Source of the DNA: Pirellulales bacterium
GTDB taxonomy: Bacteria > Planctomycetota > Planctomycetia > Pirellulales > JAGQOS01
Direction of reading: 5' to 3'
DNA length: 35,361 nt
NCBI GenBank assembly: GCA_028289525.1
Contig: JANQPJ010000225.1
Location: forward strand, 1 to 35,361
Shown here piece by piece: positions 1-35,361 of the stretch; within the stretch, counting starts at the first letter, position 1, and every line of letters starts with the position of its first letter. Below the pieces are notes generated by a model. It worked only from the letters and a program-made list of their open reading frames with translations, ran no database searches and had not been told where the DNA came from. The position numbers were made by a program, and so were the translations under genes.

Positions 1-97
1 GGAAGCAGAGCTTCAAAAACAGAGCGTTCCCAAGCAGAGCTTGGGAACGAGAGAATTCTATGACACGGGCTGAAACGACCACAATCCGTTACTGCAC
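1..97. repeat. Left arm of a ~97-bp inverted repeat matching the right end of the window
   Basis: The reverse complement of 35223-35320 matches this stretch with one substitution (position 93) and one single-base indel near position 59. It contains two nested palindromes built on the core aagcagagctt: one at about 2-14 and a 25-bp one at about 27-51. Palindromic repeats of this style are common between planctomycete genes. There is no coding sequence here. The remaining bases to 170 form the leader of the SecA-like gene. Confidence 0.9.
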
Positions 98-170
98 CCT
101 TACATTTAGCGCAATGGACACCACGGGCATGTTCTTCTAGATTGACATTAGGTAGACGTTCGAGGTCTTG

Positions 171-2153
171 ATGAGCGCGTCGAGTTTAAGTTCCCAGTCT
201 CGTGGCCACCGTGGCGGAGTTCCGATGATTCAAGCCGTAGTGAGAGGACATGCTTCGTGGCAGCTTACCCGCTGGAAACGAACGCTCTTGCCACAGATCG
301 ACGCGTTTCGCGACACCTTGATGGATGAGCGCGACGACCAGTTGCGCAAACGTAGCCTGTCGCTACGGTTTCAGATCAAAAGCGGCGAATCATCGGCCAA
401 ACTTCTGCCCGAGGCATATGCTCTCGTGCGTGAAGCGGGCCGGCGCACTTTGAGCATGGAGCATTTCGATGTGCAAATGCTCGGCGGCATCGCCATGTTC
501 CACGGAATGCTGGCCGAAATGGAAACCGGCGAAGGCAAAACGCTCACCGCTACGTTGCCAATGTATCTCAGGGCGCTGGCCGGACGAGGCGCACACATGG
601 CCACGGTCAATGACTACCTGGCCAAGCGTGATGCGGGGCTGATGGCGCCGCTCTACCAGCTACTTGGACTGTCGATCGGCGTGGTCCAAACCCAAATGGG
701 CCAGCCAGAACGGCGACGCAATTACAACAAGGACATCACCTATGGCACGGCCAAAGAGTTTGGCTTCGACTTTTTGCGAGACCGGCTGTTGATGCGCGAG
801 AGTGGCCTGTTGGGCGACGATTTACCGAGCCGGTTTCTCGGCGGCGATGCCCCGTCGGGAGGCGACAAGCCGGTCCAACGCGGCCACCACTTTGTGCTGG
901 TCGACGAAGCCGATAGCGTGCTGATCGACGAAGCCCGAACGCCGTTGATCATTAGCGCCATTCCTGGTGAAGCCGAAAAAATCGCCGCGGCCACCTATGC
1001 CTGGGCTGCCCAAGTGCTTGACCATTTCCAAGAGGACGACCACTACGAATACGATCATGAAAAGAAGACGGTCGAGCTAAATGTCGAAGGCCGGCAGTTG
1101 GTCCGCTCCTTGCCCAAGCCAGAACTGATGGACACGGTCGGCTTTATCGACATGTATGAGCACATCGAACAGGCAATCAAGGTTGATCGAGAGTTTGAAC
1201 GCGACCGCGACTATGTGGTCCGCGATGACGAAATCGTGATTGTCGACGAATCGACTGGCCGGTTGGCCGAAGGCCGCAAGTGGAGGGCAGGAATTCACCA
1301 AGCGGTCGAAGCCCGAGAAGAGGTCGAGGTGACCGTCGACACCGGCCAAGCCGCTCGCGTGACCGTACAGGACTTTTTTATGCGGTATAAACATCTGACC
1401 GGAATGACCGGCACCGCAGCGACCTCGGCCAATGAATTACGGACCATTTATAAACTGAGCGTCGCGTCGATTCCCACCAATCGCCCGGTGCAGCGAAAGT
1501 GGCTGCCTGATCGGGTGTTCGGGTCGGGCGAATCGAAATGGGCCGCCATGGTGGCGGAAGTCGCCGAAGTCCACGCCAGTGGGCGACCGGTGCTGATCGG
1601 CACCAAGAGTATTTCACGTTCTGAATTGCTCTCCAAACTACTGACCGAAGCCGGCATCGAACATCAGGTGCTCAACGCGCATCGGATTGAGGCCGAAGCT
1701 GAAATCGTGGCCCAAGCCGGACAGCTTGGCAGCGTGATGGTTTCGACCAACATGGCCGGTCGTGGTACGGATATCAAGCTGGGCGAGGGAGTGGTCGATC
1801 TCGGCGGGCTGCACGTGATTTGCACGGAACTGCACGACTCGGCTCGGATTGACCGGCAACTGGCCGGTCGTTGTGGTCGTCAAGGCGACCCAGGCACGGT
1901 GCAGCAATTCCTGGCCCTCGACGACGACATCTTGCTGCACGGCTATGGCCCCAAGAAGGCCGATCGCTATGCCCGATCCGGCGAAGGCTCGGATGCCGAT
2001 TTCAGCAAGTACAAGCGAATCTTCCGAGCCGCCCAAGGCCGAGTCGAAAAGCGTCATTTTCAAGGCCGTAAAACCTTGCTCCACCACGAGAAGCAGATTC
2101 GCAAAATGCAGCTCGAAATGGGCCAGGATCCGTATCTCGACAAGCCGGATTGA
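171..2153 (+). CDS. SecA-like preprotein translocase ATPase, short form (660 aa)
   Basis: A DEAD-motor ATPase of the SecA family, which drives polypeptides through the SecYEG channel at the cytoplasmic membrane. Visible motifs: Walker A GEGKT at residues 120-124, Walker B VDEAD near 244-248 followed by the SecA signature DEARTPLIIS, a preprotein cross-linking region at about 270-400, MTGTA before the second nucleotide-binding fold, TNMAGRGTDIKLG near 526, and AGRCGRQGD near 565. The protein ends soon after the first part of the scaffold helix. It therefore lacks the helical-wing region, the C-terminal linker and the Cys/His zinc site of housekeeping SecA, which is usually 830-900 aa. The ATG at 171 has GAGG five bases upstream; a second ATG at 225, also with GGAG, is possible. 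The neighbours are three HlyD-type genes, so an accessory SecA serving that cluster is likely but inferred. Confidence 0.92.
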   Translation: MSASSLSSQSRGHRGGVPMIQAVVRGHASWQLTRWKRTLLPQIDAFRDTLMDERDDQLRKRSLSLRFQIKSGESSAKLLPEAYALVREAGRRTLSMEHFDVQMLGGIAMFHGMLAEMETGEGKTLTATLPMYLRALAGRGAHMATVNDYLAKRDAGLMAPLYQLLGLSIGVVQTQMGQPERRRNYNKDITYGTAKEFGFDFLRDRLLMRESGLLGDDLPSRFLGGDAPSGGDKPVQRGHHFVLVDEADSVLIDEARTPLIISAIPGEAEKIAAATYAWAAQVLDHFQEDDHYEYDHEKKTVELNVEGRQLVRSLPKPELMDTVGFIDMYEHIEQAIKVDREFERDRDYVVRDDEIVIVDESTGRLAEGRKWRAGIHQAVEAREEVEVTVDTGQAARVTVQDFFMRYKHLTGMTGTAATSANELRTIYKLSVASIPTNRPVQRKWLPDRVFGSGESKWAAMVAEVAEVHASGRPVLIGTKSISRSELLSKLLTEAGIEHQVLNAHRIEAEAEIVAQAGQLGSVMVSTNMAGRGTDIKLGEGVVDLGGLHVICTELHDSARIDRQLAGRCGRQGDPGTVQQFLALDDDILLHGYGPKKADRYARSGEGSDADFSKYKRIFRAAQGRVEKRHFQGRKTLLHHEKQIRKMQLEMGQDPYLDKPD

Positions 2154-2754
2154 TGAAAAAAGAGATGCGATTTGCAGTCGTCCTGCCTGCATTCGCAGGG
2201 CCGAGCAGTTTTTCAAGTTGGTCAGGTTTGATGGTCTACTAAGCACGACGCGTAAGCGAGGGATTCCTAGCTGTTTTCCTCGCTTACGCTTCGGGTTAGT
2301 AAGCTCTTAAAAACTCTCTAAGTTTGAAAAACGGGTCGGCCCTGCCTGCATTCGGCCGAATACTTGCCTTTTTCGCGGCAATGCCATACCATAACCAAGC
2401 TGTTCGGTACGGTTGTACCGATTCTGCAGAATAAGAGAGACTTATTCTAAGGCACTGTTGTTCGTGCCTAGTTGCCACGCAAGGCCATTTTTCTAACTTT
2501 AATCGTTACAACTGTTTAAGTCATCTTAGCTAGCCTAGTTTTTGCGCTGAAATAGTTGTCGAATTAGTGATTGCTGATTAAAGTGGAACGTACGTCGATT
2601 GGCCCTCAGAGCTGCGGCTTTGATGCCAATCTGGCTATCTACTGGGTGAGCCGGGGTGGGTCTTGGCGCTCGTCTTGCTTGCCGTAATTTTGCTGCTCAG
2701 AAGGAGTTGGGCAAATGTTGACCTGTTTTTTCTTGAGCACCAGGGCCAGACGCC
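2154..2754. other. 600-bp intergenic region with nested palindromic repeats
   Basis: The first 200 bases hold the repeat element annotated at 2182-2354. The rest (2355-2754) is AT-richer and shows no RNA gene and no convincing promoter. Its last 40 bases carry a short ORF with a strong Shine-Dalgarno that overlaps the next gene (see 2715-2804). Confidence 0.6.
2182..2354. repeat. Nested palindromic repeat element
   Basis: The outer arms, about 2190-2219 and 2321-2352, are imperfect inverted repeats sharing cagggccga and gtttttcaa. A perfect 14-bp direct repeat, cctgcctgcattcg, occurs at 2182-2195 and 2341-2354. Inside is a perfect 12-bp stem, gcgtaagcgagg (2250-2261) with its complement at 2278-2289. 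The inner motif aagcacgacgcg is shared with the repeats at 17021-17085 and about 20338-20347. Confidence 0.75.
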
Positions 2755-2804
2755 ATGAGTTCCGAGTCGTCCTCGATCAATCCCCAGGAAGTAGAACAGA
2801 CTAA
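2715..2804 (+). CDS. Possible 29-aa leader ORF overlapping the GAF-HlyD gene
   Basis: ATG at 2715 follows the strong Shine-Dalgarno-like agaaggag by eight bases. It opens a 29-codon ORF ending TAA at 2802-2804, about 50 bases inside the downstream gene in another reading frame. The downstream ATG (2755) has only a weak ribosome site. The small ORF might couple translation into that gene. The peptide begins MLTCFFLS and resembles no family I recognise. It could be chance. Confidence 0.25.
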   Translation: MLTCFFLSTRARRHEFRVVLDQSPGSRTD

Positions 2805-4794
2805 ACGGCAGATTCGCAGTTTGGTCGAAGAGATTGCCGCTCTGTCCAAGCGGGATCTGGGGGCTGAAGAATACTATGCCGAGTTTCTGAATCGGGTGGT
2901 CGAAGCCCTGGCTGCCGTAGGCGGTGCGGTCTGGACCTTGGCCGAAGGCAACCAGTTGCAGTTGGCCTATCAGATCAATCTCAAACGGGCATCGTTGGAC
3001 GAGCCGGGCGAGCATCAGGTTCGCCACACTCGGCTGTTGGGCCAGGTGATTCAAAACGGCGAAGGCCTGTTGGTGCCGCCCCACTCAGGGGCTGGAGACG
3101 AGAGCGAAGGGGCCAACCCGACCGAAATGCTGTTGGTGCTCGCGCCCTTGAAGGCAGACGATAAAACCGAAGCAATCATCGAAATCTTCCAGCGTCCCAC
3201 CTCACAGCCAGCCACTCGACGCGGCTACCTGAGGTTCTTGCTGCAAATGTGCGAACTGGCCGGCGAGTGGCTCAAGTCGCAACGTTTGCAGCAGTTGGGC
3301 GATCGTGAAACCTTGTTGCAGCAAGTCGATGGCTTTGCCCGAGGCGTGCACGAATCGCTCGATGTGGACGATACTTGTTACACGATTGCCAACGAGGCTC
3401 AACGTTTGATCGGGTGCGATCGGGTAAGCGTCGCGGTGCGTCGAGGGCGGAAGTGCAAGATCGAAGCGGTCAGCGGGCAAGACGCGTTTGATGCCCGATC
3501 GAATATTGTGGTCATGCTGGGCCGCCTGGCGACCAGGGTCGTGGCCACCGGCGAACCGCTCTGGTATTCCGGATCGACTGAGGACTTGCCGCCACAGATT
3601 GAAGAGGCCGTGCACGACTATGTCGACGAGTCGCATTCGAAAACCGTGGCGATCATCCCCCTGGCCCATACCGATACCGAATTGGGCGACTTAGAAGACG
3701 CTTCTGCCGAGACGGAAAAAGATCCGAACTACATCGGGGCCCTGATAGTCGAGCAGATTGAAGATCTCCGTCCCCAATCGTCTTTAGCGCCGCGGATCGA
3801 TCTGGTTTGCGGACACACTGAACGAGCGTTGACCAACGCGATTGACTTTAACAACCTGTTTTTGATGCCGGTGTGGCGGGCGATCGGCCATTCACGCTGG
3901 ATGCTGCAAGCCAAGACGTTGCCCAAGACGATTTTGGCGATCGTGGCGGCCATCGCGCTGATTGTCGCCATGTTCGTCGTGCCGGCTGATTTCGACCTGG
4001 AAGGCCGAGGAACGATCCAGCCGAAGGAACGTCGCGATGTCTTCGTGCTCGAAGATGGCGAAGTGACCAAGGTGTTTGTCAAGCATGGCGACTTGGTCGA
4101 AGCAGGCCAACCGTTGGTCCAGTTGACCAATAGTGATCTGGAAGTGCGGATGACCGACATTGCTGGGCAGAAAAAGGCCACCAGAAAACAGTTCTACTCG
4201 TTACAGCGCATGCTGATGGACCACGAAGTGGCGCGCGACGAAAAGCTACGGATGGCCGGCGAAAAGAAACAACTCGAACAGCGGCTCGACAGCCTCGTCA
4301 AGCAATACAAACTGTTGACCCAAAAGCACGAAAACCTCACGATTCGCAGTCCGGTCAATGGTCAGATAGTAACCTGGGATGTCGAGCGGCTGCTGGCCAG
4401 TCGTCCGGTTTCGGCCGGTCAGGTGTTGTTGACCGTGGCCGATCCCCAAGGGCCTTGGGAACTCGAGGTCTACATGCCAGAGAATCGTATGGGTCACATC
4501 GCCGATGCACGCAAGACGATGGGCGAGGAACTCACGGTCAACTATATCGTGGCGACGGATCCCACTACGCCGTGCCAAGGCCAGTTGCGAGAGATTCGCG
4601 CTCGAGCCGACGTGCATAACGAATTTGGACACGCGGTATGGATGTTGGTCGATATCGACGCGGTCGACTTTCGCGACCCTCGGCCAGGGGCCACCGCGAC
4701 GGCCCGGGTTCACTGCGGTCGGCGAGCCATCGGTTACGTGTGGCTGCACGAACTGTTCGAGTCGTTCCAGTCACGCGTGTTATTCAAACTCTAA
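2755..4794 (+). CDS. GAF-GAF-TM-HlyD membrane fusion/adaptor protein (679 aa)
   Basis: The N-terminal ~380 residues look cytoplasmic. They contain two GAF-like sensor segments, roughly 33-165 and 195-345, joined by a helical linker. One membrane helix follows at about 393-410 (TILAIVAAIALIVAMFVV). The periplasmic part is a HlyD/membrane-fusion module: a first lipoyl half with EDGEVTKVFVKHGDLVEAGQPL (near 428-450), a coiled-coil hairpin, then the second half containing RSPVNGQIVTW and a beta-barrel region. HlyD proteins bridge an inner-membrane transporter to the outer envelope. A GAF sensor on the inner side suggests that conformation or assembly responds to a cytosolic signal; this is inference. 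An in-frame TGA at 2734 leaves 2755 as the only ATG start near the domain. No ABC or RND pump gene is adjacent. Confidence 0.85.
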   Translation: MSSESSSINPQEVEQTKRQIRSLVEEIAALSKRDLGAEEYYAEFLNRVVEALAAVGGAVWTLAEGNQLQLAYQINLKRASLDEPGEHQVRHTRLLGQVIQNGEGLLVPPHSGAGDESEGANPTEMLLVLAPLKADDKTEAIIEIFQRPTSQPATRRGYLRFLLQMCELAGEWLKSQRLQQLGDRETLLQQVDGFARGVHESLDVDDTCYTIANEAQRLIGCDRVSVAVRRGRKCKIEAVSGQDAFDARSNIVVMLGRLATRVVATGEPLWYSGSTEDLPPQIEEAVHDYVDESHSKTVAIIPLAHTDTELGDLEDASAETEKDPNYIGALIVEQIEDLRPQSSLAPRIDLVCGHTERALTNAIDFNNLFLMPVWRAIGHSRWMLQAKTLPKTILAIVAAIALIVAMFVVPADFDLEGRGTIQPKERRDVFVLEDGEVTKVFVKHGDLVEAGQPLVQLTNSDLEVRMTDIAGQKKATRKQFYSLQRMLMDHEVARDEKLRMAGEKKQLEQRLDSLVKQYKLLTQKHENLTIRSPVNGQIVTWDVERLLASRPVSAGQVLLTVADPQGPWELEVYMPENRMGHIADARKTMGEELTVNYIVATDPTTPCQGQLREIRARADVHNEFGHAVWMLVDIDAVDFRDPRPGATATARVHCGRRAIGYVWLHELFESFQSRVLFKL

Positions 4795-5228
4795 TCGGGC
4801 TTTCAATCAACTTTTCGTAACAGTTTAACCCTCTGAAGCTTCATTAAAACAATTGCACCACGGAGTCGCGGAGAACACAGAGACGAAAAAACAAAGATAA
4901 GATGTAGATGCTCGCACGAGCATCTTTATCCCCTCGAAGATATTTTTTGCTCCATGTTCTGTGATTTTTCATGGCATTCCAGTGTGTCCGGCGATGTGTT
5001 ACATCGCGGCTAGAGGCACGAGCACCTCGTTTACATACGCATGAGCGCGTCAAATTCCAAATCAGAAATTTAATCGCTCCGTGGTGAATCCTGCTTCACT
5101 CGGCGAAACGATTACCCATTTTCAAGTTTCAAGTCTGCCTACGCAGCGCCGAAACCAAGCCGGCTGGCTCGTCCGGAACCGAGACCGTCCGACAGGTTTC
5201 AAAACTATCACAGAGAAGGACTGGCGTT
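4795..5228. other. 434-bp intergenic region filled with palindromic repeat remnants
   Basis: It holds ccacggag at 4858-4865 and its inverse ctccgtgg at 5077-5084, the outer arms of an imperfect inverted repeat. Between them are a small hairpin, gatgctcgcacgagcatc (about 4908-4925), and a copy of the gtccggcgatg...catcgcggcta palindrome (4986-5012) that also occurs at 24135-24323. No RNA gene or clear promoter is seen. The last 20 bases carry the ribosome site of the next gene. Confidence 0.65.
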
Positions 5229-6278
5229 ATGCATGTCATGTTGTTTATGTTCGCTACCGCGTTGGCAATCTCCCTGACGACCGAGCCGTTGGCGGCCCAA
5301 ACGCCAAGCAATCTGGCCGATCCGCAGCTCGATCATTGCCTGGTGTCGGTAAAAGATGAAGTCCGCCTGCCAGCCCAAGAGCCTGGGGTGCTGATCGGAC
5401 TGGACTTCGAGGAAGGCGATCAAATCAGTGAAGGCCAACTGTTGGGCCGAATCGACGACAGCGAACGTCGTATGCAGAAGCAACTAGCCTTGATCGAGCA
5501 GAGCGCCGCCAAGGAGCGATCGGAAAACGACATCAACGTTCGCTACTCGGTCGCCGCGGCCGAAGTAGCCAGGCAAGAATACCGGCAAGCGATCGAAGCC
5601 AACTCGCAGGTTCGGGGAACCTATCCGTTGGCCGAAGTGCGGCGGCTTAAGCTGGCCTATCGACGCGCCGCCTTGCAGGTCGAACAGGCAGAACACGAAC
5701 AGCTGCTTTCCGGATTCGAGGTTCAAACCAGAGCGGCCGAGGTCCAAGCGGCCGACGACAACATTGCCCGACGCAAGCTGGTGGCCCCCTTCGATGGCGA
5801 AGTGGTAGGCCGCTTTAAGCACGTCGGCGAATGGGTCACTCCTGGCGAAGCAGTGCTGCGGATCGTGCGATTCGATACCCTCAGGGTTGAGTCGTTTCTC
5901 AACGCCGCCGACTACGACCCCGGCGAGGTCCGCAGCCAACAGGTAACCGTCACCGTCAAGCTGGCTCGCGACCGCATGGTCGAAATGCCAGGTCGGGTAG
6001 TCTATGTCAGTTCCCTGGTCGAGGCCGGCGGCGAATATCTGGTGCGAGCCGAAGTGGAAAACCGGAAGGAAAACGACCAATGGGTATTGCGGCCAGGGTT
6101 GACCGCGGCGATGACGATTCACCTCACCCCGTTGGCCGAAAAAGAGCCCATGCCGGTGGACGAAGAGACGCCAGCAGTCGAACCGATCGACGAACAGCCG
6201 GTTGAGCCTCAACCAGCGAATGAGCAGCCAGTCGACGAACCAGCCGACGACACACTCGAGGAATCGTTGTTTGACTAG
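5229..6278 (+). CDS. Secreted HlyD/RND-type periplasmic adaptor (349 aa)
   Basis: Begins with a signal peptide (residues 1-23, hydrophobic LFMFATALAISLTT, ending PLAA before QTPSN). The mature part has a lipoyl half at about 40-75 (PGVLIGLDFEEGDQISEGQLL), a coiled-coil hairpin at about 80-175, a second lipoyl half with APFDGEVVGRFKHVGEWVTPGEAVL at about 178-210, and beta-barrel segments to about 295. The tail (about 300-349) is acidic and proline-rich with loose EQPVDEP-type repeats. Periplasmic adaptors of this family connect inner-membrane exporters to outer partners. The start is supported by gaaggac about 10 bases upstream of the ATG. The next gene follows after 53 bases, so the two are probably co-transcribed. 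Confidence 0.85.
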   Translation: MHVMLFMFATALAISLTTEPLAAQTPSNLADPQLDHCLVSVKDEVRLPAQEPGVLIGLDFEEGDQISEGQLLGRIDDSERRMQKQLALIEQSAAKERSENDINVRYSVAAAEVARQEYRQAIEANSQVRGTYPLAEVRRLKLAYRRAALQVEQAEHEQLLSGFEVQTRAAEVQAADDNIARRKLVAPFDGEVVGRFKHVGEWVTPGEAVLRIVRFDTLRVESFLNAADYDPGEVRSQQVTVTVKLARDRMVEMPGRVVYVSSLVEAGGEYLVRAEVENRKENDQWVLRPGLTAAMTIHLTPLAEKEPMPVDEETPAVEPIDEQPVEPQPANEQPVDEPADDTLEESLFD

Positions 6279-6331
6279 AGCGTCTGTTGGTTTTTGGTTT
6301 AATTGCTGGGCTTTGGAAACCTTGAGAATCG

Positions 6332-8578
6332 ATGGCGACACTTGCTGACAGTTTGAAAACCAGCTCTGGGCGACGCTTAGCGTTAAAAAAACGTCCAGAC
6401 CTTTCGGCCGAAGAACAACGGTATCAGGGCCGTGCGTTTTGGGTCGTCAAAGAACCGGTTGGACTCAAGTACTACCGGTTTCAAGAGGAAGAGTATGCGA
6501 TTCTCGAGATGATCGACGGTCAGATCAGCCTGGACGAAATGAAGCGGCGGTTCGAAAGCCGTTTTGCACCTCAGAAAATCACTCTAGGCGACCTCCAACA
6601 CTTTGTTGGTACACTACATCGCAATGGCTTGGTCGTGGCCGACGCGCCCGGGCAGGGACGCCAGCTCAAACGCCGCCGCGACGAACGCAAGTCGAAAGAG
6701 CGCATGGGCAAGGTTTCTAACATCCTGGCAATTCGCTTCAAAGGCTTCGACCCCGAAGGCATCCTTAATTGGCTTCATCCTTGGGTCAAATGGTTCTTCA
6801 CGCGATGGTGCCTGACGCTTTGCCTGACGATGGCTTTTGTGGCCATGTCGCTCATCCTGGTGCAATGGAATACCTTTCAATCACGCCTACCTGCGTTCGA
6901 GGAATTTTTTGGACCATCCAATTGGTTTTGGCTAGCAGTGGTGCTTGGGTTGACCAAGGTGCTGCATGAGTTTGGCCATGGCCTTGCTTGCAAGCATTTT
7001 GGCGGCGAGTGCCATGAAATCGGCGTGATGCTGCTAGTCCTCACCCCGTGCCTGTATTGCAACGTGTCCGATTCCTGGATGTTGCGCAGCAAGTGGAAAC
7101 GGGCAGCCATCGGAGCCGCAGGCATGTATGTCGAAGTGGTGCTGGCCACGCTGGCCACCTTTGTGTGGTGGTTCAGCGAGCCAGGTATGCTTAACCACCT
7201 GGCGCTGCGGATCATGTTTGTCTGCTCGGTCAGCACGGTCCTGTTCAACGGCAATCCTCTGCTCCGCTACGACGGCTACTACATCCTCTCCGACTTGGTT
7301 GAAATCCCCAACTTGCGTCAGAAGTCGACTCAAATCACCAACCGAATTTTGTCGCGAGTTTGCCTGGGTCTGGAACTGCCGGAAGAGCCGTTCTTGCCTC
7401 AGCGGAATCACGCCTTTTTTGCGTTCTATACGATCGCCTCGATTTTCTATCGCTGGTTTATTCTGTTCTCGATCTTGTTTTTTCTGTACAAGGTATTCGA
7501 GCCGTATGGACTGCAAGTGATTGGACAAACCATTGCCGCGTTTTCGATCGGCAGCTTGGTCGTCAAGCCGCTTTATCAGTGTTACAAGTTTCTTAAGACT
7601 CCGGGGAGATGGGATCAAGTGAAACGTCTCAACCTGTACGCAACGCTAACGGTCGTCGGGCTTATCGTGGCGGGGATTCTCATGATTCCGTTGCCGCGTC
7701 GAGTCATGTGCACGCTGGAGATTCAACCACGTCAGTCCGAGGCCGTATTTGTCGACGTGCCAGGCCAACTGGACGAAGTGCTGGTCAAACCGGGCGATCA
7801 GGTCTCCCAAGGCCAGGTGCTGGCTCGCATCCAGAATATTGATCTACAGATCGCGATTGACGAACTGGTGCGGCAAAGAAACGAGTTGAAGTCGCAGTTG
7901 GCCAGCCTGGGCCGGCAACGCTATGAAAACCGTCGGGCTGGCCAGCAAATCCCTCAGATGCGCGAAACCTTGGCGGCGGTTGAAACTCAAATTGTCCAAA
8001 AGTCACAAGACCTCAAACGGCTAGAACTGCTGGCCCCCAAAGACGGCACCATTTTGCAGCCGATGATTCGACCAGAGCAACCCCAGCCAGATGGAACACT
8101 GTCCAGTTGGAGTGGTTCGCTGTTGGACAATCGCAATCTGGGAGCCACGCTGAGCGCGAGCGAGTTGTTCTGCGAAGTCGGCGACCCTCGGCAACTCGAA
8201 GCGGTGCTGATTATCGACCAGACCGACATCGAACTGGTTCGTGAACACAAGCAGGTGGGCCAAGACGTGTCGATCAAACTCGACGCCTTTCCGAGCAAGA
8301 CGTTTGATGGCCAGATTCTCGAAATCTCGCGATCCGAGTTGAAAGAAGCTCCCCGCAGCCTGTCGAACCAAGCTGGGGGCGAACTGGCCACCGTGACCGA
8401 CTCGACCGGCGCTTCACGGCCGATGAGCACCTCCTACACGGCGCGTGTGCCGTTGGATCATGTGGTCGGCTCGATTCAGGTCGGGCTACGTGGGCGAGCC
8501 AAAATCCACACCGGCTGGCAGCCCCTAGGCGGACGCATCTGGCGTTATCTGTCGCACACGTTCCACTTCTGGCTATAA
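6332..8578 (+). CDS. PqqD-like / M50 metalloprotease / HlyD fusion membrane protein (748 aa)
   Basis: Three modules are visible. Residues ~14-105 resemble PqqD/RiPP-recognition-like winged-helix domains (LKYYRFQEEEYAILEMIDG, then a helix ending LHRNGLVV). Residues ~150-450 are polytopic membrane with the M50 site-2-protease motif HEFGH at 212-216 and a probable third zinc ligand, D314, in NPLLRYDGYY. Residues ~455-740 form a HlyD-like periplasmic module (PGQLDEVLVKPGDQVSQGQVL, coiled coil, then LAPKDGTILQP). M50 proteases cut substrates within or beside the membrane; PqqD-like domains bind peptide leaders in RiPP pathways. The combination suggests a membrane machine that recognises, processes and moves a peptide or protein. 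This is inference, since no substrate gene is visible. The protease centre looks intact. It is the last gene of the plus-strand cluster. Confidence 0.88.
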   Translation: MATLADSLKTSSGRRLALKKRPDLSAEEQRYQGRAFWVVKEPVGLKYYRFQEEEYAILEMIDGQISLDEMKRRFESRFAPQKITLGDLQHFVGTLHRNGLVVADAPGQGRQLKRRRDERKSKERMGKVSNILAIRFKGFDPEGILNWLHPWVKWFFTRWCLTLCLTMAFVAMSLILVQWNTFQSRLPAFEEFFGPSNWFWLAVVLGLTKVLHEFGHGLACKHFGGECHEIGVMLLVLTPCLYCNVSDSWMLRSKWKRAAIGAAGMYVEVVLATLATFVWWFSEPGMLNHLALRIMFVCSVSTVLFNGNPLLRYDGYYILSDLVEIPNLRQKSTQITNRILSRVCLGLELPEEPFLPQRNHAFFAFYTIASIFYRWFILFSILFFLYKVFEPYGLQVIGQTIAAFSIGSLVVKPLYQCYKFLKTPGRWDQVKRLNLYATLTVVGLIVAGILMIPLPRRVMCTLEIQPRQSEAVFVDVPGQLDEVLVKPGDQVSQGQVLARIQNIDLQIAIDELVRQRNELKSQLASLGRQRYENRRAGQQIPQMRETLAAVETQIVQKSQDLKRLELLAPKDGTILQPMIRPEQPQPDGTLSSWSGSLLDNRNLGATLSASELFCEVGDPRQLEAVLIIDQTDIELVREHKQVGQDVSIKLDAFPSKTFDGQILEISRSELKEAPRSLSNQAGGELATVTDSTGASRPMSTSYTARVPLDHVVGSIQVGLRGRAKIHTGWQPLGGRIWRYLSHTFHFWL

Positions 8579-8582
8579 GCCT

Positions 8583-8648
8583 GAGTGCATTCCGTGGTGA
8601 AACCTGATGCACTCGCCTGTGTTTCGCGAGCGGTCACCGACCGCTGCT
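8583..8648. repeat. Hairpin plus half copy of the 126-bp palindromic element between convergent genes
   Basis: gagtgcat (8583-8590) pairs with atgcactc (8607-8614), giving an 8-bp stem. The loop contains ccgtggtgaa, also found at 5079-5088. Next, 8619-8648 is one half of the dispersed element: gtttcgcgag followed by the hairpin gcggtcaccgaccgc. The hairpin could end transcription from either side, but there is no T-tract, so this is not called a terminator. Confidence 0.7.
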
Positions 8649-8655
8649 ATCTACT

Positions 8656-9591
8656 CTACTTCTCCGGCTTGGAGTAGTCTTGGTTGGCCTCAAGATCAGT
8701 GGTCAACGGGGTTTCTGATGGCACGCCGTGCTCAGGCACTTCGCCTTGGGCAATCCAAACGATCGCGTTGAGCACCAGGCGGCGGAAGTTGTCATCGCCC
8801 CAGTTGTTGTGGTAATGCCCCCCGGTAAACCCGAAGCCGCGACCGCCGTCGGGACGCTCGGCTACCCAAGCAAGATGCTGGATCTTACCTTCTGCGATCG
8901 CTTTGCGAACGGCCGGGTTGCCGCTGTGTGGGCCGTCGGGCCGGCGCAGAGTCTCTTGCGGCGGATGGGCTGAAAGGACCGGGGTAACGCCTTGCATCGC
9001 TTCGCGAAATCGCATGTGGTAGTACCACTCGTCGTAAATTGCGAACGGCTTGATCCCCCGGGCGACTGGATGGTCGGGAAACGTTTTGAACTCCGCCTTC
9101 CAATGTGGATTGACCGACCAGCGAGCCTCAAAATATCCGCCGATCCAGCGGAGAAAAGCATCGCCCGGCTTGCCTTTGGGCACCTCGACGCCATAGTGCA
9201 GACAGGCCAACCCTACGCCTTGCCGCATCAATTGATCGAACTCGTCAAGATGAGGATTGAGCAGATGCCGTCTTCCACCGTCGCAGAAGACCACCACGGC
9301 GTCCGCTCCCTGGAGCGCTGCGAGCCCTTCCTGCGGCCAACCATACTTGAACACCTCGGCTTGGTAGCCTGGCATGTTTTGTTGCAAATATTTGGCCAAC
9401 AACAGACAGCCGGCATGATGTTCGTGCTGGCCATAGCCGTGGCTAGGCCGCCCAGAAATAAAGACGATCCGTTTACCAGGCTGCGCTTGGTCGGCCGCTT
9501 CGGTCTCCGCGGCGCAGGTTGGTTGAAAACCAAACCCGATTGTCGCAAACAGGAAGAAACAGCCTACGGCCAAATGGGCAAGCATGCGCAT
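8656..9591 (-). CDS. Secreted ThuA-domain protein (311 aa)
   Basis: The signal peptide is residues 1-28 (MRMLAHLAVGCFFLFATIGF, ending TCAA before ET). The rest is a ThuA-like class-I glutamine-amidotransferase fold: KRIVFISGRPSHGYGQHEH near the start, VVVFCDGGRRH, ACLHYGVEVPKGKPG, FLRWIGGYFE, HPVARGIKPFAIYDEWYYHMRF, and GRGFGFTGGHYHNNWGDDNFRRLVLNAIVWIAQ near the end. ThuA proteins are abundant in planctomycetes and are linked to carbohydrate use; the reaction of this one is not known. The ATG at 9591 is chosen because CAGGAG lies about 9 bases upstream and the signal peptide starts there. A TTG at 9636 would only add a non-signal stretch. It is separated from rsmA by a repeat-filled 304-bp gap. 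Confidence 0.9.
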   Translation of the reverse strand: MRMLAHLAVGCFFLFATIGFGFQPTCAAETEAADQAQPGKRIVFISGRPSHGYGQHEHHAGCLLLAKYLQQNMPGYQAEVFKYGWPQEGLAALQGADAVVVFCDGGRRHLLNPHLDEFDQLMRQGVGLACLHYGVEVPKGKPGDAFLRWIGGYFEARWSVNPHWKAEFKTFPDHPVARGIKPFAIYDEWYYHMRFREAMQGVTPVLSAHPPQETLRRPDGPHSGNPAVRKAIAEGKIQHLAWVAERPDGGRGFGFTGGHYHNNWGDDNFRRLVLNAIVWIAQGEVPEHGVPSETPLTTDLEANQDYSKPEK

Positions 9592-9895
9592 CGGAAACAA
9601 CTCCTGAATCTCAAAGGTGGGACGATTCACCGTCAACTGGCGTGGACGTGAAGGCAGGAAAACATCGCGAGGGCAACCATCAGGCGATCAACGATTAACC
9701 ATGCTACTGTTTCAACCGGCAGTCGTCAAATTTTTTGCTCTGTCCCCAGGAGAACTGCAAAGTCGTTCTTTTGAAAAAGCAGCGGTCGGTGACCGCTCGC
9801 GAAACGGCTAAATTTTTCTGTTTCGCGAGCGGCCGCCGGCCGCTGCTTTTTGTCGACATCGTGTTTCTCCTGCGGGAGATTTTGAGAGAGAACGG
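9592..9895. other. 304-bp intergenic region between ThuA and rsmA
   Basis: It consists largely of a full-length, diverged copy of the dispersed palindromic element (9746-9873). The remainder (9592-9745) holds the ribosome site of the ThuA gene (ctcctg at 9601-9606 on the plus strand) and no other feature that I can support. Confidence 0.6.
9746..9873. repeat. Dispersed palindromic element, diverged full copy
   Basis: The left end, ccaggagaactgcaaagtcg, is a variant of the 19-bp terminal repeat seen at 20348 and 20455; the right end (tttctcctgcgg) is more decayed. The core has hairpin gcggtcggtgaccgc with ctcgcgaaac, then gtttcgcgag with hairpin gcggccgccggccgc. The two nine-base arms tcgcgaaac and gtttcgcga can pair with each other, so the whole can fold as a cloverleaf-like cruciform. 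Confidence 0.8.
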
Positions 9896-10804
9896 TTACA
9901 GCTTCCAATCCGGGGCCAGTTGGCAGGCTGCTTCGGCCAGGGACAGCATCTGCTCGACGCTCAGTTCTTCTGCCCGAACTTGGGGAGCCAGACCAAGCGG
10001 CTGCATCAGCGCATCGACTTCCGGCTTGCCAGCATGGCGTTTGAGCGCGCCAAGCAGGTTGCTACGCAAGACTTTGCGGCGGTGAATGAACATCGCACGC
10101 ACGAACTGATGGAAGAACCGGCGGTTGGGAATCCGGTCGCGTTTGGCCGGGTTGACCGTGATTTGAATGATTGCCGAATCGACTTTCGGACGCGGCCAAA
10201 ACACGCTGGGCGGCAATAGACGGACCAGCCGGGCATCGCACTGACTTTGAATCCAGATACTCAAGGCTCCATAGTCCTTCGTCGCCGGAGAGGCCACAAT
10301 CCGGTCGGCCAGTTCTTTTTGAATCGTGGCGGTCATCGTAACCGGCAACACTTCGCAACTCAACAGATTGGAAAGCACCGGCGTGGCCACACAGTAAGGC
10401 AGATTGGCCACCAGTTTCAATTGACGGCCAGGCGCCTCGGCCAAGGCCTGTTGAACTGCCTCGATCACTCGAGGGTCGAAGCGGTTTTTGTTCTTCAACG
10501 CGTCTTGGTGCAACAACCGCACATGATTCCGTTCGAACAGCAATTCAGTGGCCAAACCGAACAAATGCTGGTCAATCTCCACGCTGACCACGGCGCCTGC
10601 CTGATCGGCGATCAATTCGGTCACGGCCCCGGTGCCTGTGCCGACTTCCAGCACGACATCGTTGGGCGTCAGTTTCGCCTCGCGAACCAGCAACTCCAGC
10701 AGGTTCATGTCGATGAGAAAATTTTGGCCATGACGCGCGTCGGGCCGAATCCCGATCTCCGCGAGACGACGTTGCAGAACCGAAAGTTTTTGACTGGCTG
10801 GCAT
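9896..10804 (-). CDS. rsmA: 16S rRNA (adenine1518-N6/adenine1519-N6)-dimethyltransferase RsmA/KsgA (302 aa)
   Basis: Uses SAM to dimethylate the two adjacent adenines in the 3'-terminal hairpin of 16S rRNA during small-subunit assembly. Visible: the family N-terminus RPDARHGQNFLID (21-32), SAM motif I VLEVGTGTGAVTE (51-63), acidic VEID (75-78), catalytic NLPY (134-137), and the C-terminal region containing FWPRPKVDSAII and the basic RRKVLRSNL. Length fits the family (about 270-300 aa). The ATG at 10804 is preferred; upstream in-frame starts would run into ribE and add a non-family segment. An ATG at 10816 is the closest alternative. The gene follows ribE by 31 bases in a psd-pssA-ribE-rsmA string. 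Confidence 0.95.
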   Translation of the reverse strand: MPASQKLSVLQRRLAEIGIRPDARHGQNFLIDMNLLELLVREAKLTPNDVVLEVGTGTGAVTELIADQAGAVVSVEIDQHLFGLATELLFERNHVRLLHQDALKNKNRFDPRVIEAVQQALAEAPGRQLKLVANLPYCVATPVLSNLLSCEVLPVTMTATIQKELADRIVASPATKDYGALSIWIQSQCDARLVRLLPPSVFWPRPKVDSAIIQITVNPAKRDRIPNRRFFHQFVRAMFIHRRKVLRSNLLGALKRHAGKPEVDALMQPLGLAPQVRAEELSVEQMLSLAEAACQLAPDWKL

Positions 10805-10835
10805 GGATAGGACCATCGAGACAGGATGGAGAGCG

Positions 10836-11438
10836 TCAAGGTTGAGTGTGGAGAGCACCGAACGCTTTTTGCGCATATTTGGCCAGCAGGTCGGTCTCCA
10901 AATTGACCGCATCACCAGACGTTCGACCGCCAAGCGTGGTGACGGCCAGCGTGTGGGGAATCAACTGCACGCTAAAACGATTCGATTCGACGTCGACCAG
11001 CGTCAGGCTGACCCCATCGACGGCCACCGAGCCTTTCGAGACCATTTGCACGGCCAACCACTCCGGCATTCGAAACCACAAGGTCGACCAGTCCCCATCG
11101 TCGTGTCGCAATTCGAGTGTGCCGACTCCATCGACGTGTCCGGTGACAAAATGGCCCCCCAGCCGATCGTTGGCGCGCAGCGAACGTTCCAAATTCACAC
11201 GGTCGCCAACCATCAAAGCACCTAGATTGGTGCGCGAGAGCGTCTCCGGCCCTGCCTGAAACGCCAAGCAGTCCCCGTCGATCCGGACGACCGTCAGACA
11301 ACAACCGTTGACGGCGATACTTTCGCCGATTTCGGCGTCGGCTGCATATTCGGCGTCGCGAATCACCAGCATCTTACCAGGCGGGTCAGGCTCGATCACA
11401 GCAACCGGGGCTAACCGTTCAACTAATCCGGTAAACAT
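10836..11438 (-). CDS. ribE: Riboflavin synthase alpha chain (200 aa)
   Basis: Converts two molecules of 6,7-dimethyl-8-ribityllumazine to riboflavin plus the pyrimidine precursor. The start MFTGLVE is diagnostic. The two internally related lumazine-binding halves are visible: the first with GESIAVNGCCLTVV and LSRTNLG, the second starting LGGHFVTGHVDGVG with KGSVAVDGVSLTLV and IPHTLAVTTLG. Length matches the family (200-215 aa). The reading frame stays open upstream, but an N-terminus before MFTGLVE would not fit, so 11438 is the start. It lies 43 bases after pssA and is probably in the same operon. The gene symbol varies between organisms (ribE or ribC). Confidence 0.96.
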   Translation of the reverse strand: MFTGLVERLAPVAVIEPDPPGKMLVIRDAEYAADAEIGESIAVNGCCLTVVRIDGDCLAFQAGPETLSRTNLGALMVGDRVNLERSLRANDRLGGHFVTGHVDGVGTLELRHDDGDWSTLWFRMPEWLAVQMVSKGSVAVDGVSLTLVDVESNRFSVQLIPHTLAVTTLGGRTSGDAVNLETDLLAKYAQKAFGALHTQP

Positions 11439-11481
11439 GACCATCCAGTTTCGTAAGCGAGGAACAGATCGCCCAGGGGCG

Positions 11482-12351
11482 CTAAAAAATTGGCTCGTTT
11501 TGCTTTTTGCGCCGCCGGGCAAGTTCGATCAAAAAACGGATCGGCGGAGCAAGCACAAACGCACAACAAAGGATCGGCACGGCATAACCGCGAATCAACA
11601 TCACCGCGACCAGCGCAAACACCAAACCGACCACGTGGCCAAAACTCCGTTGGCCTCGGAACAGTTGGTTCACGACGTGGGGATACGGAATTCGCGAAAC
11701 CATCAAGAGCGCCACTAGCAGGGCGAAGAACGGGATAATCCGTTGCATCCACAAGTCGATCGCACCGGCATAAATCAACTCGTTCCCCTCGCTACGCAGG
11801 GTATAAAACAGAATCGCGATCGAAGCAATCGAGGCCGCGCCAGCCGGGCAAGGCAAGCCACTGAATTGCAGATGATCGTCGTCGTCGGCTTCAACGTTAA
11901 AGCGAGCCAGCCGCAACGCCACGCAAGCGGCAAACGTGGTGGCGATGATCCAAATCCCCTCGCGATGCAAAAACGAAAACGTGGGACAGATTTTCACCAA
12001 CAGAATCGCTGGCGCGACGCCAAAAGTGACCAGATCGCAAAGACTATCGAGCTGGGCTCCAAAATCGCTGCTCACATTGGCCAGGCGAGCAACATGTCCA
12101 TCGAGCGCGTCAAAAATCATTGCCAAAAAGATCAACCAGCCGGCCAGCATCGCGTTGTGGGTTGGGTCGTTGTCGTCCAACGTCGGCACAACCCCGGCAC
12201 GGCCATGGAATTCGATTTGGGCCGCCGTGGGCAAGTCGGCCGAAGTGGGGGCTTCGATCCGTGAAGCGACCACGATGGCAAAAAAACCACATACCAGGTT
12301 TCCCAGCGTAAACAACGTAGGCAACACGGCGACCGAGCGTATGCGTTTCAT
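11482..12351 (-). CDS. pssA: CDP-diacylglycerol-serine O-phosphatidyltransferase (289 aa)
   Basis: Membrane enzyme making phosphatidylserine from CDP-diacylglycerol and serine. It carries the CDP-alcohol phosphotransferase motif DG-x2-AR-x8-G-x3-D-x3-D at residues 84-106 (D84 G85 A88 R89 G98 D102 D106). Several membrane helices are evident (for example 11-29, 70-82, and three in the C-terminal half). The insertion between helix 1 and the motif (about 31-68) is longer than in many homologues. Its ATG overlaps the psd stop codon by four bases (ATGA), so translation is coupled. The pairing with psd supports the serine substrate over other CDP-alcohol enzymes. Confidence 0.93.
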   Translation of the reverse strand: MKRIRSVAVLPTLFTLGNLVCGFFAIVVASRIEAPTSADLPTAAQIEFHGRAGVVPTLDDNDPTHNAMLAGWLIFLAMIFDALDGHVARLANVSSDFGAQLDSLCDLVTFGVAPAILLVKICPTFSFLHREGIWIIATTFAACVALRLARFNVEADDDDHLQFSGLPCPAGAASIASIAILFYTLRSEGNELIYAGAIDLWMQRIIPFFALLVALLMVSRIPYPHVVNQLFRGQRSFGHVVGLVFALVAVMLIRGYAVPILCCAFVLAPPIRFLIELARRRKKQNEPIF

Positions 12352-13316
12352 GACGATCCGTTCTCAAAGCGGCCAATGGGAGTGCTGCCTGCCTGAATCT
12401 TCTGGCCCAGTTGAACCTTTAGTTGCAAACCCTCGGCCGGCAAAATCAGCTCGGTGCGCGAACCAAGTTTGATCATGCCAAAACGCTGGCCGCGGTCGAG
12501 CGTTTCGCCTGGTCGCAACGAACAGACGATGCGCCGGGCAATCAAACCAGAAATTTGCCGGACCACCATCCGCCGGTATGGCGGGGCATCCGCTTCCAGG
12601 CCAATCCACATCGATTCGTTCCGTTCGGCGCTGGCCGGGTTCATGGCGTTTGAAAATTCGCCAGGATGATAACGCAGCTCCACCACGCGCGACTTGAGCG
12701 GAGCCCGATTGATATGCACGTTGAAGATCGACAGGAACACGCCAATCCGTACGGCTCGACCGCCGATGAAGGGATCGTGTTCCAGTTCGGCAATCTCGAC
12801 CACCTTGCCGTCGGCCGGCGAAACCAGCAGACTTTCGTCGCCGGGGATCGTCCGCCGAGGATCGCGAAAAAAATAGATCACCAAGCCGAGCAGTACCGCC
12901 GGAACGATGGCCAGCAACCGTAACCAGCCAGGCAGCATCCCCAGACCAATCGTGGCCGCCGACAACGGCCAGCCCATCAGTTGGGCTTCGGCCAGCCCCC
13001 AGCGTGCCAACGGCAAACGCTCGCGCCAGGCAAACCGGTCGTGTTCTGGAGCCCAGTGAGCCGTGCACAGGTTTCGGCAATATTTCAAATCTCGCGGATC
13101 GAGAATCGGATGGGGACTGCCAGTGGTGTCGCCTTTGCGCAGTTGTTCCATGGCCGCCACGTAGCCCGGCCGAAATGTTTTCAGCAGCCAGCGCCGCCAA
13201 CGTCCCCAGGCAAGTTCGATCTGATAGCAGCGCCCGCCGCCAGGCTGCACGCTACGGATATTCTCCGGCAACGGAACAGCATCGGCACGCGGCGGACAGG
13301 TGTCGAGCGGGTTCAT
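12348..13316 (-). CDS. psd: Phosphatidylserine decarboxylase (322 aa)
   Basis: Decarboxylates phosphatidylserine to phosphatidylethanolamine. The proenzyme self-cleaves at a Gly-Ser bond to form a pyruvoyl group; the site is LGS in MIKLGSRTEL, with the serine at about 286. Other family features are FFRDPRRTIP, VSPADGKVVEI and FLSIFNVHINRAP. The catalytic half (from about 155) is preceded by two hydrophobic segments and a ~100-residue N-terminal region that I do not recognise, which includes KYCRNLCTAHW. ATG at 13316 is used; the frame can be extended by one TTG codon only. First gene of the psd-pssA-ribE-rsmA string. Confidence 0.94.
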   Translation of the reverse strand: MNPLDTCPPRADAVPLPENIRSVQPGGGRCYQIELAWGRWRRWLLKTFRPGYVAAMEQLRKGDTTGSPHPILDPRDLKYCRNLCTAHWAPEHDRFAWRERLPLARWGLAEAQLMGWPLSAATIGLGMLPGWLRLLAIVPAVLLGLVIYFFRDPRRTIPGDESLLVSPADGKVVEIAELEHDPFIGGRAVRIGVFLSIFNVHINRAPLKSRVVELRYHPGEFSNAMNPASAERNESMWIGLEADAPPYRRMVVRQISGLIARRIVCSLRPGETLDRGQRFGMIKLGSRTELILPAEGLQLKVQLGQKIQAGSTPIGRFENGSS

Positions 13317-13409
13317 CAAAAAGCCCAGGAAACGACGGATCAGTGGTCACCAAAACAACCGGCCTATTTTACCGCCTGACCGGCTCGCCCGGGAGGGGGC
13401 GAACACCGC

Positions 13410-16028
13410 TTGTGCGCTCGATTTTTGGATCCAAACGTTTCTCTTGTTGGGCCGCTCTGCCCTGAATTGACCGCTCTCCTTTCGCCGGTTTGTCCCACGC
13501 TCTATACTCATGTTCTGAAAAACCAAAAATCAATCTTCCCAAAAATAAAGACCGGGAAAGCAGCTATTTTTCAGAAAAGTCTAGCAAACCACGGTTTCGC
13601 GAGCATCCACCGGCCGCTGCTCTGCTGGGCATTGCTTTGCGCCATCAGCACGCTGCCTGGCTGTCGAGGTTGTCTGAACGAAGATCCGCAAAGCCCAGCC
13701 GAACAGCGTCGCAAAGAGCTCGACAAGCAGGAAAAGCCAGACTTTTCGATCGACGCGGTTCACATGCGACCAAGCGGCCAGCGGCGCGTACTGGCAGTGA
13801 AGCCAGGCCACTGGGTCGACGCCTCGCAAGAGATGACGGCCCACCATTTCGACTTTGCCGGCAATCTCGAAGCAGCCGTGGTCGACCGCCAAAATCAGCC
13901 CATTGCTCTGCGGCGAACGCCATTTCGCATCACCACTTCGCGCCCGGTCGCGCTCCCTAAAGGGCAAAAGAAATTTCTCGAAATGCGGTTTTTCGTTCCT
14001 CACACCACCCAAAACGTTCGGGTATCGAGTGTGTTGCGCGGTCAATACACGGCCGCTGAAATTAGCCGCAGCCCCGACCTGTTCGCGCCGATGCCCCCAT
14101 ATCAATATTTCTTTCTCACCCTGAGCCGCGTCCCCGATGCTTACGGCTACCTGAAAAGCCAGCATTCGGTGGTCGCGCCCTGGCACCACGATGGGTTTAG
14201 CCGACCGTATCGGTACTATCAGATCTTGTCGCCCCGAGCAGAAAAACCGCTGCCAATCCCCCAAAGCCCGCTAACCTGGACCAGCATTGCCTATGTGCTT
14301 TGGGATGAATTCGAGCCGACGCTTCTCTCGATCGAGCAGCAGCAAGCGATGCTCGACTGGCTCCACTTCGGCGGTCAACTGTTAATCAGCGGCCCAGGTT
14401 CGCTCGACCAGTTGCGCGGCAGTTTCTTAGCGCCCTACCTGCCTGCCGGCACCGGCGAGGTTGTGCAGTTAAACGATGAGCAGTTGGCCGAACTCAATCA
14501 AGCCTGGACCGTGCCATCTGGCCAGAGACCACCGGCGCCGTTGCAGGTCACACGACCTTGGTCGGCCGTCGAGCTGGTGCCGGTCGAGGGCGCACGGCCG
14601 GTCGCTGAAACCGGAGGGCTGTTGGTCGAGCGTCGCACGGGACGCGGTCGGGTATTGGCGTCGGCCTTTCGGCTCAACCAGCGCGACCTGATCGCTTGGC
14701 CTTCGTTCGACCATTTTTTAAACGCCTGTCTGCTGCGCAGGCCAGGCCGCCGTTACGCGCAAGACGACTTGGACCAAACACAGCTCAGTTGGGCCAACCC
14801 GGCGCTCGCGCCTGCCGACGCCGGGCCGATCACCGGGCTGCGGCTTTTCAGTCGCGACACGGCAAGCAACACCACCCACTTGACGCGAACTCGCGATGTC
14901 TTTAACAAGTTTGGCGAACTGGTCGACCGCAAAGAAGAGCTAGTCGATCTAGATCAGCAAGGGGGCGCGGCGAGTTGGAATTCGCTCAATCAGGTCGCGA
15001 CCAAATCGAGTACGGCCCTTCGCCAGGCGGCCGGAATTCGCGTGCCCAAGTCGCGTTTCGTGGCCGAAATGGTCGCCTTGTATTTGGTGGTGTTGGTCCC
15101 ACTCAATTGGTGTTTCTTTCGGTTGTTGGGCCGGGTCGAATGGGCCTGGGTGGCGGCCCCGGTGATTGCCTTGGTCGGTTCGGCCTTGGTGGTGCGCATG
15201 GCACAGCTCGACATCGGTTTTGCCCGAGCGCAAACCGAGATTGCCATCATCGAAGCTCAACCAGGCTATGACCGTGGGCATTTGACTCGCTTCACTGCGC
15301 TCTACACCTCGTTGTCGACCGACTACGATTTGCACTTCGCGTCGCCCACGGCACTGGCTCAGCCGTTGCCGATCGACCCCAAGTTTAAGATGCAGATCGG
15401 ACAAAGCTACTCAACGGTCAACTACCGTCAGGCGGCCGATGTTTTCCTCCAGGGTTTGAGAATTGCTTCGAATTCAACTGGCATGGTGCACAGCGAACAG
15501 ATGTACGAACTGGGCGGGACATTTCATTACCAACAAACCGAAAATGGGCATTGGTCGGTCAAGAACGCCAGCCAGTTGAGTTTGGAGCAAGTGGGGCTGC
15601 TACGACCAGCACCTGAAGACAACACTCGCTGGCAAGGGGCCTGGGTCGGCTCGCTGCCCTCTGGCAGCACGGCCAAGGTCGACTGGCGCACGGTCGATTC
15701 CACCGGTCCTTTCACGCCCCAGTTGGCCCAACGGCACGTCGATGAGTCTGAAAACGAACAGCCTGACCTCGACACGCTGCGCGGCTTGGCCGAGAATGCG
15801 CAGTGGTTCGCACCTGGAGAAACTCGGCTCATCGGTCGCGCCACTGGTTTGAATGATCAGGTGCGCATCGAACCAGCGGCTTCCCAAGTACGTCGGGCCA
15901 CATTGGTCGTGGTCCACTTGGACTACGGTCCCCTGCCCTTGCCCGAGGCCGATCAAAACGGACGACCGCCAACCGCGGCCGCATCGCAACCAGAGCAAAC
16001 CACGGACGAAACGGCGACGGCAGAATGA
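13410..16028 (+). CDS. Large membrane protein with lipoprotein-like N-terminus, start codon unclear (up to 872 aa)
   Basis: Function not recognised. The open frame runs from a TTG at 13410. The only plausible signal is a hydrophobic stretch ending in a lipobox-like LPGC (cysteine at about 85), followed by a soluble domain. A segment near 300-335 (WLHFGGQLLISGPGSL) resembles the glutamine-amidotransferase-like fold of DUF4350/GldG-type proteins. Two membrane helices lie at about 550-600, followed by a second soluble domain. There is no in-frame ATG before the signal; the first is at about residue 118. Candidate starts are TTG at 13410, 13425 or 13467, or a rare ATT at 13566 preceded by gggaaag. 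The stop overlaps the ABC ATPase ATG (ATGA), so the two proteins probably work together, as GldG-like proteins do with GldA-like ATPases. Confidence 0.75.
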   Translation: MCARFLDPNVSLVGPLCPELTALLSPVCPTLYTHVLKNQKSIFPKIKTGKAAIFQKSLANHGFASIHRPLLCWALLCAISTLPGCRGCLNEDPQSPAEQRRKELDKQEKPDFSIDAVHMRPSGQRRVLAVKPGHWVDASQEMTAHHFDFAGNLEAAVVDRQNQPIALRRTPFRITTSRPVALPKGQKKFLEMRFFVPHTTQNVRVSSVLRGQYTAAEISRSPDLFAPMPPYQYFFLTLSRVPDAYGYLKSQHSVVAPWHHDGFSRPYRYYQILSPRAEKPLPIPQSPLTWTSIAYVLWDEFEPTLLSIEQQQAMLDWLHFGGQLLISGPGSLDQLRGSFLAPYLPAGTGEVVQLNDEQLAELNQAWTVPSGQRPPAPLQVTRPWSAVELVPVEGARPVAETGGLLVERRTGRGRVLASAFRLNQRDLIAWPSFDHFLNACLLRRPGRRYAQDDLDQTQLSWANPALAPADAGPITGLRLFSRDTASNTTHLTRTRDVFNKFGELVDRKEELVDLDQQGGAASWNSLNQVATKSSTALRQAAGIRVPKSRFVAEMVALYLVVLVPLNWCFFRLLGRVEWAWVAAPVIALVGSALVVRMAQLDIGFARAQTEIAIIEAQPGYDRGHLTRFTALYTSLSTDYDLHFASPTALAQPLPIDPKFKMQIGQSYSTVNYRQAADVFLQGLRIASNSTGMVHSEQMYELGGTFHYQQTENGHWSVKNASQLSLEQVGLLRPAPEDNTRWQGAWVGSLPSGSTAKVDWRTVDSTGPFTPQLAQRHVDESENEQPDLDTLRGLAENAQWFAPGETRLIGRATGLNDQVRIEPAASQVRRATLVVVHLDYGPLPLPEADQNGRPPTAAASQPEQTTDETATAE
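13592..13622. repeat. Degenerate half copy of the dispersed palindromic element inside an ORF
   Basis: ggtttcgcgagcatccaccg followed by gccgctgct resembles the right half of the element (gtttcgcgag, then a hairpin ending ccgctgct) seen at 9820-9847 and 20412-20441. It lies just before the hydrophobic signal of the 13410-16028 ORF, where its start codon should be. Confidence 0.55.
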
Positions 16029-16951
16029 TCGAGCTGATCAATTTTGGCAAACAGTACGGCGATTTCACAGCCGTTGAGAATCTCAACCTGAAGATCGAAG
16101 CCGGCGAGATGTTCGGCTTCATCGGGCCCAATGGAGCCGGCAAAAGCACCTCGATCCGTTTCCTGGCCACGCTGCTCAAGGCGACCACAGGCGAAGGCGT
16201 GGTGAACGGTTACAGTGTCACCCAACAGCCGATGGAGGTGCGCCGCAGTGTCGGCTACATGCCTGACAATTTTGGCGTCTACGACGGCATGAAGGTCTGG
16301 GAATTTTTGGACTTCTTTGCCGTGGCCTACCAAATCGAACGTGGCCAGCGCAAACAGGTGATCGGCGACGTGCTCGAATTGCTAGACTTGGAGCACAAGC
16401 GAAACGACTTTGTGAATGGCCTGTCGCGCGGCATGAAGCAACGGCTCTGCCTGGCGAAAACACTGGTCCACGACCCGCCGGTGTTAATTCTCGACGAACC
16501 GGCCAGTGGGCTCGACCCGCGCGCCAGGCTCGAAGTCAAGGCACTCTTGACCGAGCTTCGGCGAATGGGCAAAACGATTCTGATCTCCAGCCACATTCTC
16601 ACCGAACTGGCCGACTGTTGCAGCTCGATCGGCATCATCGAACGGGGACAACTGTTGCTGCAAGGCCCTATCGACGAGGTGTATCGACAGATTCGCGGCA
16701 ATCGCATCGTCAAGATTCGTTTTCTCGAACACATGGAGTTAGGGCTCTCGGTGATTCGCAGTTTACCGGAAACCCGAGAGGTGCAAGTGGAAGAGGGCCG
16801 TTGCACGGTCGAACTGGCGGGCGACGACGCCGGCGTGGCCAAGCTGTTGAGCCGGTTAGTCGAAAACGGCGTGACGATGGTTTCCTTTGCCGAGCAGGAG
16901 CCGACCTTGGAAGACGTGTTTATGATGGTGACCAAGGGGCTGGTGACGTAA
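16025..16951 (+). CDS. ABC transporter ATP-binding protein, GldA/NatA-like (308 aa)
   Basis: Single nucleotide-binding domain with Walker A GPNGAGKST (34-42), Q-loop region YMPDNFGVYD (78-87), signature LSRGMKQR (133-140), Walker B VLILDEP (153-159) and switch histidine H190 in LISSH. The ~75-residue C-terminal extension after about 230 is usual for ABC-2-type ATPases. These normally pair with a polytopic permease. None is seen next to it: the upstream partner has only two membrane helices and the downstream gene is on the other strand. The start overlaps the previous stop by four bases. The exported substrate is unknown. Confidence 0.93.
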   Translation: MIELINFGKQYGDFTAVENLNLKIEAGEMFGFIGPNGAGKSTSIRFLATLLKATTGEGVVNGYSVTQQPMEVRRSVGYMPDNFGVYDGMKVWEFLDFFAVAYQIERGQRKQVIGDVLELLDLEHKRNDFVNGLSRGMKQRLCLAKTLVHDPPVLILDEPASGLDPRARLEVKALLTELRRMGKTILISSHILTELADCCSSIGIIERGQLLLQGPIDEVYRQIRGNRIVKIRFLEHMELGLSVIRSLPETREVQVEEGRCTVELAGDDAGVAKLLSRLVENGVTMVSFAEQEPTLEDVFMMVTKGLVT

Positions 16952-17001
16952 GAAAGTACGAGCAAAAAGTCAGCGACCGGTGGGCGCTACTATTCCCTAG
17001 A

Positions 17002-17164
17002 ATGCATTTCAAAACCAACACAAGCACGACACGCAAGCGAGTGAATACGTTACGCTTCAATTCACTCGCTTGCGCGTCGTGCTTGTATTGCCATCGGACA
17101 GTGCGCTGTCCAACTAGTGCTGCGCGTCTTGTATTTGCATAAATAACACGGTTTTGAAATACGC
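17002..17164. repeat. Nested inverted-repeat element between convergent genes
   Basis: Outer arms: atttcaaaacc near 17005-17015 and its complement ggttttgaaat at about 17150-17160. Inside is a 25-bp stem with one mismatch, caagcacgacacgcaagcga(gtgaa) at 17021-17045 with its complement at 17061-17085, around a 15-nt loop. A second hairpin, ggacagtgcgctgtcc, lies at 17096-17111. It lies between the convergent ABC ATPase and NPCBM genes. It might stop transcription, but there is no T-tract. The aagcacgacgcg core is shared with 2245-2255 and about 20338-20347. Confidence 0.75.
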
Positions 17165-17192
17165 TCTAGCTAATGGCCCCCACCCTCTGCCT

Positions 17193-18431
17193 TTAGCGAA
17201 CCAGCCGTGCTCCTAGCCAATTGGCGTGGTCGAGTTCGTCCCCCCGTTCGGCGAACTCGACCATTAGCGTGATTCCTTGCGCACCAGTTAGATCGACCGA
17301 CACTGGCAACGCTGCATCGCCGCCGCGCACCACGGGGCTACGATAGGCCTCACTCCATTTTCCATCGCGATTCAAATAGACACGAAACACGACACTCCCC
17401 TTCCCTGCGGCCGAATCGTCGATCGCCAACTCGGCATCGAAACGCGTGAACGGTTCGTCAAGCCGATAGGCCACTCTGGCAGCGCTGTGCATGCCTAGCC
17501 CTTTCAAGTAGCCGCGCCCCCGACACCGGAGCCGATTGCCAAGCACGTTACGATCGGCGACCAACGGCCAGACCACCGTCCAATACGGCACGTGCCGATA
17601 GCTGAGCGGCGACAGGTCGGACAGGTAATGATACTCTGGCCGATTGCCGATCGGCTGCACAAGCACCACTTCACTGACCGCCAGTCTGGTGAGCGTCTGG
17701 CCACCTTCGGCCAGTTTGACCTGGAGCGTGTTTCCCGTGCCAGCGACCGACTCGGCCGGCAGTTGGGTACCGTTGCGCAGTCCGATCATCACCTTCGGCA
17801 AATCGTCAGCGCTCGCCGAGCGTTTGACATGGCCCAACCGAATCGCCATCAACTGTGCCAGCTCCACCTCCAAGGGGCCGGTGCTGGTCGTCATTCGTAC
17901 GACGTCGTCGGCCAGCTCAAGATCAGCGCCGCTTAACACATCTCCGTTGCTAAGCAGCAACTGATCTTTATCATCTTGCCAGTCGGCCAGGCGGCGTAGC
18001 AACCGGTCTTGCCCCGGCAGATCGGCCGGCAACTGGAAAACCACCGCCTGCACCTGCTGGCGAGCAAACGTCAGCATGGCCAAGGCATCGGTTTCGATTT
18101 GTACCTGGCGTCGTTCGATCCGAACGACCGGTCCCAGGATCGTAGGGTCAGAGGCGACAATGATCCCGCCATGGACGGTTAATACCAACGGTGCCCGTTG
18201 AGCTTCGGCTGGTGCGCCCCAGACGACCAGTTCCTCCAACGGCACCAGACGCTCCGTGTCTTCCGCCTGCAGGCGGAGTGTTCCTTGGTCGGCGATTCCG
18301 ACGAGCATCGCTGAAGACGCCAAGCCGTCGACCATTTGGAGTCGCCGAGCCTCAGGCGACTTTGCCTGCAACGGAGCGGTGAGCACGGCCAGCAGGAGCC
18401 AGGCAAATTGTGTTTTTCGGACTAAGGTCAT
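17193..18431 (-). CDS. Secreted NPCBM-domain protein (412 aa)
   Basis: Signal peptide at residues 1-23 (KTQFAWLLLAVLTAP, then LQA). The middle part (about 30-275) is beta-rich, with repeated short blocks of the type 'LSNGDVLSGADLELADD' that resemble each other loosely; I do not recognise it. The C-terminal ~145 residues form an NPCBM/NEW2-like carbohydrate-binding module: LSPLSYRHVPYWTVVWPLV, then KGLGMHSAARVAYRLDEPFTRFDAELAIDD, VVFRVYLNRDGKWSEAYRSPVV and HANWLGARLVR at the end. This module binds sugars in secreted proteins. The start is an ATG with no good ribosome site. It is the last gene of the long minus-strand string, separated from the gene before it by one copy of the mobile palindromic element. 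Confidence 0.88.
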   Translation of the reverse strand: MTLVRKTQFAWLLLAVLTAPLQAKSPEARRLQMVDGLASSAMLVGIADQGTLRLQAEDTERLVPLEELVVWGAPAEAQRAPLVLTVHGGIIVASDPTILGPVVRIERRQVQIETDALAMLTFARQQVQAVVFQLPADLPGQDRLLRRLADWQDDKDQLLLSNGDVLSGADLELADDVVRMTTSTGPLEVELAQLMAIRLGHVKRSASADDLPKVMIGLRNGTQLPAESVAGTGNTLQVKLAEGGQTLTRLAVSEVVLVQPIGNRPEYHYLSDLSPLSYRHVPYWTVVWPLVADRNVLGNRLRCRGRGYLKGLGMHSAARVAYRLDEPFTRFDAELAIDDSAAGKGSVVFRVYLNRDGKWSEAYRSPVVRGGDAALPVSVDLTGAQGITLMVEFAERGDELDHANWLGARLVR

Positions 18432-18443
18432 GACAAATGGGCA

Positions 18444-18580
18444 TGGTTAGCGCAGGAGAAAGTCAACGATTCTACAAAAACAGCGGTCGGTGACCGCTCG
18501 CGAAACACTCAATTTCACTTGTTTCGCGAGGGACCACCGGTCCCTGCTTTTCGACTTTGCAATCCTCCTGGTGGTTAGCG
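18444..18580. mobile_element. Dispersed palindromic element (18453-18571) with 9-bp flanking direct repeat
   Basis: The element body, 18453-18571, ends with the terminal repeat gactttgcaatcctcctgg (18553-18571). The left terminal repeat has lost about six bases. The 9-mer tggttagcg occurs directly on both sides (18444-18452 and 18572-18580) and looks like a target-site duplication. Read on the minus strand, the right copy contains the last codon (CGC) and the TAA stop of the squalene-cyclase-like gene, so the insertion left that gene intact. The body is the reverse complement of the 20348-20473 copy with four substitutions apart from the deletion. There is no transposase gene, so movement would need one in trans. 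Confidence 0.8.
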
Positions 18581-19648
18581 TTGAAAAATGGGCAAACAGT
18601 TGTTGGGGATCTGTAAAATAATACACGCCATTGCGGTGCCATACTCTTGGCAAATCGAATCCATCCACGAGCCGTTCGGGCGTTGTCGGGCCAGCAGCGT
18701 ATCGCGAATCGCCGGATACCAAGTTTGCCAGTGTTCTCCCCCAGCATGCCACATCGCCTGCACGGCGTAGTAATGGCCGTAGAAATAGTGGTTGTCGCGC
18801 GTAGTGGCCGCGCCGCGCGGCAGATGTTCGAGCAAGTATTTGAGCCCCCGTTCGAGTTCGCGGCCCTCATAAATCCCTGCGCTGTAGAGCGCCACCACGC
18901 CGGCGGCCGATCGCGGAAAAGCGCTCTGCCCTCCTTGGACCATATACATAAACCCGCCGTCGACGTTCTGGCTCCGCTGCACATAGTCAATGCACCGGTC
19001 GATGGTTTTGGGCGGAACGTGCAGCCCGGCGTTGCGAGCCGCTCGTAGGGCCATCACCTGACAGATGGTGACCGAGATGTCGGCATCGCGCCGGCGAGGT
19101 TGATAACGCCAGCCGCCTTCGGCGTTTTGAGTTTCGACGATCAGCTTGACCGCCTTGGTCAGCTTGGGTCGTACCTCGCCGCGTCGGGCCATGCCATACA
19201 CTTGGGTAAGAAACAACGTGGCAAAACCATGGCCATACATCGGCCCATGACTGCTGGCGCCAGGCACGGTCAAGAAACCGCTCTCTTGGGCATGTCGGAG
19301 CACATAGTCGACACACCGGTCAATCTGCACGCCATAAGGTCCACGCCCTGGGGTACTGCCAGAGGACAACCAGGCCATGCCGGCCAGCGAACAGACGGCG
19401 ATGTTCCCACGGTAGCCGCCAGGACCGAACGAGCCATCAGGCTGCTGACGCTCGGCGAGAAAATCGAGTCCGCGCTGGACCGCCGCACTGGTGGCCGGGG
19501 TAACCATCTGGCTGGCCGAACGTTCTGGGTCGTCTGCCTTGGCCCAGGAAACCGCCCTAGCGGCCCAAGGGGCGCAAGCACACCGGATCAAAAACGAACG
19601 TCGCCCCGGGCGCACGACACACGGCAAATTTTTCGACCGGTCATCCAT
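18575..19648 (-). CDS. Squalene-cyclase/prenyltransferase-repeat protein, probably exported (357 aa)
   Basis: Contains repeated alpha-alpha-barrel motifs of the prenyltransferase and squalene oxidase repeat family: GLDFLAERQQPDGSFGPGGYRGNIAVCSLAGMAWL, the block ending TQNAEGGWRYQPRRRDADISVTICQVMALRAA (about 175-200), and IDYVQRSQNVDGGFMYM. The N-terminus has a twin-arginine-like RRSFLI at about 17-22 followed by a cysteine- and alanine-rich stretch, which suggests Tat export; this is moderate evidence. No DxDD-type cyclase acid motif is visible, so enzymatic cyclisation is doubtful. Such proteins recur in planctomycete MoxR/VWA operons with unknown role. The start is 21 bases after the preceding gene, so the two are likely co-transcribed. 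Confidence 0.88.
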   Translation of the reverse strand: MDDRSKNLPCVVRPGRRSFLIRCACAPWAARAVSWAKADDPERSASQMVTPATSAAVQRGLDFLAERQQPDGSFGPGGYRGNIAVCSLAGMAWLSSGSTPGRGPYGVQIDRCVDYVLRHAQESGFLTVPGASSHGPMYGHGFATLFLTQVYGMARRGEVRPKLTKAVKLIVETQNAEGGWRYQPRRRDADISVTICQVMALRAARNAGLHVPPKTIDRCIDYVQRSQNVDGGFMYMVQGGQSAFPRSAAGVVALYSAGIYEGRELERGLKYLLEHLPRGAATTRDNHYFYGHYYAVQAMWHAGGEHWQTWYPAIRDTLLARQRPNGSWMDSICQEYGTAMACIILQIPNNCLPIFQR

Positions 19649-19669
19649 GGATTGCCTGTCTGTTGGGCG

Positions 19670-20536
19670 TTAAGGTCGCTCATCGGGCATTTCGGCCAGA
19701 CGACGATAATATTTTTCCAGCAGCAGTTCATACTTCGGCAAAAAACGCTCGGCCGAGAACTGTAACATTTGTTCCCGGGCTCGCTCTGGCAAATGCCCCC
19801 AAGCGTCTTTCATCAGCGCCTGCGGATTCGCTCCGCGATCGACCTGAGCAACGCGCGCCTGTCCGGCCCGTTGGCTGGCCTGCCGCGCACGCTCAGAGGA
19901 CGTCCGGTCGGCACCGGTGGTTTGCTGCCGGGGTCGCCGCACCTGAGAACGACGGCTGCCTGGCGACTTCTGTCCTCCGCCACTGGACGACTGCCGGCTT
20001 GCCCGACGGGCTTGGTCGATCAAAGCGGCCAAGTCCTTGACGATCTGCTCCTGCAACCGGCGAGTCGACTTGCCACCAGACTGCTCGGCCAGTTGTTGCT
20101 CGACTTGGCGCATCTGCTGGCCAATCTTGGTCAGCGGATCGTTTGCGGCCGTCAGGTCAACATCTTCTCCGAAGTGGCGTTCCAACTCGCGATCGAATGA
20201 CTCGGCCGATTCATCCTCCAGATTGTCGAGCCCTTGGAGCAACAAGGTTTCCAATTCGTCGCCAGGCTCATCTGCCCTGGCCGGAGCGAGCAAGACCAAC
20301 CCCAGTAGCACCAGACTTTGTCCCAAAACCAATACAAGCACGACGCGCCAGGAGGATTGCAAAGTCGAAAAGCAGGGACCGGTGGTCCCTCGCGAAACAA
20401 GCGAAATTGAGTGTTTCGCGAGCGGCCGCCGGCCGCTGTTTTTGTAGAATCGTTGACTTTGCAATCCTCCTGGAACAAAGCCCAGGCTCGCTTGCAAAAG
20501 CGTTTTCCGTTTAAAATGTTTTTCAGCGCGTGCCAT
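19670..20536 (-). CDS. Small secreted protein of the MoxR/VWA operon with a mobile repeat inside its signal region (288 aa)
   Basis: Family not named. The conserved part is the C-terminus (about 235-288): DAWGHLPERAREQMLQFSAERFLP followed by KYELLLEKYYRRLAE, seen in proteins of this operon type in planctomycetes. The middle is a charged, Gln/Arg/Ser-rich linker. The ATG at 20536 has GGAG eight bases upstream and overlaps the DUF4175 stop by 14 bases. Residues 22-63 are encoded exactly by the palindromic element at 20348-20473 (126 bp, 42 codons, no stop). Removing them joins the basic MARAEKHFKRKTLLQ segment to the hydrophobic VVLVLVLGQSLVLLGLVLLA-PARA segment, restoring an ordinary signal peptide. 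A downstream GTG start at 20341 would lack a basic n-region. Confidence 0.75.
   Translation of the reverse strand: MARAEKHFKRKTLLQASLGFVPGGLQSQRFYKNSGRRPLAKHSISLVSRGTTGPCFSTLQSSWRVVLVLVLGQSLVLLGLVLLAPARADEPGDELETLLLQGLDNLEDESAESFDRELERHFGEDVDLTAANDPLTKIGQQMRQVEQQLAEQSGGKSTRRLQEQIVKDLAALIDQARRASRQSSSGGGQKSPGSRRSQVRRPRQQTTGADRTSSERARQASQRAGQARVAQVDRGANPQALMKDAWGHLPERAREQMLQFSAERFLPKYELLLEKYYRRLAEMPDERP
20348..20473. mobile_element. Dispersed palindromic element, 126 bp, with perfect 19-bp terminal inverted repeats
   Basis: ccaggaggattgcaaagtc (20348-20366) is perfectly inverted at 20455-20473. Inside are hairpin agggaccggtggtccct, arm ctcgcgaaac, arm gtttcgcgag and hairpin gcggccgccggccgc. Compared with the 18453 copy, the right-hand stem carries C-G where the other has T-A, a paired (compensatory) change. 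No direct repeat flanks this copy. It lies in the coding region of the 19670-20536 gene and keeps the frame. Confidence 0.85.
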
Positions 20537-23500
20537 GAGGACTCTCCAAAATCAATTCTGGCAGATCGGCATCGCCGTTGTCCAATTCCAACGCGGGAAA
20601 TTCGCCGGCGTCATTCGATTCGACCGGCTGGACCAGGTCGAGCACCAATTCGGCCAATCGCCCCTGCTCTTCGGCCAGCCGCTGACGATCGGCCGGAGAA
20701 GCCCCTTGGTTTTCTAACTCGACCGTCCGCCGGTTGAGGTCTTCTTGCATCACCTTGACCAACTTGAGTTCGGCCAGATTGCGCAACGGCTGCCCCCCCT
20801 GCCCTGTTTGGCCGCCTTGCCCACCGGCTTGCTGCCCCTGTGGCGCAGGGGCACCAGTTTGGTCGAGCGCCGATTGCAGTTGGGTTAAACGTTGCCAGGC
20901 ACGTTTTTGGAATCGCGGCCCATCGGTCGCCGGTCGACCTTGCTCAAGCGCCACGACTGCTTGCGTCATGTCGGCAGCGATCTGGTTCAACGCAAACCGA
21001 AACACACTCGTCGATGGCAAGCGTTCGGCGTGAGCAGCAACCTCCCCGGCCAATGCCCGCTGAGCTTGGGCTAAGTCTGTCAGCTTCTGCGCGTCCTCGG
21101 CCAGGCGTGTCTGGGTATCATCCAGCAACCGTCGTTGTCGGGCAATCATGTTCTGAACCGCGTCGGCGAATTGGGCCAGTTGCTCCTCGGCCAAGTCGGC
21201 TTCGGCCGGAGCCCGAGCTTGGGCCAATTGCTGTTGGGCTTGGTGCAAATCACGCTCGCCGGCCGCAGTCTGCCTGGCCGCGCCGGAACCATCTCCGCCT
21301 TCAGACGTCCGACGGGCACCGGCCAACTGCTCGGCTGCCCGATCGAGCGTGTCGGCCGCCTGTTGTGCTTGCAAGCGTCGCAAACGACGCGCGAGCCGCT
21401 CGACTTCTGCTTGGATTTGCTGCTGCTTGGCAGTCAACCGTTGGAGCGTTTGCTGGTGCTGTTCTGAATCGTCGGTGCCGGCGGCCTGTTCGAGTTGTTG
21501 CCGCAAGCCTTGCTGTTGTTGGCGAAGCTGAGCCAACGTCTGCTCAGCTTGCCGAAGCTTCGACACCAGGCGGGCTAACTCGTGTTCACGCCGATTGGCC
21601 AGTGTGTCGAACAATTCGCGCAGGTGGCGGGCAATCCGCGTTTGGCGATCGGCCGCTTGGCCCAGCCGGTTTTGAGTAATCTCGGCGCTGGCCTGACGCA
21701 TCGCGCCGCTGAGCGCGGCGCGGCGAGCTTGGTCCAAGGCATCAGTCAACGTGGTGGCCACCAACGGGTTTTCTTCCTCCAACTGCCTGGCCATCTGCCG
21801 CATGCCTTCGAGAGCCCGATCCAACCGTCGGGCCAGTTCGAGTTGGTCGAGCGCCGCCTTGCGCAAGTCAGCCCGTTGCTGCCGCGACAAATCGCCAAAC
21901 GCCTTGGTCAACGTGCCTGGCCGTCGCTCGGTGCCGGTGGCCACCTCGGCCGTGCGACGGTGTACCTGCTCTTGCTGCCGCTGGAGATCGCGCACATCAT
22001 GCGCAAAACGCCGATAGTCGACCCACTCAGATAAGTCGCCCAACAGCCGGCGAATCTCGGCAACTACCTGATCTTGCCCTTGGACGGCCGCCTGCAACGG
22101 CCGCAGCGCGGGATGGGGCGCGCCGGCCGGCGCTGGCTGTTCGACACTGGCGTCGGCCGTCTTGAACGCTGTGGTCAACCACTGTTCGACCTGGGGCAAG
22201 GCAGCCCGTTCGAGCCGCCCCAGCACATCCAAGATGCCTGCCATCTGCCGCCGGACGGCCGGGCTGTCGACTTGGTTGCTATCCAAATCGTCCAACAAAC
22301 GGTGAATCGAGCGTGGCAGACCGTCGGTCTCGTCGGCCAACATCTGGCGGATTTGCCGTTGGTTGAGCTGTGCCGCCTGGAGCCGGTCGAGATCGGCCTT
22401 GGTCGCCTGGCCGATCTCTTCGATCTGCACGCTGGCCGCGCGGGTTTGGCCTTGGGTCTTCTCCTGCATCGTGGCCACGCGGGCTAGCTCATCGAGAATC
22501 AATTGCTGCCGTCCGGCCAACCGGTCTTCCAGCTCTTCGGCCGTAATGATCGTGATCCGCCGAGGCCAACGGCTCTGGCCATAGGCAACCTGATAATCGC
22601 TCGCCTGAGCTGACATCAGAAGTTGGGTGCCTGGCGGAAGCGTCAAGTCGGCCAATTTCCACACCCAACGGACCACGCGCTGATCGCCCTCCTCGCCCTC
22701 TTGGGACCACGCTCGCTTTGGCGGCTGCTCGGGCCCGGTGTATAAGGTCTCGCGAAATTCTCCGGCTTGCGAACGGTCGCTGCGCGTGTAACTGAGCACC
22801 ACGTCGCGGATTGCCAAATTGTCGCGCACCAAAATGCGAACCGGCAACTCTGCCTGAGCGGTGGCATAAAGCATCTCGCCCGGCCGCTCGATCACCACAC
22901 TCGGGGCCGGGTCGGGCACCGCGACCATTGTCCAGCGCCGACGATCGCCTCCGGTGAGCCCAGCGTCTGAAGTCAAGGTAAACCCATACTCGCCTGACTC
23001 CTCGAGCGTCCAATGCCGCCGAGGCAGCCGAAAACCGCGCCGATTGGCGGTCAATTCGAGCGGCGCCGCGCCGCCTGGCTCTCGGTTCAACCGCGCCGCG
23101 GTCAACGGTTTGGTAGCCGTGCCGGTAATTTCGATTTCGGTTCCGCGCCAGGCGCGAATGCGGCCCTCCGCACCCGTTGTCGGCAAGCCGGTATACGCGG
23201 CCGGGTGCAACACGACTCGGAACGATTCGACACGCGGCGGCTCGACCACTTCAAGATCGCGCCACGGCATCGTTTGATCGTCTCCGCCGGTTGCCCGATA
23301 TTGAAACGAGCGAGTTACACGCTCCTTACCGGCCGCCATCAACTGGCCGAACCGCTGCATCGGCTCCGACTCGACCGGCGACCAGCGACCGTCGACCTGA
23401 TAACGATAATGAATCAAAACCCGAGCAGGCAACTCGCCGTTGCGATCGGTCAGCTCGACCTCGAACGGTTGCCCTAGGGCAAGTCGGGCAGGCGGGTCGC

Positions 23501-24092
23501 GAAACTCCAACCGATGCTGGCGAGGCCAAGCGGCGTCGGCAAAAGGATTCGTCAATCGGGCGACCCCAATCCGCAGTGTCGAAGCATCCCAAACGAACAA
23601 ACCGAGAACAACCAGCAATACGACGCTGGCAAACCGCCAAGCACGCCGCACCGGACGCGGATCGACGATCGCCTGCAAATCCAACGTCTCAACCTGGGCC
23701 GCGGCGTGGTGAACCACGGCCCGGCGCAAGGCAGCCGAACCGGCCCCAGGTTCGTTGTCTTCACTTTGCAAAAAGGCCACGGCGCTGGAGAGCCGTTGAC
23801 CGAGCTCGGGGAACCGACGTTCGAGTTGTTGGGCCACCGTGAGGTCAGTGACTTCGACTCGCACGGTCGGCAGCAGCAGCCGCACCACCGAATAAAGGCC
23901 AACGGCCAGAGCCAACAACGAACCGATGATCCGCAGACCTTGGTCTTCAAGTCGCACCACGAAATCGATCAAGCCTAACAACAACCAGCCTCCGACAAGC
24001 AGGCTGGCTGCGCGCAACAGACCACATTGCCAGGCCGAGACGCGTACCCGGCGGCCGATCGTGCGGAGCTGTTGTTGCAGTGGGTGAAGCAT
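20523..24092 (-). CDS. DUF4175-like membrane protein with long coiled-coil region (1189 aa)
   Basis: Three hydrophobic helices lie near the N-terminus (about 27-46, 55-72 and 150-166). Next comes a presumably periplasmic beta-rich part (about 175-520; for example EFRDPPARLALGQPFEVELTDRNG and FRVVLHPAAYTGLPT). A very long, Gln/Arg-rich helical and coiled-coil region follows (about 530-1130), and the tail is acidic. The arrangement matches the DUF4175-type proteins found with MoxR-VWA genes in bacteria. The cellular role is unknown; a scaffold or stress-related envelope function is only inferred. The ATG at 24092 is preferred. An ATG at 24155 would start inside the palindromic repeat at 24135-24168 and adds a sequence unlike a membrane-protein N-terminus. 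The stop overlaps the next gene by 14 bases. Confidence 0.85.
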   Translation of the reverse strand: MLHPLQQQLRTIGRRVRVSAWQCGLLRAASLLVGGWLLLGLIDFVVRLEDQGLRIIGSLLALAVGLYSVVRLLLPTVRVEVTDLTVAQQLERRFPELGQRLSSAVAFLQSEDNEPGAGSAALRRAVVHHAAAQVETLDLQAIVDPRPVRRAWRFASVVLLVVLGLFVWDASTLRIGVARLTNPFADAAWPRQHRLEFRDPPARLALGQPFEVELTDRNGELPARVLIHYRYQVDGRWSPVESEPMQRFGQLMAAGKERVTRSFQYRATGGDDQTMPWRDLEVVEPPRVESFRVVLHPAAYTGLPTTGAEGRIRAWRGTEIEITGTATKPLTAARLNREPGGAAPLELTANRRGFRLPRRHWTLEESGEYGFTLTSDAGLTGGDRRRWTMVAVPDPAPSVVIERPGEMLYATAQAELPVRILVRDNLAIRDVVLSYTRSDRSQAGEFRETLYTGPEQPPKRAWSQEGEEGDQRVVRWVWKLADLTLPPGTQLLMSAQASDYQVAYGQSRWPRRITIITAEELEDRLAGRQQLILDELARVATMQEKTQGQTRAASVQIEEIGQATKADLDRLQAAQLNQRQIRQMLADETDGLPRSIHRLLDDLDSNQVDSPAVRRQMAGILDVLGRLERAALPQVEQWLTTAFKTADASVEQPAPAGAPHPALRPLQAAVQGQDQVVAEIRRLLGDLSEWVDYRRFAHDVRDLQRQQEQVHRRTAEVATGTERRPGTLTKAFGDLSRQQRADLRKAALDQLELARRLDRALEGMRQMARQLEEENPLVATTLTDALDQARRAALSGAMRQASAEITQNRLGQAADRQTRIARHLRELFDTLANRREHELARLVSKLRQAEQTLAQLRQQQQGLRQQLEQAAGTDDSEQHQQTLQRLTAKQQQIQAEVERLARRLRRLQAQQAADTLDRAAEQLAGARRTSEGGDGSGAARQTAAGERDLHQAQQQLAQARAPAEADLAEEQLAQFADAVQNMIARQRRLLDDTQTRLAEDAQKLTDLAQAQRALAGEVAAHAERLPSTSVFRFALNQIAADMTQAVVALEQGRPATDGPRFQKRAWQRLTQLQSALDQTGAPAPQGQQAGGQGGQTGQGGQPLRNLAELKLVKVMQEDLNRRTVELENQGASPADRQRLAEEQGRLAELVLDLVQPVESNDAGEFPALELDNGDADLPELILESPHGTR

Positions 24093-24134
24093 GAGTCGAT
24101 TCAATGTGACGAGATCGGAAGCTTTTCGTGGATT

Positions 24135-24323
24135 GTACTCGGTCCGGCGATGCATTGCATCGCGGCTAGGGAACTCTCATTGTCTAGAGCAACTTTCAGG
24201 TTTGTGTAGCGATGTTTCGTCGAGAAGCATCGGAAAAACCAGAGTCACGACCGCTATAGTCCCGTGCAACTTGCACTAGCGTTTGACAATAGCCGCGATG
24301 CAATGCATCGCCGGACCGAGTAC
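24135..24323. repeat. 189-bp element with perfect 34-bp terminal inverted repeats
   Basis: 24135-24168 (begins gtactcggtccggcgatg) is perfectly inverted at 24290-24323. Each arm holds its own palindrome, cgatgcattgcatcg. A related palindrome occurs at 4986-5012. There is no coding potential between the arms. It fills almost the whole 252-bp gap between the VWA/GATase-like gene and the DUF4175 gene, and may affect read-through within the operon. Confidence 0.85.
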
Positions 24324-24344
24324 GCATCATCAAAAAACTCCCTC

Positions 24345-26717
24345 TCACAACAACGCTTTCCGTTTACGTAAAATCCATTCTCCAATCAGCGACGCGAGCA
24401 ACAGCCCAAGCACCAGACTATGATTCCAAAGCCTGCGCGGCGGCAGCGACTCGACTGGCACTGGGCGTCCTGCCGGCAGGTCATCTAGCAACTGAGGCGC
24501 AGTGGCCAGGGTATAAAACTTGCCTCGCGAGCGTTCGGCGGCCAAGCCCAGGTCACGGGCATCCATCTGCACCTGTTGAAACTCGTGAGGGGCCACCGCA
24601 ACCACAAAATTGGCCGACGGCGCGCGGTTTTCAAACTGCGGCCGGGCAACCCAAGCGTGGTAGCGCCCCTCTCGAACATCGGTCAATACGCCTTCGAATA
24701 TTCCCCGCCCACTGGCGCTGCGCCGCAACGGCAGCCGGCGGCTGCGATCGCCATGCCGGTCGACGACCACCATCACCCCGTCGTCGGTTGCCGGCGCTTG
24801 GCGGTCGTCGAGAAACCGTAGCCGCACACGCACCGGCTCTCCCCGACGATATTCGCGACGATCGACCGTCAACTCGGCCAACTGCTGATCGCCTAACAGC
24901 TTGGATCGGGCCAGATATCGAATGGTCTGCACCCAATAACGGGCAAACAGCACGTCGCCCAACCGAAACCGCCAGCGCCACGTTTCGTCGGTGGCGTGAA
25001 ACAACACCTTGCCGGCGCCGACATAGTGCATCGAAACCAACGGCAACGGCCCGCCAGCAAGCGCCTTGCGCTCCGGATGAACGGCCAACACGCGGGCTGC
25101 CGGTTTCAGCCGGGGAGTCTCCAGATACCAATAGAGCGGCGCCAGGCTTTGCCACAACGCAAGCGTCTCGTCGGACGTGTCGCCCAACTGCATGGCCGGG
25201 GTCGCCAGTCCAAGGTCGGTCGGCGTGAGCTGAAACGGCTCGCTGGCTGTCGGCGGCGTGGCCGGAATGTCGTCTAACACCACCGGAAACAACGGCTCGA
25301 TCGGGGTGCCGTGAAACGCCTGAGGCGTGTAAGCGGGCCCCGCCATCACCACCATCCCGCCTCCTTTGGCAACCACAAAATCGCGCACGTTGCGCATCAC
25401 CGAGGCGCTGAGAAAGTCGGGGTTCACGTCGCCAAAGAGCAGCACGTCATACGCAAACAGTTCATCGCGGCGTACCGGAAAGACCGCTCGGGCCGACTGA
25501 TCGATCGCGGCATATTCCAGATCGGCCTCCTGCAAGACCGACTCCAGCTCGATCGTCGGATCGCGCTCGAGCATGTTCTTCAAGTAGTGATATTCATAGT
25601 TCGGATACGCCTGAACGAACAGAACACGGACTTTCTCCTTGCGCACGGTGACCGCTCGACGAGCCACGTTGTTGTCCTCGCGCGCCTCGTCCGGCAAGGT
25701 GGTGACCGATACCACGTATTCGAATTGTCCTTCGCGCGACGGTCGATAAGGCAAACGCACCGTCAACGGCTGACCATCACCAGCAAGCGTAACCTGACGT
25801 TGGGCCAGCGGCTGCTCGTCATTCTGGTCGTGCAACGACAAGGTGACTTGCTGGCCTGCGAAACCGGTCGCCGTTAACGTGGCCTGAAAGTTCACCACAT
25901 CGTCGACAAACACCAATTCGTCGACCAGCAGATCGCTCAACTCGACGTCGCGAACCGGCTCTGGGCTGCCAAGGCCGATCGCGTACAACGGCACGCCCTT
26001 GCGACGTGCATAAACGGCCGCCTGCCCCAAGGTCTCGCCATCGGTCGTGATCCCGTCGGTCAACACAATTACGGCCGCCGGCGGCGAACCACGCAGATCG
26101 CCCAACACGCGGCGCAGGCCATCGCCCAAACGGCTCGCCGTCCCCTCAGGTTCGGCATTTCGCAGCTCAGCGACCAGCGTTGCCAACTCTGCCGAACGAG
26201 CCCTGGCAGCGGTCGATAGACAGTAGACCTTCAGTTGATAGTGCCGGGCGAGCGACTCGAGCCAATGGGTATCGTCGTTGAGCAACAAGGTCTTGGCCAA
26301 ATTCAGCCGAGTCGGTTCGTCCAGCTTCAGCCGAGTCAAACGGTCGGCCACTTGACGCCCCAGCGGGTTGTTGGCCGGGCGGTCGACGATGCCCATGCTG
26401 GCCGAATCGTCGATCATCACCACCATCACCGGCAGACCAGTCCGCTCGAATGTGATGAGAAATTCAGCAATCATGAAGAGCACCAACAGGATAGACGCCA
26501 GACGCAACAGGGCCAGCAGCGTCTTAGCGCCTCGCGAAACCGTGGCCGACTCGCGGCTGTAAAAGTAAGCTACCCAGGCGACACAGAACAATAACAACAG
26601 CAACGTCACCCAAGGCGGCCAGCGCCAAGCGTTCTCCAGCGCCCAGGTAGTCCCTTCGCCTGACTCGGACTCCAAGGAGAACAGCCATTCGAGCCCATGG
26701 GGAAGGATGCCGGACAT
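24345..26717 (-). CDS. Membrane protein with VWA and glutamine-amidotransferase-like domains (790 aa)
   Basis: N-terminal membrane helices at about 34-50 and 60-82. A von Willebrand A domain follows with the metal-site motif DDSAS (in VVMIDDSASMG) and AVIVLTDGITTDG. Beta-sandwich repeats come next (for example TLTATGFAGQQVTLSLHD). Then a GATase1-like domain (VLFVQAYPNYEYHYLKNML, DVLLFGDVNPDFL, AKGGGMVVMAGP), and a final helix with a basic tail (LLLASLIGEWILRKRK). This architecture recurs in the MoxR/DUF58/BatA operons. VWA domains usually mediate protein contacts under MoxR control. The ATG at 26717 is used. A TTG at 26747 overlapping the BatA stop would allow tighter coupling; neither start has a good ribosome site. 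Confidence 0.87.
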   Translation of the reverse strand: MSGILPHGLEWLFSLESESGEGTTWALENAWRWPPWVTLLLLLFCVAWVAYFYSRESATVSRGAKTLLALLRLASILLVLFMIAEFLITFERTGLPVMVVMIDDSASMGIVDRPANNPLGRQVADRLTRLKLDEPTRLNLAKTLLLNDDTHWLESLARHYQLKVYCLSTAARARSAELATLVAELRNAEPEGTASRLGDGLRRVLGDLRGSPPAAVIVLTDGITTDGETLGQAAVYARRKGVPLYAIGLGSPEPVRDVELSDLLVDELVFVDDVVNFQATLTATGFAGQQVTLSLHDQNDEQPLAQRQVTLAGDGQPLTVRLPYRPSREGQFEYVVSVTTLPDEAREDNNVARRAVTVRKEKVRVLFVQAYPNYEYHYLKNMLERDPTIELESVLQEADLEYAAIDQSARAVFPVRRDELFAYDVLLFGDVNPDFLSASVMRNVRDFVVAKGGGMVVMAGPAYTPQAFHGTPIEPLFPVVLDDIPATPPTASEPFQLTPTDLGLATPAMQLGDTSDETLALWQSLAPLYWYLETPRLKPAARVLAVHPERKALAGGPLPLVSMHYVGAGKVLFHATDETWRWRFRLGDVLFARYWVQTIRYLARSKLLGDQQLAELTVDRREYRRGEPVRVRLRFLDDRQAPATDDGVMVVVDRHGDRSRRLPLRRSASGRGIFEGVLTDVREGRYHAWVARPQFENRAPSANFVVAVAPHEFQQVQMDARDLGLAAERSRGKFYTLATAPQLLDDLPAGRPVPVESLPPRRLWNHSLVLGLLLASLIGEWILRKRKALL

Positions 26718-26743
26718 CAGATAAGGCACTCGCGAAATCGTGT

Positions 26744-28948
26744 TCAAGCCAAACTGCGACCTAGCCGCCAGGCCAAGCAGGTTTCTAACAATAACAATCC
26801 CAATGCGCCATACAACAACATGCGATGCACGCCTGCGCGGCGACTAATTTGGCCAACCGGATCTGCGTTCAAACCGCGCCACTCAGTCTCAACCAACAGG
26901 TCTTCAGGCAAGTGCTGAGAATCGACCTTGGCCAAGTCGCTCTCGACCGTGGCCACGTTCACCGCATAGGAAATCGTGGCGGAAGCAGACTCTGCGGAAG
27001 ACCGAAGCCCCAATTGATAAAGGCCGCTCTCGACGGTTTTGGCAAACGTCCAACGAGGCGGATCAGAGTCGGTCAGCACAGTGACCGGATGGTCTTGGCC
27101 GTCAGGCGAACGCAAGTTGAGCGCCGCCCCACGCTGGGCGGCCGGCACCGGGGCTGATAGCGTCTGACCGACCAGACCGTTGGATTGCTCGATCTGGTTG
27201 CCTACGGCCAGCGCCAGCAGTTCCTGAACGATCGGCACAAAGCTGGGCCATGCCGGCATCGTCGTCCAAGGGTTGCCGGTTACCGGATCGACCGAAGCCA
27301 GCGAAGCAGCCGTGGCGACCAGCACCGTGCGACCTCCGTGAAGCGATTCTTCGACAATGGCCGGCCGCCCATCGGCAAAGGCCAGCGCTACCTGGGCCTC
27401 GGGCCAGGCGGCCGGAATGGTCAACTGAAAATAACGATAGACCGGGGTGGTCAACAGCCCTGCCTGTTCTTGACCGCGAAACACACGCACCAGTGGATGA
27501 CGATAATCGAGCGCATCGAAACGATATTGAGCCTCTTGGACGATGGGCCCCAGTCGGGCAGGCAAAACACGCTCGCCTGGCCGTCGCTCGGAAGCCAACA
27601 ACGCGTTGTACCGGCTAGGAATCACCTGGTCGCCCAAGAAAAATACCAGCCCGCCCCCTTGCCGAAGATAACGGACCAACAACCGCGCCTCGGTCTTGGT
27701 AAACTGGCCGACGTTGGCGAGAAACACACTGTCAAACTGGCCCAAATCCAGTTCGCTCAGCGCGCTCTCAGGCACCGTTTGATTGTGAACCGGCGACTGG
27801 CGGCTGCCTGTGGGATTGAGCGCCAGGTCAAGATATTTGGTCGCCTGGGGCTGGCTGCCGACACAAAGGGTGCGCAGCTGCGACTTCACCGGCACCGAAA
27901 GCCAACGCCGATTGTCGACCTCCAGCAAGTCAGGCGATAGCTGGACGCTGACCACGTGCTGGCCAGGGGTTTCGAAGCGATGGCCAAAGCTGACCGATGC
28001 CTCGCCGCCTGGCGGCAAGTCGACCAACGTCTCGCCCACTGGTCGATCGTCCACTGCCCACTGGACCACCTGACGCAAACGGGGCCGTGTGCCAAAATTC
28101 CGCAGATTGACGTCGAACGTCGCCTGATGGCCAGCAATCGTAAACGGTTCGTTGCGTTTAAGATGGACCACCGCCAGGTTTTCCGGCTCAGGCTGGCCCA
28201 GGTCGAACACGATCAATCGGGCTTGGGCAGAGAGTTGGTCGATTTGCCGCTGGAGTTCAACTCCGGCTGGGTCGTCCTGGGTCGCCGGGGCCCAGGTGTT
28301 GCGCCCCAAATCGGTCAGAAAGTAGACTTCGTGATGTTCGAGCCGGCGATGCTTGGCAGTCACTCGCTCGACCATTTTGCGCACCAGGGCCAGCGTGCTC
28401 GACAGATCGGCCGCGGCATGGGTGAGCCGCAATGACTCGATCTCCTTGACAAAACTACCGGTCTCCAAGGCCGGCGTGCCGACAATCACCTGGGCCGGGC
28501 TGCCCATCATCACCAGGGTAAACGCATCGCTGGGACCACTCGCTTCGACAATTTGAACGGCCAATTGTTTCGCCTGTTCAAACCGGCTGCGATCGGTCGG
28601 CCGGTAGTCCATCGAATAGGAGCCGTCGACCACCAGCAGCTTATGCGTTCGTCCACCAGGCATAAAACGCATGCCGAGTTGATCGAAAAACGGTTCGGCC
28701 AACGCGGTCACCACCAGCACCACAATCGCCGTTCGCACGGCCAACAACACCCATTGGCGCAACTGGAGACGCCGGGCATTGCGCCGCGCGGCCGCCAACA
28801 GAAATTCAATCGCCGCCCATTCGGTCTCTTGATACTTCCGGCGATTCCAAAGATGAATCAACAACGGCGCGCTGGCGGCGGCCAACCAGCCCAACATGGC
28901 CAGGTTGCCAAACCCAAAAGCAAATAGTACCGCGAACACATGATTCAT
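26744..28948 (-). CDS. BatA/VWA-domain membrane protein (734 aa)
   Basis: The N-terminus is the BatA/aerotolerance-regulator type: two hydrophobic helices around LLIHLWNRRKYQETEWAAIEFLLAA (about 28-52) and a second at about 65-85. A VWA domain follows with MIDAS-like DGSYS in LLVVDGSYSMDY and a predicted threonine/aspartate loop later. The middle has an adhesion-type beta-sandwich (NLRNFGTRPRLRQVV), then a GATase-like portion (GGGLVFFLGDQVIPSRY). There is one C-terminal helix (LLYGALGLLLLETCLAWRLG). The ATG overlaps the DUF58 stop by four bases (ATGA), so translation is coupled. Role in the envelope is inferred from family context, not shown. Confidence 0.88.
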   Translation of the reverse strand: MNHVFAVLFAFGFGNLAMLGWLAAASAPLLIHLWNRRKYQETEWAAIEFLLAAARRNARRLQLRQWVLLAVRTAIVVLVVTALAEPFFDQLGMRFMPGGRTHKLLVVDGSYSMDYRPTDRSRFEQAKQLAVQIVEASGPSDAFTLVMMGSPAQVIVGTPALETGSFVKEIESLRLTHAAADLSSTLALVRKMVERVTAKHRRLEHHEVYFLTDLGRNTWAPATQDDPAGVELQRQIDQLSAQARLIVFDLGQPEPENLAVVHLKRNEPFTIAGHQATFDVNLRNFGTRPRLRQVVQWAVDDRPVGETLVDLPPGGEASVSFGHRFETPGQHVVSVQLSPDLLEVDNRRWLSVPVKSQLRTLCVGSQPQATKYLDLALNPTGSRQSPVHNQTVPESALSELDLGQFDSVFLANVGQFTKTEARLLVRYLRQGGGLVFFLGDQVIPSRYNALLASERRPGERVLPARLGPIVQEAQYRFDALDYRHPLVRVFRGQEQAGLLTTPVYRYFQLTIPAAWPEAQVALAFADGRPAIVEESLHGGRTVLVATAASLASVDPVTGNPWTTMPAWPSFVPIVQELLALAVGNQIEQSNGLVGQTLSAPVPAAQRGAALNLRSPDGQDHPVTVLTDSDPPRWTFAKTVESGLYQLGLRSSAESASATISYAVNVATVESDLAKVDSQHLPEDLLVETEWRGLNADPVGQISRRAGVHRMLLYGALGLLLLETCLAWRLGRSLA

Positions 28949-29850
28949 AACTTAGCCTGAGACATGCGCGGAGCCAGCACACTCGTTAACACCATGTCGA
29001 TCGGCTGGTCGGTGCGCACCAGCGTGTAGTCTACCCGCTGTTCGCGACAGCCGACTTTCACTCGCTTCAGAAAGGCCTGCAACTCGTTCAAATAGGCTTC
29101 TCGCAATGCCTGGGGGTCGGTCAACACGTCGTCCAATTGTTCAAGACCTTTGAAACGCGTCATCTGGCGAAACGGAAATTCTAGCTCGGCCGGGTCGAGC
29201 AACTGGAACACCATCACTTCGTGCCGTCGGTGACGCAAATGCTTCAGCCCGGCAAGCAACGACTCCGGCCGATCAAACAGGTCGCTAAAGACAATGACCA
29301 TTCCTCGTTTGTTGAGCCGTTCGGCCAGGTCGTGGAAGATCGGTCCGGTCGCCGTCTTGCCAGCCCCAGTGGCTTGCTCCAGCACATGCAACAACTGTTT
29401 TAGATGGGAAGGGTTGCCGCTGGGTCGCACCAGGGAATGAATCTGTCCGGCGAACGTGGCCAAGCCAGCGCTATCTTGCTGCTGCAAGATCAGGTAGGCC
29501 AGGCTAGCGGCCAGGCACTTGGCGTATTCCAACTTGGAAAGCGACGCCTGCGGACCACGATACGCCATGCTCTCGCTCGTATCGAGCAGCAAGTAGGCGA
29601 TCAGATTCGTCTCTTCTTCGTATTGCTTGACGTAGTATTTATCGGTCTTGCCAAATACCTTCCAGTCGACATAACGCAGGTCGTCGCCAGGGGCATATTC
29701 ACGATGTTCGGCAAACTCGATCGAGTAGCCATGAAACGGGCTGCGGTGAACGCCTGAGATATATCCTTCGACGATGTGCTGTGCACGAAGCGACAGCCCT
29801 TGAATTTTGGCCAGAGTCTCCGGATCGAAATAGGTAGTCTTTTGAGCCAT
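28945..29850 (-). CDS. DUF58 domain protein (301 aa)
   Basis: Soluble DUF58 protein with the family motif YAPGDDLRYVDWKVFGKTDKYYVKQYEEE (about 50-78) and a VWA-like fold: AYLLLDTSESMAYRG (metal site DTSES), then MVIVFSDLFD. DUF58 proteins are encoded next to MoxR ATPases and are thought to be their client or partner; the biochemical role is undefined. ATG at 29850 is used; the longer frame to 29862 starts with TTG. It follows MoxR after a 206-bp gap holding a half copy of the palindromic element, and overlaps the BatA gene by four bases. Confidence 0.94.
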   Translation of the reverse strand: MAQKTTYFDPETLAKIQGLSLRAQHIVEGYISGVHRSPFHGYSIEFAEHREYAPGDDLRYVDWKVFGKTDKYYVKQYEEETNLIAYLLLDTSESMAYRGPQASLSKLEYAKCLAASLAYLILQQQDSAGLATFAGQIHSLVRPSGNPSHLKQLLHVLEQATGAGKTATGPIFHDLAERLNKRGMVIVFSDLFDRPESLLAGLKHLRHRRHEVMVFQLLDPAELEFPFRQMTRFKGLEQLDDVLTDPQALREAYLNELQAFLKRVKVGCREQRVDYTLVRTDQPIDMVLTSVLAPRMSQAKL

Positions 29851-29920
29851 GGCAAGGTTCAACGCAAAAACAAGCGTAGAGAGAAAAATTCAGTCGTTCC
29901 AAATTTGGCGTGCTGATTGG

Positions 29921-29952
29921 CAGCAGCGGTCGGTGACCGCTCGCGAAACACC
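29921..29952. repeat. Half copy of the dispersed palindromic element
   Basis: agcagcggtcggtgaccgct followed by cgcgaaacac is the left half of the element (hairpin plus the cgcgaaac arm). It lies in the 206-bp gap between MoxR and DUF58. No terminal repeats are present. Confidence 0.75.
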
Positions 29953-30056
29953 TGTTTTTATCGTCTCCCTGAAAAACAGTGATTTCTGGATTCTCATTTT
30001 TGGAAGTACTGAAACTGTTTTTAGAAAGTTGCGCAGCTCGACCGCTCACCCGCCTG

Positions 30057-31097
30057 CTACCCTGCCTCGGACGTCCGAAAGAACTCGCTCGAATCATCTG
30101 CCTGGGCGACTGGAATCGTGTCGGCCAGTCGGGCGACAATGTCATCAGGCTTGATCCCTTCGGCCTCGGCGTTGAAATTGGTAATAATCCGGTGCCGCAA
30201 CACCGGCCAGGCCACGGCGCGAATGTCCTCACAATCGACATGATACCGGCCTTGCAACACGGCCCTGGCCTTGGCCCCCAGCACCAAATACTGGCTAGCC
30301 CGAGGCCCAGCGCCCCAACTGACATATTCTTTCACAAACTCCGGGGCATCCTCCTGATCGCGACGCGTCAGACGGGTAAACTTCAACGCATATCGAGCCA
30401 CGTGATCGGCAACCGGCACCTTGCGGACAATCTGGCTCAGTTCGACGATCTGTTCGGCCGACAACGTAGCGGTCACCTTGGGCGTGGTGTCGGCCGTCGT
30501 GCGACGAATAATTTGCAACTCTTCTTCCTCGTTCGGATAGTCGACCAGAATGTTCAGCATGAACCGATCGAGCTGAGCTTCTGGCAACGGATAGGTTCCT
30601 TCCTGCTCAATCGGATTTTGAGTCGCCAGCACAAAAAACGGCTCCGGCAGCCGGTGTTGCTGGCCGCCGACGGTAACCTGGTGTTCCTGCATCGCTTCGA
30701 GCAGGGCTGCTTGCGTCTTGGGCGGTGTGCGGTTGATTTCGTCGGCCAGCACCATGTTGGCGAAAATCGGCCCCTGGAGAAAACGAAATTCACGCTCCCC
30801 GGTCGCTTTGTTTTCTTGAATCACTTCGGTCCCGGTAATGTCGGCCGGCATCAAGTCAGGCGTGAACTGCACACGACTAAAACGCAACGAAAGCGCCTCG
30901 GCCAGCGTACGAATTAACAACGTCTTGGCCAAGCCTGGCACGCCGACCAACAGACAATGACCACCGGCAAACATCGCCACCAGCAACTCTTCGATCACCT
31001 GTTGCTGACCAACGATCACCTTGTTCAATTCGGTCACAATCTGACGAGAGGCCTCACTCAAACGGGCTACCTTTTCGACATCTTGCTGCTCCAGCAT
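30057..31097 (-). CDS. MoxR-family AAA ATPase (346 aa)
   Basis: AAA+ chaperone-like ATPase. Walker A is GVPGLAKT (52-59). Walker B is MVLADE (115-120), followed by [18 protein letters not shown]. Sensor 1 is [26 protein letters not shown], with the typical MoxR sequence [17 protein letters not shown] at about 73-90 and an all-helical lid at the end. MoxR ATPases act with VWA/DUF58 partners to assemble or activate other complexes. The ATG at 31097 is chosen because upstream residues in this frame overlap the end of the PQQ gene and are not MoxR-like. It starts 11 bases after the PQQ gene stop. Confidence 0.96.
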
Positions 31098-31108
31098 CGC
31101 AGGGTCTC

Positions 31109-34100
31109 TCAATCGGTTGTCGGATAGGTTTCGTAAACGTTGTCGGTCGCAAGTCTCCACACCCGATCGGCCGATGCAACCAGCAAATCGCCACGGCCAG
31201 TGAAAACCTGCACGGCCCCATCGGCGACCCAATAGTCTGGCGAACGATAGGCCAAACGGCCAGTGGCCGGATCGAGCAACATCAGCCGCCACGTGTCAGA
31301 TTGCCCAAACTGGCCTCGGTAGGCCGCAAGCAAATCCCCCACACGGCCAACACTCCAAGAGTGCAACCGTTCGCGCGAGGTGATGGCCAACCGGCGGCTC
31401 CACACCATCTGCCCGTCCGCCAGGCCGAATGCCTGCACATCGCCGCCGGAAACGCAGTAGAGCCTGGGGGCTGAGCGGCCTGCGAGCATTGCCGAACGGC
31501 GAGGATAGGCCAGCGTTTGGGGCCCCAACGCGCGCATTGCTTCCCAGGCCAAGGCCCCGGTGGCCGGGTCGAGACGAACCATTCGACGATCGCCGGGAAA
31601 ATAGATCAATACCCCCTCGGCGGCCAGCACGTCAGGCGTCGCCTCAGATGCGGTGGACTCGGACTTTCGAGACCACAACACCTCCCCCCTAGCAACATCC
31701 AGTCGCCGAACTTGCTGGTCGACCACGATGAGTTGAGCCGCCGGCCCATCCCAGGTAACTGGCGGCCTGCGCCAGGCGGAGTGTTCCTCGCCTGATAGCA
31801 TCCGATGCAACAGCCGGCCATCGGACGCTTGCAAAACCAAGGTACTGCCCAGCTTGGCTGGAGTTGAAGAGGCCGCAAGTTGCTGAAACACCAGATGCTC
31901 GCCGATCGGATGCAAATCATTTCCGACTTGGCCATGTTCGAGCGTATAGCGCCAACGCACGGCGCCGGTTTCGAGGTCGAGCGCTACAATCTGTTGCTCG
32001 CCAACGCGAACATACAACCGACGGCCATCGGTAGCCGGGCGCGAACAAGAAAAGCCTGCCTCGGCCTTCAGGCGAGGCGGCCCTCGCCACGCCCAACGCC
32101 GGGCACCGGTTGAGGTGTGTAGACATTCGACATGTTGCTCGCTGGCCAGCACCGCGTTGTCGTCCACCTCGCACCACCACTGGGCGGCGTGTTCCAACAC
32201 CTTTTTCCAACGCAGGCTGCCATCTTGCCGATCAATACATTCCACCTGATCGCCCCGGGTCAGACAAACCTGTCTGTCGATCGGCCGAATGCGTACCGGT
32301 GCCAAGCGTGCCTGAGGCAGCGACCAGCGAACCTGAAGCGGAAGCGTGAGCCGCGTGGCCGCATCGCCTGGGTTCGACTCGTCCGACGGGCTCGCCACAG
32401 GCACTGGCGAAGCGTTCAGCCCAGAGTGCTCGCGAGCCCAAATCGCCGCCTGAACGCTCCACTCCGGTGTGCGTTCGACCGGCAACGTTCGCAACCGTGG
32501 CCGATCGAGGATGGCTTGATATTCAGCGACCACCGCCGAACGATTGCCAAGCGTGTCGTACAGCGTGGCCAGTTGCACTCGGGTAGCTAGCTCAATGGCC
32601 GGGGGAACCTCGACGGCGAGCGCTTCACGCAACAAGGCCACCGCGGCATCCGCCTGGCGCTCAGCGGCCAACACCTGGGCTTGCCGGCCCAAAGCAACCG
32701 CCAAGCGTTCTCGCAACATTTCGCTTACCGGGCGGCCCTGCCAGTGCTGATCGGTCTGATCCTGGGCGAGCCCAGTTCGACAGGCGGCAATCGCGGCCAG
32801 ATGGTCGTCCATCGCCTCGTCGCATTCGGCCAGTTGTAAATAGAGCGCCGTCTCGCCAGGGCGGTTTGAAATCTCCCGCCGAAGCGCCTCGCGACGACGG
32901 GGCACTTGAGCCAGACAAAACAGTTGCTCACGCCCGGCGATCAACAAATAACCATCGGCGATCACCAGATTGCCGCCGGTCGCCTGATAGTCGGCCAACC
33001 GGATCGGCTCGCGCGCCTGTTCGATCGAATCGCGGCCGGGACCGAAAACAAAAACTCGCTCGCGTGTCGGCCAAAACACCTGATCGCCGGCCAACGTCCC
33101 ACGGCCATAGCCGCGCAGGCCGGAAGCCACGTTGTCTGGCCAATGCCAGCGCACTTTGCCTGCTCGAGCATCGAGCCACCAGAGCCGGTCGCCGCTGGCC
33201 ACCAAATAATCCCCTGAGACTCCCAACAGGTGAACGACGTCGCTCGGCAAGTCGCTGGCCCATAGCATTTGTCCGCTCAAGGCATCGAGCGCCAACACAT
33301 GCCGCGAATCGGTCGGGGCCACGAACAACACGCCTTGGTGATACACGCACGGATTCAGATCGCGATAAAAGTGAGCTGCCCGACGCGACAAATCAACCTG
33401 GGTCACGCGTGGATAAAGACTCACCCAACGCAACCGGCCGTCAGCAGCGCGCAGCGCGGCCACCGCGCCCAGGTTGGTGTTGCAGTAGATGGTCCCATCC
33501 TGCATGGTCAGCAGCGTGTGGGTGATCTCTTCAGTTTGCCCTCGCGCCAGGGTCTCGGCCCCCGAAAGAAAGGTGCGCCATAGCCGACGACCAGTGGCCA
33601 AATCGAAACAAGCCACGTGTGCCTGCGGACGCACGTCGGCTCGTCGCATGGCGACATAGACCTTGCCATCTTTGCACAACGGCGTCCCTTCGAACGCCCA
33701 ACCGGGACTGTCGGGGCGAATTTCCCAATCGAGTTTGCCTTGCGACTTCAAATCTAAGCAGACCAGATAGCCAGGCGCTTCGGTCTGGGCCGGCTCGGCC
33801 GGCCAACTGGTGGACGCCGAGCCGAGTCGGACCAACAGCTTTTGCTGGTGAACCGTGAGTGTAAAGCGCGGAACCCCCAATCGGTATTGCCGGCCATAGC
33901 CAGGCGACCGCGTCGGGTGGCTCGGTTGATAGATGCAGCCTGGCTTCTCGGCATCGCTCCTTGGCCAAGCCGGCTTTCCGGTGGCCAAATCAAACGCAAA
34001 GACTTCGCTCGCTTGATTGGCAAAAAACACCCGACCGTCGGCCACCACCGGATGAAAACTGAGTAGCCCATCCAACTCTTCGGCCACGCGACGTCCGGAG

Positions 34101-35140
34101 AGCCCAAGCCGGCGAGCCGACTCGGCGTGCGCTTCGACCGCTTGGCCCATTGCCACCGGGGCTGGCCAAGCCGGACCAGCCAACCGAAATGCTGTTGGAG
34201 TTGGTCCGGCGCGTTGCGGCGCGCCGGCAAACGTCGGCCAATCGTGCGGGGCGGGCTCAACCGGCCAATCGTCGGCCGCCTTGAGCAATGCCTGCAAGCG
34301 CTGAGCGTAGTTCACCTCGCGACCAGCCAACAACCCCCGCGCGTCGGGATGCAACCGGCGGAGCACTTCAATCTCGACCTCGGCGCGCGGCCGGTTGCCT
34401 TCGAGCAACGAGACCAAGGCCAACCGAGCCCGCACCTCGGCCAACGGGATGTCACTGTCTGGATAGGCCAACCAAGTCGGCTGCTGCGGACGGCCTGTGA
34501 GCAACGGTTCAATCGACGGCCACGCGATCTCTAACGACTGGCCGACCAGGGCTTGCCAGAGCGAGCGGCCAGTCGGCGTTTTCAACAGTGGGCTGATCCG
34601 TTCCAGATGACGTCGGGCAGTCGAATATTCGCCCCGTTCGATTGCCAGATCTCCGAGCCGCAACAGCGCGTCGTCTCCCCAACTGCTGCAAAACAATTGC
34701 TCGACAATCTGGAATAGTTGCTGCGAGTCGTGTTCAGTGGACGCTTGTTCGTACCACTGGCGAGCTAACGGATCAACCCGAGCCCGATAGAGCGCGAGCG
34801 CCTCCGAAGGCAAGGCGGCAATTAGCCGGTGTCCGTAGTCGCGGACCGGGACGTACCGAGTTTTAGTCACCGGGGCCAGACGATCAGCATGTCGAGCCAT
34901 GACCTGACGCAAGGTTTCGACCGCCTCGTCCCACTGCTTTTCGGCCAGAAACGCTTTGACCCGCTGGAGATGTGCCCGAGCCGAACTGTCCATGCGATCC
35001 AATTGGACTGCCGGAGAAAGATCGAGCCTTCCGCTCCCGATTGCCTGACCAACCGCCGAACTGGTGCCGCCCAACAAGAGCCCGATCGCTACCAGCAGCC
35101 AACCGGCCAAGCTTTCAGGTGTTTGTCGAGCTAGACCCAT
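31109..35140 (-). CDS. Large secreted PQQ-type beta-propeller and TPR protein (1343 aa)
   Basis: Signal peptide at about 1-32 ([13 protein letters not shown], ending AVGQA). The N-terminal part (about 55-300) is helical with TPR-like repeats ([36 protein letters not shown]). At least six PQQ-enzyme-like blades follow (about 365-720; for example [39 protein letters not shown]). A second TPR-like segment runs from about 760 to 900. A second set of blades spans about 960-1340 ([52 protein letters not shown]). The W-docking pattern A-x-D-x-x-[TS]-G-x-x-x-W is seen in most blades. The propellers are probably protein-binding or structural; no PQQ-dehydrogenase active-site segment is seen. First gene of the MoxR operon, with a strong ribosome site (ggaaggaag). 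Confidence 0.9.
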
Positions 35141-35148
35141 GTTTTGAT

Positions 35149-35182
35149 CTTCCTTCCCCTGTTCCTGCGCTATCTAAGTATA
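35149..35182 (-). promoter_or_regulatory. Ribosome site and possible -10 box for the PQQ/MoxR operon
   Basis: On the minus strand, ggaaggaag (35157-35149) stands 8 bases before the ATG at 35140, a strong Shine-Dalgarno. A TATACT hexamer lies at 35182-35177. The -35 position at 17 bp spacing is poor, so the promoter part is weak. Planctomycete promoters are not well enough defined by eye to say more. Confidence 0.3.
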
Positions 35183-35222
35183 GAAGACAGGGCAAGTTGG
35201 GGAAAGAATGATCTCAGCCAGA

Positions 35223-35320
35223 GTGCGGTAACGGATTGTGGTCGTTTCAGCCCGTGTCATATGAATTCTCTCGTTCCCAAGCTCTGCTTGGGAACGCTCT
35301 GTTTTTGAAGCTCTGCTTCC
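35223..35320. repeat. Right arm of the ~97-bp inverted repeat matching the left end
   Basis: Reverse complement of positions 1-97 with one substitution and one extra base. It contains the 25-bp palindrome at about 35270-35294 and the smaller one at about 35307-35319. Just beyond it, cgcttcgagaagcg (35325-35338) is another small palindrome. Confidence 0.9.
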
Positions 35321-35361
35321 TTGACGCTTCGAGAAGCGTTTGTTCCTGATCGGAGACCCCA

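Follow-up and report, generated by a model that had tools for sequence, protein, structure and literature searches.

A copy of a short palindromic element of the MITE type has probably inserted into a pre-existing signal peptide of a predicted exported protein in this planctomycete, where it would be translated from the ATG at 20536 as part of a cleaved-off extension and would be near-neutral for its host. The genome is a 4.04-Mb Pirellulales MAG of 425 contigs, and the window—the whole 35,361-nucleotide stretch analyzed—is its contig C351. The features of the insertion site are as follows.

19670–20536, minus strand: host gene, encoding a predicted exported protein of 288 aa whose signal peptide contains the element
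20523–24155, minus strand: upstream gene P0002, whose stop overlaps the host-gene start
20474–20536, minus strand: ancestral n-region MARAEKHFKRKTLLQASLGFV, with a 14-nt overlap between its ATG and the P0002 stop
20348–20473, minus strand: palindromic MITE-like element copy, in frame as host-gene residues 22–63
20349–20472: consensus core of this copy (CAGG...CCTG), 124 bp
20348–20366, no strand assigned: terminal inverted repeat, arm 1 (CCAGGAGGATTGCAAAGTC)
20455–20473, no strand assigned: terminal inverted repeat, arm 2
20421–20437, minus strand: hairpin 1 (AGCGGCC-GGC-GGCCGCT, sense orientation)
20391–20420, minus strand: central hairpin (CGCGAAACA...TGTTTCGCG, sense orientation)
20374–20390, minus strand: hairpin 2 (AGGGACC-ACC-GGTCCCT, sense orientation)
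20474–20484, minus strand: upstream flank GGGCTTTGTTC, placed to within one base; half of a possible decayed 11-bp target-site duplication
20337–20347, minus strand: downstream flank GCGCGTCGTGC, placed to within one base; partner half, and also the end of a second repeat family
20273–20347, minus strand: hydrophobic core and cleavage region RVVLVLVLGQSLVLLGLVLLAPARA

An earlier note on this DNA had described a mobile palindrome lying in frame inside a signal peptide, with perfect 19-bp inverted ends and a length of exactly 42 sense codons. These particulars were borne out, with both perfect ends found at 20348–20366 and 20455–20473, and with the 19670–20536 frame reading through the element without a stop as residues P22...W63. 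The further claim that the ends coincide with codon boundaries holds for the 126-bp segment, but is a coincidence of that choice of segment, the outermost C/G pair falling outside the family consensus with its 124-bp core. An inner inverted repeat of 32 nt is 81% matched, and the folded element reached −72.6 kcal/mol (z = −10.4) as RNA and −42.4 kcal/mol (z = −9.1) as DNA, a stability attained by 0 of 200 shuffles in each case. No Rfam match was obtained up to E = 1 across 18300–20700. The flanks are identical at 7 of 11 positions (chance about 0.013), which is no more than suggestive of a decayed 11-bp target-site duplication, since the downstream half is also second-repeat sequence and the match may be due to chance. 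The outer end CAGGAGGA of the element is Shine-Dalgarno-like, and the opposite end TCCTCCTG is anti-Shine-Dalgarno-like.

Removing the element segment joins MARAEKHFKRKTLLQASLGFV to a hydrophobic core ending in APARA, and the composition of the joined stretch is that expected of a Sec signal peptide—that is, a basic n-region, a hydrophobic core, and an A-x-A cleavage site. The host-gene protein has no Pfam match. Its orthologues in related genomes are without the element segment, and most have ordinary short signal peptides; those found are distant (42–45% identical), with the nearest named records belonging to Planctomycetota/Pirellulales MAGs. The signal of the nearest relative, MRSKLALVLLVALFAQLGTTGQA followed by EDVENLDADLEALLLEDL, is alignable to the focal DEPGDELETLLLQGL and element-free. 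These comparisons support entry of the element into a pre-existing signal peptide, between its basic n-region and its hydrophobic core.

The position of the start was examined at the 27 orthologous loci where the P0002 homologue could be placed. The orthologue ATG was found to overlap the stop of this homologue at 15 of them, with offsets of −4 (12 loci), −1 (2 loci), and −11 (the nearest relative), the focal ATG being at −14; this shows the ATG at 20536 to be the ancestral, coupled start. The orthologues accordingly do not all begin at a position corresponding to about 20341, the P0002 homologue ending at the orthologue start in most placeable genomes.

It is nevertheless conceivable, if unlikely, that the element split the start from the body of the gene, with translation now proceeding from TTG 20364 or GTG 20341 and with the upstream ATG and its 21 codons left as a relic. 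A crude codon-usage gene finder prefers 20341, as it would if the element were unlike typical coding DNA; TTG 20364 gives MQSSWRVVLVLVLGQSLVLLGLVLLAPARA, a good signal peptide, and MQSSWRVVLVLVL... passes a simple signal-peptide test; and ribosomes departing from 20536 would meet the −72.6 kcal/mol hairpin in their path. However, the ATG at 20536 is preceded by the Shine-Dalgarno-like GGAG at a spacing of 7 nt, whereas no Shine-Dalgarno-like sequence is found before TTG 20364 or GTG 20341. Moreover, the upstream frame has stayed open, a state seen in just 2 of the 16 aligned 124-bp copies, and two other genes with the element, on contigs C285 and C340, also keep the upstream start and frame. 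Thus, of the two outcomes envisaged in the earlier note, an extended n-region is favored over a forced new start. A quite different account, in which the segment is ancient and intrinsic to the protein family, or else results from misassembly at a repeat, appears highly improbable: many contigs of the MAG do end inside these repeats, but the focal copy is interior to a 35-kb contig, the segment is present in no orthologue, and the copy on C285 is flanked by an exact 11-bp target duplication.

The element belongs to a family with more than 100 copies in this genome, at least 40 of which were scored. Its end sequence CAGGANRAYTGCAAAGTC gave 411 genome matches at up to 2 mismatches, whereas the reversed pattern gave 0 and 1. 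Most complete copies have a length of 124 bp (CAGG...CCTG), with a longer form of 131–139 bp and a few shorter ones; the terminal inverted repeats are about 18–19 bp, the element ends being CAGGAGGATTGCAAAGTC. The element is short and dispersed, with no transposase within. Flanks matching at 7 or more of 11 bases were observed in 9 of 43 copies versus 1.3% of random flank pairings, and exact 11/11 duplications flank two copies, L013 (CATCCTGGGCA) and L025 (CTCGCCTTCAT). The number of copies with target-site duplications indicates that the element has moved, and its description as mobile is thereby upheld by copy number, terminal inverted repeats, and duplications alike. Furthermore, the three-hairpin interior is kept across copies, with 92% of cells paired, and changes on both sides of a helix were counted in 62 cells versus 31 in shuffles, a signal that was lost when the partners were slid. 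The element was absent from 57 other genomes of the order searched, including the nearest genome and the only one from the same family. Overall, the family is best read as a lineage-specific, non-autonomous palindromic MITE generating target duplications of about 9–12 bp, and we infer a mobilizing enzyme that acts on it.

No partner transposase carrying the ends of the element was found in this draft MAG, the assembly of which is often broken in these repeats. The one DDE_Tnp_1 match is without the ends of the element, and searches with ISAs1 and Transposase_mut returned nothing. Pairs of ends 2.5–2.8 kb apart on C226 and C241, considered as a possible autonomous parent, enclose ordinary genes and no transposase. 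A REP/BIME repeat, which would involve a Y1 REP transposase and no target duplication, was ruled out by the presence of target duplications. Contigs C3, C8, C10, C37, C71, C84, and others end 30–200 bp from an element end; fragmentation of the MAG is probably due in large part to the repeat, and copy number is probably underestimated. The window contains two further copies.

18453–18570: second copy, in the opposite orientation to the focal one and about 96% identical to it over 113 bp
9747–9872: third copy, 126 bp, between two minus-strand genes

A small deletion affects the left end of the second copy, which is flanked by a 9-bp duplication, TGGTTAGCG (18444–18452 and 18572–18580), and is located at the 3′ end of the 18575–19648 gene, with 27 bp separating it from the next gene.

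The 148 sampled copies are almost all intergenic. Only 6 of 106 lie between convergent genes versus 15 expected by length (1 of 89 in a smaller first sample), so that copies are mostly found on the 5′ side of genes. Their orientation relative to genes is unbiased (30 same, 23 opposite), which rules out an orientation-specific regulatory role. Apart from the in-frame cases described below, overlaps with called genes are either short and at 3′ ends or due to doubtful gene calls, and none is interior. The L013 copy (C397, 2006–2129) overlaps the 3′ end of a called gene by 59 bp, and L028, L115, L141, and L160 overlap gene 3′ ends by 31–46 bp; at such ends, the element may supply a C-terminal tail and stop codon.

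Survival of the host-gene reading frame can be attributed to two circumstances: the 124-bp core plus an 11-bp duplication amounts to 135 bp, or 45 codons, and the focal copy has a loop variant of hairpin 1 that is free of stops. In the 16 aligned copies of 124 bp, the frame used by the host gene is mostly closed owing to a TGA in hairpin 1 (CGGTGACCG) of most copies, and is open in only the two copies mentioned above. Alone among the 16, the focal copy, with CGGCGGCCG in this hairpin, has no stop in any of the three sense frames. In a second frame, sense frame 1, all 16 are open, compared with 15.9 in a column-shuffle control; since column shuffling yields the same openness, selection for an open frame across copies was rejected. 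Frame openness is thus inherent in the sequence of the family and does not speak for coding selection.

Beyond the focal gene, four more copies are in frame and lie after the start but ahead of the hydrophobic core in predicted exported proteins (TPR, HEAT, YCF48/BNR, and DUF1207). The event thus recurs in no fewer than four further signal-peptide genes of the genome, which the earlier note had missed.

L025 (C285), TPR protein: MNRYATRLLAF, element, LAFMALLLGLAVCQANA; exact 11-bp duplication CTCGCCTTCAT
L158 (C340), YCF48/BNR protein: MNRPAFRAACARAA, element, RWFAWLIALTGQTALA; in frame, with GGAGG 6 nt before the ATG
L104 (C150), HEAT-repeat protein: decayed copy between MRTISDHQVKEQ and LLAATTLLWSFLLNDARA
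L124 (C24), DUF1207 protein: copy with an eroded left end preceding MLVIGVALFLPATALGQA

The C285 copy splits MNRYATRLLAF from MALLLGLAVCQANA of the TPR protein, the orthologues of which lack the element at their N-termini and in several cases have plain signal peptides. Likewise, the signal in the nearest relative of the C150 HEAT protein is without the element. An in-frame palindrome combined with element-free orthologues, the pattern characteristic of Rickettsia palindromic elements (RPE), was found for the focal gene and C285, with C150, C340, and C24 as supporting cases and translation predicted. The element-encoded stretches carry a net charge of +1 to +8 and leave the hydrophobic core intact, and across the five copies, the hairpin region is read in two different frames. 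Among 148 copies and about 388 kb of called coding sequence, none was found in frame within any other part of a protein. All five coding 5′-end insertions are in signal-peptide genes, against a background pass rate of about 23% for called genes in a crude signal-peptide test; the nominal chance of 0.0006 applies to a count made after the pattern was noticed, with loci having long open frames fetched preferentially and with the signal status of three of the others among the five judged by eye, the crude test having missed them with their long n-regions. Occurrence of in-frame copies at the same spot in five exported proteins suggests that this site is a soft target for mobile DNA. Five candidates for in-frame cases were rejected, their real starts being downstream of the element: thrS in C410 (MLQVALPDG...), panB (C129), a DUF1015-like gene (C241), a prepilin (C67), and a secreted protein (C106), all named by eye.

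The same recurrence could be taken to mean that the element has been exapted, with its basic codons or its 5′ mRNA hairpin tuning the targeting or translation of exported proteins and persisting for that reason. The excess of signal-peptide genes among the five insertions, the Arg/Lys-rich element strand, and the helix pairs kept through double changes are all in line with this proposal, but tolerance alone predicts the same signal-peptide bias, orientation is unbiased, frame openness is fully explained by column composition, and the five copies differ in the hairpin-region frame that is read. Exaptation is thus considered improbable. It is similarly doubtful, though worth stating, that n-regions form a recurrent docking site in this lineage and that the element acts as a mobile “signal-peptide extender” instead of tolerated junk, giving a set of exported proteins element-encoded n-regions of 37–45 residues with a possible influence on targeting or translation.

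A second palindromic repeat family adjoins the focal element, and its members in the window are given below.

20332–20347, plus strand: ATACAAGCACGACGCG, an arm of the second palindromic repeat, encoding the first hydrophobic codons (RVVLV)
17022–17084, 2241–2252, and 20332–20347: occurrences in the window, with AAGCACGACGCG arms about 57 bp apart

The core of this repeat, AAGCACGACGCG, is real as had been proposed, with 61 exact genome copies versus 0 in controls, often as inverted pairs; here, it is extended to ATACAAGCACGACGCG, a sequence that the focal site and three other sampled places have in common. The accompanying proposal that much of the signal is repeat-derived was retained in part: the 16-bp match covers the first few hydrophobic codons, and the start of the hydrophobic core (RVVLV) was probably derived from the repeat arm, but most of the core was not. 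At L079, L120, and L168, the second repeat is located near the same CAGGA..GCAAAGTC ends, and the element and the second repeat family may be modular. At 8619–8646 and 29924–29951, hairpin 1 of the element was also matched over a short stretch (CAGCGGTCGGTGACCGCTCGCGAAAC), with the remainder absent, which suggests modules common to several repeat families.

MITEs that are read in frame are already known in the form of RPE (PMC10969869, PMC2229807) and of Yersinia RU-2 (PMC2759123); these are the closest precedents, and the present family behaves in a similar way. RPE and the Wolbachia palindromic elements resemble it in general form, as palindromes of 100–150 bp that lie in frame in protein genes and are tolerated by the host protein (PMC10969869, PMC2229807). 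RPE are found in many parts of many proteins, whereas here almost all copies are intergenic, with in-frame ones only at signal peptides; target duplications are visible here, while that of RPE is given as “?” (PMC2229807). Assignment to RPE proper, in which a large share of copies is in protein genes, was rejected on the intergenic location of nearly all of the sampled copies. Yersinia RU-2/YPAL forms part of the signal of YPO1552 (Delihas, 2007; PMC2759123), relatives of which have unrelated, element-free signals (PMC2759123). RU-2 supplies a signal by fusion, whereas the present element splits an existing signal, with start and core kept, in five genes of a single genome. The Correia/NEMIS elements of Neisseria are also short MITEs with terminal inverted repeats, concentrated upstream of genes (PMC10969869), but have 5′-TA termini (PMC2229807) instead of CAGG. 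No relevant account of a MITE family in Planctomycetes was found in a literature search.

In the sequence of events proposed for insertion into the existing signal, the 5′-side bias would bring insertions near starts, and the n-region would be the start-nearest coding stretch able to absorb 45 residues, being cytosolic, variable, and later removed. A non-autonomous palindromic MITE would insert at the junction of the basic n-region with the hydrophobic core, and translation would most likely continue from the ancestral coupled ATG at 20536, yielding an n-region of about 63 residues. The extra Arg/Lys-rich cytosolic segment would then be lost with the cleaved signal peptide, leaving the mature protein unchanged, so that the insertion would be neutral or nearly so; we infer translation through the element, retained export, and this neutrality. 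The family adds an undescribed, lineage-specific member to the few bacterial palindromes read as protein, and one genome offers five natural insertions at the same functional site. As the inserted residues should be cleaved off, these insertions constitute a natural test of the capacity of the n-region for extra sequence, and also of whether mobile DNA within genes persists chiefly where the residues that it encodes are discarded.
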